A DNA stretch of 64,000 bases. Source: Flavobacterium sp. KACC 22761 (GTDB taxonomy: Bacteria; Bacteroidota; Bacteroidia; Flavobacteriales; Flavobacteriaceae). Every line of letters begins with the position of its first letter. Position 1 is the first letter of the stretch. The stretch is taken from the NCBI RefSeq assembly GCF_034058155.1, contig NZ_CP139148.1, positions 2,852,001-2,916,000 of the forward strand. Direction: 5' to 3'. Both the position numbers and the translations under genes were made by a program. Below, one piece after another: positions 1 through 64,000 of this stretch. Under the pieces are notes generated by a model that worked only from the letters and a program-made list of their open reading frames with translations, ran no database searches and had not been told where the DNA came from.

Positions 1-202
1 CGATAGCGTAAAGTATGTTTAGCATTGGTCTCCATTTTAAAGCCACAAAAGCATAAATTATATTGAAAACCGCATAACCGAATCCTAAGGTTGTAAAAGG
101 ATCGGTTTTTAATTTTTCGCCTATCTTTAAAATAATTGGTGTTGAAATTAGGTATAAGAAGAAAAGTATTGAATATGAAAGAATTCGTATTTGTGGTTTC
201 AT
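1..202 (-). CDS. Partial small membrane protein (C-terminal end outside window)
   Basis: An open frame runs leftward from an ATG at 200-202 to the window edge and codes for at least 67 residues. It starts MKPQIRILSYSILFF and has two hydrophobic stretches (about residues 8-24 and 41-56), so it is probably an inner-membrane protein. The end is cut off by the window. I do not recognise the family. Confidence 0.6.
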   Translation of the reverse strand, partial: MKPQIRILSYSILFFLYLISTPIILKIGEKLKTDPFTTLGFGYAVFNIIYAFVALKWRPMLNILYAI

Positions 203-300
203 TTTTTGTTATTTAAGATGAAGTGTTGCAAATGCAAAAGTAATTCGAAAAGATGAATTCTAAATGAAGTTAATTTGCTCTTCAGGTTTTCTTCGATGTT

Positions 301-750
301 TTACGGCAATAGTTTTTCTATTTTTTCTTCTGATTTTTCCTTTAAAACACTATCTGGTTTGAAACTCCAAATGATTAGAAATTTTCCTTTTACGACATAT
401 TCTTCCGGATGTTCATCAGTTGGCTGACCGTCTTTTCCCCAAAGTAATCCTTGCAGAAAACGATCGCCTTTAAAAACGTGATCAAATTCAAAATACATGA
501 TAGAGCCACGATCGCCTTTGCTTCTAAAATTCTGAATGGCTTTGCTTTTTACAGTTCCAACAATATTGCTGTAGGTTTCAATATCATCATAAAAAGTGCA
601 GGCTTGTGGCGTAATGCAAATATTGCCGTCGTTGAACGTGTAAGCTTTGGGAATTTCTTTTGGCTTTAATTTTAAATCAGCGATAGTTTGACTGAATGAA
701 TTGATTGAAAGCAATAAAAATAATGCCGATAAGGGAATCGTAATTTTCAT
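301..750 (-). CDS. Hypothetical secreted protein
   Basis: The product has 149 residues. Residues 1-20 (MKITIPLSALFLLLSINSFS) form a typical signal peptide followed by Q, a common Bacteroidota cleavage context. The mature part is small and mixed, with two cysteines in the segment NICITPQACTF that could form a disulfide. No catalytic motif or known family is apparent. It lies about 50 bases beyond the end of a lipoprotein gene on the same strand and may be cotranscribed with it. Confidence 0.7.
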   Translation of the reverse strand: MKITIPLSALFLLLSINSFSQTIADLKLKPKEIPKAYTFNDGNICITPQACTFYDDIETYSNIVGTVKSKAIQNFRSKGDRGSIMYFEFDHVFKGDRFLQGLLWGKDGQPTDEHPEEYVVKGKFLIIWSFKPDSVLKEKSEEKIEKLLP

Positions 751-800
751 GGTTTTTTGGTTTTATTTGATTTGGGTTAAGTTGTTAAAATATATTGATT

Positions 801-1418
801 TTACTTGATTGTAATCCAATCTGCCTTTATAGTTGTTCTTACCGGTTTAACAGGAATTTCTAAATCGGTATATTCACCAATTCTGTTGCTCTCCTTGGTA
901 AAAAAATCAAATTCTAAATTGCTTTTTTTGTCCGTCATGAATTCCCAGTCCATTATTAAATCGATATAAACTTTAATATCGGGATATTTTTCCTGTATTT
1001 CTGCAACTGTAGATTTTGGATTTAATCCATTTTCTGTTTTTAGATTTTTGCTCAAAGCAATAATGGCTAATATTTCCTCAGAATCTCTTTTAGGAACGAG
1101 CGCAATAACAGGCTCATTTTTTAATGAATAAAGAAAAGCTTTTCCGCCACCGTCATAACCAAAATCATAAGCAGTTTCTTCTTTTTTGGTCAAAGATTTT
1201 AGCAGTTTTTCAGCATCACTAATTGTCATGCCGATTTTTATTTCACCGACTTTTCCATTTGAAATTTGAAATTTTTCAAAATCGAATTTTGGAATTGCTT
1301 TTGTTGAAATTTTAGCTTCTTGAATTCTTTTATTCCAGGTTTCGGCTTGTTTTTCTGCTTTGTCTTTACAGGAAAACTGGAATAAAATCAAGATTATAAA
1401 TAGTAGTTTTTTGGTCAT
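801..1418 (-). CDS. Hypothetical lipoprotein
   Basis: The product has 205 residues. The N-terminus MTKKLLFIILILFQFSCKDK is a lipoprotein signal peptide with the lipid-accepting Cys at residue 17, so the protein should sit in the cell envelope. The rest is charged and soluble, without a recognised domain. A segment around residues 58-70 (GEIKIGMTISDAEKLL) resembles the SmpA/BamE-like pattern of small envelope lipoproteins, but this is only a weak resemblance. It is followed on the same strand by a secreted protein. Confidence 0.7.
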   Translation of the reverse strand: MTKKLLFIILILFQFSCKDKAEKQAETWNKRIQEAKISTKAIPKFDFEKFQISNGKVGEIKIGMTISDAEKLLKSLTKKEETAYDFGYDGGGKAFLYSLKNEPVIALVPKRDSEEILAIIALSKNLKTENGLNPKSTVAEIQEKYPDIKVYIDLIMDWEFMTDKKSNLEFDFFTKESNRIGEYTDLEIPVKPVRTTIKADWITIK

Positions 1419-1543
1419 TAGTTTTGGTTCGTTTTTTTAGAGAGTTTTTATATAATTATTTTCTCATTTTCATGAATTTGGGATTTGGTTTGCTTAGCTA
1501 AAATAGTTTTTTAAAGAATTAAACTTTAATATGGATAAAAATA

Positions 1544-1900
1544 TTATTTTTTATCTTCAAACTCATAATCAGAAAATTCAATAATTCTTTTTCCAACATT
1601 TGTATTAATTTCAATTTTTTGGCGAATAAATTCTATATCCAAATCATCAGAGGTTTTTACAATTCTGGTGGATTTTCCCAGATCATTTATATGATATATT
1701 TGAGGAATTCGGCCTAAAGGAATAATTATTTCTTCGACTTGATAAAAAACAACTTTGTTAAACTTTAAATATCGTTCTTCAAACAAATTATTTCCAAAAT
1801 CATAGGGAAACATTAAATTAAAAGTTATGGTTTGTTCCTGTGTATTTTCTATAACCTCTTCAATTGTACTTGCCATTAAACGATTACCTAATATGTCCAT
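1544..1900 (-). CDS. Hypothetical protein
   Basis: The product has 118 residues with an ATG start at 1898-1900. There is no signal peptide, membrane segment or recognisable motif; it looks like a small cytoplasmic beta-rich protein. It lies just downstream of the AraC-type regulator on the same strand (34-base gap), so the two could share a transcript. Function unknown. Confidence 0.6.
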   Translation of the reverse strand: MDILGNRLMASTIEEVIENTQEQTITFNLMFPYDFGNNLFEERYLKFNKVVFYQVEEIIIPLGRIPQIYHINDLGKSTRIVKTSDDLDIEFIRQKIEINTNVGKRIIEFSDYEFEDKK

Positions 1901-1934
1901 TTTTTGATTTTTATAAAGTTGTTAAAGATATATT

Positions 1935-2753
1935 TTACGCCGATATTTTATCCGAATCATTTTCATCTTCTAAAATATAATTAGAAGGCGTTTTTCCTAA
2001 ATGCTTTTTGAACATAAAAATAAAAGCGCTGGCTGTTTCATAACCTAAATCTAAAGCGATTTCTTTTATGGATTGTTTTTCGCCTAATCTTTTTATGGCT
2101 TCAAGTAATTTCAAACGCGTGCGCCAATCACTGAAATTCATTCCTAATTCTTTTATGAACAAACGCGATAAAGTTCGGCTACTCATAAACGAAAGCTCGG
2201 CGTAATAATCGATTGTGTTTTTGCTTGCAACATCATTCATTAAAAGTTCGACGACTTTTTGAAGCCTTTCGTTATTTGTCGTTGGCAAAAAAGTAGCACT
2301 TGGCTCAATCAATGCAAGTTCATCTAGAAAAACGGAAATAACTCTGCGTTGTGCAGGTGTCAAATTTCCATCTGTTCCAAAAGAAATAATTTTGAAGACC
2401 AACTGTTTTAAAAACATCGGAATGTCAAATGAAAAACTGTTTATTGGCAGTCCTTCACTTGCCGACGGATCAATAAAAACGCTGTAATAATTAACGTCTT
2501 TCTGAAAAGTAACCTGATGTTCGACACCGCCCGGAAGCCACAATCCCTGCAACGGATTAACAACCCAAATATGATTTCCAACTACAACATTCATGACACC
2601 ACGCGTAGCATAAATCAATTGCCCGCGAGGATGCGAGTGCGAAATACACATTTCGTTGTTGACCATTTCAGTATAGCCAATAACAGGAATTAATGGATTG
2701 ACTTGATATCCATAATCCTGCGCCATTCGATATGTCCGAATTTGATTATTCAT
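1935..2753 (-). CDS. AraC-family transcriptional regulator with cupin-like N-terminus
   Basis: The product has 272 residues. The N-terminal part (about 30-95) has a cupin-like pattern with SHSHPRGQLIYA followed by WLPGGVEHQV, the usual effector-sensing fold. The C-terminal part (about 170-262) is a double helix-turn-helix of the AraC type, with the second helix pair in IKEIALDLGYETASAF and the family ending FKKHLGKTPSNY. It is transcribed divergently from the MFS exporter at 2854 across a 100-base gap. In this family such pairs usually mean that the regulator controls the exporter; that link is inference. Confidence 0.9.
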   Translation of the reverse strand: MNNQIRTYRMAQDYGYQVNPLIPVIGYTEMVNNEMCISHSHPRGQLIYATRGVMNVVVGNHIWVVNPLQGLWLPGGVEHQVTFQKDVNYYSVFIDPSASEGLPINSFSFDIPMFLKQLVFKIISFGTDGNLTPAQRRVISVFLDELALIEPSATFLPTTNNERLQKVVELLMNDVASKNTIDYYAELSFMSSRTLSRLFIKELGMNFSDWRTRLKLLEAIKRLGEKQSIKEIALDLGYETASAFIFMFKKHLGKTPSNYILEDENDSDKISA

Positions 2754-2853
2754 TGTCCAAATATAGCAATTTTGACATTGTAATTTATTTCAATTTTGTA
2801 AATAAATAATACAGCTGTTATTTTAAAATTTAAGATTAACCTAAAAACAACTC

Positions 2854-4062
2854 ATGGAAACCGTTAAAGTACAACCAGAAGTAATTAAAAAAACAACGTA
2901 TTCGATACTTTTTATAATCAGTTTTTCGCATTTAATCAATGATCTTTTGCAAGCTGTTGTTCCGTCAATTTATCCTTTGATAAAAGAGAATTTCGGACTG
3001 AGTTTTTCTCAAATCGGAATAATCACTTTTACTTATCAAATCGTCGCTTCAATTTTGCAACCTTTCGTGGGAATGTATACCGATAAAAATTCGAAACCTT
3101 ATTCGCTGATTATTGGAATGTGTTTCACCATGACCGGATTATTTCTGGTTTCGATCGCTACAAATTTCACTTTTCTATTGTTATCAGTAAGTTTAATCGG
3201 AATTGGATCTTCGATTTTTCACCCGGAATCTTCAAGAGTGGCACATTTGGCTTCAGGCGGAAAACGAGGATTGGCACAATCTATTTTTCAATTGGGAGGA
3301 AATGCAGGAAGCGCCATCGGGCCTTTGTTGGCAGCTTTTATTATCATTCCACACGGACAAAGTTATGTGGCTTGGTTTTGTATTATCGCTTTAATCGGAA
3401 TTTTTGCTTTGTATAAAATTGCGATTTGGTACACGGAACATTTGTCTGAAAGAAATGCCAACAAAGCCGCGCTTAAAATCGAAACGCATCATTTGTCAAA
3501 AAACAGAGTGATTGGTTCGTTGATTATTTTGTTGGTTTTGATTTTCTCTAAATACTTTTACATGAGCAGTATTACGAGTTATTATACATTCTTTTTAATT
3601 GATAAATTCCATATTTCGATTCAGCAATCACAAGTTTATTTATTCTTGTTTTCAGGTGCTGTTGCAGCGGGAACTTTGATTGGTGGTCCAATTGGCGACC
3701 GTTTCGGAAGAAAATATGTAATCTGGGTTTCAATTCTTGGAGTTGCGCCATTTACGTTGATGTTGCCTTATGTAGATTTATTTTGGGTAGGAACTTTATC
3801 TGTCATTATCGGATTGATTCTTTCTTCGGCATTCTCTGCAATTCTAGTTTACGCAACCGAATTATTGCCCGGAAAAGTTGGTTTAGTTGCCGGTCTTTTC
3901 TTCGGATTTGCTTTTGGAATGGGAGGTTTAGGCTCAGCAGTTCTAGGAAAAATCGCCGATGCAACGAGTATAGAATATGTTTTTAAGATTTGTGCGTTTC
4001 TGCCTTTAATTGGGATAATTACTGGTTTTTTGCCAAATATTGAGGGGAGGAAGAAGATTTAA
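2854..4062 (+). CDS. MFS exporter, fosmidomycin-resistance (Fsr) type
   Basis: The product has 402 residues with about 12 hydrophobic segments, as expected for a drug/proton antiporter of the inner membrane. Fsr-type features are the early SHLINDLLQAVVPSIYP, the GIGSSIFHPESSRVAH segment near residue 115, and the MFS loop motif GDRFGRKYV between helices 8 and 9. It is divergent from an AraC regulator, which fits an inducible efflux system. The natural substrate cannot be read from the sequence. Confidence 0.88.
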   Translation: METVKVQPEVIKKTTYSILFIISFSHLINDLLQAVVPSIYPLIKENFGLSFSQIGIITFTYQIVASILQPFVGMYTDKNSKPYSLIIGMCFTMTGLFLVSIATNFTFLLLSVSLIGIGSSIFHPESSRVAHLASGGKRGLAQSIFQLGGNAGSAIGPLLAAFIIIPHGQSYVAWFCIIALIGIFALYKIAIWYTEHLSERNANKAALKIETHHLSKNRVIGSLIILLVLIFSKYFYMSSITSYYTFFLIDKFHISIQQSQVYLFLFSGAVAAGTLIGGPIGDRFGRKYVIWVSILGVAPFTLMLPYVDLFWVGTLSVIIGLILSSAFSAILVYATELLPGKVGLVAGLFFGFAFGMGGLGSAVLGKIADATSIEYVFKICAFLPLIGIITGFLPNIEGRKKI

Positions 4063-4102
4063 TTGCTAGCTTTAGCAGGATGAGAAAATGATAAAAGAAT
4101 TT

Positions 4103-4145
4103 AAGGCTTTAGTCAAATTGTAGATAATTTGGCTAAAGCCTTTTC
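4103..4145 (+). terminator. Intrinsic terminator after the MFS gene
   Basis: AAGGCTTTAG and CTAAAGCCTT pair around a short loop, and the right arm is followed by TTTTC. It lies about 40 bases after the MFS stop codon. Confidence 0.7.
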
Positions 4146-4159
4146 TAATCTTGATATAT

Positions 4160-4310
4160 TCCTCCAGTTAAAACTGGAGGCAACTTATAAAAAAAATTGT
4201 GTACTTTTTTGCTTGCTGGCGCGAGCGTCTCGCTCGTGCTCGTAAAGTTTTTATATTATAGATTTCTTCAGCTGGTATTCACGAGCTGGATGCTCGAATG
4301 AGTGGGGGTA
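4160..4310. repeat. Intergenic palindromes
   Basis: A small hairpin (CCTCCAGTT / AACTGGAGG, about 4162-4182) is followed by a GC-richer palindrome, GCGAGCGTCTCGCTCGTGC, near 4211-4240. A related arm with ACGAGC occurs at 4281-4300, and a similar ACGAGCGGGACGCTAGCG block sits at 4923-4945. These look like dispersed intergenic repeats around the cytochrome gene, not coding sequence. Confidence 0.5.
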
Positions 4311-4335
4311 AACGTATTTTACTTTGTTAACAAAA

Positions 4336-4773
4336 TTATTTTTCAAGCGGAATTCCTTTTTTTGACATTTCATATCTCTTCTCAACAAAGTAATATACAG
4401 CATCTAGATCAGTATTTGTGAGATATGGAAAAGAAGTCATAAGTCCCCAGCCTTGAGCTCTTATTTCTTTCGCAATTTTATCGCCTCGTTCATACATTTG
4501 ATAAGAATATCGAGTGTAATTGTAAAGCCATTTTTTCTCTCTCAATTTGGTAATACCTCCTAAAGCTGGTGCGGTTGCAATTTGATCCATTCCGATGTAA
4601 TGGCAGGAAGTACACTCTTTTTTAAAGATATTTCGGCCTTTTGTGTAAAGAGGATCAGTTTGATTAATTGTGATGTAGTTTTCTCTTAAATTGAATTTTT
4701 TTTCTAATAGTTTCATTTCGTTGAAAGAACATACAAGAAAGGCAAGTGCAACAATAAAAAATAATTTATTCAT
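4336..4773 (-). CDS. c-type cytochrome, small envelope protein
   Basis: The product has 145 residues with an N-terminal hydrophobic export segment (residues 4-17, with Cys15 a possible lipobox Cys). The haem-binding CxxCH is CTSCH at residues 54-58. GLMTSFPYLT further on provides a candidate axial Met. The single-haem domain is of normal size for a class I cytochrome c, so it probably transfers electrons in the periplasm. It has no redox gene next to it, so its partner is unknown. Confidence 0.85.
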   Translation of the reverse strand: MNKLFFIVALAFLVCSFNEMKLLEKKFNLRENYITINQTDPLYTKGRNIFKKECTSCHYIGMDQIATAPALGGITKLREKKWLYNYTRYSYQMYERGDKIAKEIRAQGWGLMTSFPYLTNTDLDAVYYFVEKRYEMSKKGIPLEK

Positions 4774-5008
4774 GAGTGTGCATATGGTTTGTTAATGTTT
4801 TATGGCTAATCAGTTTTTTGATTTTATATCTAATATACAACTTTTGATTTTATGGAGTCCTTATTCACAATCTCCCGCTCAGGCGTGCAAAGTTTTTACT
4901 TATTTATTTGCTTAACTTGAGTTCACGAGCGGGACGCTAGCGCTAGCGGGGCTGCCCAAATGACTAAAATTCAAGTTTTATAAATTTCAACCCCAATGAT
5001 CCACAATC
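4774..5008. other. Intergenic region without a gene
   Basis: No convincing open frame is present. The stretch holds the ACGAGCGGGACGCTAGCG repeat block at 4923-4945 and otherwise AT-rich sequence. Confidence 0.4.
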
Positions 5009-5057
5009 TTGTCATTTCGACGAAGGAGAAATCTTCGCAAGTAGCTCCACAAAGATT
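5009..5057. repeat. Dispersed repeat, left arm flanking the GIY-YIG gene
   Basis: The block starts TTGTCATTTCGACGAAGGAG and runs into CTTCGCAAGTAGCTCCACAAAG. It is the almost exact reverse complement of 5526-5574. Together the two copies enclose the GIY-YIG gene as an inverted repeat of about 47 bases. Confidence 0.85.
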
Positions 5058-5075
5058 GTAAACGCTTTGAATAGA

Positions 5076-5390
5076 TTATTCAAATAAATAATTCAAAAAC
5101 TCCAAATCTGGATTAATGGTTTTTATTAATTCAATTTTCTTTTCCCTGCGCCAATCTTTTATTTCTTTTTCTCTAGCGATTGCTTCTTGAATCCAAGTGA
5201 ATTTTTCATAATATAGCAAGAATGTGGCATTGTACTTTGATGTAAAGGTTTTGTTTCCAGTTGTGCTGTTTTCTTTGTGTTGGCTTAAACGAATTTTTAA
5301 ATTATTTGTAACTCCTGTGTAGAAAACGGTTTTGTATTTATTTGTGAGAATGTATATGTAGTATGTGTAATAGCCTTCTTGTTGATGCAT
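5076..5390 (-). CDS. Single-domain GIY-YIG endonuclease family protein
   Basis: The product has 104 residues, essentially one GIY-YIG (UvrC N-terminal-like) domain. The two hallmark strands read YYIYILTN and FYTGVTNN, followed by an Arg in NLKIRLSQH and a Glu further along, the usual catalytic positions. The family cleaves or nicks DNA, but single-domain members are poorly characterised. The gene is enclosed by inverted copies of a dispersed repeat (5009-5057 and 5526-5574), which suggests that gene and repeats travel or spread together. Start ATG at 5388-5390. Confidence 0.85.
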   Translation of the reverse strand: MHQQEGYYTYYIYILTNKYKTVFYTGVTNNLKIRLSQHKENSTTGNKTFTSKYNATFLLYYEKFTWIQEAIAREKEIKDWRREKKIELIKTINPDLEFLNYLFE

Positions 5391-5459
5391 TTTTTTTGAC
5401 GAAAGACAAAATATTTATTTAAGATTTTTCTCTCTTTTGCTGTGTTTTGTTTGATATAC

Positions 5460-5665
5460 TTTGCGGAGTTACTTGCGAGGATTTCTCCTTACGTCGAAAT
5501 GACAAGAATGGCTGAACTTTGGCTTTCTTTGTGGAGCTACTTGCGAAGATTTCTCCTTCGTCGAAATGACAAACTGCGTCGGCAAAGTTTATGTAAACAA
5601 GTATTGTGGTTGCTTTGCGTGGGCTTCGACTCCGCTCAGCCTGACAAAAAGAGAAAGAATTAAAT
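5460..5665. repeat. Cluster of dispersed intergenic repeats
   Basis: Two tandem variants of the same motif lie at 5460-5512 and 5526-5574 (ACTTGCGAAGATTTCTCC then TCGTCGAAATGACAA). They are followed by CTTCGACTCCGCTCAGCCTG at about 5625-5645. The latter motif recurs near 9167 and 54983. Apparent open frames here are repeat sequence and I do not call them genes. Confidence 0.75.
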
Positions 5666-5697
5666 CTGCTCAAATCTGCAAAATCTGTGTGAAACAA

Positions 5698-5731
5698 AAA
5701 AAAATCCCGCCTCAATTAAGAAACGGGATTT
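5698..5731 (-). terminator. Intrinsic terminator of lysA
   Basis: AAATCCCG and CGGGATTT form the stem, with a run of A on the left (T run on the minus strand). It lies about 30 bases beyond the lysA stop codon. Confidence 0.7.
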
Positions 5732-5761
5732 CAACAATTGATATTCCTTTTTTTTCTATTG

Positions 5762-6985
5762 TTAAACCGTAGCTGCAATTTCTTGTGGCAACGGAATTTG
5801 ATTTTTAAGTAAATCTTCAAATGTTTCAGCTTGGCGAATCAAGATTCCTTGTCCGTTCATCCATAAAACTTCAGCTGGTTTATATCTTGAGTTGTAGTTC
5901 GAAGACATTGAGAAACAGTATGCTCCAGCGTTTCTGAAAGATAAAATGTCACCTTCAGTAATTTCTTGGATTCTGCGGTTGTTTGCAAAAGTATCTGTTT
6001 CGCAAATGTATCCTACAACAGAGTAAAAACGCTCTTTTCCTTTTGGATTAGAAATGTTGTCAATATGATGCGAAGATCCGTAAAACATTGGACGAATTAA
6101 GTGGTTGAAACCACTGTCAACTCCAGCAAAAACTGTTGAGGTTGTTTGTTTTACTACGTTTACTTTTACTAAGAAATGACCTGCTTCGCTCACCAAGAAT
6201 TTTCCTGGTTCGAAAATCAGCGTTAAATCTCTGCCATATTCTGCACAGAAAGCGTTGAATCTTTTAGATAATTTTTTACCTAATTCTTCGATGTCTGTTT
6301 CGATATCGTCTTTTTTGTAAGGAACTTTGAAGCCGCTTCCGAAATCTAAGAATTGTAAATCTTTAAAATGTTTAGCCGTATCAAATAAGATTTCAGCAGC
6401 ATACAAGAATACTTCGATATCTAAAATATCAGATCCTGTGTGCATGTGAATTCCAACAATACTCATTTTTGTATTTTCAACAATTCGCAAGATATGCGGA
6501 ATCTGGTGAACAGAAATACCGAATTTACTATCGATATGTCCAACAGAAATATTTGCATTTCCGCCCGCCATCACGTGTGGATTGATACGAATACAAACTG
6601 GAATATGCGGATGTTTTGTTCCGAATTGCTCCAGAATAGATAAGTTATCGATATTGATTTGTACACCCATTGCGGCTACTTCTTCGATTTCTTCTAAAGA
6701 AACGCCGTTTGGTGTAAAGAAAATTCTTTCGGGTTCATAGCCAGCGTGAAGCCCTAACTGAACTTCCTGAATTGATACAGTGTCTAAGCCAGACCCCATG
6801 TTCTTTAATAACTGTAGAATCGCAATGTTAGACAATGCCTTCATGGCATAATTAACTCTTAAGTTCTCAACCTTAGAGAAAGCTTTAGTTAATCGGTTGT
6901 ACTGTGATTGGATTTTTTCAGCATCGTAAACATACAATGGACTTCCAAATTGGTCTGCTAACTGCAGTAAATCTTTTGCTTGCAT
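5762..6985 (-). CDS. lysA: Diaminopimelate decarboxylase
   Basis: The enzyme converts meso-diaminopimelate to L-lysine, the last step of lysine synthesis, with pyridoxal phosphate. From the ATG at 6983-6985 it has 407 residues, the family length. An upstream in-frame start at 7054 would add 23 residues unlike the family (MLFFYNLFADTQK) and I reject it. The PLP lysine is K49 in VNYAMKAL. HMHTGSD, FDFGSGF-type glycine residues (FLDFGSGF), a GYICETD loop and GAYCFSMSSNYNSR near the C-terminus are all family signatures. It appears to be a single gene with its own terminator. Confidence 0.95.
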   Translation of the reverse strand: MQAKDLLQLADQFGSPLYVYDAEKIQSQYNRLTKAFSKVENLRVNYAMKALSNIAILQLLKNMGSGLDTVSIQEVQLGLHAGYEPERIFFTPNGVSLEEIEEVAAMGVQINIDNLSILEQFGTKHPHIPVCIRINPHVMAGGNANISVGHIDSKFGISVHQIPHILRIVENTKMSIVGIHMHTGSDILDIEVFLYAAEILFDTAKHFKDLQFLDFGSGFKVPYKKDDIETDIEELGKKLSKRFNAFCAEYGRDLTLIFEPGKFLVSEAGHFLVKVNVVKQTTSTVFAGVDSGFNHLIRPMFYGSSHHIDNISNPKGKERFYSVVGYICETDTFANNRRIQEITEGDILSFRNAGAYCFSMSSNYNSRYKPAEVLWMNGQGILIRQAETFEDLLKNQIPLPQEIAATV

Positions 6986-7099
6986 TTTTAAATTATTTTG
7001 GGCAAAGTTATTACTCTTTTGTGTATCAGCAAATAAATTGTAGAAAAATAACAAATTGTAACAAATTGTTTGTTTTTAAACAAAAAGTTGCTGTTTTTG

Positions 7100-7544
7100 G
7101 AATTTTATAACCTTTTTAAAGGTGCTAAGTTTCTGAGATGCTAAGATACTAAGTTTTTTTAGCCACGAATTCACGAATTTAGCTAATTCTTAAATATTGT
7201 TGAAATTAATTTTTTGCAAAATATTACACGAATTAAATGGATTTCATTTTTATCCTAATTTTTAAAAGAAGCCAAATGTTTGAATTTAGCCCCGATTAAG
7301 GCGGTATCCTCGTAGTGGAACGGAGAGATATAGCCGAAAGCGGGAACTATGTTTATCAAAATGCCAATTGTGATGCTTCAAAATATTTTTTTAGCCACGA
7401 ATTACACCAATTTTCACGAATTTTTAATTTTAGATTTTTCGCAAAATGCTAAAACATAGCCCGTGGTTTCAACCACGGGCTATGTTTGAAATGGAAAACG
7501 TTTAGAAAATAAAAATTCGTGAAAATTGGTGCAATTTGTGGCTA
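7100..7544. repeat. Intergenic region made of nested inverted repeats
   Basis: No gene is seen between lysA and gltD. AGCCACGAATTACACCAATT at 7392 onward and its inverse (AATTGGTGCAATTTGTGGCT, 7524-7543) enclose the palindrome CCCGTGGTTTCAACCACGGG (7460-7479). A further hairpin-rich block at 7290-7350 contains GGCGGTATCCTCGTAGTGGA and GCCGAAAGCGGGAA. The CCCGTGG palindrome recurs at 16065. These look like dispersed REP-type elements. Confidence 0.65.
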
Positions 7545-7580
7545 AAAACAAAACCCCTGAATTGATATTCAGGGGTTTGT
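7545..7580 (-). terminator. Intrinsic terminator of the glutamate synthase genes
   Basis: AAACCCCTGAAT and ATTCAGGGGTTT pair around a 4-base loop (7551-7578), with A-rich sequence on the left giving the T run on the minus strand. It follows gltD. Confidence 0.75.
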
Positions 7581-7665
7581 CAGTAGTTATGTTGTATAGA
7601 AATTAAGGTTAAGGCTGAGAAAAAATCTCAGTATCTTAGAACCTTAGCGACTTAGAGTCTTAAAT

Positions 7666-9120
7666 TTATAAGCTCGGTAAATCTCCTTTTCCTTTAGTAG
7701 GCAAGTTAGTAGATCCCATTAGGAATAAATCTACTTCTCTTGCTGCTTCGCGACCTTCTGAAATAGCCCACACGATTAATGATTGTCCTCTTCTCATATC
7801 ACCAGCTGTGAAAATATGAGGAACGTTTGTCTGATAGTTGTGTGCTTTGTAGTTGCTTCTCATATCAGTTTCGATGCCTAATTGCTCGCTTAATGTTTTC
7901 TCTGGACCTGTGAATCCAAGAGCCAATAAAGCTAAATCGCAAGGCCAGATTTTCTCAGAACCTTCTTTTTCGATTAATTCAGGACGCTGACCTGGAGTCA
8001 TTTTCCATTGTACTTCAACAGTTTTTAATCCAGTTAATTCGCCTTTATCATTAGAAATGAATTCTTTAGTGTTGATCAACCAGTTTCTGTCGCAACCTTC
8101 TTCGTGAGAAGAAGATGTTTTCAACTGCAACGGCCAGAAAGGCCATGGAGTAGATTCGCTTCTTCCAACTGGAGGTTTTGGTAAAATCTCAAAGTTTGTT
8201 ACCGATTTAGCTCCGTGTCTGTTTGAAGTTCCGATACAGTCAGAACCTGTATCTCCACCACCAATAACGATTACATCTTTTCCAGTAGCTTTTACTTGGT
8301 CTGGAATAGATTCTCCGTATAAAACTTTAGTTTGCTGTGTTAAGAAATCCATTGCCTGAACTACACCTTTGCTTTCGATTCCTTTAGTTGGAAGGCTTCT
8401 TCTTTCAGTTGCACCTCCGCATAAAACGATAGAATCGAATGCGTTTAATTCTTCGACGCTGAAGTTAACACCAACATTTACATTCGTTTTGAAAGTGATT
8501 CCTTCTGCTTCTAGAATCGCAACACGACGATCGATAATTCCTTTTTCTAATTTGAAATTTGGAATTCCGTAACGTAATAAACCTCCAATTGCATTGTCTC
8601 TTTCAAAAACAGTAACCGTGTGACCCGCTCTGTTTAATTGTTGAGCTGCAGCAAGACCTGCAGGTCCTGAACCAATAACGGCAACCGTTTTACCCGTTCT
8701 TGATTTTGGTGGCTGAGGTTTAATCCATCCTTCAGCGAAACCTCTTTCTACGATGCTTTTTTCGATGTTTTCGATAGAAACCGGATCTTTGATGATTCCT
8801 AATACACATGATTTCTCACATGGAGCAGGACATAAGCGTCCTGTAAATTCAGGGAAGTTGTTAGTAGATTGTAAAATCTCTAACGCGCTCTGCCATTCTT
8901 CCTGATGTACCATGTCGTTGAAGTCAGGAATTAAATTTCCTAACGGACAACCACTGTGGCAAAAAGGAATTCCACAGTCCATACATCTTGATCCTTGTTC
9001 TTTTAATTTATCTTTTGGTACCGGAATAGTAAATTCGTTGTAGTTCGAAACACGTTCTGCAACTGCTAAATTACTTTCATCGGCTCTGTTATATTCTTTA
9101 AATCCGCCTATTTTACCCAT
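7666..9120 (-). CDS. gltD: Glutamate synthase (NADPH) small subunit
   Basis: The 484-residue protein supplies electrons from NADPH through FAD and iron-sulfur clusters to the large subunit. The N-terminal cysteine clusters are CMDCGIPFCHSGCPLGN (about 46-62) and CPAPCEKSC (about 96-104). FAD binding is at GSGPAGLAAAQQL (about 150) and NAD(P)H binding at GGGDTGSDC (about 287). Length is normal. It follows gltB on the same strand with a 123-base spacer that contains a dispersed repeat, an unusually long gap for partner subunits, but cotranscription remains likely. Confidence 0.96.
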   Translation of the reverse strand: MGKIGGFKEYNRADESNLAVAERVSNYNEFTIPVPKDKLKEQGSRCMDCGIPFCHSGCPLGNLIPDFNDMVHQEEWQSALEILQSTNNFPEFTGRLCPAPCEKSCVLGIIKDPVSIENIEKSIVERGFAEGWIKPQPPKSRTGKTVAVIGSGPAGLAAAQQLNRAGHTVTVFERDNAIGGLLRYGIPNFKLEKGIIDRRVAILEAEGITFKTNVNVGVNFSVEELNAFDSIVLCGGATERRSLPTKGIESKGVVQAMDFLTQQTKVLYGESIPDQVKATGKDVIVIGGGDTGSDCIGTSNRHGAKSVTNFEILPKPPVGRSESTPWPFWPLQLKTSSSHEEGCDRNWLINTKEFISNDKGELTGLKTVEVQWKMTPGQRPELIEKEGSEKIWPCDLALLALGFTGPEKTLSEQLGIETDMRSNYKAHNYQTNVPHIFTAGDMRRGQSLIVWAISEGREAAREVDLFLMGSTNLPTKGKGDLPSL

Positions 9121-9243
9121 GACATTTTAAATTAAATTCCAATTTCTTTAAGTTCTAAATTCCAATCCTTCGACTTCGCTCAGGAAGACATTACCATTGA
9201 TATTGCGATTGGAATTTGGAATTTTATTTTTTGAAATTGATTT
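9121..9243. repeat. Repeat insertion between gltB and gltD
   Basis: The spacer carries CTTCGACTTCGCTCAGGAAG (9167-9186), a member of the motif also seen at 5625 and 54983. It is flanked by AAATTCCAAT and ATTGGAATTT arms, so the whole spacer can fold as an imperfect hairpin. Confidence 0.55.
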
Positions 9244-12200
9244 TTATCCCGCTATTAATTCTTCTATTTTTTTCTCTTCTGCAATTCTTTGTAATGCTTT
9301 TTTGTAATCAGTTGGCATTACTTTTACGAAGTGCTGTGTTTGATTTTCCCAGTCTGCTAAAATTCTTTTTGCTAATGGACTGCTGGTGTACAATGAATGG
9401 TTTTTGATCAGTTTTCTTAGTTTTGTAAGATCTTCTTCTTCCATTGGATCGAATGCAACCATTTCCATGTTGCAAACTGTAGAATCGAATTTTTTGTTTG
9501 GATCGTAAACATAAGCTACACCACCGCTCATACCAGCTGCGAAGTTTCTTCCTGTTTTTCCTAAAACTACTACTGTACCACCTGTCATGTATTCGCAACC
9601 GTGATCTCCAATTCCTTCTACAACTGCTGTTGCTCCAGAGTTTCTCACACAGAAACGCTCTCCTGCGATACCATTAATATAAGCCTCTCCGGTAATAGCT
9701 CCGTAAAGGGCAACGTTACCAATAATGATGTTGTCTTCAGGTTTGAAAGTCGCAGTAGGAGGTACTTTTACAATTAGTTTTCCTCCAGAAAGACCTTTTC
9801 CTAAGTAATCATTACAGTTTCCGTGAATTTTAAATGACAATCCGTTTGTTGCAAATGCACCAAAACTTTGTCCGGCAGAACCTTCAAAATCAACTAAAAT
9901 AGTGTCAGCTGGTAATCCTTGTGCGCCATAAATTTTTGAGATTTCGTTACTCAAAATCGCACCTACAGAACGGTCTGTATTTTTGATTTTGAATGTAACT
10001 CTCGTTTTCTCTTTTCTATAGATAGACGGAATTGCTTCTTTGATGATGTCAAAATCCAATACATTTTCAAGAGCGTGATCTTGAGTTGTTGTATTATGAT
10101 TTGGAACCGTTTTAGCTTTTTCCGGTTTGTATAGAATAGTTGATAAGTCTAATCCGTTTGCTTTATAATGTTTGATCGCTTTGTCTACGTTTAATTTTTG
10201 AGACTGACCAACCATTTCTTTTAAAGTTCTGAAACCTAACTGAGCCATGATTTCTCTTAACTCTTCAGCAATGAAATACATGAAGTTGATTACGTGCTCT
10301 GGAGTTCCTTTGAAGTTTTTTCTCAATTCTGGATCCTGAGTTGCAATACCAACTGGACAAGTATTTAAGTGACAAGCTCTCATCATGATACATCCAGAAG
10401 CTACAAGCGGAGCCGTTGCGAAACCGAATTCTTCAGCGCCTAATAAAGCGGCGATAGCAACGTCACGACCTGTTTTTAACTGCCCGTCACATTCTAAAAC
10501 TACACGGCTTCTTAAGTCGTTTAGAATCAAAGTTTGTTGTGCTTCAGCTAAACCAAGTTCCCATGGAATACCTGTGTGCTGTAAAGATGTTAATGGAGCT
10601 GCTCCAGTTCCTCCGTCATAACCAGAAATTAAGATAACGTCAGCTTTTGCTTTGGCAACACCGGCAGCGATGGTTCCAACTCCAACTTCAGAAACTAATT
10701 TTACGTTGATTCGAGCTTCACGGTTTGCGTTTTTCAAATCGTAAATCAACTGAGATAAATCCTCAATAGAGTAGATATCGTGGTGAGGCGGAGGCGAAAT
10801 CAAACCTACATAAGGTGTAGAGTTTCTAGTTTCAGCAATCCAAGGCACAACTTTTTCTCCAGGCAACTGACCACCTTCTCCAGGTTTTGCTCCCTGAGCC
10901 ATTTTGATTTGGATTTCTCTGGCGTTTGTCAAATAGTTGATTGAAACTCCAAAACGTCCTGAAGCAACTTGTTTGATCGCAGAGTTTCTAGAATCTCCGT
11001 TAATTTCTTTCTGGAAACGTCTTGGATCTTCTCCACCTTCTCCAGAGTTACTTTTTCCACCAATTCTGTTCATTGCAATTGCCAAGTTCTCGTGCGCTTC
11101 CTGGCTAATAGAACCGTAAGACATTGCTCCGGTTTTGAATTTTTTCACAATTTCTGTCCAAGGCTCAACTTCGTCAATAGAAATTGGATCCAAGTTGTTA
11201 AACTCAAATAAACCTCTAATCGTCATTAAGTTTGAGCTTTGCTCGTTTACAGCATTAGCGTATTCTTTATAGCTTTCTGGGCTGTTTAAACGAACTGCTT
11301 GTTGTAATTTAGAAATCGTAGTTGGGTTAAACATGTGTTTTTCGCCACCACGTCTCCATCTGTAAATACCTCCAATTTCAAGAGAAAGCAAGTTTGCAAT
11401 TTTTGAATTTGGGAAAGCTTTTTGGAAACGTTTTTTAACTTCTTTTTCTACTTCCATTAAACCAATTCCTTCAATTCTTGATGGAGTGTAAGGGAAATAT
11501 TTAGATGTAAATGTTTTGTTTAAACCTAAAATCTCGAAAATTTGAGCAGCTCTGTATGAATGTAAAGTAGAGATACCAATTTTGTTCATGATTTTCACGA
11601 TTCCTTTTGCAATTGCTTTGTTGTAGTTTACAACAGCATAATCTGCTTTTACTTTTGTAATGAAACCTTTCTCAACTTGATCGTGAATGATTTCGTTTAC
11701 CATGTAAGGGTTGATTGCACTTGCACCGTATCCGAATAATAAAGCAAAATGATGAGGTTCGCGTGGTTCAGCAGATTCGATGATGATTCCGAATTTAGAA
11801 CGAACCTGTAAAATGTTTAATGAGTGGTGAATGTAAGAACAAGCCAATAACATTGGAATTGGAGCTAATTCTTCGCTAACACCTCTATCTGATAAGATGA
11901 TGATGTTGCATCCTTCATTAACCGCTTTAAAAGTTGCCTGAACACATTTTTCAAGAGCACGCTCTAAACCGTTAACTCCTTTTTCTATTTTATATAAAGT
12001 AGAAATAGTAGCCGATTTGAAATCTGCGTGATCGATATTTCTAATTTTATCCAAATCCTCGTTAGAAATAACCGGATTTTGGATTTTAAGTTTTTTACAT
12101 TGTTTCGATTCGATTTCGAAAATATTGAAATCTCCACCAATCGCTAAACTGATGTCGGTAATAATTTCTTCACGAATACCATCCAATGGCGGGTTAGTAA

Positions 12201-13761
12201 CCTGAGCGAACAATTGTTTGAAGTAATTGTACAACAATTGTGGCTGATCTGAAAGAACTGCCAAAGGTGTATCGTTACCCATAGAACTGATTGCTTCAGC
12301 TCCGTCGCTACCCATTGGGTTGATGATTGTTTTTAAATCTTCAATTGTATAACCAAACAAACGCTGTCTTGTCAAGAAATCTAATTTTTCAACAGGAGTA
12401 GGGTTGTTAGTGTAAGGAACGCTAGCCAATGGCAATAAGTTTTCGTCAACCCATTGTTTGTATGGACGTTTTGTAACAATCGCTTTCTTTACTTCTTCGT
12501 CTTCGATGATACGCCCTTCGTTCATATCCACCAAGAACATTTTTCCTGGCTCAAGACGACCGTGTTGAACTACATCTTCTGGATCGATGTCTAATACGCC
12601 AATTTCAGATGACATAATTACGAAGCCACTTTTTGTTAATGTATAACGAGAAGGACGCAATCCATTTCTGTCTAGTAAAGCTCCAATTACGTTACCATCA
12701 GTAAACGGAATAGAAGCAGGACCATCCCAAGGTTCCATGATACAAGCATTGTATTCATAGAAAGCTCTTTTCTCAGGAGACATTGTTTGGTGTTTTTCCC
12801 AAGCTTCAGGAACTACCATCATCATTGCTTCTGGAAGAGAACGTCCAGTCATTAATAAAAGTTCAATTACCATATCCATAGAAGCAGAATCTGATTTTCC
12901 TTCTAGGATAATTGGGAATAATTTCTTGATATCCTCGCCAAAAACAGCACTTTGCATAAGCTCTTCACGAGCACGCATACGGCTTACGTTTCCACGAAGT
13001 GTGTTGATCTCACCATTGTGACACATGTATCTAAACGGTTGAGCTAAGTCCCAAGATGGGAATGTATTTGTAGAGAAACGTTGGTGTACAAGAGCTAAAC
13101 GCGTCACCAAGTCTGGATCTTTCAAATCTATATAATAACGGCTGATGTCTTCCGGCATCAATAGACCTTTATATATTATAGTAGTTGTCGATAAACTAGT
13201 AAAATAAAACATATGGCTTTCTGAGGTTTTAGATCCTCTTACGGCATGTTCAGCAATTTTTCTAGCTGCAAAAAGTTTTGCATTAAATTCTTGTTCAGTT
13301 AAATCTTGTCCGTTTTTAGAAACGAAAACTTGTTTAATTGTTGGTTCTTTTTCTGCGGCGATTTCACCTAAATTTTCAACGTCAACTGGCACATCTCTCC
13401 AACCTAAAACTTTTAAGTTTTGGTCTTTAATTGTTGCTTCAAATGCATTAATACAAAAAGAAACCTGGTTTTTGCTTTTTGGTAAAAAAACCATTCCTAC
13501 TGCATACTCACGCGCTTCAGGGATTTCAAAGTCACACACTTTCTTAAAAAACGCATGTGGGATATCAAATAAAATTCCAGCCCCGTCTCCAGTTCTTCCA
13601 TCAGAACTAACGGCACCACGATGTTCCAATTTTATTAAGATGTCCAATGCTTTGTGAATAATATCATTTGACTTAATACCATTCAAATTACAAATAAATC
13701 CTGCACCACAATTGTCGTGTTCAAATTCAGGCAAATAGAGCCCTTGTTCTTTAACTTTCAT
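9244..13761 (-). CDS. gltB: Glutamate synthase large subunit
   Basis: The enzyme makes two glutamates from glutamine and 2-oxoglutarate. I choose the ATG at 13759-13761 (1505 residues). An in-frame start at 13833 adds 24 residues with no family counterpart. Cys18 in HDNCGAGF is the glutaminase nucleophile, exposed after removal of a short propeptide. The central and FMN domains follow, with [10 protein letters not shown] and [13 protein letters not shown] typical of the synthase domain. The iron-sulfur ligands are in [12 protein letters not shown]. The C-terminal glycine-rich beta-helix domain has repeats such as [20 protein letters not shown]. Length and order are canonical. Confidence 0.96.
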
Positions 13762-14177
13762 TCTTGATATTTTTTCTACAAAAATAAAGATTTCGTTAAA
13801 CATAATGTATTGAAATTGTGCTTTTGCTTTCATTTTTGTCGTAATATTAGAAAAACGGTTCTTAAATGATAATAATATTATTTAAAGCATTGCGAAATGA
13901 TAAAATCATAATAACAATTAAATAATATTAGGAAAAATCGTCGTGAGGCCTAGAATTCAATAGGGTTTTTTGTTAAATATCAAACGATATAGTGATTTTG
14001 TGTTAACTTTTTCGATGCAATTCGTTAACGGTAAATTTGCTTTCAAAAAGAATATCCAATTATTAACGAAATGACTCGTTTTTTAATTCGAAAAAGATTT
14101 TACTATTAAGTTGAATTTTGCTACTTTTGTCGCACTTTTATTCTGAAATAAATTCAGAACCAGACAAATTCTATATT
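13762..14177. promoter_or_regulatory. Divergent intergenic region gltB / sucC with candidate sucC promoter
   Basis: The 416-base spacer has no gene. TACTTTTG at 14122-14129 fits the Bacteroidota -7 element TAnnTTTG and lies about 50 bases before the sucC ATG. A TTG at the usual -33 distance is not clear. The rest is very AT-rich and presumably holds the gltB promoter. Confidence 0.5.
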
Positions 14178-15371
14178 ATGAACATACACGAATATCAAGG
14201 AAAAGAAATTTTAGCAAGTTACGGAGTACGCGTGCAACGCGGAATTGTGGCTAACAATGCGGTTGAAGCTGTAGCTGCTGCAAAACAATTAACTGCCGAA
14301 ACTGGTACAGGATGGCACGTAATAAAAGCACAAATTCACGCAGGTGGTCGTGGAAAAGGTGGTGGAGTTAAGCTGGCAAAAAACTTACAGCAAGTTGAAG
14401 AGTTAGCAGAACAAATCATCGGAATGCAATTGATCACACCTCAGACTCCGCCTGAAGGTAAAAAAGTAAACAAAGTTTTAGTTGCTGAAGATGTTTACTA
14501 TCCTGGAGAAAGCGAAACTTCTGAGTTTTATGTTTCTGTTTTATTGAATAGAGGTACAGGACGCAATATGATTATGTATTCTACTGAAGGTGGAATGGAT
14601 ATCGAAGAAGTTGCTGAGCACACTCCGCACTTGATCTTCACTGAAGAAATTGATCCAACTGTTGGATTACAAGGTTTCCAAGCTAGAAGAATTGCTTTTA
14701 ACTTAGGTCTTTCTGGAAATGCTTTCAAAGAAATGGTGAAATTCATCGACGCACTTTACAATGCTTACATTGGTTCTGATGCCTCAATGTTTGAAATTAA
14801 CCCAGTTTTAAAAACTTCTGATAACAAAATCTTAGCTGTTGACGCTAAAGTTAACATCGACGATAACGCTTTATACAGACAACCTAAATATGCTGAAATG
14901 AGAGATATCCGTGAGGAGAATCCAATCGAAGTTGAAGCTAAAGAAGTTGGTCTTAACTATGTTGACCTTGATGGTACTGTAGGATGTATGGTAAACGGAG
15001 CTGGTCTTGCAATGGCAACTATGGATTTAATTAAATATGCTGGTTTTGAGCCTGCTAACTTCCTTGACGTAGGAGGAACTGCTGATGCAAAACGTGTTGA
15101 GACAGCTTTCAGAATTATCTTGAAAGATCCAAACGTAAAAGCTATTTTGATTAACATCTTCGGAGGAATCGTTCGTTGTGACCGTGTTGCTCAAGGTGTT
15201 GTTGATGCTTACAAAAACATGGGAGACGCTATTAAAGTGCCAATTATTGTTCGTTTGCAAGGAACAAATGCTGAAATTGCAAAAGAATTAATTGACAACT
15301 CTGGTATGCCAATCTTATCTGCAGTGCAATTCCAAGAAGCGGCTGACCAAGTTAAAGCTGCTCTTTCTTAA
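14178..15371 (+). CDS. sucC: Succinyl-CoA ligase (ADP-forming), beta subunit
   Basis: The beta subunit binds nucleotide and succinate in the TCA-cycle enzyme that makes ATP from succinyl-CoA. From the ATG at 14178 it has 397 residues and begins [16 protein letters not shown], the exact family start; an upstream in-frame start at 14118 is not supported. The N-terminal ATP-grasp domain shows [15 protein letters not shown], and the C-terminal domain shows [13 protein letters not shown] and [11 protein letters not shown] with the phosphohistidine-facing loop. The alpha-subunit gene sucD is not adjacent; a terminator follows directly. Confidence 0.96.
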
Positions 15372-15397
15372 TTAAAATAAGAAATCAATTTATATAG

Positions 15398-15430
15398 AAA
15401 ATCCCTTCGATATTCGAAGGGATTTTTTTT
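15398..15430 (+). terminator. Intrinsic terminator of sucC
   Basis: AATCCCTTCGA and TCGAAGGGATT pair tightly and are followed by eight T. It lies about 30 bases after the stop codon and before the convergent gene at 15434. Confidence 0.85.
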
Positions 15431-15433
15431 GTT

Positions 15434-15841
15434 TTAGATTTTTATCAATTCGAGACTTATTTCTCCTTCCTCAAGTTTAAAATACGCATTATTTTTTTCG
15501 ATTTTTGGAGTTATTCCCATTATTGAATAACGATCTTTAGTTGTCCCAATTCTAATTAATTTTCTTTTCTCGTCGAAAATCCATTTTTGATTTTGCAACA
15601 TCTGTACAAACATTGAAGTAAGCTGCGTTTTTTGTTTTGGAATGAAATTAAAATCTTGATTTTTTTGGAATGAAAATATTGAATTTGTAAAGGCTTGAGA
15701 GAGTTCTGTCATTTCTTTACTGTTAGATGGTACTATTACTTTTTCTACTTTCCAGTTTCCAATAATTTGACCTTGAATGGAGGTTTGGCTTTTTGCGTTT
15801 AATGATAAAAAGAAAAGAATGATGAAAAGTAATTGTTTCAT
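15434..15841 (-). CDS. Hypothetical secreted protein, lipocalin-like start
   Basis: The product has 135 residues. Residues 1-18 form a signal peptide (MKQLLFIILFFLSLNAKS). The mature part starts QIIGNWKVEKVIVP, a pattern common to small lipocalin-like Bacteroidota proteins, and is rich in alternating beta-strand sequence. No functional residue can be named. It is convergent with sucC, sharing the terminator region. Confidence 0.65.
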   Translation of the reverse strand: MKQLLFIILFFLSLNAKSQTSIQGQIIGNWKVEKVIVPSNSKEMTELSQAFTNSIFSFQKNQDFNFIPKQKTQLTSMFVQMLQNQKWIFDEKRKLIRIGTTKDRYSIMGITPKIEKNNAYFKLEEGEISLELIKI

Positions 15842-16281
15842 GATAGTTTGTGCAGATTTAAATTTTGATTAAAAATATAAAAAAAACATTCGTTTTGAGA
15901 ATGGATATTACTGAATTAAGCATTGTTACGACAGATCTGATTATTTTTTATTTAACCACAATCCTGATAGTTTTCAGGAGCAAAGATTTTTGTTTTACTT
16001 TGTCCATAATGCGTAAAATTCGCAAAGTTTTATTCATAAAGCTTTGCGAATTTTTGAGAATATAGCCCGTGGTTTCAACCACGGGTACACAATGTACGTC
16101 ACGCAATGCATCTCTGGGCATTCCCGCGGTTGAAACTGCGGGCTATATTTGAAATTAGACCGTAATTAGAATCTTTTTAAAACGCAAAGTTCGCAAAGCT
16201 TTATCCATATAGCTTTGCGAACTTTGCGTTTATAATCGTACAGATTGGAAAATATTTTAGCGTCCTTTGCGGTTAAAAAAA
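15842..16281. repeat. Intergenic region with three hairpin elements
   Basis: No credible gene. AATTCGCAAAG / CTTTGCGAATT forms a hairpin at 16017-16053. A larger imperfect palindrome at 16060-16153 begins TATAGCCCGTGGTTTCAACC and ends in GGTTGAAACTGCGGGCTATA. A strong hairpin AACGCAAAGTTCGCAAAGCT with its complement fills 16181-16232. The central palindrome belongs to the same family as 7452-7487. Confidence 0.65.
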
Positions 16282-16746
16282 TTATTTCTTATTCTTTCCG
16301 TTTTTGAAGACTACTTTTTCTACAACAACTGGTTTTCCATTTCCTTTTGGGAATGATTTCTTCTTCGGTTTTCCGGTTGCTGAACCAGATTTTGAAGGGC
16401 TTTTGTCGCCTCTATATTTTTCAGAATCTTTTGGCGCAGCTTTAAATTCAGGTCTTTCCTTAGAAGTATCTCTTTTTGGAATTTCAGCTTTATGCTTTGC
16501 TAAAACTTCATTCGGGTTTTTAGGGTTTTCTTTAGTTCCTCTTAAATGAATTACCAATCCGTTTAAAAAATTACGTAAAACCTGATCGCCGCATTCCATA
16601 TAGTTTGGATGATCTTCAGCTCTAAAAAAAGCGCCCAATTCTGATTTCGAAATTCTAAAATCAACTAATTCTAAAATTTCAACTATTTGATCGTCACGGA
16701 GCATCAAAGCCACGCGAAGTTTTTTAAGTATATCGTTATTTGTCAT
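16282..16746 (-). CDS. DUF1456 family protein
   Basis: The product has 154 residues. Two copies of a short helical unit lie in residues 1-70: MTNNDILKKLRVALMLRDDQ, then the related unit around ISKSELGAFFRAEDHPNY and VLRNFLNGLVIHLRG. This matches the DUF1456 (YehS-like) family. The C-terminal tail (about 80-154) is low-complexity and very basic (KKKSFPKGNGKP), which suggests nucleic-acid contact. Molecular function is unknown. Confidence 0.85.
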   Translation of the reverse strand: MTNNDILKKLRVALMLRDDQIVEILELVDFRISKSELGAFFRAEDHPNYMECGDQVLRNFLNGLVIHLRGTKENPKNPNEVLAKHKAEIPKRDTSKERPEFKAAPKDSEKYRGDKSPSKSGSATGKPKKKSFPKGNGKPVVVEKVVFKNGKNKK

Positions 16747-17044
16747 CGTTTATTTTTTACAAAGGTACGGTACAATCTGTTAAAATTGTTGTTATCATTA
16801 AACTTTAATTGGAAGATTTTGCTTCTGAATAAGTAAAACTAAGAGCGTTTGTAATTTATAACTTGTTAAAAATAAGTAAATTAAAAATGTTGATGCTGCT
16901 GTTTTATGCGGTTTTGTTGCGTAAAAATGCATATTTTAAGAAATGTTTAGTGCTTTTTTCTTATAAAAACGCATTTTATTGATATAAAACGTTAAATTGC
17001 AACTTTAACGAACCAATCTATTAACTAATTTTTAACTAACGTTT
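16747..17044. other. AT-rich upstream region of the SusC/SusD operon
   Basis: No gene is seen. The region is extremely AT-rich and should contain the promoter of the operon, but I could not identify a clear TAnnTTTG element with a matching TTG. Confidence 0.35.
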
Positions 17045-20000
17045 ATGAAACAAAAGAATTTTATTTTTTCCTTCGTTTTGTTCTTATTTGCTTCGAGCAT
17101 TTTGTTCGCACAAAAAATGACGGTCAAAGGAATAGTGACTGATGAAACTGGAATGCCTATGCCTGGAGTTAACATTCAAGAAGAGGGAGGCTCGGCTGGA
17201 ACAACGACTGGATTTGACGGCGATTATCAAATTAGTGTCAATAAAGGTTCTGTTTTAGTTTTTTCGTTTATCGGGTATAAATCAACGAAAGCTACGGCAG
17301 CTGGTACAACATTAAATGTAAAAATGATTTCTGATGCAAAAGAGCTTGACGGAGTTGTAGTAACTGCTTTGGGACTTAAGAGAAGCGAAAAATCACTGGG
17401 TTATGCTACGCAAAAAGTAAGAGCTGCAGATGTTGTAACGGTGAGAGAAACCGATATTAATAATGCTTTGGCTGGAAAAATTGCTGGTGTTCAATTTCAA
17501 GGTTCTCCGAGTGGGGATTTTAGAACTTCTTTGCTTAGGCTTCGTGGTGATACAGGAGTATTGTATGTAGTTGATAACATCAAAGTGAGCGCTATTAGTG
17601 ATATTAACCCAGAAAGCATCGAAAGTATCAATACTTTAAAAGGTTTGTCTGCAACGGCACTTTACGGACCAGAAGGCAGAAACGGTGCAATTGTAATTAC
17701 AACAAAAAGAGGAAAAAAAGGCGCTACAACAGTAGAGTTTAATGTAAGTTCTTCATTAGAAAATGCTTATGGATTGCCTGAATTTCAAAATGAGTACGGC
17801 GGAGGTTATTCTCAAACTTTTCCAAAATATACTTATAATCCAGCAACAGATCCAGCGTCTTTCGCTGCTTTTAATGGTCAGGATATTGTTGATTATACTG
17901 CAGATGAAAGTTGGGGACCAAGAATGCAAGGTCAAATGGTGCGTGCTTGGAATAGCTGGGAAGAAGGGACACCAGAATTTGGGAAACTAACTCCTTTTTC
18001 TCCAAATCCAAATAATATTAAAGATTTTTACAATACAGGAGTAACTAAAAGATCTAGTTTGTCTGTTGGTAAAGGTGGTGAAGATTATTCTATAAACTTT
18101 GGTATTACTAGGACAGATAAAGAAGGTATTGTGCCAAATACAGCAAGAACTCAATATGATGTAAACCTTACTATGGAGGCTAGTTTGAGCAAGAAATTCA
18201 AAGTATTCTCAACTGTTTTATTTCAAGATAGACAAACGACTGGATATAATGATAAAAACTTAATCTTGCCAGCAGTTGCGAGTTTGAGACAATGGTTTCA
18301 AAGACAACTAAACATGGATGATTTAAGAAATTATCGTATGAATGGTAAAATTGTGACTTGGAACAGAACGAGTCCAACGAATGGAAAATCTATAGGCTGG
18401 AATTCTCCATTTTTTGATCAATACGAACAACCAAACAACGAAGACCAAAAATCTTTTAATGGAAAAATTGGCGGTTCTTACCAAATTATTGATGATTTAG
18501 CAGCTACCGTAGAACTTAGAAAAACATATATTGGAAACAATTATTATGATATCTACAAAGCTTGGGGTGGTGCCGAAGTTCCAGTTTATGAAGAAAGTCT
18601 TCAAATCACAAATAAAGATGAAATTTCAGGTATTTTAAATTATAAAAAGAAAATCAACAAATTTGATATCACAGGAAATTTAGGTTTCGAATATCAATTT
18701 TATGATAGAACATACATGGACGATACTACTGTTGGAGGTTTGGTTTCAGAAGGATTCTACAGTATCAGCACTTCTGTAGGAACACCGCTTATTGATGATA
18801 AAAGATACAAAACAAAAAATCGTGCAGCCTTTTTAACAGCTTCTGTGGGTTATGATGATTTTGCTTATATTGATGGTTCTTATCGTAATGATTTTGCTTC
18901 TACAGCAGATGTAAACGATAATAAATTAGCTACTTACGGTATTTCTGGAAGTTTCGTTTTCTCTAAATTTATTCCAGAAAATCGTTTTTTCACATTTGGT
19001 AAATTAAGAGCTGGTTATGCAATGGCGCCTCAATTTCCAGGAGTTTATTTAACAAGCCCTATTTACGGAATCGGAACGGCTTATGGAGCTTATCCAGTTT
19101 CATCAACGCAATCAACACCTAGTAATCCAAGGTTGAAAGGTGGAAATCGTGAAGAAAAAGAATATGGCGTGGATTTGAAATTCTTTAATAATAGACTTTC
19201 ATTAGATGTTTCTTATTTTGACAGATTAGATAATGAATTGCCTTATAGAGTCGATTTGGATGCTTCAACAGGAATTGGAGGTGTGTATGTAAATGGAGGA
19301 AAACAAACGTACAAAGGTTGGGAAATTGCATTGTCTGGAACACCAATTAAAACAGATAAATTTGAATGGAATGTCGGCGCAAATTTTGCCACTTTAGACA
19401 GACAAGTAGTTGCTATTGCTCCAGGAATTACAAGAAACATTATTCAGTCTGGAAACTCAAACATGGGTAATGTTCAGTTGGTTGAGCAAGTAGGCGAAGA
19501 ATGGGGGGCTATTTACGGAAGTAGAATTGCAAGAGATGATAACGGAAAACCGAAATTAACTACTGCAGGAGCTTATGTAAGAGAATTGGGAGTCTATTTA
19601 GGTAACGTTTTGCCAAACTATACCGGAGGTCTTACCACTTCATTTAAATACAAAAACTTTGATTTAAGTTTAGGATTTGATTTCCAACAAGGTGGTAAAT
19701 ATTATTCTGTTTCTAACTCATTGGTTAATAGAACAGGGGTGGGTATTGAAACAGTGGGTAACAATGATTTAGGAAATCCAAAGAGAGATCCTATCGTAAA
19801 TGCTACTACTGGCGCAAGTATTGCTACTGGTGCAATGCTAAATTCTGCAGTAACTCCAACTTCAGGAGGACTTTTGGTAGAGGGTGTAGATGCCACAACT
19901 GGTGCTGATGTTGCATATCGTGTGAGTACCAGAACATATTGGTCAAACATCAGGGCAATTACAGAGCCTTTCTTAGAAGATGCTTCGTATGCGAAATTAA

Positions 20001-20230
20001 GAACGCTTAGATTTGGATATACTTTGGATAGAAGCATTTTGCAAAAAACACCTTTCCAGAAAATTAATATTGCTGTTTATGCGAATAATCTTTGGTTGAT
20101 TTATGCGGCAAATCGAGATATAGATCCATCTGAACTTCAATCGTATAATACATCAACCACACCATTTATTGAAACGGCCCAATTGCCAAACTCTAGATCT
20201 ATTGGTTTAAATGTTGTTTTAACTTTATAA
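17045..20230 (+). CDS. SusC/RagA-type TonB-linked outer-membrane transporter
   Basis: The product has 1061 residues. After a signal peptide (residues 1-22) comes a carboxypeptidase-regulatory-like domain (about 24-100, VKGIVTDETGMPMPGVNI) and a plug domain (about 110-225, with ITTKRGKKG at its end). The long outer-membrane beta-barrel follows and ends in the aromatic/hydrophobic strand SIGLNVVLTL. SusC proteins import large nutrients together with a SusD lipoprotein, which is encoded 2 bases downstream. No glycan-degrading enzyme lies next to the pair, so the substrate is open; peptides or oligosaccharides are both possible. Confidence 0.95.
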   Translation: MKQKNFIFSFVLFLFASSILFAQKMTVKGIVTDETGMPMPGVNIQEEGGSAGTTTGFDGDYQISVNKGSVLVFSFIGYKSTKATAAGTTLNVKMISDAKELDGVVVTALGLKRSEKSLGYATQKVRAADVVTVRETDINNALAGKIAGVQFQGSPSGDFRTSLLRLRGDTGVLYVVDNIKVSAISDINPESIESINTLKGLSATALYGPEGRNGAIVITTKRGKKGATTVEFNVSSSLENAYGLPEFQNEYGGGYSQTFPKYTYNPATDPASFAAFNGQDIVDYTADESWGPRMQGQMVRAWNSWEEGTPEFGKLTPFSPNPNNIKDFYNTGVTKRSSLSVGKGGEDYSINFGITRTDKEGIVPNTARTQYDVNLTMEASLSKKFKVFSTVLFQDRQTTGYNDKNLILPAVASLRQWFQRQLNMDDLRNYRMNGKIVTWNRTSPTNGKSIGWNSPFFDQYEQPNNEDQKSFNGKIGGSYQIIDDLAATVELRKTYIGNNYYDIYKAWGGAEVPVYEESLQITNKDEISGILNYKKKINKFDITGNLGFEYQFYDRTYMDDTTVGGLVSEGFYSISTSVGTPLIDDKRYKTKNRAAFLTASVGYDDFAYIDGSYRNDFASTADVNDNKLATYGISGSFVFSKFIPENRFFTFGKLRAGYAMAPQFPGVYLTSPIYGIGTAYGAYPVSSTQSTPSNPRLKGGNREEKEYGVDLKFFNNRLSLDVSYFDRLDNELPYRVDLDASTGIGGVYVNGGKQTYKGWEIALSGTPIKTDKFEWNVGANFATLDRQVVAIAPGITRNIIQSGNSNMGNVQLVEQVGEEWGAIYGSRIARDDNGKPKLTTAGAYVRELGVYLGNVLPNYTGGLTTSFKYKNFDLSLGFDFQQGGKYYSVSNSLVNRTGVGIETVGNNDLGNPKRDPIVNATTGASIATGAMLNSAVTPTSGGLLVEGVDATTGADVAYRVSTRTYWSNIRAITEPFLEDASYAKLRTLRFGYTLDRSILQKTPFQKINIAVYANNLWLIYAANRDIDPSELQSYNTSTTPFIETAQLPNSRSIGLNVVLTL

Positions 20231-20232
20231 TT

Positions 20233-21690
20233 ATGAAAATGAAAAAAATAGTAATAACATCAATTTTAGCACTAACAACTGTTTTGGTATCTGTTTCTTG
20301 TGATAATGCTGATTTTGGCGATACCAACTTAAACCCAAATTATCCTAGTGTCGCAAATACAGCTTCGTTGCTTACAGGAGCCGAAAGATCAATGTCGCCT
20401 ATTCTTACTGCAACTGAGCCACTTTGTTATGTACAATATATCACAAACGGACAATATCCTAAGGAAACGATTTATGATGTGGTAAATTTTGAATATACCA
20501 GCAATTATGTGTCTATACTAAACAACTTGCAAGCGGTTATAAATTTAAACAAAGATGCTGCAACGGCGGGAGCAGCATTAGCTAATGGTTCAAACAATAA
20601 CCAAATTGCAGTAGCAATGATCTTGAAAGCTTATGTCTTTCAGCATATCACAGATCGATGGGGAATGGTACCTTATACAGGAGCTTTGCAAGGGTTAAAT
20701 AATCCATTTCCTAAATTTGATACACAAGAAGCTATTTATGACGGATTGTTTAAAGATCTTACTGATGCAGTAGCACTTATGGATGCTGGTGCAGGACCAA
20801 AAGGCGATGTTATTTTTACCACAAAAGCGACTCAGATGTCTGAATGGAAACGTTTTGCAAATACTTTAAAGTTAAACATGGCGATGCGCTTATCAAAAAG
20901 ATTTCCAGCTGCTGGAGGTTATGCTGCAACAAAATTTGTTGAGGCTCTAAATGCTGGAACTATTGCCTCGAATTTACAAAACATTACATACCCTTATATT
21001 ACGGACGAGGCTTATGACAATCCTTGGGAAGATCGTTTTGAAACTAGAACAGACTATTTAGTGAGTGAACCTTTTGTAAATTTATTGATTGGTACAGGAA
21101 CAAATCTTGCACCACAAGATCCTAGACTGGCAAAATTTGCAGAAAAAGCAGCTAATGGCGGTGGAATTTACAAAGGTGGTCTTACTTCGGCTGTAGGAAA
21201 TACAACTGTTGCAAATTATTCTTTTATAACTAATACTATTATTAAAAATAAAACTGCTCCTGCATTTTTCTATACTTATGCACAAGTTTCTTTTGCTAAA
21301 GCTGAAGCTGCATCTTTAGGATGGATTCCGGGTTCAGCAGCAACTTTTTATGCTGAAGGTATTAGAGCTTCAATGGCGCAATGGGGCGTTACAACTGCGG
21401 CGGCCGATGCTTATGTTTTGCAATTTCCTTACGTAGATTTAAAATCTATTGCTTACCAAAAACACATTGCTTTGTATATGCAAGGTTATGAAGGATGGAA
21501 TGAGTGGAGAAGATTTGGAACTGATGCTGTTGCTCTAACTGTTCCTACTGGAGCGATTGGTTCTGCTACAATTCCGCAAAGGCAAGCTTATGGAGCGAGT
21601 GTAAAAACATTGAATTTAGAAAATTACAATGCCGCAATCGCTGCTCAAGGAGCTGACAAAATGGAAACAAAAGTGTGGTGGGCTAAATAA
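20233..21690 (+). CDS. SusD/RagB-type nutrient-binding lipoprotein (SusD-like_2 group)
   Basis: The product has 485 residues. A lipoprotein signal leads to Cys23 in VSVSCDNADFGDTNLNPN; acidic residues after the Cys fit surface export in Bacteroidota. The helical TPR-like scaffold and the segments HITDRWGMVPYTGA, WKRFANTLKLNMAMRLS and YEGWNEWRRFG are typical of the SusD-like_2 group. It works as the lid and ligand-binding partner of the SusC barrel encoded immediately upstream. ATG at 20233, two bases after the susC stop, indicates translational coupling. Confidence 0.93.
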   Translation: MKMKKIVITSILALTTVLVSVSCDNADFGDTNLNPNYPSVANTASLLTGAERSMSPILTATEPLCYVQYITNGQYPKETIYDVVNFEYTSNYVSILNNLQAVINLNKDAATAGAALANGSNNNQIAVAMILKAYVFQHITDRWGMVPYTGALQGLNNPFPKFDTQEAIYDGLFKDLTDAVALMDAGAGPKGDVIFTTKATQMSEWKRFANTLKLNMAMRLSKRFPAAGGYAATKFVEALNAGTIASNLQNITYPYITDEAYDNPWEDRFETRTDYLVSEPFVNLLIGTGTNLAPQDPRLAKFAEKAANGGGIYKGGLTSAVGNTTVANYSFITNTIIKNKTAPAFFYTYAQVSFAKAEAASLGWIPGSAATFYAEGIRASMAQWGVTTAAADAYVLQFPYVDLKSIAYQKHIALYMQGYEGWNEWRRFGTDAVALTVPTGAIGSATIPQRQAYGASVKTLNLENYNAAIAAQGADKMETKVWWAK

Positions 21691-21718
21691 TTTAGTCATA
21701 ATATTATTTAAACAAAAA

Positions 21719-21752
21719 AAAGGAAATCTCAATTTTGAGATTTCCTTTTTTG
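21719..21752 (+). terminator. Intrinsic terminator of the SusC/SusD operon
   Basis: AGGAAATCTCAA and TTGAGATTTCCT pair with a 2-base loop and a T run follows; the A run on the left would also serve the convergent gene at 21778. Confidence 0.85.
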
Positions 21753-21777
21753 CTTTTTATCTTGAAATAGTCATGAA

Positions 21778-22800
21778 TTAATGTGGATTTAAAACAGCAA
21801 TAATTTTATCTAAATCTTCTTTTAAATGATTTGCAGTAACAACAATTCGATTTAATGGTTCGGCTTCTTTGGTGTATTTGAAACTGGCAATAATAATGTT
21901 TTCGTCCTTTAGTTTTTCTACCAATTCATTTGATAAAAGATAAATCAAAGGATATTTTTTATCGAACTTAATGTTCTCATTCTGAATTAAAATCGAATCA
22001 ATATAACTTAAATTGTCCAGTAGTTTCTGATGCTGTGTTTTGTAAATTTCAGATGCATCAGAAATCGTTTGTACAAAAGCAGGATTCATTCCAGCAGCAC
22101 TTGTAAATGTTTCAAGTTCTTTTATTTCTCTAATGAATTGAGAATCGCTTGCGATAACACCGCCCGTTAGTCCGAATGCTTTTCCCAGAGACGAAACCAG
22201 AATTTTTCTTTTAATTGGTAATTGAATTTTGGAAAAAATTCCAGAACCGTTTTCATTTACAATTCCTAAAGAATGCGATTCGTCAAGAACTAATGTAATT
22301 TCTTTATGATTTGAAATTTCATTTATAAAAGACAAATCGGCTGGTTTTGTTTGAAACGACGGCACGCCATCAGTCAAGATCGTAATTTTTTCTGTTTTGG
22401 CATCTAATAAACGATCATTCAGTTTGTTATTAATAAATACAGGAAGGCTATTTTCAATTTGGATAGCAGAATGAATTTCATTTAAATGGAAAAAACAATC
22501 CGTTTCTTTTTTTAATTTTTCTAAAACCAATTTTCCCGCCAACATTCCCGAAGAAACGGTCAAAGCACTTTCTGAACCAATATGAGAAGCTAGAAACTTT
22601 TCGCCTGCATCATAAGCGCTAAGTTTTATATTTGCCGTTCTAGAACTTCCATAAGTTGTTCCCCAATTTAGGATATTCTGAATAACCAAATCCTGAAATT
22701 CTTTGTTTGTTGGAAGTCCTAAATAAGCAGTACCACCAAAATACAAATGCTGTTTTTGGTCAATTTCAATAACGCGATCAGGAAATTTTTCGACTATCAT
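21778..22800 (-). CDS. PLP-dependent aminotransferase, BioF/KBL-like (alpha-oxoamine synthase fold)
   Basis: The product has 340 residues, about 40 shorter than typical BioF. Family landmarks are YLGLPTNKEF at the start, GTTYGSSRTANIKLSAYDAGE, the substrate-side VLDESHSLG with the PLP-contacting Asp and His, and the Schiff-base lysine in SSLGKAFGLTGGV. It begins one base after the stop of the dipeptide epimerase gene on the same strand, so the two are translationally coupled. Biotin synthesis is possible by fold, but the partner suggests amino-acid or peptidoglycan-peptide metabolism instead; this is inference. Confidence 0.82.
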   Translation of the reverse strand: MIVEKFPDRVIEIDQKQHLYFGGTAYLGLPTNKEFQDLVIQNILNWGTTYGSSRTANIKLSAYDAGEKFLASHIGSESALTVSSGMLAGKLVLEKLKKETDCFFHLNEIHSAIQIENSLPVFINNKLNDRLLDAKTEKITILTDGVPSFQTKPADLSFINEISNHKEITLVLDESHSLGIVNENGSGIFSKIQLPIKRKILVSSLGKAFGLTGGVIASDSQFIREIKELETFTSAAGMNPAFVQTISDASEIYKTQHQKLLDNLSYIDSILIQNENIKFDKKYPLIYLLSNELVEKLKDENIIIASFKYTKEAEPLNRIVVTANHLKEDLDKIIAVLNPH

Positions 22801-22801
22801 T

Positions 22802-23812
22802 TTATAGCAATGTAACTCCGGTTCCGTTGAGATTCGAATAATTTACAATTCCATTTTTTATGGTTACACCGGTTGCAATATCTTCAGACAAAAGCAATGC
22901 GCCGTCCATGTCAACATAATCCAATTGTGGAAGCAAATGTGCTATGGCAGAAATTCCAACTGTCGATTCTGTCATACAACCTACCATGGTTCTTAAGCCT
23001 AGTTTTTTTGCTTCTTCGATCATGCGTTTTCCAGGAGTCAATCCGCCACATTTTACCAATTTTACGTTCACACCATGAAAATGATTGAAGCATTTCGCTA
23101 CATCTTCTTCAATTATACAGCTTTCGTCAGCAATTACAGGCAAGACAGAATGTTTAAAAACTTCTTTGTGTGCTTCCCAATTATCAGCTTTCATTGGCTG
23201 TTCAAGGAATTCTACACCAAGTTTTTTTAGTTCGACAGCGTTATTTATTGTTTCCTCAACGCCCCAGCCACAATTGGCATCAATTCTGAAAACCGCATCG
23301 GTATGTTTGCGAAGTTCTTTTACGATGGCAATATCTTCTTTGGTTCCCAATTTGATTTTATAAATTGGCCAAGGAAGTTCCTGCATTTTTGAAACCATTT
23401 TGTCAATAGAAGCAATTCCGATTGTATAATCCGTCATCGGATTTTTTTCTGTGGTATAATTCCACAATTCGTAGAGTTTTTTGCCTTTAATTCTAGCGTA
23501 CAAATCATTATAAGCCAAATCTAAAGCACATAAAGCAAACATATCGTCTTTTAAATACGGATGAATTTTTGCCCAAAAAGCATCAGGAGTTTCAATTTCC
23601 GAAGATTCAATGATTGTTCTGATTTCTTCTAAATCTTGCATCATCATTGGAACCGTTGTTTTGTAATACGGATTTGAAGTTGCTTCGCCAAAACCTGAAA
23701 AACCATTGCTTTGCAATTCAACGATAAGCGAAGGTTGAAAATCTATTGATTCTCTTGAAATTGTGAAAGTATGTTTTAGTTTTAAGTTATACTCTCTTAA
23801 AATTAGTTTCAT
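22802..23812 (-). CDS. Dipeptide epimerase (L-Ala-D/L-Glu epimerase type, enolase superfamily)
   Basis: The product has 336 residues. It has an N-terminal capping domain and a TIM barrel of the muconate-lactonising-enzyme subgroup. Catalytic lysines are seen in YKIKLGT and in VKLVKCGG. Metal ligands are in RIDANCGW (Asp), FLEQPM (Glu) and IADES (Asp). Members epimerise dipeptides such as L-Ala-D-Glu released during cell-wall recycling. Whether this one uses that substrate cannot be told by eye. It is directly followed by a PLP enzyme (21778), a likely pathway partner. Confidence 0.88.
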   Translation of the reverse strand: MKLILREYNLKLKHTFTISRESIDFQPSLIVELQSNGFSGFGEATSNPYYKTTVPMMMQDLEEIRTIIESSEIETPDAFWAKIHPYLKDDMFALCALDLAYNDLYARIKGKKLYELWNYTTEKNPMTDYTIGIASIDKMVSKMQELPWPIYKIKLGTKEDIAIVKELRKHTDAVFRIDANCGWGVEETINNAVELKKLGVEFLEQPMKADNWEAHKEVFKHSVLPVIADESCIIEEDVAKCFNHFHGVNVKLVKCGGLTPGKRMIEEAKKLGLRTMVGCMTESTVGISAIAHLLPQLDYVDMDGALLLSEDIATGVTIKNGIVNYSNLNGTGVTLL

Positions 23813-23841
23813 AATTTATGCTGTTTTTTTTATTTTTTTTC

Positions 23842-24645
23842 TCAATAACCAAGCCACAAAACGGCTTTTACAAAACCGTCTCGCCATAATTTTTCGTTAT
23901 GTTCTCCACCTTTCACAATTTTTGTTTTGCTGAGATGAAGACAATAGCAACGGTTTTTATCTAGTAAGCGTTCCATTTTTTCTAAATCTGTTACCATTTC
24001 GTCGCTTTCTTTATCGCCACATAAGAAATAAAATCGGGTTTTAATTTTTGGCGACTTTTCTGTAAAGGTGTAAATATCATTTGAAAACCAAAATGAAGGT
24101 GAAAAAACGCCAGCATTTCCAAAAACTTGTGGGTATTTTACGGCCGCATAATAGGAAACCAATCCGCCAAGCGAACTTCCCATTATGGTTGTGTTTTTGG
24201 CTTTTGTTTTGGTTCTGTAATTTTTGTCGATGTGTGGTTTTAGTGTATTTACGATAAAATCAACATAATCATCAGCTTTTCCGCCACCATATTTTTCATT
24301 TTTGAATGGAGTCAATTCATCGATTCGTTTTTCATTTCCATGCTCGATTCCAACCACAATTACTGGAGCTTTTAAGCTGTCTAATTTTTCATCGACATTC
24401 CATTCGCCTACAAACGAAGTTTTCGCATCAAATAAATTCTGCGCATCGTGCATGTAAATGACGCTGTACCTTTTTTTTGGCGAAGCCGAATAACCTTCGG
24501 GCAAATAAAGCCATATTTTTTTGGTTGTTTTAAGCTGAGGAGCTTCAATAGTGAAAGTGGACACGTTTTTTGAAGCGGTGCTTTCCTGTGCATTTCCGAA
24601 TGTAAATGTCAGGAGAAATATAAAAAAGAAAAATCCTCGAATCAT
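23842..24645 (-). CDS. Secreted alpha/beta-hydrolase, esterase-D/Fes-like family
   Basis: The product has 267 residues with a signal peptide (about 1-19). The core is an esterase (PF00756-type) fold: KIWLYLPEGYS, VIYMHDAQNLFD, and the nucleophile elbow GSSLGGLVSYYA with the catalytic Ser. A later Asp (LCGDKESDE) and His (GGEHNEKLWRDG) complete the triad. Related proteins hydrolyse siderophore or carbohydrate esters. It lies 29 bases upstream of the epimerase gene on the same strand and may be cotranscribed. Confidence 0.85.
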   Translation of the reverse strand: MIRGFFFFIFLLTFTFGNAQESTASKNVSTFTIEAPQLKTTKKIWLYLPEGYSASPKKRYSVIYMHDAQNLFDAKTSFVGEWNVDEKLDSLKAPVIVVGIEHGNEKRIDELTPFKNEKYGGGKADDYVDFIVNTLKPHIDKNYRTKTKAKNTTIMGSSLGGLVSYYAAVKYPQVFGNAGVFSPSFWFSNDIYTFTEKSPKIKTRFYFLCGDKESDEMVTDLEKMERLLDKNRCYCLHLSKTKIVKGGEHNEKLWRDGFVKAVLWLGY

Positions 24646-24698
24646 TCCTTATTGTGTTTTAGATTTAATGTAATAATTTAGCTAAAAATAATAATTTG

Positions 24699-25100
24699 AT
24701 GAACACCGAAGAAGAAAAAAGAGGTTTACTTTTAGAAATGATTGCGTTTGCTACCATTGACGGACATTTGCATAAACGTGAGCTGGATTTTCTGTGGATT
24801 GTTGCCGAAGAATTGAATATCAGCAAAGAAGAATTTAGAGATTTATTTCATCAAGAGCATACTGTAAAAGTAAACAGATCCGAGTTTCAGCGTATTCAGC
24901 AATTTTACAGATTGGCTTTGATTATGCATTGCGATGGCATCTTACATGAAAAAGAATCAAAAGCGATACATCAAATTGCACTCGAAATGGGACTGAATCC
25001 AACTGCAGTAAAACGAGTTTTAGAGTTGATGAAAAAGGCGCCAAACGCTATTATTGACCCAAATAAATTGTTGAGAGTTTTTCAGGAACAACACAATTAA
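24699..25100 (+). CDS. TerB-like (tellurite-resistance/DjlA-type) helical protein
   Basis: I take the ATG at 24699 (133 residues) over a TTG three bases before. Helical repeats such as LLLEMIAFATIDGHLHKREL and LALIMHCDGILHEKESKAIHQIALEMGL match the TerB-like pattern of two acidic-loop helix pairs. The family is cytoplasmic and linked to stress responses, with no defined catalytic role. Its stop codon overlaps the uvrB stop codon tail to tail by four bases. Confidence 0.75.
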   Translation: MNTEEEKRGLLLEMIAFATIDGHLHKRELDFLWIVAEELNISKEEFRDLFHQEHTVKVNRSEFQRIQQFYRLALIMHCDGILHEKESKAIHQIALEMGLNPTAVKRVLELMKKAPNAIIDPNKLLRVFQEQHN

Positions 25101-27088
25101 GGCAATTGTTCCTGAAGTTTTTTGATGTCGTCGCGCAGTTTGGCCGCTTGTAAAAAGTCTAATTCTTTGGCTGCTTTTTCCATTGATTTTCGTTTTTCAC
25201 GAATCAATTTTTCTAAATCTGCTTTTGACATATAAGCTGTTTCTGGTTCTGCAGCTTGAGGAAGCGTATGTCCTAATTCATATTCAACTAAAGGATTTTT
25301 TGTAAATGCGCTGTCAATCTTTTTATTTAGAGCCTGAGGCGTAATGTTATTTTCGGTGTTGAAATTGATTTGCTTGGTTCTTCTATAATTCGTTTCGTCA
25401 ATTGTTCGCTGCATGCTGGCTGTGATTTTATCAGCATACATAATGGCTTTTCCATTTAAATTTCTCGCAGCACGTCCAATAGTTTGCGTCAAAGACCTGT
25501 GGTTTCTTAAAAAACCTTCTTTATCCGCATCCAAAATTGCAACAAGCGAAACTTCAGGCAAATCCAGACCTTCACGAAGCAAGTTGACTCCAATCAAAAC
25601 ATCAAAAATCCCTTTTCGCAAATCCTGCATGATTTCGATTCGCTCTAAAGTATCCACTTCAGAATGGATGTAACGACAACGGATATTTACTTTGGTCAAA
25701 TATTTGGCTAATTCTTCGGCCATTCTTTTGGTTAAAGTGGTCACCAAAACTCTTTCGTCTAATTCACATCTCACCTGAATTTCTTCGATCAAATCATCAA
25801 TCTGATTCAAACTTGGGCGTACTTCAATTATTGGATCCAATAATCCGGTTGGACGAATAATTTGCTCCACATAAATTCCGTCTGATTTTTGCAATTCATA
25901 ATCGGCAGGAGTGGCAGAAACGTAAATTACCTGATTTTGCAAAGCTTCAAATTCCTCAAATTTCAAAGGTCGGTTATCCATTGCGGCAGGTAAACGGAAA
26001 CCGTATTCTACCAAGTTTTCTTTACGGCTGCGATCGCCTCCGTACATGGCGTGAACCTGCGAAACGGTTACATGACTTTCGTCCACAACCATTAAATAAT
26101 CGCTTGGGAAATAATCTAACAAACAGAAAGGTCTTGTTCCAGCCTCGCGTCCGTCAAGATAACGGGAATAATTCTCAATTCCGGAGCAATAGCCTAATTC
26201 ACGAATCATTTCTAAATCGAAATTCGTTCGTTCTTCTAGACGTTTTGCCTCCAGATGTTTTCCTATTTCTTTAAAGTAATCTACTTGTTTTACTAAATCC
26301 TGCTGGATTTGCCAAATTGCTCCTTGCAAAACTTCTGGTGAAGTCACAAACATATTAGCGGGATAAATCGTCAATCTTTTGAATTTCTCGATTACTTTGG
26401 AAGTTTGAGCATCAAATGATTCTATTTCTTCAATTTCATCTCCAAAAAAATGAATTCGATACGCGTCATCAGCATAACTTGGATAAACTTCGACTGTATC
26501 ACCTTTGATTCTGAACGTTCCCGGATTAAAATCGGCTTCCGTTCTGGCGTATAAACTCTGAACCAAACTATGCAATAATTTGGTTCTAGAAATAACTTGG
26601 TCTCTGGTGATCTCAATTACGTTTTTCTGAAACTCCACCGGATTTCCAATACCGTATAAACAAGAAACCGAAGCAACAACCAAAACATCACGACGCCCAG
26701 AAAGCAGGGAAGAAGTGGTGCTCAAACGCATTTTTTCTAATTCTTCGTTGATGGATAAATCCTTTTCAATAAAAACGCCAGTAACAGGCATAAAAGCTTC
26801 TGGCTGATAATAGTCGTAGTACGAAACGAAATACTCAACCGCATTATTTGGGAAAAACTGTTTGAATTCTGAATACAATTGCGCTGCCAAAGTTTTGTTG
26901 TGTGCCAAAACCAATGTCGGGCGTTGCACTTCCTGAATAACATTTGCAACTGTAAAGGTTTTTCCAGATCCCGTAACTCCTAATAAAGTTTGATATTTTT
27001 CGCCATCTTCAACACCTTGTGCGAGTTTTTGGATGGCTTGTGGCTGATCTCCTTTCGGACTATATTCTGAAGCTACTTGAAAATTCAT
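25097..27088 (-). CDS. uvrB: Excinuclease ABC subunit B
   Basis: UvrB is the damage-verifying helicase of nucleotide excision repair and acts with UvrA and UvrC. The 663-residue protein has Walker A in GVTGSGKTFTV (about 38-48), the beta-hairpin YYDYYQPEAFMP, the DEAD-like VVDESHV, helicase motif VI in QTIGRAARNLNG, and a C-terminal UVR domain (MEKAAKELDFLQAAKLRDDI) that contacts UvrC. Length is canonical and no key residue is missing. Confidence 0.97.
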   Translation of the reverse strand: MNFQVASEYSPKGDQPQAIQKLAQGVEDGEKYQTLLGVTGSGKTFTVANVIQEVQRPTLVLAHNKTLAAQLYSEFKQFFPNNAVEYFVSYYDYYQPEAFMPVTGVFIEKDLSINEELEKMRLSTTSSLLSGRRDVLVVASVSCLYGIGNPVEFQKNVIEITRDQVISRTKLLHSLVQSLYARTEADFNPGTFRIKGDTVEVYPSYADDAYRIHFFGDEIEEIESFDAQTSKVIEKFKRLTIYPANMFVTSPEVLQGAIWQIQQDLVKQVDYFKEIGKHLEAKRLEERTNFDLEMIRELGYCSGIENYSRYLDGREAGTRPFCLLDYFPSDYLMVVDESHVTVSQVHAMYGGDRSRKENLVEYGFRLPAAMDNRPLKFEEFEALQNQVIYVSATPADYELQKSDGIYVEQIIRPTGLLDPIIEVRPSLNQIDDLIEEIQVRCELDERVLVTTLTKRMAEELAKYLTKVNIRCRYIHSEVDTLERIEIMQDLRKGIFDVLIGVNLLREGLDLPEVSLVAILDADKEGFLRNHRSLTQTIGRAARNLNGKAIMYADKITASMQRTIDETNYRRTKQINFNTENNITPQALNKKIDSAFTKNPLVEYELGHTLPQAAEPETAYMSKADLEKLIREKRKSMEKAAKELDFLQAAKLRDDIKKLQEQLP

Positions 27089-27194
27089 TTTTTATTGATG
27101 AAAAATTAGTGTTGTAAAGATACGAAGTTTGAATTCTATAAAAAAGACAAATAAGGTTGCATAGGATTGCATGGATTTTTATGATTTTTTTGTG

Positions 27195-27362
27195 GTGCAG
27201 TCCCTACGGGACAATTTTTCCGTTATTAACGTTTTTCTATCAAAATGCAATCTCTAAGAGATTAAAAAAAAAATCAATTGGCCATCAGGATTATCTCGTA
27301 GAGATTGCATTTTGGTAGAAAAAATAGTAGCACATTTTAAAATTGTCCCGTAGGGACTGCAC
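27195..27362. repeat. Large REP-type palindrome (non-autonomous)
   Basis: The outer arms are TGCAGTCCCTACGGGACAAT and its complement at 27342-27362. Inner arms are TCAAAATGCAATCTCT (27240-27255) and AGAGATTGCATTTTGG (27299-27315). The architecture (TCCCTACGGGA outside; TTTTTCTAnCAAnAT inside) is the same as in the repeat field next to the transposase at 47073-47679, so this is probably a dispersed copy without transposase. Confidence 0.75.
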
Positions 27363-27370
27363 ATTACACA

Positions 27371-28315
27371 TTATTCTAAAAAATTAGTCATAGCTTCATT
27401 TACAAATTTCGACTGATCAATACTCAAAAAATGTCCGGCATCCTTAACCATTATTGTTTTGGCCTTTGGCAGATATTTTTTTGCTCTTTCCAAACTTTCG
27501 TCTGAATTTATAACGTCTTTATCGCCAATTAATACTAAAACTGGATTCTGAATCGATTTTAGTTCGTCATCTGAAAAAGGCGTCATCTTAAGCATGCTTG
27601 AGTTGGATTTTGCATATTTATTCGCCAAATAAAATTGTCTGTTATAAACTGGGCTGATTTTTTCTGGATGAGTCGAAAATGTTTTTAAGGTTTTGCTGAA
27701 TTTTTTTTCACTCGGAAAAAGTTTTAAAAGTAAAGCTGAGGATGTTTTTCTGGGTTTATCAATAAATTTAAAGGTCTGCGCCGGACTTAGTAAAACAATT
27801 TTATCAATTGAATTCTCTTTTTGTACGGCTAATAATGTCGCAATCCAGCCTCCGCGTGAAGCGCTTACAACATCAAATTTCTTTAATTTGTAATGATTGA
27901 AAATTTCATTATACCAAATGACAATTTCTTCTTTTGAAAGTGGCTTTGCGGTCAAAGTCGATTTGTTTGGTTCCATTAAAAAATCAATGGCATAAATGCG
28001 GTGATTTTTTGCCAAAGCATTGATATTTGGATACCACATTGTGGAACTGGCATCCATTCCGTGAAGTAAAACTAAGTCTTTTCCATTTGGTGGTCCGGCG
28101 ATAATAACGTGTGCTGTTCCAAAACTGGTTTTTACATTTTCTTCGGTATAAGGAACATCCCAAAGTTTTAAGGCTTTGTCGTAAGATGCAATATAATTTT
28201 GTTTTTCGCTTTCTGTTTTAAAAACATAATCTTCGAATTTAGTTTTTTTCGAAGACGCACAGGCTGTCAGTAAAATAATAAGGAATAACCGAACGAGTAT
28301 TTTTGATGTACGCAT
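27371..28315 (-). CDS. Alpha/beta-hydrolase lipoprotein
   Basis: From the ATG at 28313-28315 (preferred over a TTG nine bases upstream) the product has 314 residues. A lipoprotein signal ends in LLTACASS. The fold is shown by LLHGMDASSTMW (oxyanion loop), the nucleophile region VVSASRGGWIATLL (Ser in S-x-S-x-G-G form), the acid residue in LIGDKDVIN and the His in DAGHFLSID. It is probably an envelope esterase; substrate unknown. Confidence 0.82.
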   Translation of the reverse strand: MRTSKILVRLFLIILLTACASSKKTKFEDYVFKTESEKQNYIASYDKALKLWDVPYTEENVKTSFGTAHVIIAGPPNGKDLVLLHGMDASSTMWYPNINALAKNHRIYAIDFLMEPNKSTLTAKPLSKEEIVIWYNEIFNHYKLKKFDVVSASRGGWIATLLAVQKENSIDKIVLLSPAQTFKFIDKPRKTSSALLLKLFPSEKKFSKTLKTFSTHPEKISPVYNRQFYLANKYAKSNSSMLKMTPFSDDELKSIQNPVLVLIGDKDVINSDESLERAKKYLPKAKTIMVKDAGHFLSIDQSKFVNEAMTNFLE

Positions 28316-28393
28316 AAAATTCAATTTACTTTTAAAGGTACAACAATCTAATTTCGAAGCTTTTTCAGAATTTTATCTGAAACTATCATAATT

Positions 28394-28630
28394 TTAAGAT
28401 TGCTCTTTTTTAGAGGTCAGATAATAAATCTGGACAAAAGCTAAAATAGCATTCGGGATAATTACGGGCCAAAGCCATTGATTAAAATCTCTATAGTCGT
28501 TTAAAAAAATACCATAAATGACAAAACAGATACAGCCAAACATATTAATGAACCGAATTGTTCTGAGGTTTTTCAGCAAAAAACCTCCAACAATAAAAAC
28601 AGATGCGAGATAACCAACATATTCTGCCAT
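28394..28630 (-). CDS. Small inner-membrane protein, YgjV-like
   Basis: The product has 78 residues with three hydrophobic segments (about 4-20, 28-44, 50-70). The order MAEYVGYLASVFIVGGFLLK then IRFINMFGCICFVIYGI resembles half of the YgjV inner-membrane family, also similar in layout to SWEET/PQ-loop half units. Function unknown. Confidence 0.7.
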   Translation of the reverse strand: MAEYVGYLASVFIVGGFLLKNLRTIRFINMFGCICFVIYGIFLNDYRDFNQWLWPVIIPNAILAFVQIYYLTSKKEQS

Positions 28631-28710
28631 AATCTTGATATTTAATTGTTTACACTAAATGTAGTGAAATGAAATTATATTATCAAGAGTTGGTTTTGAA
28701 AATCAGTGTT

Positions 28711-29661
28711 TTAGATTTTGAAGTTTTTCTGTTCGCTTTCATTTAAGAAACTCCAAGCCACAATACGGCTGTTTTTTTGGCCTTGAGCCATATCAATTGT
28801 TTTGATAGAAACGGCATTTACCTTTTTCAGAATTTTATAAATCGAAGAAAGATTTTCTTTTTTAGAAACCAAAGTTGTAAACCATAAACATTGCGAAGCG
28901 TATTTTGCGCTTTCGTAAATCATTTGTGTAATAAACCCGATTTCGCCACCATTGCACCACAATTCGGCGTTTTGACCGCCAAAGTTTAAAACGGGATTTG
29001 TATTTCTTTTTTCCTTCGGATTTAAATTAGAAACTTTTCTAGAAGCACTTTTGTTTGCTTCTTGTGCCGATGCATGAAAGGGAGGATTACACATGGTAAA
29101 AGTGAATTTATCTTCAGGAATAAAGATATTTTTGAAGATAAATCGGGATTCAGGTTGTTGTTGCAATGCAATAGCATCGATTAGTTTTGGATTGGCCTCG
29201 ATAATTTTACTGCAATTTTCAATCGCTTTTTGATCAATATCTGTTCCAACAAAACTCCAATCGTAAATACTATATCCTAATATCGGATAAATTAAATTTG
29301 CACCAGTTCCGATATCTAAACCTAAAACAGAATTTCCTTTCGGAATGATTCCGTTATTGTTTTCGGCTAATAAATCAGCGATATAATGAATGTAATCAGC
29401 GCGCCCGGGAATTGGCGGACAAAGATAATGTAAAGGAATATTCCAGTTTTGAATATTATAATAAGTTTGTAAAAGAGCCCTATTTAATGTTTTTACAGCT
29501 GCTGGATTACTGAAATCAATAGTTTCAATTCCGTATTTGTTTACAGAAATAAAAGCTTTTAATTCAGGACAATTTGAAATCAATTTATCAAAATCATAGC
29601 GATTGCGATGAAGATTTCTTGGATGTAAATTACTTTTTTCAGAATTGTCGTTTGCTTTCAT
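28711..29661 (-). CDS. rlmF: 23S rRNA (adenine1618-N6)-methyltransferase
   Basis: The enzyme methylates A1618 of 23S rRNA using S-adenosylmethionine. I use the ATG at 29659-29661 (316 residues) over an upstream TTG. The characteristic start LHPRNLHRNRYDF, the SAM-binding LDIGTGANLIYP and the catalytic NPPFHASAQEA match RlmF. Length fits the family. The truncated end of the cassette array lies about 60 bases upstream, so rlmF marks the outer conserved boundary of the accessory region. Confidence 0.93.
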   Translation of the reverse strand: MKANDNSEKSNLHPRNLHRNRYDFDKLISNCPELKAFISVNKYGIETIDFSNPAAVKTLNRALLQTYYNIQNWNIPLHYLCPPIPGRADYIHYIADLLAENNNGIIPKGNSVLGLDIGTGANLIYPILGYSIYDWSFVGTDIDQKAIENCSKIIEANPKLIDAIALQQQPESRFIFKNIFIPEDKFTFTMCNPPFHASAQEANKSASRKVSNLNPKEKRNTNPVLNFGGQNAELWCNGGEIGFITQMIYESAKYASQCLWFTTLVSKKENLSSIYKILKKVNAVSIKTIDMAQGQKNSRIVAWSFLNESEQKNFKI

Positions 29662-29719
29662 TTTGATTGATTTCAAATGCAAAGATAGGTATTCCTTTTT
29701 TAGAAAATACTTTGTGAAA

Positions 29720-29769
29720 TTTTACATTAAGCTAATTGTCTAAATCCGATGTAGTAGCTGTTATGTGCT
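29720..29769 (-). repeat. Truncated attC-like site at the distal end of the array
   Basis: Only the right half of the repeat is present: ACATTAAGCTAATTGTCTAA then ATCCGATGTAGTAGCT and the core GTTATGTGCT. No matching left arm is found before 29720. It closes cassette 1 and probably marks the degraded end of the array. Confidence 0.75.
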
Positions 29770-29778
29770 GTTTTTTTA

Positions 29779-30816
29779 TTAGTCAATAGGTTTTGGCATA
29801 TCTTCATATGGATATTCATACCCATTGTCATCTTCCCATTCTTTTTTTATAATGTCGCCATAAATGACTTGACGAACTTCGTAATCTTTTGTATCCATTG
29901 TCCCAACGAAAATTCTTTGATGTTCTGGAACTTTCTCATATGCTTCTTTTAATTCGTCTCGTATTTTTTTTGTCGGATTTTGTTTGTATTCGTCAAATAT
30001 TCTCGCACATTTGGCAATACTATTTTCTCTACCGTTTAGCTCATTAAACTTGTCAGTTAACTCATTTAGTTTGAATTTAATGTCAACACCGCTTCCTGAG
30101 ACAATATTAAAAGATCCTAAATTCATAATTGTAATAGTTTCACCGATTTTCAAATCTGTTGTTAGTATCTCGTTTTTAGTTAGTTCATCTAATTCTTCAA
30201 ATTTGTAAATTTTCTTTTTTGGTAAATTAGTTATCTCAACGTTTCCATTCTTATAAATAGATAGTTCTGCTAAATAAGTTTTATTGTCATCATTTCTATA
30301 AAAAAAATGAAATTTCTCGCCATTAATCCTGTTAGGGAAGAAAGAGTTCGGGTCGTCAAAATGATAAGGTTTTGGTGTGGGCATAAAGTGTTTAGCAACA
30401 TTTACTTTACCTAACATTTTTAAATTATTTCCATTATAATTGTGCAAATTTTCAAGTGTAGGGTTGAGTTGTTTTACCAATGAATAAATATAATCAGATA
30501 GGGTTTCTTTGGTATGTTTCCATTCTCCTTGTTCTATATTCCAATGCCCCAAACCAAAAATAGAAATTGCTTCTCCGTCTGGAATTGAAGTGACAACCCA
30601 ACCTTTATTTAACTTGTCTTTGAACATTGATAAGTCAACCATTTCCCAACAAGAAATAAGTCCATCACTATACACTTGCAAGTCAGTAAAATGGTATTGC
30701 ATATTGTGTATTATTCCTGGAACAGAAAATCCTTCAAAAACTTCTGTTCTTGTTATAGTTGTCAATTCGGCTTTTTCGGTCTTGTTAGATTTGAATATTT
30801 TGTCAAACAGTTTCAT
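29779..30816 (-). CDS. Cassette 1: hypothetical protein
   Basis: From the ATG at 30814-30816 the product has 345 residues (a TTG nine bases upstream is less likely). There is no signal peptide. It contains two versions of a domain: WEMVDLSMFKDKLNKGWVVTS then IPDGEAISIFGLGHWNI, and later YKFEELDELTKNEILTTDLK then IGETITIMNLGSFNIV. It is therefore an internal duplication of a small beta-rich module. I do not recognise the family. It is bounded by GTTATGTGCT (29760-29769) and AGCACATAAC (30844-30853). Confidence 0.75.
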   Translation of the reverse strand: MKLFDKIFKSNKTEKAELTTITRTEVFEGFSVPGIIHNMQYHFTDLQVYSDGLISCWEMVDLSMFKDKLNKGWVVTSIPDGEAISIFGLGHWNIEQGEWKHTKETLSDYIYSLVKQLNPTLENLHNYNGNNLKMLGKVNVAKHFMPTPKPYHFDDPNSFFPNRINGEKFHFFYRNDDNKTYLAELSIYKNGNVEITNLPKKKIYKFEELDELTKNEILTTDLKIGETITIMNLGSFNIVSGSGVDIKFKLNELTDKFNELNGRENSIAKCARIFDEYKQNPTKKIRDELKEAYEKVPEHQRIFVGTMDTKDYEVRQVIYGDIIKKEWEDDNGYEYPYEDMPKPID

Positions 30817-30843
30817 TTGTTTCAAGATGTCGTTTTTTTTAAT

Positions 30844-30981
30844 AGCACATAACGTTCTGTCGCTTGGCGAGGTTGCGAAGTTCGGAACTGATTATTTTCT
30901 GGTAAAGAAAAAAAATCTTGCGAAACGCAAATGTGAACTTACCACAAAACTCGCAATTGCGTGAAAAGGCTGTTGTGCGTT
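30844..30981 (-). repeat. attC-like site 2 (divergent type)
   Basis: It has the same length and position as the other sites but a different body. TCGCTTGGCGAG (30860-30871) can pair imperfectly with CTCGCAATTGCG (30951-30962). It starts with AGCACATAAC and ends with GTTGTGCGTT. It shares cores and palindromic design with the others but not the CTACA...TTTGGG arms. Confidence 0.75.
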
Positions 30982-30990
30982 CGGTTTTTT

Positions 30991-31410
30991 TTATTCTTTC
31001 CAATATTCTTCCATAATTGGAATTCTGTTTATTACATTTTTAGATAATATTTCAAATTTATTTTCAATATTCAAATCTTTATTTTGGTCATACCTAAACC
31101 AACTTTCGGTACCATTTTCTTCTGACGTAGAATTTGGATATATTCTTTTTCTTTCAAATAAATCGTGTGCTGTCAATTTATTCAACGGAATCAATTTTCC
31201 CCAGTGCGTTTTAAATTCAGGTTCTTTCCAATTAGCTAATTCAATTATGAATCCGCCGCCATTTCGATCAAATTGAAAAGTCAACAAATTTGTCTTTCCA
31301 TTTTCCGTTTTTCTAAAATGTGGAAAACTGCCTTTAAAATTTCTGCTCCGTAATTCAGGAATAAAATTTTCATTAAGCGACTTAATCATTTTATCTTTTT
31401 CTAAACTCAT
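30991..31410 (-). CDS. Cassette 2: DUF4304-like protein
   Basis: I use the ATG at 31408-31410 (139 residues). A longer frame beginning with GTG at 31473 would start inside the attC-like site. The pattern IPELRSRNFKGSFPHFRK followed by LLTFQFDRNGGGFIIELANW matches the DUF4304 family, soluble proteins of unknown function found widely in accessory regions. The unit is bounded by GTTGTGCGT and ACGCACAAC. Confidence 0.75.
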   Translation of the reverse strand: MSLEKDKMIKSLNENFIPELRSRNFKGSFPHFRKTENGKTNLLTFQFDRNGGGFIIELANWKEPEFKTHWGKLIPLNKLTAHDLFERKRIYPNSTSEENGTESWFRYDQNKDLNIENKFEILSKNVINRIPIMEEYWKE

Positions 31411-31453
31411 GGTTCCAAATAATTTCTTGAATTCTATTTCGTTCCGCCAAACT

Positions 31454-31592
31454 GACGCACAACGTCTTGGCACTACAGCGGGTTTGGGACTAAATTAAGC
31501 CCATTCTTCGGATTTGAGAAATCATCACAAATACAAAACCAACTTTCCATTAAGGCAATTGCCCAAATCCGTTGTAGTGGCTGTTATGTGTC
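31454..31592 (-). repeat. attC-like site 3
   Basis: Arms ACTACAGCGGGTTTGGG (31472-31488) and CCCAAATCCGTTGTAGT (31562-31578) pair over 17 positions with two G-T wobbles on the plus strand. The outer cores are GACGCACAAC (left) and GTTATGTGTC (right). The central loop contains CAAATACAAAACCA. Confidence 0.9.
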
Positions 31593-31602
31593 GCTTTTCT
31601 TG

Positions 31603-32310
31603 TCATTTATAATAATAATACCAATTACTTTCGTAATTCTTGTCAAAGTTTTCTTTACTGTCAATAAAAACCTGAATATCATTCCTATTGAAGTAATTAA
31701 ACTCGTCAAATGGTTTTACAAACTCATAATACTTGTCAGCCCACATTTTTTTGATTTCAGATCTGTCATATTCTTTTACCTTTTCATCTGTGAACATAAA
31801 AAAGGTTGGAATGGTAAAGCCAATCGAGATTGTCCAAATATCTTTATTATGAAATGAATTAATGAACTTGTCTGTCTGTTCTTTTTTAATTTTATATGTC
31901 GCCTCAATTTTGGCAATAGGTTCAAATGCACCATAAACTACAAATACATTATCTGTCAAATAAATACCGTTGTTGTTTGAGTTTAATATTTTTGAAATTA
32001 AGTTATTGCTTTTGGAAAGCCCTTGTTGGTTGATTATTTCAGCAAACTTTTCTCCAATAGCTTTTTGTTTTGTTTTGTCAAAATATGAAATGCCTTGAGT
32101 TAAAAATTTACTCTTCTCTTTCTCAAACTCAAAACAAATCTGAATTCTTGGCGTCTTGTTGTCTAATGTGTCGTAGATAATGTTAATTGTTTTTACTTCA
32201 TAGGTTTTGTCTATCCACTCAGCAAGGGGCACAAATTCTGCTTTCATCTTTTCAGTCCCAAGGATAATTCGCTTTGTCTGTATATATTCTTTGTCAGATG
32301 GTAAAATCAT
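31603..32310 (-). CDS. Cassette 3: hypothetical protein
   Basis: The product has 235 residues with an ATG at 32308-32310. It is soluble, rich in Lys, Ile and aromatic residues, and has no signal or membrane segment apart from a hydrophobic stretch IWTISIGFTIPTFFMF near residue 160. I do not recognise the family. The unit is bounded by GTTATGTGTC and GACACATAAC. Confidence 0.72.
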   Translation of the reverse strand: MILPSDKEYIQTKRIILGTEKMKAEFVPLAEWIDKTYEVKTINIIYDTLDNKTPRIQICFEFEKEKSKFLTQGISYFDKTKQKAIGEKFAEIINQQGLSKSNNLISKILNSNNNGIYLTDNVFVVYGAFEPIAKIEATYKIKKEQTDKFINSFHNKDIWTISIGFTIPTFFMFTDEKVKEYDRSEIKKMWADKYYEFVKPFDEFNYFNRNDIQVFIDSKENFDKNYESNWYYYYK

Positions 32311-32332
32311 ATTGCAGTTGTTGTTCTAAAGT

Positions 32333-32470
32333 GACACATAACGTCCCCGCGCTACAAGCAGTTTGGGATTAAATTAAAACCATTCTTCGGATTTACCAAA
32401 TCATCCCAAATACAAAACCATTTTCCATTAAACTAATTGCCCAAATCCGTTGTAGTAGCTGTTGGGCATC
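32333..32470 (-). repeat. attC-like site 4
   Basis: Arms GCTACAAGCAGTTTGGG (32351-32367) and CCCAAATCCGTTGTAG (32440-32455) pair imperfectly. The outer cores are GACACATAAC and GTTGGGCATC. The loop holds CAAATACAAAACCA. The spacer between core and arm is 9 bases on the left and 5 on the right. Confidence 0.9.
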
Positions 32471-32471
32471 G

Positions 32472-33569
32472 TTATTTTATATACTCGTTTATTAGTTCAA
32501 TTTTTTGGTCAATATATTTCACAATTTCTGTTGGTTTCATTTCTGATTCTTTAAATCCAAAAATATTATTGTTACAACTTCCGCAATATTCTCCAATTTC
32601 AACTGATTTATTTCCGCATTCACAATTCCAAACATCTTTTTCTTTTGAAGACAAAAGTTGTTTTTTAGTTGTTATTTCTCCTCGTTCTTTAAAAGTAGAA
32701 TGAATAAAATTTTTGGTTTGATTGAAGTTTTCAATATCATTCTTGTCATAGAATGATTTGTCATAGGTTGCTATTCTTAAACCAATTTTTTGCTTTTTGA
32801 AATCTGAATTTCTAAGTAAACTCATATTTTTTTCATAATCAAATAGGTTTAATTCCTTGATTACTTTAGATAAATATAAAGCGACTTGCTGATTGGTTTC
32901 GGTTTCAATTTTATCGTAAAGTAAACTTACTCTTTGGGTTTCTTCCAAAGCATCTATATAACTTGTGAAATTTTTATGAAACACATTATAAGAATCTGGC
33001 ATTGATTGAAAGTTCTCAATTAAGTGGGTATACCTTTTTAATATGAATGGAAAAATTTCTTGAACCTGATTCGAAGTTATAAAACTCCAAATTTCATCAT
33101 CATAATCTAATTCTCCATTTTCAGCTCTTTCAATAATATTTTTTCTTTGTCTTAAATTGTTTATTCTTTCAACACCAACATTTTCAAACTTTTCATTTGT
33201 ATTTGATAATGAATTTAATTTTTCGTCTTTTTCAATAATTACTGCTGTTCCGATTGCAGTTAACATAAACATTGATTTTCCCTTTCCTGATATTTCATCC
33301 ATATCAATATTTAAACCTATAACACAATTTCCACCAATCTCGTGTGCGTTGTATTTTATTCTCTCTATTGCTTCATTATAAAGTGAGGATAATTGTTTTT
33401 GATATGAACTTGAACGACCTCCGAAGACATCTGTTAATCCTCCTAAAAAATCGCTAAATAAATTTGTACCTGCTACGATATGAGCTGAAACTGGTTTTAG
33501 ATGTTTTTTAATTTTTAAGCCATCTGCAGAAGAAGTTGTTATTACTAAAATGTCTTTAGGATTTGCCAT
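32472..33569 (-). CDS. Cassette 4: YbjQ-like domain protein with C-terminal zinc ribbon
   Basis: The product has 365 residues. Residues 5-112 match the YbjQ/UPF0145 fold: ITTSSADGLKIKKHLKPVSA, then ERIKYNAHEIGGNCVIGLNI and FMLTAIGTAVII. The middle (about 130-300) is helical and unrecognised. The C-terminus has a zinc-ribbon pattern with C316, C318, C329 and C332 (CECGN and CGSCN). YbjQ domains form ring oligomers of unknown function; the fusion with a zinc ribbon suggests a nucleic-acid or protein-binding role, which is inference. The stop lies two bases from the core at 32461-32470. Confidence 0.82.
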   Translation of the reverse strand: MANPKDILVITTSSADGLKIKKHLKPVSAHIVAGTNLFSDFLGGLTDVFGGRSSSYQKQLSSLYNEAIERIKYNAHEIGGNCVIGLNIDMDEISGKGKSMFMLTAIGTAVIIEKDEKLNSLSNTNEKFENVGVERINNLRQRKNIIERAENGELDYDDEIWSFITSNQVQEIFPFILKRYTHLIENFQSMPDSYNVFHKNFTSYIDALEETQRVSLLYDKIETETNQQVALYLSKVIKELNLFDYEKNMSLLRNSDFKKQKIGLRIATYDKSFYDKNDIENFNQTKNFIHSTFKERGEITTKKQLLSSKEKDVWNCECGNKSVEIGEYCGSCNNNIFGFKESEMKPTEIVKYIDQKIELINEYIK

Positions 33570-33613
33570 AGTTTTGTTTTTTTGTTTTCTTATTTAGTAC
33601 GATTGGTTATAAT

Positions 33614-33751
33614 GATGCCCAACGTCCCCGAGCTACAAGCAGTTTGGGATTAAATTAAAACCATTCTTCGGATTTGCCAAATCTTCCAAATACAAAACCA
33701 TATTTAAATTAAGCCAATTACCCAAATTGCTTGTAGCGTGTGTTGGCAGTA
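33614..33751 (-). repeat. attC-like site 5
   Basis: The best palindrome of the set. Arms GCTACAAGCAGTTTGGG (33632-33648) and CCCAAATTGCTTGTAGC (33721-33737) pair at 16 of 17 positions, with a single G-T wobble on the plus strand. The outer cores are GATGCCCAAC and GTTGGCAGTA. The loop holds CAAATACAAAACCA. Confidence 0.92.
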
Positions 33752-33770
33752 GGCTTTTTGTAGATTTCGT

Positions 33771-34862
33771 TTATACTTCTTCAATTTTAAATCCTTGCTT
33801 TTTAGCCAAATTAACAATATTATCAATATTGAATTTTCCCCATTCAGTAGAGACAACAAATTTTACATTATCACTACTTGTTAAAATGTTTTTATCATCA
33901 ATAAAGTGTCTTTTATTCGATTTATTAGCATATTTCGTTTCTACTAATTTAAGCTCATTAATCACACCTGTTGAGCCTTGATATTCATCAAGAAAAATAT
34001 TTTTAAGATTACTGAAACTTGAAGGATTTTCTTTTAAATAAGCTCGAACAAATTCCAACACAAATTTATTTTTTGCAAGTTTTATTCCTGATTCGTTTAT
34101 AATGTATTTTGTTTTATCCCTTGCACTTAGAGTTTCAGAATACTGTTCGTATTTAGTTGGTGGAGTTTTTATAATTTCTGAAACGATTGCGTTTTTTGTT
34201 GTAATTTTTAAAGCTAAACCTTGCAATACATTATCAATTATTTCGCCATCATATTCTTTTTGTAAATCCTGCTTTATTAATTCTAATATTTTTAATTCGT
34301 AATCTGGTGATATGATTTTATTCAACAATACTTTTTGTTCATTCTTTCTATTAATACTTTTAAGAATGTTTTTTGTAAAGTTATTTAATGCATCGTAATT
34401 AAAATTCTCTTTATTAAAAAGTTCCACAAACTTAATTCCTTTCTGACTATCTTTTTCGAAATCAATAGTTTCAAGCAAAATAGGGTCATCATATTCGGTT
34501 AAGTCTCCATCATAAAATATTTGTATCATTTGACCGATTAAAATTCCATATTGAAGTTTTAATTGACGCATGTAAGAAAATAACTGTTGTTGAAATTTAG
34601 TGTTTAGAGGAATACTTGGTTGTTTAATTTCAATTACAAATAAGTTTCTTTTTTCTACTGAATTTACAATAATGTCTGGGATGATTCTGTTTGATGCACC
34701 AATTGCAAATGAAGGACGAATTTGCAAATCTCCCGAATATTCTTTCCAATCCAAAACTCTTAAAGCTTGAATTACATTTAGTTCAAAGTCATTTTCGCTA
34801 ATTTCTGCTCTTATATTTTCGGAAAGCAAAAAGCATATCTCATTCCATTTTTCGTTATTCAT
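33771..34862 (-). CDS. Cassette 5: PD-(D/E)XK nuclease-like protein related to HsdR N-terminal domains
   Basis: The product has 363 residues. The N-terminal part has the PD-(D/E)XK pattern: Glu27 in ENDFELNVIQ, Pro62-Asp63 in RIIPDIIV and E78-I-K80 in FVIEIKQPS. The surrounding sequence resembles HsdR_N domains (RPSFAIGASNRIIPDI). No helicase motor is present. The C-terminal part (about 315-363, KNILTSSDNVKFVV then STEWGKFNIDNIVNLAKKQG) looks like a small separate module. An anti-phage or restriction-like role is plausible but not shown. Confidence 0.8.
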   Translation of the reverse strand: MNNEKWNEICFLLSENIRAEISENDFELNVIQALRVLDWKEYSGDLQIRPSFAIGASNRIIPDIIVNSVEKRNLFVIEIKQPSIPLNTKFQQQLFSYMRQLKLQYGILIGQMIQIFYDGDLTEYDDPILLETIDFEKDSQKGIKFVELFNKENFNYDALNNFTKNILKSINRKNEQKVLLNKIISPDYELKILELIKQDLQKEYDGEIIDNVLQGLALKITTKNAIVSEIIKTPPTKYEQYSETLSARDKTKYIINESGIKLAKNKFVLEFVRAYLKENPSSFSNLKNIFLDEYQGSTGVINELKLVETKYANKSNKRHFIDDKNILTSSDNVKFVVSTEWGKFNIDNIVNLAKKQGFKIEEV

Positions 34863-34882
34863 CTCTTCAGTTTTTTTAAGCT

Positions 34883-35020
34883 TACTACCAACGTTCTGGT
34901 ACTACAGCGGGTTTGGGACTAAATTAAGTCCATTCTTCGGATTTGCCAAATCATCCAAATACAAAACCAACTTTCCATTAAGCCAATTGCCCAAATCCGT
35001 TGTAGTAGCTGTTAGTGGCT
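34883..35020 (-). repeat. attC-like site 6
   Basis: Arms ACTACAGCGGGTTTGGG (34901-34917) and CCCAAATCCGTTGTAGT (34990-35006) are the same as in site 3. The outer cores are TACTACCAAC and GTTAGTGGCT. The stop codon of cassette 6 is read from the TTA inside the right core. Confidence 0.9.
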
Positions 35021-35668
35021 GGTTTTTCTGAGTTTGTTATTTAATATATGCTTAATTATTCCTGTTCCAATTAGATAAGGACCTTCATTAAATTCAAATT
35101 TCATTTTTTCTTTTAATTGTCCTGCAAAATATTCAACACCAAGAATTTTAATTTCAGCTTCTACAGTTTCACCAGGGAAAACGATATTTCTTTCAATAAA
35201 TTTCTGGTAGCCTGTAGTTTGCATTTCAGCAAAATCAAATTTTATACTTGGTTTATAGCCAGAATGTGCTGGAGTTTTTCTGCCTCCATCTTCAGTTTTT
35301 CTATAATTTAAAATTGCGATAAAGTCGGCATCACTACTTTCAATTTCCGCTTGGTTATTATGGAAATAATCATACGCATAACCTTCTATTTCGCCTCCTG
35401 CAATTTCATTATTCTCTTCATCCAATAGTTTATATGCGTGTTGTTCATGACCAATACTTGCTTCTCCATCTAAACCTAAAAGTATTGTATAAAAAGTGTC
35501 TGTTAGCAAAACAGAAATTAGATGTTTTAATTTTTCATTATTTTCTGCATCAAGATTTAGTTGATTTATTAATGATGAAACATAAGTCTCATTATTTCCG
35601 CTAAATGCAGAATTAATTGTCAACTTTCTTTCTAAATAAAACCCTTTTACAAATTCTTCTGATGTCAT
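35012..35668 (-). CDS. Cassette 6: protein with C-terminal EF-Tu domain-III-like module
   Basis: The product has 218 residues. The C-terminal part (about 130-210) reads RKTPAHSGYKPSIKF, then NIVFPGETVEAEI and NEGPYLIGTGII. This is the strand pattern of elongation factor Tu domain III (HTPF..YRPQF.., PGD.V.., REGG..GAG). There is no GTPase domain. The N-terminal part (about 45-110) has LLTDTFYTILLGLDGEASIG and GGEIEGYAYDYF and is unrecognised. A role as an EF-Tu mimic or a ligand of EF-Tu-directed toxins is a guess. Its TAA lies inside the recombination core. Confidence 0.75.
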   Translation of the reverse strand: MTSEEFVKGFYLERKLTINSAFSGNNETYVSSLINQLNLDAENNEKLKHLISVLLTDTFYTILLGLDGEASIGHEQHAYKLLDEENNEIAGGEIEGYAYDYFHNNQAEIESSDADFIAILNYRKTEDGGRKTPAHSGYKPSIKFDFAEMQTTGYQKFIERNIVFPGETVEAEIKILGVEYFAGQLKEKMKFEFNEGPYLIGTGIIKHILNNKLRKTSH

Positions 35669-35694
35669 TTCTTCTGCTTCTTTTATGGTAAACT

Positions 35695-35833
35695 AGCCAC
35701 TAACGTTTCCGCGCTACACGCAGGCTGGGATTAAAAATGCGTAATCTTTCGGTTAAAACCTAATTTTTCAAATACAAAACCATCTTTAAATTAAACCAAT
35801 TGCCCAGCTTGCTTGTAGCGTGTGTTGGCAGTA
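35695..35833 (-). repeat. attC-like site 7 (proximal to the recombinase)
   Basis: Arms GCTACACGCAGGCTGGG (35714-35730) and CCCAGCTTGCTTGTAGC (35803-35819) pair at 15 of 17 positions. The outer cores are AGCCACTAAC and GTTGGCAGTA. The loop holds CAAATACAAAACCA, although the sequence before it differs from sites 3-6. Confidence 0.9.
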
Positions 35834-35834
35834 G

Positions 35835-36308
35835 TTAATTTTCTCTTATTGCTTTAATTCCGCTGTATTTCTCCAATTTTGAAATAATTTCAGCGTCAAA
35901 TCTATTTTCAATTCTTTCTTTTTCATCAACACTAAAGTCTTCTTCTTTCAGCCACTTATTATGTCTTTTAGTGAAAATGGAACGAATGGCTAATATAGTT
36001 GGTCCATTTTCATCTTGTTTTTCATTTCCGTCCGTAACAAATGACACATAATACATTTCTTCAGGCTCTGATTGAAAATAAAAAATCCTCGTATCCAAAA
36101 AGTCATAACCTCTTTTTTTCCAATTATCATACTCTTTCCATTTCTCAGGAATTTCAAGTTCAGCATTTTTATTGAACAAAGTATCAATTGCTTTTTCAAT
36201 ATTCTTTTTGGGTGTCGCAAAATTTCTGCTATCAAAACCACCCAAAGTTCCGTCACAACTAATTAACAAATAACCGAATAAAAGAATAAAAAAGATTTTA
36301 ATTTTCAT
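35835..36308 (-). CDS. Cassette 7: hypothetical lipoprotein
   Basis: From the ATG at 36306-36308 (157 residues; an in-frame TTG at 36320 is less likely) the N-terminus is a lipoprotein signal ending in LLISCDGT, so the product is envelope-anchored. The mature part is charged and soluble with no known motif. It is the cassette closest to the recombinase, which in integrons is the most recently gained. Its TAA starts two bases from the core. Confidence 0.75.
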   Translation of the reverse strand: MKIKIFFILLFGYLLISCDGTLGGFDSRNFATPKKNIEKAIDTLFNKNAELEIPEKWKEYDNWKKRGYDFLDTRIFYFQSEPEEMYYVSFVTDGNEKQDENGPTILAIRSIFTKRHNKWLKEEDFSVDEKERIENRFDAEIISKLEKYSGIKAIREN

Positions 36309-36334
36309 ATATTTTCTCAATTCTGCGGGTTAAT

Positions 36335-36446
36335 TACTGCCAACTAGTATATATGTATGACAAAACCATACAAAGCCACTAAATTTTGGGTAGATATGTA
36401 TGATAAACGTCGTACTTTATTTTTAAATCAAATATATGATAATTCT
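36335..36446 (-). other. attI-like region between first cassette and recombinase gene
   Basis: TACTGCCAAC (36335-36344) is the outer arm of cassette 7. To its right there is no 138-bp palindrome, unlike all the other cassette junctions. Instead two direct repeats occur: ATATGTATGACAAAAC (36351-36366) and ATATGTATGATAAAC near 36393-36407. That is the layout expected for a primary attachment site with accessory recombinase-binding repeats. The role is inference. Confidence 0.55.
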
Positions 36447-37490
36447 TTATAATTCATCAAAGGGACTTTTAATTTGTTGAATGTTTTTAGTACTTACATG
36501 CGTATAAATTTCAGTAGTTTTGCTACTACTATGACCTAATAATTCTTGTATATAACGCAAATCAGTTCCGCTTTCTAATAAATGCGTGGCATAGCTGTGG
36601 CGCATCCAGTGAAGGGTTACTGGTTTTGTATTGCCAACTTTTTGAAGAGCTTGTTTCAAAACACTTTGTAAGCTTTGTTCTGAATACTTTTCTCCAGAAC
36701 TTTGACCTTCAAACAGCCAAATGCTCGGTTTGTATATCGTATAATATTCTCTAAGCATTTCTAATATTTTAGGGGATAAGGGCGAAATTCGGTCTTTTTT
36801 GCCTTTAGCTTGTTTAATAATAACAATTCCTCTCTTAGAATCAATATCAGCAGGTTTTAAATTTAGAAGTTCACTTCGGCGTAAGCCACAACTATAAATC
36901 AATGAAAGCATTGTTTTGTGTTTGATGTTAGAATGTGCATTCAAAATCAATTTTATTTCTTCTTTACTCAAAACGTTAGGTAAAATTTTTGACCTTTTGG
37001 GGCGATGAATTTTGTCAATTTCAATTTTAGTTCCGCATACTGTAGTGAAAAATAATTTCAAGGCATTGACGATTTGATTTTGATAAGAAGAAGAAAGGTT
37101 GTTTTTAAGAATATATTCGTTGTTGTAAATTAATACATCCTCATTGGTAATTTCGGAAATATTTTTTTCTCTATAAAATATCAAAAAAGATTTTAAAGCT
37201 TCGGAGTACGTTTTGATAGTGTTTGGACTGTATCTCTTAGAAGAAAGCCATTGAACGAATTTTTTTATTTGCTCAAAACCCTTCTCCGAAGGAAAAGAAT
37301 GAGAAAGAGGAATTAAATGAAATTTTACCCTGTTTTCAGTCGTGTCAGGGAGATGCCAAACGCCTAAAGTTTGACTCCAACGCGAACCTGCCAACTTTTT
37401 TATTCGAGTTATTAATGCAGCATTTTTTTCAAAATAAACTGCAATTCTTTTTTCTTTTTTATGGATGATAATTTTAGCTTCCCAATTCAT
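36447..37490 (-). CDS. Tyrosine recombinase of the cassette array
   Basis: From the ATG at 37488-37490 the product has 347 residues. A basic N-terminal segment (about 1-60) precedes a SAM-like core-binding domain (about 70-155). The catalytic set is complete: R204 in CGLRRSELL, K229 in AKGKKDR, H294 and R297 in HWMRHSYATHLL, H320 in LLGHSSS and Y329 in IYTHV. K229 and H294 are about 65 residues apart, so the roughly 30-residue insertion typical of IntI is absent. The C-terminus IKSPFDEL resembles IntI endings (SPLD). It is most like XerC/D-type integrases of Bacteroidota. The array on its 3' side makes it the likely cassette recombinase. Confidence 0.9.
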   Translation of the reverse strand: MNWEAKIIIHKKEKRIAVYFEKNAALITRIKKLAGSRWSQTLGVWHLPDTTENRVKFHLIPLSHSFPSEKGFEQIKKFVQWLSSKRYSPNTIKTYSEALKSFLIFYREKNISEITNEDVLIYNNEYILKNNLSSSYQNQIVNALKLFFTTVCGTKIEIDKIHRPKRSKILPNVLSKEEIKLILNAHSNIKHKTMLSLIYSCGLRRSELLNLKPADIDSKRGIVIIKQAKGKKDRISPLSPKILEMLREYYTIYKPSIWLFEGQSSGEKYSEQSLQSVLKQALQKVGNTKPVTLHWMRHSYATHLLESGTDLRYIQELLGHSSSKTTEIYTHVSTKNIQQIKSPFDEL

Positions 37491-37577
37491 AATTATACAA
37501 TTTAGGTTACTAAAGTAAGAAAAAAGCTTCATTTTTAAAAGTACAACCTTGGAATCAACATGCTCAAAAGTTAAAAT

Positions 37578-38240
37578 TTAATCAAAACATTCCATCATTA
37601 AAAGATCGCCTTCGCGATGTGATATCATTACAAGTCCGTCCTGTTCAACAGAATTACTGCTCCCAGTTCTGTAGCCCATTGTAAGCGTATCGTTTTGCAA
37701 TTCGTATTTTAAATTCGTGGAATAAATACCATTTACGGTACCAATTGGAATCAGCGAAATTGGAGTTTGCGCTGTGTACCATTTCTCAAATTTTCGTGGC
37801 AAAAGAAATATTTTTGAATGATCATCGAGAATTACGATTTTAAGCGAATCACGATGACGAACAATATTCGTGAGGTTTGTAATGGTATGATCAGCACGTT
37901 TTCCTGTTGCCCAAACCACATTTACAGCTGGAATTCCTCGTTCAACAAGATAATCGCAAGCTTTTTCAAGATCAGTTTTGTCTTGATCTTCAGTATGAAC
38001 AATTTCAATAGGATATTGTGATGTTCTGTAAATTTCGGGATCAAACCCACGATCAAAATCGCCAAGAAGCACATCGACTTTTATGCCCAATTCAAGAACT
38101 CTTTCAATAGCAGAATCCAGAACAACAACCAATGGCGACCATTCCAGCAATTGTCCTAATAGTTCAGGACTGCAGGCAGCTCCATTGGCAATAATTAAAG
38201 CAGGTTCCTGATCGTCGCGAACTATATGATGTGATGACAT
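37578..38240 (-). CDS. Thiamine pyrophosphokinase
   Basis: The enzyme transfers pyrophosphate from ATP to thiamine. The product has 220 residues. Motifs are LLGDFDRGF (metal-binding Asp pair), DQDKTDLEKACDYL and VVWATGKRADHTITNL, the family signature G-x-R-x-D-H-x-x-x-N. The C-terminal beta domain (about 140-220) binds thiamine. It lies just upstream of the recombinase gene on the same strand (87-base gap), marking the conserved side of the accessory region. Confidence 0.92.
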   Translation of the reverse strand: MSSHHIVRDDQEPALIIANGAACSPELLGQLLEWSPLVVVLDSAIERVLELGIKVDVLLGDFDRGFDPEIYRTSQYPIEIVHTEDQDKTDLEKACDYLVERGIPAVNVVWATGKRADHTITNLTNIVRHRDSLKIVILDDHSKIFLLPRKFEKWYTAQTPISLIPIGTVNGIYSTNLKYELQNDTLTMGYRTGSSNSVEQDGLVMISHREGDLLMMECFD

Positions 38241-38302
38241 ATGGGTATTTTTGATTGTGATGCAAAGGTAAGGTTAGAATTTTAGATTTTAGTTTTTTTT
38301 GC

Positions 38303-38345
38303 CACAGATTAGATGGATTAAAAAGATTAATCCATTTAATCTGTG
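38303..38345. repeat. Inverted repeat between DinB-like and thiamine pyrophosphokinase genes
   Basis: CACAGATTAGATGGATTA and TAATCCATTTAATCTGTG pair at 17 of 18 positions around a 7-base loop. It could end transcription of the minus-strand DinB-like gene, which is upstream of it only if read-through occurs, or be a dispersed repeat. Confidence 0.6.
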
Positions 38346-38360
38346 AAATCTGTGGTCTAA

Positions 38361-38807
38361 TTAAAAATCCAGCAATCTTCTGTGGTAATTAATTTGTCCT
38401 AAGTGATACGCCAAATGTGTTGCAAGGTGAACCAAAAAGAATCCTGTTGTCATTTCTTTTTCGAAAACAATCTGCGGATAAATGGCTTCTAAATCAGTTT
38501 CTGTTAAAGAATCTAAGGCATTGTTTACGACAATTAATGTTTCCTCAATTTTTTGAATCAATTCTGCCTTAGGGATATCTTTTAAAGAAAATTCTAATGG
38601 GCGATTTCGTACATAACCAGTTTTTCCAATTTCTGCACCAATAAATGTATTGATATTTCCGATAAGATGAAGGCAAAGATTTCCAGCCGAATTTGAAATG
38701 TTTTTGTCAATTTTCCAAAGATTGCTTTCGTTTTGATACGATTCGATTTCAATTTTTAATTTGTTGAGATCGCGCTCAAATAATGATTTTAGGGTTTCGA
38801 TCAGCAT
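38361..38807 (-). CDS. DinB-like (DUF1572) family protein
   Basis: The product has 148 residues and is an all-helical four-helix bundle of the DinB/YfiT type. Conserved metal-binding histidines are suggested by NLCLHLIGN (about residue 48) and HLATHLAYHLGQINYHRR near the C-terminus. Members often act as bacillithiol or other small-thiol transferases, but substrate is unknown here. It lies 14 bases downstream of the GyrI-like gene and may be in one operon with it. Confidence 0.82.
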   Translation of the reverse strand: MLIETLKSLFERDLNKLKIEIESYQNESNLWKIDKNISNSAGNLCLHLIGNINTFIGAEIGKTGYVRNRPLEFSLKDIPKAELIQKIEETLIVVNNALDSLTETDLEAIYPQIVFEKEMTTGFFLVHLATHLAYHLGQINYHRRLLDF

Positions 38808-38821
38808 GATTTTATTTTTAG

Positions 38822-39304
38822 TTAAGGTCTGTTTTTTATTGGAATCCAGATTTCTTCTTCAGAGTCGGGATCGTCTTTTTTGTATTTTTCATCCATTACG
38901 GCAAAATGAGGTCGATCGTCAACAGTATATTCAGAATTTGGAAGCCATTCTGCAAAAATAGAATGGTATGTTTTATGACCTTCGCTTGCCGGACCTTTGT
39001 GAATAAAAACAGCATAAATTCCTGTTGGGATTATTAGAGTTTCCATTTCTTCGGGTATTACAGGAAAGTTTTTTACTTCAATAGCGGCCCACTTTTGAAA
39101 AGTTTTACTTGCATCAAAATTGTCAAAATACCCATTTGGGAAAACCTCTAGAGAATATAAATTAGCATCGACTGTATTTTTTATTTCCTTTCTTCTGGGC
39201 ATAAAACTGCTCCACAATTGAAAGGTTTGATTTTCCATAAATGACATTATGATATATTTCCCGACTAACTTTTTTTCGGTTAAAATTTTAATTTGGGCTT
39301 CCAT
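38822..39304 (-). CDS. GyrI-like / AraC effector-binding domain protein
   Basis: The product has 160 residues, a stand-alone GyrI-like small-molecule-binding domain. Family features are KKLVGKYIIMSF at the start, FQKWAAIEVKNFPVIPEEME in the middle and the C-terminal WLPNSEYTVDDRPHFAVM followed by EEIWIPI. Such proteins bind drugs or hydrophobic ligands and lack a DNA-binding part. It precedes a DinB-like gene on the same strand. Confidence 0.85.
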   Translation of the reverse strand: MEAQIKILTEKKLVGKYIIMSFMENQTFQLWSSFMPRRKEIKNTVDANLYSLEVFPNGYFDNFDASKTFQKWAAIEVKNFPVIPEEMETLIIPTGIYAVFIHKGPASEGHKTYHSIFAEWLPNSEYTVDDRPHFAVMDEKYKKDDPDSEEEIWIPIKNRP

Positions 39305-39313
39305 TTTGGTGGT

Positions 39314-40135
39314 TTATTTTATGGTGTATTTTTTAAGATCGGTTTCACTCAATGAAAAATATCCCAACGGATAATTTTCTTTATTTGTGCTATTTATGAT
39401 ATTTCCTTTTACAGTTGCCGGAGGGGATTGAAAAGGCCCGCCAACATTGCTTCCCGCAATGCTTACGAGAATATTCATATAGTTGTAGTACTGTTTTGAG
39501 ATTCCAATATGCGTTATTTCAATTTCATCGCCAGATTTTAATTCGTCATCATCGGAAAGACTGAAAAATTCGTTGCCTTGAAAAAATTTATCTTCATCAA
39601 CATAATAATTGGATTTGATTTTATTCGAATAAACATATTTGTACAAATAGAAATTATCAGCATCTGCAGGATCATTAAAGTAAGCCTTGATTTCGATATC
39701 TTTTCCTGTAAAACCGCCTTGATTGTTTTGCTCAATATGTGTAATAGGTGCCACAGATTGCATGGTTTCAGTTGCTGTGTAAGTCTGCCCGTTTGTGATT
39801 ACAGTCAAAGTATATTCCTGATTTAAAACCGGTTTGAAATTGGTGCAAATGTAGCGGCCAGATTTTGGGACTTCTATAAAATTAAATTGTTCATTAGCGC
39901 TGTTTTTTATAAAAATCCTTGCGCCAGAAACTGTCGGAATTACATTTTCAAAATAACCCGTTGTAGTGGTTAATTTTATGGTTTGCTGTCTTCCAGTTGT
40001 ACCTTTTTGCCAATTAATTGCGGCTTCAATCACTAATTTTGGAGGTGCAGTATCTAGCTCGACATCAACAACTTCTTCACAACTTGTAAAGAAAATCGAA
40101 ACAAAAATGATCAATAATAAGGCAACTTTTTTCAT
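39314..40135 (-). CDS. DUF4249 lipoprotein, partner of a TonB-dependent receptor
   Basis: The product has 273 residues. The lipoprotein signal ends FFTSCEEV, followed by VDVELDTAPPKLVIEAAINW, the characteristic DUF4249 start. The rest is beta-rich. In Bacteroidota these lipoproteins are encoded right after a TonB-dependent receptor, as here (29-base gap), and presumably act as its surface partner in place of SusD. Confidence 0.88.
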   Translation of the reverse strand: MKKVALLLIIFVSIFFTSCEEVVDVELDTAPPKLVIEAAINWQKGTTGRQQTIKLTTTTGYFENVIPTVSGARIFIKNSANEQFNFIEVPKSGRYICTNFKPVLNQEYTLTVITNGQTYTATETMQSVAPITHIEQNNQGGFTGKDIEIKAYFNDPADADNFYLYKYVYSNKIKSNYYVDEDKFFQGNEFFSLSDDDELKSGDEIEITHIGISKQYYNYMNILVSIAGSNVGGPFQSPPATVKGNIINSTNKENYPLGYFSLSETDLKKYTIK

Positions 40136-40164
40136 AGTTTTCTTTTTTTAACAAAAAGTGATAT

Positions 40165-42549
40165 TTAAAATCTAAAATTATAACTCACCGCAGGAACAAT
40201 TCCGAAAATTGATGTTTTGACTGCTTCATTATCGCCTGTATCCGTGTTTTGGCGAAAATTGATTGAAGCTGCATTTTTGCGATTGTATAAATTATAGATG
40301 CTAAAAACCCATTCTCCTTTCCAGTTTCGGTCTTTGTTTTTTCTAGGAGTCAAAGTCGCCGAAACATCTAAATGATGATAAGCTGGCAAACGGTTTTCGT
40401 TTCTCAAGCCATAACTCGGAACCGTGATTCCTAAATATTGATATTGTCCGTTCGGGTAAGTGACCGGCATTCCCGACTGTAAAGCAAAGTTAGCACCAAA
40501 CGACCATTTTTCGTTTAAATTATAAGCCGAAGTTATGGCTAAATTGTGTGTTTTGTCATAAGCCGAGCTGTACCATTGGCCATTGTTGATTCCAGTTTCT
40601 TCTGGAGTTCTGCCCGGCGTCTGTTGTTCTGATTTTGATAAAGTATAAGAAATCCATCCGTTGAATTTCCCTTCGTTTTTCTTTACCATGATTTCCAAAC
40701 CATAAGCGCGCATTTGCCCGTTTAAAATTACTTGTTCAATAGCATTATTTGCTATTAAATCGGCTCCATCAATATAGTCGAGTCGGTTTTGAATTTCTTT
40801 GTAATAGGTTTCAACTTCTAACGAATAAGCACTGTTTTTAATATTTCTAAAATAACCTAGCGCCACCTGATCAGCAATTTGAGGTTTGATGTAATTGTCG
40901 CTCGGCATCCAAACATCAAGCGGAGTAGGTGATGAGGTATTTGAAATCAACTGAAGATATTGCGCCATTCGGTTGTAACTAGCCTTTATCGCTTGTTCGT
41001 CGTTCAATTGATACGAAACAGAAAAACGAGGTTCTAGATTATTATAGTTTTTGATTGATTTGTTTTTACCATAATATTCGGTACCAATAGGCGTCGCTTT
41101 TTCATAAATCTGCATATCAGTATTGAAAATTACTGGATTGTTGTTTTCGTAAAGATTTACAGAAGAAGGTCCCAAACGATAAAACAAACTGTATCGCAAT
41201 CCGTAAGCAATTGTGATTTTTTTCGAAAGCTGATTTTCGGCATCAATATAAATAGAAGGCTCAAAAGCATATTTTTTATCCAATTGATCTGGATTAATTC
41301 CTGATTCTGGATTGCTTGGTTTAATGGTTCCGGGGTTGAATTTGTAATAAATTCCGTTTAAGCCATAGCTCAATTTAAATTTATCTGAAATGTAATGTTT
41401 GAAATCGTATTTGATATTGTAATTCTGAATTCCTGAATCCCATTTGAAGCCAACAAAATCAAGATCCAATCCGTAATAATAATCGCTGTAAATTAAAGAT
41501 AGATTCGAAAACAATTTATCAGAATACAAATGATTCCATCGCAAATTTAAAGTAGAATTTCCGTAAATATTCGTAAAGCTTTTATTTAAACTGAAAACAT
41601 CGCGCCCAAAATATCCTGATAAATATAAACTGTTGTTGTCGTTTAATTTATAGCTCAATTTGGTATTCAAATCATAAAAATAAGCCGAATTGTCTTTTTG
41701 GTCTTCAGAAAGTTTTAGAAATAAATGGGCATAAGAAGCGCGTCCGCCAATTAAAAAAGAACCTTTGTCTTTTACCAAAGGACCTTCAGCTAAAAGTCGG
41801 CTGGAGATTAATCCAATTCCTCCGTTTACATGAAACTCTTTGCTGTTTCCATCTTTTTGATAAATATCCAAAACAGATGAAGCCCTTCCTCCAAAGCGCG
41901 CTGGAATTCCGCCTTTATAAAGTTTTAAATCTTTGATAGCATCCGGATTAAAAACAGAGAAAAAGCCAAAAACGTGCGAAGAATTAAAAATAGTTGCTTC
42001 GTCTAATAAAATCAAATTTTGATCAGCACCACCACCGCGAACATTAAATCCAGACGCGCCTTCGCCAGCATTTGTAACACCGGGAAGCAATAAAATAGAT
42101 TTTAGAACATCAACTTCTCCCAAAACTACGGGCATTTTTTTGATGGTAGCAATGGAGAGCTTGTTGGCACTCATTTCGGGCGATTTAATATTTATTTTGC
42201 CTTTGTTTTCCTTGATTACAACTTCCTGTAATTCCTGACCTGCGCCTTCACTTAGGCTAAAATTCATTTTGGTATTTTGATTTAAAAGAACGGTTTGTTG
42301 CAATGTTTGATAACCTACATAACTGATTTCGATTTGATGTTCTCCTTTCGGAATTGTCAGCGAGTAAAATCCGTATTCGTTTGTGGTAGTTCCAATTTTT
42401 AAAGAAGGAATATAGACATTGACAGCAATTAAGGTTTCATTGCTTTTATTATCTTTTATAGTGCCGCTAAGGGTGAATTTTTCTTGAGAATACGATGTAA
42501 ACGCAGTTAGAACTAAAAAAATAAGTATGCCAATCTTTCGTATAATCAT
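40165..42549 (-). CDS. TonB-dependent outer-membrane receptor with carboxypeptidase-like N-domain
   Basis: The product has 794 residues. A signal peptide (about 1-21) is followed by a carboxypeptidase-regulatory-like domain (about 25-100, LSGTIKDNKSNETLIAVNVY). The plug (about 120-240) contains LPGVTNAGEGASGFNVRGGG and GGIPARFGGRASSVLDI. The 22-strand barrel ends VSYNFRF with the terminal aromatic residue required for insertion. Together with the DUF4249 lipoprotein it forms an uptake unit; the ligand cannot be read from the sequence. Confidence 0.93.
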   Translation of the reverse strand: MIIRKIGILIFLVLTAFTSYSQEKFTLSGTIKDNKSNETLIAVNVYIPSLKIGTTTNEYGFYSLTIPKGEHQIEISYVGYQTLQQTVLLNQNTKMNFSLSEGAGQELQEVVIKENKGKINIKSPEMSANKLSIATIKKMPVVLGEVDVLKSILLLPGVTNAGEGASGFNVRGGGADQNLILLDEATIFNSSHVFGFFSVFNPDAIKDLKLYKGGIPARFGGRASSVLDIYQKDGNSKEFHVNGGIGLISSRLLAEGPLVKDKGSFLIGGRASYAHLFLKLSEDQKDNSAYFYDLNTKLSYKLNDNNSLYLSGYFGRDVFSLNKSFTNIYGNSTLNLRWNHLYSDKLFSNLSLIYSDYYYGLDLDFVGFKWDSGIQNYNIKYDFKHYISDKFKLSYGLNGIYYKFNPGTIKPSNPESGINPDQLDKKYAFEPSIYIDAENQLSKKITIAYGLRYSLFYRLGPSSVNLYENNNPVIFNTDMQIYEKATPIGTEYYGKNKSIKNYNNLEPRFSVSYQLNDEQAIKASYNRMAQYLQLISNTSSPTPLDVWMPSDNYIKPQIADQVALGYFRNIKNSAYSLEVETYYKEIQNRLDYIDGADLIANNAIEQVILNGQMRAYGLEIMVKKNEGKFNGWISYTLSKSEQQTPGRTPEETGINNGQWYSSAYDKTHNLAITSAYNLNEKWSFGANFALQSGMPVTYPNGQYQYLGITVPSYGLRNENRLPAYHHLDVSATLTPRKNKDRNWKGEWVFSIYNLYNRKNAASINFRQNTDTGDNEAVKTSIFGIVPAVSYNFRF

Positions 42550-42634
42550 CTTTTTTATTTTGGTTTACATAGTTAAGAATTCTTACTAATATATTAAAAC
42601 GAATTGGTTGTTAAATGTTAGTTAAGATAAACAA

Positions 42635-42667
42635 AAAAGACAACCGTGTGAGGTTGTCTTTTTTTAT
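42635..42667 (-). terminator. Intrinsic terminator of icd
   Basis: AAGACAACC and GGTTGTCTT pair around GTGTGA. The A run on the left supplies the T run on the minus strand; the T run on the right makes it symmetrical. Confidence 0.8.
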
Positions 42668-42701
42668 TTATTTGCAGCAGCACATTTGTAATGCTCTGAA
42701 A

Positions 42702-44936
<2,235 letters not shown>

Positions 44937-45147
44937 TTATAATCGTGTCGTCAAAGGATGACGATATGAAAAGTATAGTCGGCTCAAAACGAGCGGAGCA
45001 AATATAATAAAAACAGTCCGAAAACGGTGTAGTTTTATTTTGAAAAGAAGGATTTATCAGATTGTTATTTCGCGGGTATTAAATTGTCAAATCGATGATT
45101 TTGATATTAAAAAATTACAGTTTTGATAGTTGCTGAAATAAAGACAT

Positions 45148-45187
45148 AAAAAAAACTCGTTTCAAATGATATGAAACGAGTTTTTTA
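45148..45187 (-). terminator. Intrinsic terminator of rplS
   Basis: AAACTCGTTTCA and TGAAACGAGTTT pair around a short loop (about 45153-45183), with an A run on the left giving a T run on the minus strand. Confidence 0.85.
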
Positions 45188-45205
45188 TAACAATTAGATA
45201 AATGA

Positions 45206-45556
45206 TTATCTTCTTTTATCTTTAATCTTAGCTTTTTTACCAGTAAGTTCTCTGAAGTAGAAAATTCTAGCTCTACGTACGTGACCTTTCTTGTTGATTT
45301 CGATTTTTTGCAAAGCTGGCAAGTTTACTGGGAAGATACGCTCAACACCAATAGCTCCTGACATTTTACGAATTGTAAAAGTTTCTGTGTTTCCAGAACC
45401 TCTTCTTTGAATAACAACTCCTTTAAAAAACTGAGTTCTTGTTTTTTCACCCTCTTTAATTTCGTAGAAAACAGTGATTGTGTCTCCAGCTCCGAAATCT
45501 GGGAAATCTTTTTTAGCAACGAATTCGTTTTGAACGAATTTTAATAAATCTGCCAT
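45206..45556 (-). CDS. rplS: 50S ribosomal protein L19
   Basis: The product has 116 residues from the ATG at 45554-45556 (MADLLKFVQNEFV). A 13-residue upstream extension to 45595 is not family-like. Segments DTITVFYEIKEGEKTRTQFF and RRGSGNTETFTIRKMSG are L19 signatures. It lies downstream of trmD on the same strand, a common pairing in bacteria. Confidence 0.96.
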   Translation of the reverse strand: MADLLKFVQNEFVAKKDFPDFGAGDTITVFYEIKEGEKTRTQFFKGVVIQRRGSGNTETFTIRKMSGAIGVERIFPVNLPALQKIEINKKGHVRRARIFYFRELTGKKAKIKDKRR

Positions 45557-45693
45557 GATAATGTAAATTATAGTTTTATTTCGAACAACATTCACGGATC
45601 TCGCCAGAGGTTGGTCAAATTCGGGTGCAAATGTAAAAAATAATTATAAATTATGAATTATAAATTGTGAATTATTTTTTTGAGTCATAAAGC

Positions 45694-45758
45694 CGAAAGT
45701 CATAAAGTCTTAATGTTTTAAGAATGAAGCTAGTAAATGCTTGACTTTATGACTTTCG
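45694..45758. repeat. Inverted repeat between trmD and rplS
   Basis: CGAAAGTCATAAAGTC (45694-45709) and GACTTTATGACTTTCG (45743-45758) are perfect inverted arms with a 33-base loop. It may attenuate transcription between trmD and rplS or be a dispersed repeat. Confidence 0.6.
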
Positions 45759-45776
45759 ACTTTAAAAATTTTAAGA

Positions 45777-46451
45777 CTATTCAAGTAAATCTGGACGTCT
45801 ATTTTTAGTATGTTCAAAAGCCATGTCTTCGCGCCATTTGTCAATTTTGGCGGCGTGACCGCTGGTTAAAACTTCTGGCACTTTCCATCCTTTATAATCG
45901 GCAGGTCTTGTGTATATTGGTCCTGATAACAAATTATCTTGAAAACTGTCTGTCAATGCTGAGGTTTCGTCGCTTAAAACACCAGGAATCAATCGGATTA
46001 ATGCATCAGATAAAACGATGGCGCCCAATTCTCCGCCAGACAAGACATAATCGCCAATTGAAATTTCCTTTGTAATAAAATGATCTCGAACTCTTTGGTC
46101 AACCCCTTTATAATGGCCGCATAAAATAATAATGTTTTTGTACATCGACATTTTATTTGCCATTTTTTGATTCAAGGTTTCGCCGTCAGGTGACATATAT
46201 ATAACTTCGTCATAATCGCGCTGACTTTTTAAATGCGTAATGCAGTCGTCAATTGGCTGAATTGTCATGACCATTCCAGCACCTCCGCCAAATGGATAAT
46301 CATCAACACTTTTTTGTCTGTTGGTGCTATAATCACGCAGATTGTGAAAATGTACTTCGACCAAACCTTTGTCAATGGCACGTTTCATAATCGAAGCTTC
46401 AAACGGACTTCTTAATAATTCAGGTAAAAGTGTAATAATATCGATTCGCAT
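45777..46451 (-). CDS. trmD: tRNA (guanine37-N1)-methyltransferase
   Basis: The enzyme makes m1G37 in tRNAs and prevents frameshifting. The product has 224 residues. It starts [13 protein letters not shown] and has the SPOUT trefoil-knot segments [21 protein letters not shown] and [13 protein letters not shown], the tRNA-contacting [15 protein letters not shown] and the C-terminal [11 protein letters not shown]. All key positions are present. Confidence 0.96.
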
Positions 46452-46710
46452 TTCTCTTTTTCAAAAGTTTGGGTGCAAAGATACAAAGTAAAAATGGAGA
46501 AATTTTGAAAAAAGAAAATTCAAAAGTATTGTTTTAGGATTCTTACAGATGAATTTTTGGTTTTGGTTTAATCATTTGTTTGTTAGGTAAATAAATAATA
46601 ATTATATAACATTAAAAAGTTTTTATGTAAGAATTAATATTTAATTTTAATTAGTATTACATAATTTTTATTTATAAAAGTAATGCCTTAAATCTAAAAT
46701 CAATGATCTA

Positions 46711-47070
46711 ATGAAAAATATAGTTTTATGGTTTGCTGTAATAATGTTATATGCATGCTCAAGTTCGAAAAGTACCGGAGATAAATGGATTGGAAAAACC
46801 AAACAAAATTTGGTAAAAAGCTGGGGAACTCCAGTACGGACATTCGATAATGCAGCTAATGGCGAAATTCTAGTTTATGCAGATCAGGTTTTTGAAAAAG
46901 ATAAAGATCATGATTCAAGAATGGCCGGCCCAATGTATTGGAACTATATTTATATGTATGTTGATAAAACCGGAAAAATATCTTCTTTCAGAAATGAGAA
47001 ACAAAATTATTCTCCACAATCTATAGATTCCAATAAATTGGCGGGAATGAATTTGTTGACGGTGAAATAA
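46711..47070 (+). CDS. Hypothetical lipoprotein
   Basis: The product has 119 residues. The lipoprotein signal ends MLYACSSSKS (Cys16). The mature part begins WIGKTKQNLVKSWGTPVRTF, similar in pattern to SmpA/BamE-like small outer-membrane lipoproteins, in which a GxTKxxLxxxWGxP segment is common. Function unknown. A REP-type repeat field begins directly after the stop codon. Confidence 0.72.
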   Translation: MKNIVLWFAVIMLYACSSSKSTGDKWIGKTKQNLVKSWGTPVRTFDNAANGEILVYADQVFEKDKDHDSRMAGPMYWNYIYMYVDKTGKISSFRNEKQNYSPQSIDSNKLAGMNLLTVK

Positions 47071-47072
47071 AT

Positions 47073-47679
47073 ATAGTCCCTACGGGACAAAATTGCTTTG
47101 TGATACTATTTTTTTTCTACCAACATTTTGTTCCTAACGGAACGTATAGTTTTTTGTAATTATTTCTTTTTGAAATAAATATGGTCTAGTACCTAACGGG
47201 ACAACATTGCTTTGTCGTAATACTTTTTTCTACCAACATTTTATTCCTAACAGAACATCTTTGTTGTCGCCTTTTTTGCCAAATATTAAGTTTCCTTTGA
47301 AGTTTTTTGATTGATCTGTTGGAAATCAAATAAATTTATTAAAAGATAATTCTTTCTTTTTTATGTTTACAACGATATGATTATTCCGCTAGGAATAAAA
47401 TGTTGGTAGAAAAAGATAACGGTTTACAATAATGTCCCGTAGGGACTGTATTTATTGCTGCCAACATTTTGTTCCTAGTGGAACATCTTTGTTGTCCCCT
47501 TTTTTTACCAAATATGAAGTTTCCTTTGAAGTTTTTTGACTGATCTGTTAGAAATCAAATAAATTTATTGAAAGATAATTCTTTCTTTTTTATATTTACA
47601 GCGATGTGATTATTCCGCTAGGAATAAAATGTTGGTAGAAAAAAAATAACGGTTTACAATAATGTCCCGTAGGGACTAT
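47073..47679. repeat. REP-type palindromic repeat field beside a transposase
   Basis: The field opens with AGTCCCTACGGGACAA and closes with TTGTnnnnn-spaced TGTCCCGTAGGGACT. Between them are two direct copies of about 219 bases (47230-47447 and 47458-47677). Each copy itself starts with CTACCAACATTTTATTCC or a variant and carries the inverse GGAATAAAATGTTGGTAG near its right end. The palindromic design matches the element at 27195-27362. Confidence 0.8.
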
Positions 47680-47683
47680 ATAT

Positions 47684-48145
47684 ATGGCAAATACATATAC
47701 ACAAATACATATTCACTTTGTTTTTGCGGTCAAGTATAGAAATGCAACCATACACAAGAATTGGAAAGAGGAATTGTATAAGTATGTTTCAGGAATTATT
47801 AAAAACAATAATCATAAGCTTCTGGCTATAAATGGAGTCGAAGATCATATTCATATTTTAATTGGAATACGACCTGCACAATCGATTTCTGACTTAATGA
47901 AAATTGTAAAACAAAATTCCTCAAAATGGATCAATGATAATAATTTTTTTAATTATCATTTTGAATGGCAAGAAGGATATGGTGCATTTTCACATAGTAA
48001 ATCACAGTTGAATGCGGTTGTAAATTACATTCAGAATCAAGAAGAACATCATAAAAAGAAAACATTTAGAGAAGAATACATTAATTTTCTTGAAAAGTTT
48101 GAAGTTGAATATGATGAAAAGTTTATTTTTAAAGAATTAATCTAA
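47684..48145 (+). CDS. IS200/REP-associated Y1 transposase
   Basis: The product has 153 residues with a Y1_Tnp fold. The HUH metal motif is HIHIL in VEDHIHILIGI (about residues 66-70). The nucleophilic tyrosine is probably the one in LNAVVNYIQNQEEHHKKKTF (about 126). Such enzymes cut and rejoin single-stranded DNA at hairpins. No IS200-style second gene is present; instead large palindromic repeats lie directly upstream, so a REP-associated (RAYT-like) domesticated enzyme fits better than an ordinary IS. The start codon follows seven bases after the last repeat. Confidence 0.88.
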   Translation: MANTYTQIHIHFVFAVKYRNATIHKNWKEELYKYVSGIIKNNNHKLLAINGVEDHIHILIGIRPAQSISDLMKIVKQNSSKWINDNNFFNYHFEWQEGYGAFSHSKSQLNAVVNYIQNQEEHHKKKTFREEYINFLEKFEVEYDEKFIFKELI

Positions 48146-48163
48146 TTTTTTTTAATCTGAACA

Positions 48164-48709
48164 ATGTCTCCTCAAAAAATAAAAATCTTTGCTATTGTTG
48201 GTAGTACAAGAAAAAAATCCAGTAATTATAAAATACTGAAATACATTTCAGAAAAAATAAATCCACAATTTCAAATTGAAATATTTGAAGAAATAGATCG
48301 ATTACCACATTTTAATCCCGATTTAGATCAGGAAACTCCTCCACAGAAAGTTACTGAATTCAGAAATAAAATTAGTCAGGCTAATGGAATTCTAATTTGC
48401 ACGCCCGAATATGTTTTCAGTTTGCCAGGAACTTTGAAAAATGCATTAGAATGGTGTGTTTCTACAACTATTTTCTCTGGAAAAAGAACCGGTTTGATCA
48501 CTGCATCGGCTTCTGGAGAAATGGGACATGAGCAACTTTTGCTTATTATGAAAACCGTTGAAGCTAAATTTGATAATACTATACAGCTCTTAATACAAGG
48601 TATTCGCGGAAAAGTTAATGATGAAGGAAAAATTGTAAATATAGCGACCGAAGCAGCTCTGGCATCTTTTATTCATAATTTTGAAAATCAATTTTTGAGC
48701 GAATTGTAG
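48164..48709 (+). CDS. NADPH-dependent FMN reductase-like flavoprotein
   Basis: The product has 181 residues with a flavodoxin-like fold. FMN contacts are suggested by VGSTRKKSSNYKILKYI at the start and CTPEYVFSLPGTLKNALEW (about 85-103), the family signature. A later GLITASASGEMGHEQLL segment is also typical. It probably reduces FMN, quinones or azo compounds; substrate unknown. It is 18 bases downstream of the transposase but unlikely to be related to it. Confidence 0.9.
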   Translation: MSPQKIKIFAIVGSTRKKSSNYKILKYISEKINPQFQIEIFEEIDRLPHFNPDLDQETPPQKVTEFRNKISQANGILICTPEYVFSLPGTLKNALEWCVSTTIFSGKRTGLITASASGEMGHEQLLLIMKTVEAKFDNTIQLLIQGIRGKVNDEGKIVNIATEAALASFIHNFENQFLSEL

Positions 48710-48759
48710 CGCGTTTCAATAAAAAGAGTAGATTTACTTTTAGATTTTTTAAAATTAAA

Positions 48760-49632
48760 ATGGTAACCAGAAGAAACTTTATTATAAACACAAGCTTGGC
48801 TGCAGCCGCAGTTTTAGCCGCTCCATCATTAGCTTTTACTATGAACAAAAAAGAAATTGGATTACAGTTATACACTTTGCGTGATGAATTGCCAAAGGAC
48901 GTAAAATCAACTTTAGAGAAAGTCGCAAAGGCAGGTTACTCAACCGTTGAAACGTATGGTTTTTCTATGAAAGATCAATTTTGGGGATTATCGCCAAAAG
49001 AATTGAAAAAGATTCTCGATGATAATAATCTAAAGGCAGTGAGCGGACATTATAATTTAGGCAGCTTTTTATACGATGGAAATACGGATGAGCTTGTTGC
49101 AGCAATTGAAGCTGCTAAAATCTTAAAGCATGAATTTTTGACCGTTCCGTGGGTCGAGGAGCATTTTAGAAAAAGCATCGAAAATTATAAAATAATAGCA
49201 GCGCGTTTAAATGAAGCAGCAAAAATGTGCCAAAAAGCTGGCTTAAAATTAGCGTACCATAATCATGATTTTGAGTTCCAAAAGCATGATGGCATTACAG
49301 GCTATGAAATTCTGTTGAAAGAAACAGATAAAGATTTGGTTTATTTTGAGTTGGATTTGTACTGGGTGGCACGATCTGGAAATGATTCTTTAAAATTATT
49401 TAAAGAAAATCAGGGACGTTTTAAAATGTGGCACGTAAAAGATATGGACAAAGCAAATCAGGCGCTGAACACTGAAATTGGTTCAGGATTAATTGACTTT
49501 AAGCCTTTATTCAAAGAAGCGAAACAATCTGGAATGATTCATTTTTTTGTAGAGCAAGAAAATAATTATGTGCCAAATGCTTTTGAATCTATAAAAACGA
49601 GCTGTGATTTCATTTCAAAAAATATAATTTAA
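48760..49632 (+). CDS. Sugar phosphate isomerase/epimerase-like protein (AP endonuclease 2 TIM barrel), Tat-type signal
   Basis: The product has 290 residues. The N-terminus MVTRRNFIINTSLAAAAVLA has a Tat-like twin-Arg followed by a hydrophobic stretch, so export is likely. The TIM barrel shows IGLQLYTLRDEL, LKLAYHNHDFEF, YFELDLYWVARSG with a metal-binding Asp, and FKMWHVKDMD with a metal-binding His. Exported members occur in sugar-catabolic clusters, but none is seen here. It is followed by an archaemetzincin gene in 15 bases. Confidence 0.86.
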   Translation: MVTRRNFIINTSLAAAAVLAAPSLAFTMNKKEIGLQLYTLRDELPKDVKSTLEKVAKAGYSTVETYGFSMKDQFWGLSPKELKKILDDNNLKAVSGHYNLGSFLYDGNTDELVAAIEAAKILKHEFLTVPWVEEHFRKSIENYKIIAARLNEAAKMCQKAGLKLAYHNHDFEFQKHDGITGYEILLKETDKDLVYFELDLYWVARSGNDSLKLFKENQGRFKMWHVKDMDKANQALNTEIGSGLIDFKPLFKEAKQSGMIHFFVEQENNYVPNAFESIKTSCDFISKNII

Positions 49633-49647
49633 TTCGTAGTTGATTTT

Positions 49648-50547
49648 ATGAAGAAACTTCTTTTTCTCGTTTTTCTTATTCTGAATGCATGCCAATCCAA
49701 TAAAAAAGAAAATCCCGAGTTAAATCTTCCAATAGATCCTTATTTTACAGAAATTAAAACAAATGACGTAAAGCTTGGCGAACCTGTTTTTGGTGACTGG
49801 TTGTATTCACATCCAGAAAAAGGGCAAAGTTTTGAGCAATTCATGAATACAAAGCATGTTGTCCCAACGAAAGAAGAAAATATTATTTATTTACAGCCTA
49901 TAGGAAAATTTGATAAACAGCAAGTGAAACAAATTGAATTGGTTCGTCAATATTTAGAACTGTTTTTTCAGTTGAAGACGAAAGTTTTAAAAGAAGTTTC
50001 AAATGATATAATTCCGAAAAATGTCAGAAGAAAAGGTGATTTGGGTCAGGAACAATTTTTGGCAGGTTATATTTTAGACAGTGTTCTAAAGAAAGAAAAA
50101 CATGAAAAAGGCATTGCTTTGATGGCAATAACAGAAATGGATTTGTATCCAAAACCAGAATGGAATTATGTTTTTGGGCTAGCATCTTACAGAGATAAAA
50201 TTGCAGTAAGTTCGATTCACAGATTGTACGATAAAAGAGTAGAAGGAGCAGATTTCAGTTTGTGTTTAGAGCGATTATTGAAAATTTGTTCTCATGAAAT
50301 TGGGCATATGTTTGGTTTGCATCATTGCATTGAGGCCGATTGTGTCATGAATGGAACAAATAGTTTATCCGAAACAGATGAGCATACGCTCCGATTGTGT
50401 TCGGTTTGCCAAAGAAAACTGAATTCTGGATTCAAATATGATAATGAAAAAAGGCTGAAAGAGCTGGAGCAATATTTTAAAGAGAATAACTTGGCAGAAG
50501 GCCAGGAATTGATGAAAAAAGACATTGATAAAATTAAAAATAAATAA
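49648..50547 (+). CDS. Archaemetzincin-like zinc protease, lipoprotein
   Basis: The product has 299 residues. The N-terminal signal ends LNACQSNKK, a lipobox. The metzincin motif is HEIGHMFGLHHC (three zinc His), followed by a CVMNG Met-turn and the extra cysteines LCSVCQRKL that bind a second zinc in archaemetzincins. The membrane-anchored form is unusual, because many homologues are soluble. It is 2 bases upstream of a cupin gene, so the two are likely in one transcript. Confidence 0.9.
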   Translation: MKKLLFLVFLILNACQSNKKENPELNLPIDPYFTEIKTNDVKLGEPVFGDWLYSHPEKGQSFEQFMNTKHVVPTKEENIIYLQPIGKFDKQQVKQIELVRQYLELFFQLKTKVLKEVSNDIIPKNVRRKGDLGQEQFLAGYILDSVLKKEKHEKGIALMAITEMDLYPKPEWNYVFGLASYRDKIAVSSIHRLYDKRVEGADFSLCLERLLKICSHEIGHMFGLHHCIEADCVMNGTNSLSETDEHTLRLCSVCQRKLNSGFKYDNEKRLKELEQYFKENNLAEGQELMKKDIDKIKNK

Positions 50548-50549
50548 AA

Positions 50550-50891
50550 ATGGCAACGAGCAAAGAATTTATAAAAGGAGACGAAATAGAATGGGAAGTA
50601 GTTGGTGAAGGAATAAAAAGAAAAATACTTGCTTTTGATGACCGAATCATGCTTGTAAATGTTCGCTTTGAAAAAGGAGGAATTGGAGTTTTGCACGATC
50701 ATTATCATTCTCAAGTTACCTATATCGCGAGCGGAAAATTTGATGTAACAATCAGCGGTGTAACGCAAACATTAAAAGAAGGAGACAGTTTTTACATTCC
50801 GCCTCATGCTGTTCATGGCGTTGTTTGTCTAGAAGAGGGGATGCTTACAGATGTTTTTAGTCCTGCACGAGAAGATTTTTTGAACTATTAA
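50550..50891 (+). CDS. Cupin-domain protein
   Basis: The product has 113 residues, a single cupin. Motif 1 is GGIGVLHDHYHSQVTYIASG (metal-binding His and Glu-type positions) and motif 2 is EGDSFYIPPHAVHGV. Such small cupins bind a metal and may be enzymes or sensors. It directly follows the archaemetzincin gene. Confidence 0.88.
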   Translation: MATSKEFIKGDEIEWEVVGEGIKRKILAFDDRIMLVNVRFEKGGIGVLHDHYHSQVTYIASGKFDVTISGVTQTLKEGDSFYIPPHAVHGVVCLEEGMLTDVFSPAREDFLNY

Positions 50892-50963
50892 AAGTTTAAA
50901 AAATCACTATGTTCTGTTCAATAAGTCATTTAAACTTTGAAAATTTATAGTTTTTTTAAAGTC

Positions 50964-50990
50964 TTGCTAAAGATTAGATTGGTATTTTTG
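50964..50990 (+). promoter_or_regulatory. Candidate promoter with almost no leader
   Basis: TTG at 50964-50966 and TATTTTTG at 50983-50990 resemble the Bacteroidota promoter with a slightly short 16-base spacer. The -7 element ends four bases before the ATG at 50995, so transcription may start at or next to the start codon. Confidence 0.55.
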
Positions 50991-50994
50991 CACC

Positions 50995-52161
50995 ATGAAT
51001 TTATCTAAAACAAATGTCCTGTTTATGGCAGTTTGCACTGGTCTTATAGTTGCAAATCTGTATTACTGCCAGCCTTTGATCGTATTAATTGCCAACGAAT
51101 TTAAAATTCCCGAAGCAGATGCTGGAACGATAACTTATTTAACTCAGGCAGGTTACGCTGTAGGGTTGTTTTTTATGGTGCCACTTGGAGATAAAATCGA
51201 GCGAAAAAAGCAAATTTTAATGACCACTTTTGCTTCTGTAATTGCATTATTAATTGCAGCTACGGCAAAAAGCTTTTTGATTTTGCAAATTGCTTCCTTA
51301 TTAATCGGAATTACTTCGATTGTGCCTCAACTTATTCTGCCTTTGGCGGCCTCTTTAAGTACGCACGAACAGCGCGGAAAAGTCATTGGAACCATCATGA
51401 GTGGTCTTTTGGTCGGAATTTTGCTTTCGCGAACATTAAGCGGCTTTATTGGCCAAGTTTTGGGTTGGAGATCAATGTTTTATATCGCTGCCGGAATTTG
51501 TCTTTTGATCTTTTTTGTAATTCAGAGCAAATTTCCAGTTAATAAACCACAGTTTCAAGGAACTTACGGACAGTTGATCCAATCCTTGTTTACGCTTATC
51601 AAAACACAGCCTGTTTTGCGTGAAGCAACTGCAATAAATGTTTTCAGTTTTGCCCAGTTTGGTGCTTTCTGGACTACAATGGTTTTATTGCTTTCTGGCG
51701 AACCGTTTGGTTTTAATAGTGCTACAATTGGTTTATTCGGAATTGTGGGTGCTTCTGGAGCTTTGGCTGCGCCTTTGGTTGGAAAAATTGGAGATAAAGG
51801 AAATTCAAGAATTGCAGTTGGTTATGGATGTTTGTTGATTTTAATCAGTTTTTTGATTTTTTATTTTTCGATCGAAAGTGTAATCGGAATTGCAATCGGA
51901 ATTGTGTTTATTGATATCGGAATCCAAGGTGTTCACATTTCAAATCAAACGCGAGTTTATTCTTTATTGCCAGAAGCCAGAAACCGATTAAATACCGTAT
52001 TTATGTCGTTCAGCTTTTTAGGAACCGCTGCAGGATCAGCATACGGATTATTGCTTTGGAAACTTGGCGGATGGCACGCTGTAGCAATAGGCTGTATGCT
52101 TTTATCACTAATGTCATTGGCCGTTTACGGACTTACTTATAAATCAAAATCTAAAAAATAG
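50995..52161 (+). CDS. MFS transporter, YnfM/NepI-like exporter group
   Basis: The product has 388 residues and 12 predicted membrane segments. The MFS motif between helices 2 and 3 is PLGDKIERKKQILM. The opening VANLYYCQPLIVLIANEF and the segment LILPLAASLSTHEQRGKVIG are typical of this group of drug or metabolite exporters. Substrate unknown. Confidence 0.87.
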   Translation: MNLSKTNVLFMAVCTGLIVANLYYCQPLIVLIANEFKIPEADAGTITYLTQAGYAVGLFFMVPLGDKIERKKQILMTTFASVIALLIAATAKSFLILQIASLLIGITSIVPQLILPLAASLSTHEQRGKVIGTIMSGLLVGILLSRTLSGFIGQVLGWRSMFYIAAGICLLIFFVIQSKFPVNKPQFQGTYGQLIQSLFTLIKTQPVLREATAINVFSFAQFGAFWTTMVLLLSGEPFGFNSATIGLFGIVGASGALAAPLVGKIGDKGNSRIAVGYGCLLILISFLIFYFSIESVIGIAIGIVFIDIGIQGVHISNQTRVYSLLPEARNRLNTVFMSFSFLGTAAGSAYGLLLWKLGGWHAVAIGCMLLSLMSLAVYGLTYKSKSKK

Positions 52162-52170
52162 AAAGACAAA

Positions 52171-52197
52171 TTGATATAAAATTAATTTGTAAATTTG
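52171..52197 (+). promoter_or_regulatory. Candidate promoter of the PPIase gene
   Basis: TTG at 52171-52173 and TAAATTTG at 52190-52197 match the Bacteroidota consensus with a 16-base spacer. The ATG follows at 52222, leaving a short leader. Confidence 0.6.
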
Positions 52198-52221
52198 CAT
52201 TCAAATAAAAAAAATACAATA

Positions 52222-53154
52222 ATGGAAAACGGAATATACGCTAAATTCAATACTAGCAAAGGTTCGATTTTAGTAAAATTGACACATGATTTGACACCAG
52301 GAACTGTAGGGAACTTTGTGGCTCTTGCAGAAGGAAATATGGAAAATAAAGTAAAACCTCAAGGACAAAAATTCTATGATGGATTGAACTTTCACAGGGT
52401 AATCGCTGACTTTATGATTCAAGGTGGGTGTCCTAAAGGAACTGGAACTGGAGATCCAGGTTATAAATTTGATGACGAATTTGTTTCAAGTTTAAAACAC
52501 GATCGTCCAGGAGTTTTATCTATGGCTAACTCTGGTCCTGGAACTAACGGTTCTCAATTTTTCATCACTCACGTTCCAACTCCTTGGTTAGATGGAAAAC
52601 ACACTGTTTTTGGACATGTTGTTGAAGGACAAGATATCGTTGATGCAATTGCTCAAGGTGATGCTTTAGAGTCTGTAGAAATCATTAGAGTTGGTGAAGA
52701 AGCTGAGAAATGGAATGCAATCGAAGCTTTTATTTCTTTGAAAGGTGCTCGTATGAAAAGAGAAGCAGCTTTAAAAGCAGAATCTGAAGCAAAAATGGAG
52801 CAATTAGCTGCTGGTTTTGATAAAACTGAAAGTGGTTTGCGTTATAAAATGATCCAAAAAGGGGAAGGTAAAAAAGCTGAAGCTGGAAAAACGGTTTCTG
52901 TTCACTACGAAGGTTCTTTAGAAAACGGAAAAGTTTTTGATTCTTCTTACCCAAGAAAAAAACCAATCGAATTCAAATTAGGAATTGGACAAGTTATCGA
53001 AGGATGGGACGAAGGTATTGCTTTATTGCAAGTGGGTGACAAAGCGCGTTTTGTAATTCCATCTGATTTAGCTTACGGACCATCGGGAGCGGGAGGAGTA
53101 ATTCCACCACACGCAACTTTGATTTTTGATGTTGAATTAATGGACGTAAAATAA
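52222..53154 (+). CDS. Peptidyl-prolyl isomerase, cyclophilin-FKBP fusion
   Basis: From the ATG at 52222 the product has 310 residues; a TTG in frame at 52195 is overlapped by the promoter and rejected. Residues 1-165 are a cyclophilin ([41 protein letters not shown]). A charged helical linker follows (about 170-200), then an FKBP domain (about 205-310; [58 protein letters not shown]). Both active-site regions look intact. No signal peptide is seen, so a cytoplasmic folding catalyst is likely. Confidence 0.93.
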
Positions 53155-53187
53155 GATTTAGGAGCAATTTAGTATTGTTTTAAATAA

Positions 53188-53222
53188 TGATCCCATACGC
53201 TGCGGCGTATGGGATTTTTTTA
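53188..53222 (+). terminator. Intrinsic terminator of the PPIase gene
   Basis: ATCCCATACGC and GCGTATGGGAT pair around TGCG, followed by a T run. Confidence 0.9.
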
Positions 53223-53254
53223 TATTTACTTAAAATAAAAACAAAACCAAAGCG

Positions 53255-53551
53255 ATGAAATCAAAAATCTTAACTTTAACCGCAGCAGTATTACTACTGG
53301 CTTCATGCGGTACAAAAAAAGCTCCAGCGGTTGCTGCAGATGCTCCAGCTAAGCCAAAGGAGTTGACTCCTGAACTTGCTGCAGGTAAGAGTTTATACGA
53401 AAACAGCTGTGCAAAATGTCATAAGTTGTACGAACCAACGAAATTTACAAAAGAAGAATGGCAACCAATTTTGGTTCGCATGCAGAAAAAAGCAAAGTTA
53501 GATGATACTAATATGGCTTCAATAACAAATTATATTCATTCGCAATTGTAA
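53255..53551 (+). CDS. Small cytochrome c lipoprotein
   Basis: The product has 98 residues. The lipoprotein signal ends LLASCGTKK. An Ala/Pro-rich linker leads to a compact haem domain with CAKCH at about residues 53-57 and a candidate axial Met in LVRMQKKAKLDDTNM. It probably shuttles electrons at the membrane surface. It has its own terminator and no evident partner. Confidence 0.86.
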   Translation: MKSKILTLTAAVLLLASCGTKKAPAVAADAPAKPKELTPELAAGKSLYENSCAKCHKLYEPTKFTKEEWQPILVRMQKKAKLDDTNMASITNYIHSQL

Positions 53552-53577
53552 TAGTTTGCGATTGGGAAAAACATAAA

Positions 53578-53615
53578 AAAAAACTATTCAGTATTAGTAT
53601 TGAATAGTTTTTTTG
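53578..53615 (+). terminator. Intrinsic terminator of the cytochrome gene
   Basis: AAACTATTCA (53581-53590) and TGAATAGTTT (53601-53610) pair around a 10-base loop, followed by T residues. Confidence 0.8.
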
Positions 53616-53632
53616 TTTTCAAACAGCTATAA

Positions 53633-53661
53633 AAAAACACCTTCACAATTGGAGGTGTTTA
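53633..53661 (-). terminator. Intrinsic terminator of the Gre/Rnk-like gene
   Basis: AAACACCTTC and GGAGGTGTTT pair around ACAATT. The A run on the left is a T run on the minus strand. Confidence 0.7.
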
Positions 53662-53666
53662 AAAAG

Positions 53667-54062
53667 TTATGAAGCGAATACTTCTGAATTGTCAACAGCA
53701 ATAACCTTTAAAGTTTTGATTCCGGCAGGCAATTCCCAATCTACTTGGTCATTTTCCTTGAATCCAATAATGGCAACGCTTAAAGGCGCAAGAATTGAAA
53801 TTTTCGATTGCTTTAAATCAGCAGAAGAGGGTAAGACAATCTGTATTTTCATTTGCTTTTGAGCCTTTACATCTTCAATAGTTACCAAAGAATTGATTCT
53901 GATTACTGAAGAATCGAGTTCGCTTTCTTTACTAATTACAGCGCGATCCAATTCCTGTGAAAGCTGATTCGCTTCTTTGGTATTGGTTGAATTCTTGCTT
54001 TTTGATATCAATTCTCTTAAAAATTGATAATCTGATTTGCTAAAAGTGGGTGTTGGTTTCAT
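53667..54062 (-). CDS. GreA/GreB C-terminal-domain protein, Rnk-like
   Basis: The product has 131 residues. The C-terminal half (about 55-128) is the FKBP-like domain of Gre factors: IRINSLVTIEDVKAQKQMKI, LAPLSVAIIGFKENDQVDWE and LPAGIKTLKVIAV. The N-terminal helical part is too short for a full GreA coiled coil and lacks an obvious acidic tip, as in Rnk. It probably binds RNA polymerase; no cleavage-stimulating activity is expected. Confidence 0.86.
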   Translation of the reverse strand: MKPTPTFSKSDYQFLRELISKSKNSTNTKEANQLSQELDRAVISKESELDSSVIRINSLVTIEDVKAQKQMKIQIVLPSSADLKQSKISILAPLSVAIIGFKENDQVDWELPAGIKTLKVIAVDNSEVFAS

Positions 54063-54537
54063 ATCTGTTTGAATTTATTGTTATACGTTTTCAGTGGCTT
54101 TTCTTCTTAAATAAGTAAAGTAAAATATATTAGAGCTTTCGCGAAGGCTAAATTTTTGAAATGCTTTAAATATGGAAAAACAAAAAAATACCCGACCAAA
54201 ATTGATTTTTGTCAAAGTAAAAATGTTTTAATGTTGAGGTAAATCCTCCGTCTGAAAGAAGAAAAGTGAAATAGACGGAGGCCTAATTAATAAAGGCCTT
54301 ACTATGTGAAATAAATACAGCAGAAAGCGGTCTTCTTCTAAAAGAAAACAGCAAAGCAGAAACTGTAAATATTGTTATAGTGCTCACAATGAGTTGTTTT
54401 GTTGAATTTACAAAGATACAAAACTTTTTTTAATACGTAAAAGCTTTGTTTTTATTTGATGGCTAAAATAAAAAATGCTATTGACTAGGCAGAATTAAGT
54501 ACAAAATTGATAGGTTTGTAAATAAACAATTTTCAGA
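54063..54537. other. Intergenic region with two hairpins, no gene
   Basis: No convincing open frame. CCTCCGTCT (54245-54253) pairs perfectly with AGACGGAGG (54273-54281), and AGGCCT repeats at 54279-54284 and 54294-54299 form an overlapping second hairpin, so the two stems are mutually exclusive. No T run follows. The rest is AT-rich. This could be a small RNA or leader element. Confidence 0.4.
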
Positions 54538-54873
54538 ATGGATTTAACTTGGAACGAATTTGAAAGAACCGATATGCGTGTTGGGACAATTATAGAAGTA
54601 AATGATTTTCCCGAAGCTAGAAAGCCTGCTTTTCAATTAACAATTGATTTTGGTTCAGAAATAGGAATTCGAAAATCATCAGCGCAAATTACAAAACGAT
54701 ACAAAAAAGAAGATTTGGTAAATCGCCAAATCGTGGCGGTCGTGAATTTTCCGAAGAAACAAATCGGGAAATTTATGAGTGAATGTTTGGTTCTCGGCGC
54801 AGTAGGCGAGGAAGGAGACGTAATTTTATTGGCTCCGGATTTTAAAATAGAAAATGGGCTTAGAATAAGTTAA
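54538..54873 (+). CDS. tRNA-binding (CsaA-like) protein
   Basis: The product has 111 residues, a single OB-fold tRNA-binding domain. Signatures are FERTDMRVGTIIEVNDFPEA, IGIRKSSAQITKRY and the C-terminal VNFPKKQIGKFMSECLVLGA. CsaA proteins are dimers with tRNA-binding and export-chaperone-like activity. Length is exactly that of the family. Confidence 0.92.
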   Translation: MDLTWNEFERTDMRVGTIIEVNDFPEARKPAFQLTIDFGSEIGIRKSSAQITKRYKKEDLVNRQIVAVVNFPKKQIGKFMSECLVLGAVGEEGDVILLAPDFKIENGLRIS

Positions 54874-54884
54874 TGTTTAGTTGT

Positions 54885-55040
54885 CAGTGTTCAGATTTTT
54901 AGTATTCAGTTTTTGGCCTCTGTGGGCAATTGATTTCAATTGTCATCCTGAATGAAGTCGAAGGCTCGTTTACGACAAAAGGGCTTCGACTTCGCTCAGC
55001 CTGACAATCGGTAAACTGAAGACTAAAAATCTGAACACTG
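54885..55040. repeat. Nested inverted repeat
   Basis: The outer arms begin CAGTGTTCAGATTTTTAGTA (54885) and end CTAAAAATCTGAACACTG (55040), 28 bases each. Inside, TTGTCATCCTGAATGAAGTC (54940) faces CTTCGACTTCGCTCAGCCTG at 54983. The inner motif is the same dispersed motif as at 5625 and 9167. Confidence 0.75.
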
Positions 55041-55041
55041 A

Positions 55042-55590
55042 TCACTTTTCAATATTTGCGATCAACTGATTCAGAATCACTTGTCCTTCTTCCCAATATT
55101 TTAAATCAGAATCAGAATTGATGTGGCCTTGCTGACCAACGTTTACAAAATCGCTTCCCCATTTTTTCGCAAAATATTTTTTTCTTTCAAAAGAGGCGTA
55201 AGGATCGTTTTCGCTTGCAACTACAATTGATGGAAATGGTAGTTTGTAAATTGGCATTGGTGAAAAATTTCTAATAATGTCTGGTGTGTGTTCCGGTGAA
55301 TCAACATCTGCGGGAGCGACCAACAAAGCGCCAATTATATGTTTATTCGAATTAGTTTCTGCCCAATGCAATACCAATGAGACCGCAAGACTATGCGCAA
55401 CTAAAATAGTTGGATTTTCAAGTTTTGAAACTTCTTCATTTAGACGCGAAATCCAATCTTCGCGAAGCGGTTCGTTCCAATTATCTTGCACAATTCGAAT
55501 TGAATTATCGAATTTTTTGTGCCAAAAAGTCTGCCAGTGTTTCTCTCCAGAATCTCCAAGTCCTGGTAAAATTAATAGTTGTGTGTCCAT
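55042..55590 (-). CDS. RBBP9/YdeN-type serine hydrolase
   Basis: The product has 182 residues. It starts LLILPGLGDSGEKHWQTFWH, the family opening. The nucleophile is in LVAHSLAVSLVLHW, the acid in ASENDPYASFERK, and the His in GQQGHINSDSDLKYWEEG. The enzyme is cytosolic; substrate unknown. Its gene follows another alpha/beta-hydrolase gene on the same strand by 19 bases. Confidence 0.9.
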   Translation of the reverse strand: MDTQLLILPGLGDSGEKHWQTFWHKKFDNSIRIVQDNWNEPLREDWISRLNEEVSKLENPTILVAHSLAVSLVLHWAETNSNKHIIGALLVAPADVDSPEHTPDIIRNFSPMPIYKLPFPSIVVASENDPYASFERKKYFAKKWGSDFVNVGQQGHINSDSDLKYWEEGQVILNQLIANIEK

Positions 55591-55609
55591 TGCCGTGGAT
55601 TTTATATTA

Positions 55610-56440
55610 TTATTTTTTGGTTTGTTTTTCTTTTAAAATGCGGTTTACTTCATTAACGAGCAACGGAAAACCAGGTTCTGTCATTCCATGTCCATAACCG
55701 TCTAATTCGTAAAGTTTCGTTTGTGTATGGCCAACCAATTTCATCATTCGGGCCATATAAGCGTTTTCTTCATAGCGTCCTAGCATTTCCAGTTCACGAT
55801 CTCCTGTAATCAACAAAAGAGGCGGAGCATCGGCGCGAACGTGATATAAAGGGGCAAAAGCATCTATTGTAGGCTGTTTTTCCGGAATTCCGTTTTCTCG
55901 TCTAATCTCAAAATGCGTAATACATTGTCCGCTGAACGGAATAAGTCCGGCAATTTTATTGGCATCGATTCCTTCTTTTTGAAGCCATTTTTTATCCAAT
56001 CCTATCATTAAAGCCAAATAACCGCCAGCCGAATGTCCTGAGACGAAAATCTGAGAAACATCGCCCCCATAACTGGCTATGTTGTTAAAAGTCCACGCTA
56101 TTGCAGCTGCAGCATCTTCAATTGCTTTTTCTGCTTTTACTTTCGGCGAAAGCCTATAATTAACGCCGATAATGGCAAATCCTTTATTTTTTAAAGCTTC
56201 GGGAATTTCTTTGTTTCCGCCTGTCAATCCGCCACCGTGAAACCACACGATTGTTGCAAAACCTTTAGTGTTTTTTGGATAATAAATATCTAGAACACAT
56301 CTTTCGTTAATATAGCTGTCTGTTTTATTTGTTGTTGTGTTGTAGTATTGAATATTTGATTTGGTTTCGTATTCTGTTTTTTGCGAAAATGCTGAAAAAC
56401 TGATCAATACAAAAGCGAGTAGAGAAAGTAATTTTTTCAT
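55610..56440 (-). CDS. Secreted alpha/beta-hydrolase, esterase/lipase
   Basis: The product has 276 residues with a signal peptide (about 1-19). HSL-like features are VWFHGGGLTGGNKE (oxyanion loop HGGG), the nucleophile in FVSGHSAGGYLALM, the acid in LITGDRELEML and the His in DGYGHGMTEPG. It probably hydrolyses esters in the periplasm. Likely cotranscribed with the downstream RBBP9-type hydrolase. Confidence 0.88.
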   Translation of the reverse strand: MKKLLSLLAFVLISFSAFSQKTEYETKSNIQYYNTTTNKTDSYINERCVLDIYYPKNTKGFATIVWFHGGGLTGGNKEIPEALKNKGFAIIGVNYRLSPKVKAEKAIEDAAAAIAWTFNNIASYGGDVSQIFVSGHSAGGYLALMIGLDKKWLQKEGIDANKIAGLIPFSGQCITHFEIRRENGIPEKQPTIDAFAPLYHVRADAPPLLLITGDRELEMLGRYEENAYMARMMKLVGHTQTKLYELDGYGHGMTEPGFPLLVNEVNRILKEKQTKK

Positions 56441-56539
56441 TTTTGATTAAAAAGTAAAATGTTAGCAGTAAAATGTAATTTATGAAAGGAATGTGAATCC
56501 TGCATCTCACATTTTGCATTTCACATCTGAAAAATAAAT

Positions 56540-56577
56540 ATATAAAAAAAGTCCAAAATGCTATACAAATTGGACTC
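56540..56577 (-). terminator. Intrinsic terminator of the PUR-protein gene
   Basis: AGTCCAA (56550-56556) and TTGGACT (56570-56576) pair around a 13-base loop, with an A run on the left giving the T run on the minus strand. Confidence 0.7.
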
Positions 56578-56603
56578 GTACTTTCTAAAAAGTTATTTGG
56601 AGA

Positions 56604-56987
56604 CTAAATATCGTCAAAATCAATATCGGTAAAGCTTGATCTTTGTGTTTCAGCTTTATCAGAACTGTATTCTTTCTTAAAATCTTTTTGGTGTCTTTCA
56701 GAGATTACTTCTTCGCCTTTGTGGTTCAAGACGTATGAAGTCATTTCTTCTAGTATTTCAGCAAAAGCACTAAAATCTTCTTTATACAAGTAAATCTTGT
56801 GTTTTTTAAAATGAAAAGAACCATCTTCTTCTGTGAATTTTTTACTTTCGGTAATTGTGATATAATAATCGTCAGCTTTTGTAGCTCTCACATCAAAGAA
56901 ATAAGTTCTTCTTCCTGCTCGTAATACTTTAGAAAAAATCTCTTCTTTTTCTAACATGTCATTTTCTCTCATAATACGTTCTATCAT
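56604..56987 (-). CDS. PUR-alpha-like DNA/RNA-binding protein (DUF3276)
   Basis: The product has 127 residues. The segment EIFSKVLRAGRRTYFFDVRA then DYYITITESKK and KKHKIYLYKEDFSAF is the PUR repeat of bacterial DUF3276 proteins, which bind single-stranded nucleic acids as dimers. An acidic tail (FTDIDFDDI) ends the protein. Role in the cell is unknown; it is conserved across Bacteroidota. Confidence 0.9.
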   Translation of the reverse strand: MIERIMRENDMLEKEEIFSKVLRAGRRTYFFDVRATKADDYYITITESKKFTEEDGSFHFKKHKIYLYKEDFSAFAEILEEMTSYVLNHKGEEVISERHQKDFKKEYSSDKAETQRSSFTDIDFDDI

Positions 56988-57041
56988 TTTTTGGAATTAA
57001 TAGTACTCAAAAATCATAAAAAATTATCTATTACACAACAA

Positions 57042-58820
57042 TTAAAGTAATTCTTTTTCCGAAAGTTGTTTTAAATATAACGATGAATAATAGCCGTCTT
57101 GATTTATTAATTGATTATGAGAACCTTGTTGAATAATTTTGCCATCTTCCAAAATGATAATCTTGTCTGCATTTTTAGCCGATGATACTCGGTGGCTTAC
57201 TATTATTGTAGTTTTATTTTTACAAATTTCAAACAAGTTGCTTAAGATGGTTTCTTCTGTCTCAGTATCAACTGCAGAAAGGCAATCGTCAAAAAGCAAA
57301 ATTGCAGGATCCTTTATGATGGCACGTGCAATAGAGACACGTTGCTTTTGTCCGCCCGAAAGTGTGATGCCTCGTTCGCCCAAAATAGTATCGTATTGTT
57401 TGTTGAATGCTATGATATTGTCATGAACCACAGCATTTTTAGCAGCTTCAATCACTTCTTCATCAGTAGCATTTTCATTGCCAAATTTGATATTGTTTTT
57501 TATAGTATCAGAGAATAAAAAAGCATCTTGAGGCACGATACCAATATTGTTTCTGAGGTCATTTAAGTTCAAACTGCTGATCTCATTTTGGTCAATTGTA
57601 ATTCTTCCTTCTGTGACGTCATACAAACGTGAAATCAAAGATAAAATCGTCGATTTTCCAGAACCAGTTTTTCCTAAAATGGCTAATGTTTCTCCGTTTT
57701 TTACTGAAAAAGTTACGTTTTTTAGTGCTTCAATATTGGTGTCTTCATAAGTGTAGCTCACATTTTCAAAAGCAATTGAACCATGAATTTCAGATGAATT
57801 TGGATTGTTGTTTTTGATTTCTGGCTCCAATTTCAAAAATTCATTCAAACGTTTCTGAGATGCTTCGGCTTCTTGAACCATCGACGAAACCCAGCCTAAT
57901 GATGCCACTGGCCAAGTTAGCATATTTACATATAAGATAAACTCGGCAATTGTTCCAATATTCGGGATGCTTCCATTAATGTACATTACGCCTCCAAAAT
58001 AAATCACAACCAAATTGCTAATCCCAATTAAGGCAATCATCAAAGGCCCAAAAAGCGATTGTACTTTGGCCAAATCCAAACTTTTCTTTTTGCTTTCATC
58101 AGCCAAATCAATCATATTGTTTTGATGCTGATTTTCTAAAGAATAGGCTTTTATTACGCGAATTCCTGAAAAGATTTCCTGCGTAAAACTGGAAACTTTT
58201 GATAAATATTGTTGGAAAGTCGTGCTTCGTTTGTTGATTTCAGAGCTTAATTTGAAAATGCAATACGATAAAATTGGCAACGGAAGAATTGTGTACAAAG
58301 TCAAAAGTGGCGAAACGTTATACATATATATAATAACGATTGCAAAGCGAATGAATGTATTGATAGTGTACATTACAGCCGGCCCGACATACATGCGAAC
58401 TTTTGAAACATCTTCAGAAATTCGGTTCATTAAATCTCCAGTTCGGTTTTGTTTGTAAAAATTCTGTGAAAGGATTTCATATTGCTTGAAAACTTCATTT
58501 TTTAAATCAAACTCAATATGGCGCGACATTACAATTAAAGTTTGACGCATTAAAAAGGTCAGGAATCCTGCTACAATGGCACTTCCAATGATTAAGAGTA
58601 CATTGTGAATCAAATCTTGTTTATAAAATTCTCTAATAATGGCTGAATTTTGGTCTGCTTCAGAGAGTTTTAGAAAGCGTTCAATCACATCAAAAGAGTG
58701 GCTAACCAATTTTGGTGTAAATAAAAAGAAGATTTGTGCGATTATTGTGATTAAAATTCCAAAGGAAAAACTGAATTTATATTTGATGAAATATTTGTTT
58801 AAATAGCTTAATTCTTTCAT
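57042..58820 (-). CDS. ABC exporter, MsbA/LmrA-like half transporter
   Basis: The product has 592 residues, membrane domain followed by ATPase. About six hydrophobic segments cover residues 15-320. The ATPase shows Walker A in ILGKTGSGKSTIL, the signature LSGGQKQRVSIARA, Walker B in AILLFDDCLSAVD and the switch His in TIIVSHRVSSAKN. Homodimers export lipids or drugs; substrate unknown. The gene stands alone. Confidence 0.93.
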   Translation of the reverse strand: MKELSYLNKYFIKYKFSFSFGILITIIAQIFFLFTPKLVSHSFDVIERFLKLSEADQNSAIIREFYKQDLIHNVLLIIGSAIVAGFLTFLMRQTLIVMSRHIEFDLKNEVFKQYEILSQNFYKQNRTGDLMNRISEDVSKVRMYVGPAVMYTINTFIRFAIVIIYMYNVSPLLTLYTILPLPILSYCIFKLSSEINKRSTTFQQYLSKVSSFTQEIFSGIRVIKAYSLENQHQNNMIDLADESKKKSLDLAKVQSLFGPLMIALIGISNLVVIYFGGVMYINGSIPNIGTIAEFILYVNMLTWPVASLGWVSSMVQEAEASQKRLNEFLKLEPEIKNNNPNSSEIHGSIAFENVSYTYEDTNIEALKNVTFSVKNGETLAILGKTGSGKSTILSLISRLYDVTEGRITIDQNEISSLNLNDLRNNIGIVPQDAFLFSDTIKNNIKFGNENATDEEVIEAAKNAVVHDNIIAFNKQYDTILGERGITLSGGQKQRVSIARAIIKDPAILLFDDCLSAVDTETEETILSNLFEICKNKTTIIVSHRVSSAKNADKIIILEDGKIIQQGSHNQLINQDGYYSSLYLKQLSEKELL

Positions 58821-58943
58821 TTTTTTAAGAAATGTGATATTGAATTGATTTAAAATTATGAATTATTGTTAATTAAAATTATAATAATTTGCAATTAAAT
58901 CAAAACAATTATATTGTAAAATTGTTATTTTAAAGATAAAAAA

Positions 58944-58974
58944 TTAGCACATGTGTATTTTTTAATTATGTTTG
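58944..58974 (+). promoter_or_regulatory. Candidate promoter of the leucine dehydrogenase gene
   Basis: TATGTTTG at 58967-58974 fits TAnnTTTG. TTA at 58944-58946 is a weak -33 match at a 20-base spacing. The ATG follows about 50 bases later. Confidence 0.5.
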
Positions 58975-59023
58975 AGAAGTCTTTTTGACAAATTCATAAT
59001 TTTAACTAATTAATACTAGCGCT

Positions 59024-60133
59024 ATGGATGCAACTTTCGCAACTGGAAAGGAACTTCAAAAAATGGATCCTGTTTTTGGTCAATTATCTTTTGACGATCA
59101 CGAACAAATTGTATTTTGCAATGACAAAGATACAGGTTTAAAAGCAATTATTGGTATTCATAATTCGGTTATGGGGCCAGCTTTAGGAGGTACTAGAATG
59201 TGGAATTATAACACCGAGTGGGAGGCATTAAACGATGTTTTGCGTCTTTCAAGAGGAATGACTTATAAATCTGCCATTACTGGACTTAATATTGGTGGAG
59301 GTAAAGCGGTTATTATTGGTGATGCTAAAACCCAAAAAACGCCTGAACTAATGCGCAAGTTTGGAGAATTTGTTCATTCTTTGAGCGGAAGATATATTAC
59401 AGCTGAAGATGTTGGAATGGAAACAAAAGACATGGACACTGTAAGAGATGTTACACCGTATGTAACTGGAATTTCTGAAGAAAGAGGCGGATCTGGAAAT
59501 CCTTCGCCTGTTACAGCTTACGGAGTTTATTTAGGAATGAAAGCAGCTGCTAAAAGCCAATTTGGTTCTGATGTTTTAGACGGCAAAAAAGTTTTGGTTC
59601 AAGGAATTGGACACGTAGGTGAAGCTTTAGTTGAATATTTGACTAAAGAAGGTGCACAGGTTACGATTTCTGATATCAACGAAGAAAAATTATATGAGGT
59701 AGCTCAAAAATACAACGCAACTATTTATACAGGTGAAGATTTGTATACTGCTGATGTTGATATTTATGCGCCATGTGCAATGGGGGCAATCATTAATGAT
59801 AATACAGTAAACAAAATCAAAGCTAAAGTTATTGCTGGTGCAGCCAACAATCAATTAGCAGATGAAAATGTTCACGGTGCAAGATTGCAAGAAAGAGGAA
59901 TTTTATATGCTCCAGATTTCTTGATCAACGCAGGTGGAATTATCAATGTTTATGCTGAACTAGCTCATTATGGTAAACCAGAAATTATGGCTAAAACCGA
60001 AAATATCTATAACACTACGTTAGAAATTATCGATTATGCTGTGAAAAACGGAATTACAACGCATAAAGCAGCACTTACAATTGCTCAAAATCGTATTGAC
60101 GCAAGAAAAATTGAAAACGCTGCTAAGAAATAA
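59024..60133 (+). CDS. Leucine dehydrogenase (Glu/Leu/Phe/Val dehydrogenase family)
   Basis: The enzyme deaminates branched-chain amino acids with NAD. The product has 369 residues. MGPALGGTRMWNY and the catalytic lysine region GLNIGGGKAVIIGDAK mark the N-terminal domain, with the catalytic Asp expected in TAEDVGMETKDM. The Rossmann domain has VQGIGHVGEALVEYL, CAMGAIINDNTV and AGAANNQLA. Length fits leucine dehydrogenase and not glutamate dehydrogenase. Confidence 0.92.
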   Translation: MDATFATGKELQKMDPVFGQLSFDDHEQIVFCNDKDTGLKAIIGIHNSVMGPALGGTRMWNYNTEWEALNDVLRLSRGMTYKSAITGLNIGGGKAVIIGDAKTQKTPELMRKFGEFVHSLSGRYITAEDVGMETKDMDTVRDVTPYVTGISEERGGSGNPSPVTAYGVYLGMKAAAKSQFGSDVLDGKKVLVQGIGHVGEALVEYLTKEGAQVTISDINEEKLYEVAQKYNATIYTGEDLYTADVDIYAPCAMGAIINDNTVNKIKAKVIAGAANNQLADENVHGARLQERGILYAPDFLINAGGIINVYAELAHYGKPEIMAKTENIYNTTLEIIDYAVKNGITTHKAALTIAQNRIDARKIENAAKK

Positions 60134-60154
60134 TTTTTTTAGTTTACAGTCTCA

Positions 60155-60195
60155 GTCTCAGTTTTCAGTTTATCTGGAAACTGAGACTTTTTTAT
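60155..60195 (+). terminator. Intrinsic terminator of the leucine dehydrogenase gene
   Basis: GTCTCAGTTTTCAG (60155-60168) and CTGGAAACTGAGAC (60174-60187) pair with one or two wobbles, followed by a T run. Confidence 0.85.
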
Positions 60196-60298
60196 TTGAT
60201 TCTTAATATATTGTAGTAAATTGTGACTGCGACTGCAAACTGTGACTAAAAACTACCACTTTTTTACGAAATAATTTTAAAATAAGCTTCGAAAGTTA

Positions 60299-60306
60299 TA
60301 CTTTTG
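60299..60306 (+). promoter_or_regulatory. Candidate -7 element of the nusB-yajC operon
   Basis: TACTTTTG fits TAnnTTTG and lies about 28 bases before the nusB start codon. No clear TTG is seen at the expected distance. Confidence 0.5.
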
Positions 60307-60334
60307 CAGACTAATTTTTAAATGTTCTTACAAG

Positions 60335-61279
60335 GTGGTAAATAGAAGACACATACGCGTTAAAGTAATGCAATCCATTTATGCAATGCATCAAAGCGGT
60401 TCTGATAATATGGAAAAAGAAGAGAAATTTCTTTTTTACAGCATAGACAATATTCAGGACTTATACCTTATAATGCTTTCTTCATTGATTGAAATTTGCA
60501 AAAAAGAATCTGTTTTTTTACATCTTTCAAGCAAAAAACATCTTGCAACTGCAGCAGAACGTAACCCAAACGAAAAATTTATCAAAAACAAAATTTTTCA
60601 ACTTCTTGCCGAAAGCAATTCTCTTAGCATCGCTCTAGAAACTCGTAAAATCAATAATTGGTCATTAAATGATGATTATATTATTTTGCTTTTGAATGAT
60701 ATTAAAGCAAGTGATATTTACAAAAAATACATGAGCAACAACGTGAATACATTTGAAGAAGACAGACAATTTATAATTGATTTGTTTGAAAATGTTATTG
60801 TTCCGAATGAAAAATTATACGAATATCTAGAAGACGACAAATTAACTTGGGTTGATGATATTCCTGTTGTAAATACACATATTATCAAACAATTAAAAGC
60901 AATCAAAACGGAAGATCCGGATGCTTTTAGAGTTCCGAAACTGTACAAAGATGTTGAAGATAAGGATTTTGCAAAAGACTTATTCAGGCGTACTGTTTTG
61001 AATGAAGCAGTTTTGGCAAAAGAATACGATGACAAAACACCAAACTGGGACAGCGAGCGTATTGCAGAAATTGATACTATTATTTTGAAAATGGCCATTT
61101 GCGAATTTTTGAAATTCCCATCAATTCCTGTAAAAGTAACTCTTAACGAATATTTAGAAATTGCAAAAGAGTATTCTACACCAAAAAGCAGTATTTTTAT
61201 CAACGGAATTTTAGATAATCTGGTAAAAGAACTTACGGCTAATAAAAAGATGGTAAAAGTAGGACGAGGATTAATGTAA
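60335..61279 (+). CDS. nusB: Transcription antitermination protein NusB, long Bacteroidota form
   Basis: The product has 314 residues, more than twice the usual bacterial length. The start VNRRHIRVKVMQSIYAMHQS has the RNA-binding Arg-rich NusB opening. The C-terminal part (about 220-305) is the NusB helical fold: PNWDSERIAEIDTIILKMAI and VKVTLNEYLEIAKEYSTPKS, ending GILDNLVKEL. The middle is an extension of unknown role found in this phylum. The start codon is GTG at 60335, preceded by AAGG. It is in one operon with yajC (36-base gap). Confidence 0.9.
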   Translation: MVNRRHIRVKVMQSIYAMHQSGSDNMEKEEKFLFYSIDNIQDLYLIMLSSLIEICKKESVFLHLSSKKHLATAAERNPNEKFIKNKIFQLLAESNSLSIALETRKINNWSLNDDYIILLLNDIKASDIYKKYMSNNVNTFEEDRQFIIDLFENVIVPNEKLYEYLEDDKLTWVDDIPVVNTHIIKQLKAIKTEDPDAFRVPKLYKDVEDKDFAKDLFRRTVLNEAVLAKEYDDKTPNWDSERIAEIDTIILKMAICEFLKFPSIPVKVTLNEYLEIAKEYSTPKSSIFINGILDNLVKELTANKKMVKVGRGLM

Positions 61280-61315
61280 AATAAATTAATAATCAATAAT
61301 TATAAAATATAAAAA

Positions 61316-61594
61316 ATGGGAAATTACATGTTGTATCTTCAGCTTGGTCTAATGGGAGTAATTATTTACTTATTTATGTTTAGACCAGCTCAGAAAAAAG
61401 CAAAAGCAGAAAAAGAATTTAAAGAAGCTTTAAAAGTTGGAGATAAAGTTGTTACTATTGGAGGAATTCATGGAAAATTAACTGAATTAGGCGAAACGAC
61501 AATTGTAATTGAAACAATGTCAGGAAAATTGAAATTAGATAGATCGTCACTTTCAATTGAAAAAACGGCTGCTTTGAATGCAAAAAAAGCTTAA
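61316..61594 (+). CDS. yajC: Preprotein translocase accessory subunit YajC
   Basis: The product has 92 residues. One membrane helix (about 5-21, LYLQLGLMGVIIYLFMF) is followed by the family segment RPAQKKAKAEKEF and the soluble part VGDKVVTIGGIHGKLTELGE. It assists the SecYEG-SecDF machinery. It lies downstream of nusB, a common arrangement in Bacteroidota. Confidence 0.95.
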   Translation: MGNYMLYLQLGLMGVIIYLFMFRPAQKKAKAEKEFKEALKVGDKVVTIGGIHGKLTELGETTIVIETMSGKLKLDRSSLSIEKTAALNAKKA

Positions 61595-61616
61595 GGTTTT
61601 AAATTCCAAAAAAAAT

Positions 61617-61668
61617 AGTAAATCCCAAATTCCATCCCGAAGCCTCGGGAGAGTTTGGGATTTTTTTG
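61617..61668 (+). terminator. Intrinsic terminator of nusB-yajC
   Basis: AAATCCCAAA and TTTGGGATTT form the outer stem, with an inner stem TCCCGA / TCGGGA, followed by a T run. Confidence 0.85.
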
Positions 61669-61715
61669 TGTAATGAAATTTGCCTGCAAAGTTTGTTGAG
61701 CAATAATAAGCGAAA

Positions 61716-61746
61716 ACCTTTGTCAAAGTTTTAAACTTTGACAAAC
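61716..61746. repeat. Short perfect hairpin
   Basis: TTTGTCAAAGTTT and AAACTTTGACAAA pair perfectly. It lies between yajC and the convergent YdeI-like gene, possibly a second terminator or repeat. Confidence 0.5.
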
Positions 61747-61794
61747 GTCTCTAAGTATTGGAATTTGGAATTTCCTAATTTGGAATTTCAAACG

Positions 61795-62382
61795 CTACCT
61801 GTATTTATCATTCAATCCAATATTTCCTAGAATCATCGGAATCACTTTTTCGATTCTTGAAATTTTGGTTTTTTCCTGTTTTGCAGTTTCAATATATTCT
61901 AAAAACTCATATTGTTTATAAGGAGAAAACTTTTCAAAAGCTTCTTTTAAAGCAGGATTCTGATTCATTTCTTTATTCAAAAGTTCAGATACAATAGCTT
62001 CTTTTTTGGAAGGTTTTATAACTTTTCCTTGTTTTTCGTTTTCGATTGCTTCTTTTATGTATTCCAAAATAACCGTTTCGTCTATCTCTTCTTTTGACGA
62101 AAATCGCCATTGGCGCAACGATTTTGTTACATCTTCCTGCGCATTTATAAGTTTCTTTTTTCCATCTTTTAAGAAAACGCCATTAAAAAACCATAATGCA
62201 AAATAATCTTTAAATCCTCCAATTCCGACCACATTTTTCTTTTCATAAACAAAAACCGGACCTCCCCATTTTGTAGTTTCCGTCAGTTCCGTTTTGTCAA
62301 TAATGGCTTTCAGGAGAATCAATTCTTCTTCCCATTGTGCGCCATATTTCCACATGCCTTTATTTTCAGATTTCGTTTCCAA
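61795..62382 (-). CDS. YdeI/OmdA-like (DUF1801) protein
   Basis: The product has 195 residues if read from the TTG at 62380-62382, which follows the pepT stop codon directly; an ATG at 62353-62355 would give 186. The N-terminal DUF1801 domain (about 15-110) shows ELTETTKWGGPVFVYEKKNV then GGFKDYFALWFFNG. The C-terminal helices (about 140-175; LKEAFEKFSPYKQYEFLEYI) are the OmdA/YdeI extension. It is cytoplasmic, function poorly defined. Confidence 0.86.
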   Translation of the reverse strand: METKSENKGMWKYGAQWEEELILLKAIIDKTELTETTKWGGPVFVYEKKNVVGIGGFKDYFALWFFNGVFLKDGKKKLINAQEDVTKSLRQWRFSSKEEIDETVILEYIKEAIENEKQGKVIKPSKKEAIVSELLNKEMNQNPALKEAFEKFSPYKQYEFLEYIETAKQEKTKISRIEKVIPMILGNIGLNDKYR

Positions 62383-63660
62383 TTATTTTCTTTTTTTAGA
62401 ATTTTCAGATTGGTCAAAAATTCCTGGTACAGCAGTCAGTTCAGCAATTTTTACGATTACATCAGTCGCTTTTTGGATGCTTTCAGCAGGAACATATTCA
62501 TATTTTCCATGGAAATTATGTCCGCCAGCAAAAATGTTCGGGCAAGGCAATCCCATAAATGATAATTGAGATCCGTCAGTTCCGCCACGAATAGGTTTGA
62601 TGATTGGTTTGATATTTAATTCTCTCATTGCTTTTTCTGCAATATCTACAATATATTTTACAGGCAAAACCTTTTCTTTCATATTGTAATATTGATCTTT
62701 TACAACTGGAATTACAATATCTTCACCGAATTTTTTGGCATATTTTTTATTGAAGCTTTTCGCAATCTTGAAAATAAGTTCTTTTCGTTTTTCGAATTTT
62801 TTCTTGTTGTGGTCGCGAATAATCAGTTCCAAAACTGTTTCTTCGATATTTCCTTTAATATGATGAACATGAAAAAATCCTTCATAACCTTTAGTTTCCT
62901 GCGGAGTTTCTCCTTTCGGAAGTTCATTGATAAACTCGTTTGCCAAAAGCATTGAATTGATCATTTTTCCTTTTGCATAACCCGGATGAACGCTTTTACC
63001 TTTGAAAGTAATTTTGGCTCCAGCCGCATTAAAATTTTCATATTCTAGTTCGCCAATCTGGCTTCCGTCCATTGTGTATGCCCATTGCGCGCCAAATTTT
63101 TCAACATCAAAATGATGTGCGCCACGGCCAATTTCTTCATCTGGAGTAAAACCAATTCTGATTTTTCCGTGTTTGATTTCTGGATGCTGAATTAAATATT
63201 CCATTGCAGAAACAATTTCGGTAATTCCAGCTTTATCATCAGCTCCTAATAAAGTTGTTCCGTCGGTTGTAATGATGGTTTGGCCTTTATATAACAGTAA
63301 ATCTTTAAAGTAATTTGGAGATAAAACAATGTTTTTCTCAGCATTCAAAACAATATCTTTTCCGTCGTAATTCTCAACAATCTGAGGTTTTACGTTCGCG
63401 CCACTAAAGTCTGGCGAAGTGTCAAAATGCGAAACAAAACCAATTGTAGGAACTTCATGCTCAACATTGCTAGGCAAAGTTGCCATAATATATGCTTTAT
63501 CGTCAATTGTAACCTCTTGCATTCCAATAGCTTTTAGTTCCTCGACTAATTTATTGGCAAGATTCCACTGTTTTTCTGTACTTGGTGTTGTTTGTGAATT
63601 TGGATCTGATTCAGTGTCAATTGTTACATAACTGATAAAACGATCTATTATATGTTGCAT
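62383..63660 (-). CDS. pepT: Peptidase T (tripeptidase)
   Basis: The enzyme cleaves the N-terminal residue of tripeptides. The product has 425 residues. Zinc ligands and catalytic residues are in [13 protein letters not shown] (His, Asp), [14 protein letters not shown] (bridging Asp), [14 protein letters not shown] (general-base Glu and ligand Glu) and the C-terminal [14 protein letters not shown] (His). The lid-domain segment [14 protein letters not shown] is also present. It is followed with no gap by the YdeI-like gene. Confidence 0.95.
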
Positions 63661-63733
63661 TTTTTTGTTTTTTTAGCAAATATAGAAATTTTTTTCTCCC
63701 AGAAAATTTAGCTTTCAATATCTGAATTAATAA

Positions 63734-63764
63734 AAAAAGGGATTCATTATCGAATCCCTTTTTA
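63734..63764 (-). terminator. Intrinsic terminator of the formylglycine-enzyme gene
   Basis: AAAGGGATTC and GAATCCCTTT pair around ATTATC, with an A run on the left giving the T run on the minus strand. Confidence 0.8.
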
Positions 63765-63778
63765 ATATTTTAAGTTTG

Positions 63779-64000
63779 TTATTTGCTTTTTACGCATCTA
63801 AAACCAACATGGTTTGCAGCAGATCTGATTTCGCCTTTTCCTCTTGTTCCCACCATATAGCGCGTGCAGTATTGATCTGTACATAAAAATGAGCCACCTC
63901 GATGAACTCGTTTTACCTCAGATGGATCGCTAGGATCATAATACGCACTTGGGCCTTGCGGATTTTTTGTTACTTCGCCACCTTCGGCCAAAGTTTTGTA
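63779..64000 (-). CDS. Formylglycine-generating enzyme (SUMF1 family), C-terminal part
   Basis: Only the last 73 codons lie in the window; the frame is open to the edge. The segment RVHRGGSFLCTDQYCTRYM carries the two catalytic copper-binding cysteines in C-x4-C spacing. It is followed by SAANHVGFRCVKSK, the family end. These cysteines point to a true sulfatase-activating enzyme and not one of the gliding-related relatives, which usually lack the pair. Any sulfatase partner lies outside the window. Confidence 0.88.
   Translation of the reverse strand, partial: YKTLAEGGEVTKNPQGPSAYYDPSDPSEVKRVHRGGSFLCTDQYCTRYMVGTRGKGEIRSAANHVGFRCVKSK

What the first reader, a model, noticed from the sequence alone, without database searches (positions are those of the whole stretch)
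29720..37490. Integron-like cassette array with its own tyrosine recombinase
Seven unrelated genes, all on one strand, alternate with palindromes of about 138 bp and end at a complete tyrosine recombinase gene. Seen directly: repeat positions at 29720, 30844, 31454, 32333, 33614, 34883 and 35695, one gene between each pair. Known: integrons are built this way with IntI and attC. Inferred: this is a functional cassette-capturing system of a Flavobacterium-type chromosome. Integrons are best known from Proteobacteria and a few other phyla, so an array with a different recombinase would be notable.
Basis: partly seen in the sequence, partly recalled or inferred. Interest (0 to 1): 0.95.

Follow-up and report, generated by a model that had tools for sequence, protein, structure and literature searches.

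The report
Flavobacterium integron with a non-standard recombinase
A Flavobacterium chromosome carries a row of seven gene cassettes beside a recombinase gene that lacks the part found in the known integron recombinases, and the same arrangement with different cassettes recurs in many related bacteria, so it is likely a widespread gene-capturing system that standard searches have missed.

Summary
In detail: six complete ~124-bp hairpin sites and one half site separate seven same-strand genes beside an intact tyrosine recombinase. By the sequence tests run here the array behaves like an integron. Each cassette's 5' end is complementary to its own R'' box, not to the site it sits in (106 of 122 adjacent cassettes perfect). 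An attI-like box follows the recombinase in 40 of 55 loci. Sites picked without any pairing criterion still form the stem. In 80 named loci, 138 of 141 sites lie downstream of the recombinase on its strand. One relative has the same slot and a 95%-identical recombinase but none of the seven cassettes; 15 others have thiN and rlmF adjacent with no recombinase between. Yet the recombinase is not IntI: it lacks the IntI-specific insertion, fails the IntI model and falls outside the IntI clade. Sites occur in 182 of 295 sampled Bacteroidia genomes, in a phylum where the IntegronFinder 2.0 paper reports few complete integrons. Verdict: a new, widespread variant of integron. Catalysis is inferred, not shown.

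The parts
36447..37490 (-). tyrosine recombinase (347 aa): N-terminal bbabba extension (predicted), SAM-like domain, catalytic domain; no IntI-specific insertion
36335..36371 (-). attI-like site: short hairpin, TATATACTA, then R' box GTTGGCAGTA (36344-36335) complementary to the R'' box of cassette 1
35704..36343 (-). cassette 1: ORF 35835-36320 (lipoprotein-like by eye) plus site; no confident family
35699..35830 (-). attC-like site of cassette 1
   Evidence: R1 116 bits
34892..35703 (-). cassette 2: ORF 35012-35668, weak similarity to EF-Tu domain 3 (below cut-offs), plus site
34887..35017 (-). attC-like site of cassette 2
   Evidence: R1 116.7 bits
33623..34891 (-). cassette 3: ORF 33771-34862, HSDR_N_2 domain and candidate defence family PDC-S57, plus site
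33618..33748 (-). attC-like site of cassette 3
   Evidence: R1 114.1 bits
32342..33622 (-). cassette 4: ORF 32472-33569, YbjQ domain, plus site
32337..32467 (-). attC-like site of cassette 4; its two arms look like different site subfamilies (by eye)
   Evidence: R1 76.3 bits
31463..32341 (-). cassette 5: ORF 31603-32310, no family, plus site
31458..31589 (-). attC-like site of cassette 5
   Evidence: R1 107.9 bits
30853..31462 (-). cassette 6: ORF 30991-31473 (GTG start as listed; the true start is probably internal), DUF4304, plus site
30848..30978 (-). attC-like site of cassette 6; arms diverged
   Evidence: R1 71.4 bits
29720..30852 (-). cassette 7: ORF 29779-30825, DUF7638/DUF7639, ending in a half site (R''/L'' only, about 29720-29769)
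28711..29658 (-). rlmF, chromosomal neighbour on one side of the slot
37578..38240 (-). thiN (thiamine pyrophosphokinase), chromosomal neighbour on the other side of the slot

Best explanation
This is an integron-type gene-capture platform: seven gene cassettes, six of them a gene plus a complete ~124-bp attC-like hairpin site, follow an attI-like site and an intact tyrosine recombinase that lacks the IntI-specific domain, and that recombinase likely inserts and removes the cassettes as circles by cutting between G and TT of the R' box. Shown by sequence: cassette boundaries, attI-like and attC-like sites, orientation, cassette turnover between genomes and the missing domain. Inferred: that the recombinase acts on the folded single (bottom) strand, as IntI does, that it needs no I2 helix, that cassettes are expressed from upstream of the array, and that the system is active today.
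For: Boundary rule: 106 of 122 adjacent cassettes have 6/6 complementarity between the cassette start and their own R'' box (mean 5.79, same-site 2.73, 2000 shuffles mean 2.64, max 3.01); a second set, partly overlapping, gave 64 of 88. attI-like box: 40 of 55 loci, shuffled mean 1.2, max 6 in 5000 shuffles, 31 of the 40 at 95-107 bp after the recombinase. Stem: 101 sites picked without a pairing criterion in loci not used for the model average 13.7 Watson-Crick pairs of 20, arms shuffled 7.9, max 8.7. Position: 138 of 141 sites downstream on the recombinase strand, 14.7% expected. Turnover: same slot, no shared cassette in G109; slot without recombinase in 15 relatives. Duplicated or shared cassettes end close to the predicted cuts, including a 1435-bp cassette 97% identical between two families. 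Canonical IntI over cut-off in 0 of 61 Flavobacterium genomes. Bottom strand folds better in 172 of 277 sites (top in 99), flanks the reverse. Sites and recombinase associate across 295 genomes, odds ratio 8.6.
Against: No experiment. In the class survey 55 genomes have sites but no recombinase match and 24 the reverse, so coupling is not absolute (relic sites, draft contigs and cut-offs could do this). Of 80 named recombinase loci only 40 show a site; 18 of the 80 have under 500 bp downstream, but 6 with 2 kb or more have none. 15 of 55 loci lack the attI-like box. The IntI-specific domain, reported as necessary for capture and as conferring single-strand recombination (PMC7790495, passage), is absent. 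The genomes are related, so the Fisher p is nominal. In one search two of five covariation measures (number of pairs or pair types) do not exceed shuffles, and its sites had been picked partly by stem complementarity. The window's two weakest sites have poorly matched arms and the last is half a site.
Confidence: 0.88

Rival explanations
1. A canonical integron remnant (cluster of attC sites) moved by an ordinary IntI elsewhere; the adjacent recombinase is a bystander.
For: Sites resemble attC in plan; sites without a nearby recombinase exist.
Against: Canonical IntI over cut-off in 0 of 61 Flavobacterium genomes and 1 of 49 Bacteroidia genomes in the phylum draw; the attI-like box follows this recombinase at a nearly fixed distance; R1 finds no site in 18-19 kb around three canonical IntI genes; in other classes R1-positive genomes are not richer in IntI (16 of 52 against 40 of 97, counted).
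Confidence: 0.05
2. Housekeeping XerC/XerD recombine the sites, as with dif-like modules, and the array recombinase is something else.
For: The genome has an XerD (L002) and the array recombinase is Xer-like.
Against: Sites are ~124-bp hairpins with covarying stems, not short dif sites; the array recombinase tracks with sites across 295 genomes and its 3' flank holds the attI-like box.
Confidence: 0.04
3. The repeats are dispersed palindromes (REP or MITE type) that happen to lie between genes.
For: A few copies lie elsewhere in the genome.
Against: 138 of 141 on the recombinase strand and downstream of it; own-end complementarity of cassettes; longest ORF on the array strand in 167 of 184 cassettes.
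Confidence: 0.01
4. The platform was an integron but is now inactive in this strain; what we see is relic order.
For: Last site is half, two sites degraded, some relatives carry interrupted recombinase genes.
Against: Recombinase ORF intact here and in most of the strong matches listed; recent turnover in relatives: duplicated cassettes 98.5-99% identical and a cassette 97% identical between families.
Confidence: 0.12

Closest known systems
Canonical (IntI/attI/attC) integrons, sedentary chromosomal type
   Same: Recombinase gene beside an insertion site, one-gene cassettes each ending in a folded site with R and L boxes, G^TT boundary, own-end complementarity, bottom-strand folding bias, cassette turnover (plan of classical integrons partly recalled)
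   Different: No IntI-specific (I2) insertion, N-terminal extension instead, outside the IntI clade; recombinase on the same strand as the cassettes; R' is GTTR but rarely GTTRRRY (14 of 289 sites); a nearly invariant A.C position in the stem where classical attC has bulged bases (bulges recalled)
Archaeal integrons (PMC9668308)
   Same: Cassette arrays with attI and attC outside Proteobacteria
   Different: Those IntIs keep the IntI-specific domain, per the passage read
XerA / XerC-D recombinases (NF040815)
   Same: Catalytic and SAM-like domains; best solved relatives are XerA structures
   Different: N-terminal extension and an array of hairpin sites rather than a dif site
CALIN (attC clusters without integrase)
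   Same: Single sites or small clusters outside the array exist in this genome
   Different: Here the recombinase and attI-like site are present

Membership tests
Integron | Tyrosine recombinase gene at one end of the cassette array | tested here: met
   Window; 138 of 141 sites downstream of it on its strand in 80 loci, 40 of which hold sites
Integron | Recombinase is IntI with the IntI-specific additional (I2) domain | tested here: not met
   TIGR02249 204 bits, cut-off 265, match split; IntI1 508.6 bits; 43-column IntI1 insert absent
Integron | attI insertion site between recombinase and first cassette | tested here: met
   40 of 55 loci, shuffled max 6; by sequence only
Integron | attC: variable sequence, conserved hairpin, strand asymmetry | tested here: met
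Integron | Canonical attC R' consensus GTTRRRY (consensus recalled) | tested here: not met
   14 of 289 sites; GTTR 286 of 289
Integron | Cassette is gene plus site, cut at G^TT, ends complementary when circular | tested here: met
   106 of 122 perfect
Integron | Cassettes usually promoterless | not tested
   Median 37 bases from cassette start to ORF leaves little room; promoters were not examined
Integron | Cassette content differs between strains at one locus | tested here: met
   None of the 7 cassette genes found in G109's array in the same slot; one such pair compared
Integron | Recombinase-catalysed cassette insertion and excision | not testable with these tools
   needs an assay
CALIN | attC cluster without an adjacent integrase | tested here: not met
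   intact recombinase at 36447-37490, though not one that counts as IntI
REP/MITE palindromes | Dispersed, without fixed relation to a recombinase gene and strand | tested here: not met
XerC/D dif-type modules | Short (about 28 bp, recalled) XerC/XerD binding sites | tested here: not met
   median site 124 bp with a 20-pair stem; no search for dif sites was made

The most novel reading that the evidence does not exclude
A second lineage of integrons, spread through the class Bacteroidia and beyond, works on folded single-stranded sites without the I2 helix held to be what made integrons possible: either the living form of the pre-I2 ancestor or an independent invention of cassette capture.
Probability: 0.6. 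Interest if true: 0.93.

Novelty: new variant of a known kind. Interest (0 to 1): 0.88.

Why it matters
Reviews list Bacteroidota among integron-bearing phyla (PMC8618304, passage), but complete integrons are reported as rare there: IntegronFinder 2.0 names one in Salinibacter ruber and, earlier, only integrases without cassettes (PMC9024848, passages; its attC-cluster counts for Bacteroidetes were not seen). Here attC-like sites occur in 182 of 295 sampled Bacteroidia genomes and 104 of 121 Flavobacterium genomes, so a large reservoir of mobile genes would have been overlooked. Current thinking holds that integrons arose when a Xer-like recombinase gained the I2 helix (PMC7790495). A working platform without it would make that origin story directly testable and would give a new recombinase for cassette engineering.

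Tried and rejected
Rfam on the window at E up to 10 and on seven relatives at gathering thresholds: no family covers the sites. Housekeeping Xer, REP/MITE and CALIN readings: see rivals. Loss of the IntI domain inside the IntI clade: the tree puts ten IntI rows in one clade (100/100) with 30 of 31 window-type rows in another (97/92); the row B_L117 falls nearer IntI and the IS91-associated recombinases, but is a long branch, and its gene lies on the strand opposite its array. The tree's root is unsure and the Xer rows have long branches. A first detector required ACGTT and stem complementarity; it also picked chance hairpins and 119-bp TTTTTTCACAG palindromes, which were left out with hits outside 110-130 bp and two single hits; 44 of the 55 kept were aligned as A1 and used for R1. 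Because of that selection the covariation is partly built in, so one search repeated the stem test on sites picked without pairing. A stem display script was off by one base and is not used; one search stopped on an error and was redone. PADLOC found one candidate defence match among seven cassettes. Single-site fold z-scores alone would not have been convincing. Ten literature searches in the held library listed no report of this system; Cury et al. 2016 is not held, and most subscription papers and preprints are outside the library, so prior description cannot be excluded.

Rows dropped: one search kept 166 of 201 R1 matches (both boxes found), one search used 277 distinct of 295, one search kept 289 distinct of 357. 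In one search three of the 80 loci (L167, L176, L185) are genomes already in the first set (L045, L051, L044), so the second boundary set is not fully independent; they were left out but are in the 184 cassettes. One search also left out loci without a usable downstream site and the distant loci L115, L117 and L124, of which one (L124) has the box near the gene. R1 was built from 44 sites that recur, but the flanks compared there beyond AAC and GTT were not paired in the model. Genome surveys score a capped number of candidates per genome, so site counts per genome are lower bounds.
Full report
WHAT IS THERE. The window lies in a complete 5.04-Mb chromosome. On the minus strand the order is thiN, a 347-aa tyrosine recombinase (36447-37490), an attI-like site, seven gene cassettes, then rlmF. 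Six complete sites and one half site follow the seven genes. Cassette products are mostly of unknown function; families found are DUF7638/7639, DUF4304, a YbjQ domain and an HSDR_N_2 nuclease-like protein that also matches the candidate defence family PDC-S57.

CASSETTE BOUNDARIES. On the gene strand a typical site reads YAACA - stem - large loop - stem - (A/C)CGTTR. In the array, the box after the cut (GTTNNNNNN) generally does not match the R'' box of the same site, but is complementary to the R'' box at the far end of the cassette it begins. For the five window cassettes between full sites the scores are 6, 5, 6, 6, 6 of 6. Over 42 sources, 201 model matches gave 166 sites with both boxes and 122 adjacent cassettes: 106 score 6/6, mean 5.79, against 2.73 within a site and 2.64 for shuffled pairs (maximum of 2000 shuffles 3.01). 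In 80 further loci, three of them from genomes already seen, 64 of 88 score 6/6, mean 5.31, shuffled maximum 2.97. This is what circular cassettes joined at G^TT leave behind, and it is the boundary rule of classical integrons (recalled).

THE ATTI-LIKE SITE. After the recombinase stop codon comes a short hairpin whose sequence varies, then TATATAC(T/A)A or similar, then a GTT box. In 40 of 55 loci a box within 160 bp is 6/6 complementary to the first detected site's own R'' box, against a shuffled mean of 1.2 and a maximum of 6 in 5000 shuffles; 31 of the 40 lie 95-107 bp after the gene (examples). In the window the box is 36344-36335.

THE SITES. In 44 aligned sites, 87.6% of stem cells pair (shuffled 60.7%), 260 cells are changed on both sides (shuffled 80) and the covariation score is 0.644 (shuffled 0.169), each with 0 of 500 shuffles as high; the number of pairs changed on both sides (17) and of pair types (44) does not exceed shuffles (118 and 75 of 500 as high). 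Sliding the partner by one to three columns drops pairing to 29-37%. These sites had been picked partly by stem complementarity, so the test was repeated: in 77 loci not used for the model, 101 sites picked only by YAACA and (A/C)CGTTR at the right distance downstream of the recombinase average 13.7 Watson-Crick pairs of 20, against 7.9 with arms shuffled (maximum 8.7); the same pattern upstream or on the other strand gave 26 picks, none above 13 pairs. About a quarter of the 101 have under 10 pairs and are probably chance picks. One position, A22 with C117, is never a standard pair on the gene strand and is a T.G wobble on the other strand in 43 of 44; by fixed offset it is A with C in 218 of 277. 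The bottom strand folds better in 172 sites, the top in 99, equal in 6 of 277; flanking DNA of the same length shows the reverse, 96 against 174 of 274. The median length from AAC to GTT is 124 bp, and R' is GTTR in 286 of 289 but GTTRRRY in 14. No Rfam family matches.

THE RECOMBINASE IS NOT IntI. It passes the broad NF040815 model (223.7, cut-off 220), which the genome's own XerD also passes (230.5), so that model's name proves nothing. On the integron-integrase model TIGR02249 it scores 204 against a cut-off of 265, in two stretches, whereas IntI1 scores 508.6 in one piece. IntI1 has a 43-column insert where the window protein and three relatives run straight through, and phmmer against IntI4 (2a3v) likewise skips chain residues 186-242. 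The predicted model (pLDDT 83.5, pTM 0.52, so domain placement is unsure) shows no helix there and an extra N-terminal domain; XerA and IntI4 are its nearest solved folds. In a tree of 47 rows the ten IntI form one clade (100/100), apart from 30 of 31 window-type rows (97/92); the root is unsure.

WHERE IT OCCURS. Sites: 104 of 121 Flavobacterium genomes (E up to 0.01), 182 of 295 Bacteroidia genomes in 107 of 155 genera (E up to 0.001), 90 of 198 across the phylum. The recombinase at E up to 1e-45: 151 of the same 295; both 127, sites only 55, recombinase only 24, neither 89 (odds ratio 8.6, nominal p 2e-16 because genomes are related). Canonical IntI over cut-off: 0 of 61 Flavobacterium; 57 of 198 across the phylum, one of them among the 49 Bacteroidia of that draw. 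In the other classes (149 genomes) R1 sites occur in 52 and IntI in 56, both in 16, so the two are not associated there but some of those R1 matches could still be canonical attC. Of three 18-19 kb stretches around canonical IntI none holds an R1 match, whereas three of five stretches around R1 sites from other classes hold a window-type recombinase, one 69% identical. Named recombinase carriers include F. saccharophilum, F. psychrophilum, Kaistella, Pedobacter, Hufsiella, Galbibacter, Algoriphagus, Cyclobacterium and Paenimyroides; downstream sites were seen in F. saccharophilum, F. psychrophilum, Pedobacter, Algoriphagus, Cyclobacterium and Paenimyroides. A Chryseobacterium plasmid carries the recombinase (68%) with five same-strand sites after it.

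TURNOVER. thiN and rlmF are adjacent (19-694 bp apart) without recombinase or array in 14 of 27 relatives' loci and in G119; in the other 13 loci thiN was not found beside rlmF. At least five of the 15 (G003, G005, G007, G019, G119) carry the recombinase elsewhere. G109 has the recombinase (95%) and 18 sites in the same thiN-rlmF slot but no match to any of the seven cassette genes. 184 cassettes have a median length of 798 bp, with the longest ORF on the array strand in 167 and a median 90% of the body filled (a few cassettes are counted twice from the same genome). F. saccharophilum and G109 each carry a duplicated cassette (99.0% and 98.5%), and two genomes of different families share a 1435-bp cassette at 97% identity. 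The matches stop 1-3 bases from one predicted cut and 23-25 bases from the other, the latter inside a similar neighbouring site.

LITERATURE. IntegronFinder 2.0 (PMC9024848, passages) reports, for Bacteroidetes, integrase-only elements earlier and now one complete integron, in Salinibacter. The archaeal integron paper (PMC9668308, passages) and Nemergut 2008 (PMC2426708, passages) use the additional domain to recognise IntI, so this recombinase would be passed over. Smyshlyaev 2021 (PMC8138268, passages) notes that the insertion is not fully conserved in its integron-like subgroup but calls it essential for integron function. PMC7790495 (abstract and passages) holds that gaining I2 created integrons.

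JUDGEMENT. It works like an integron; as a member of the family defined by IntI it fails one defining feature. I therefore call it a new variant, not a categorically new system. What remains is the biochemistry.

Noticed in passing
L054:19240-20510 and 21690-23575 (Chryseobacterium plasmid NZ_CP041688): An IS110-family transposase gene and a group II intron (Rfam hits) both sit just inside the R'' box of attC-like sites, which resume on the far side (read by eye). Classical integrons have attC-targeting IS1111-type elements and group IIC introns (recalled), so other mobile elements may treat these sites as attC.
   Followed up: partly
G000:C1:3175224-3176964, 81369, 736268, 2513598: Six further matches outside the array in the same genome: a cluster of three and three single ones, two of the six marginal at E about 0.04. 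Relics or secondary insertions.
   Followed up: no
window 30848-30978 and 32337-32467: The two lowest-scoring window sites have arms that look like different site subfamilies, as if sites recombine internally or decay.
   Followed up: no
L114:9494-10928 and L117:2263-3697: The cassette shared between two families encodes, by inspection of the ORFs, a MerT/MerP-like transporter and an ArsR-type regulator.
   Followed up: partly
L035:16537-17577 and L036:2142-2260: 119-124-bp palindromes with CAGNCTGTGAAAAAA arms, beside AACGT/ACGTT, lie near arrays of G112; possibly a small inserted element.
   Followed up: no
window 37270-37490: The recombinase's N-terminal ~60-70 residues (predicted bbabba) match no Pfam family; a candidate DNA-binding arm.
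   Followed up: partly
L173 and L192: Metagenome bins labelled Ignavibacteria and Azoarcus carry close relatives of the recombinase (69% and 67%); transfer or wrong binning.
   Followed up: no
G312:C1:110000-147630: An array of about 19 sites runs up to the recombinase gene in one Flavobacterium genome.
   Followed up: partly
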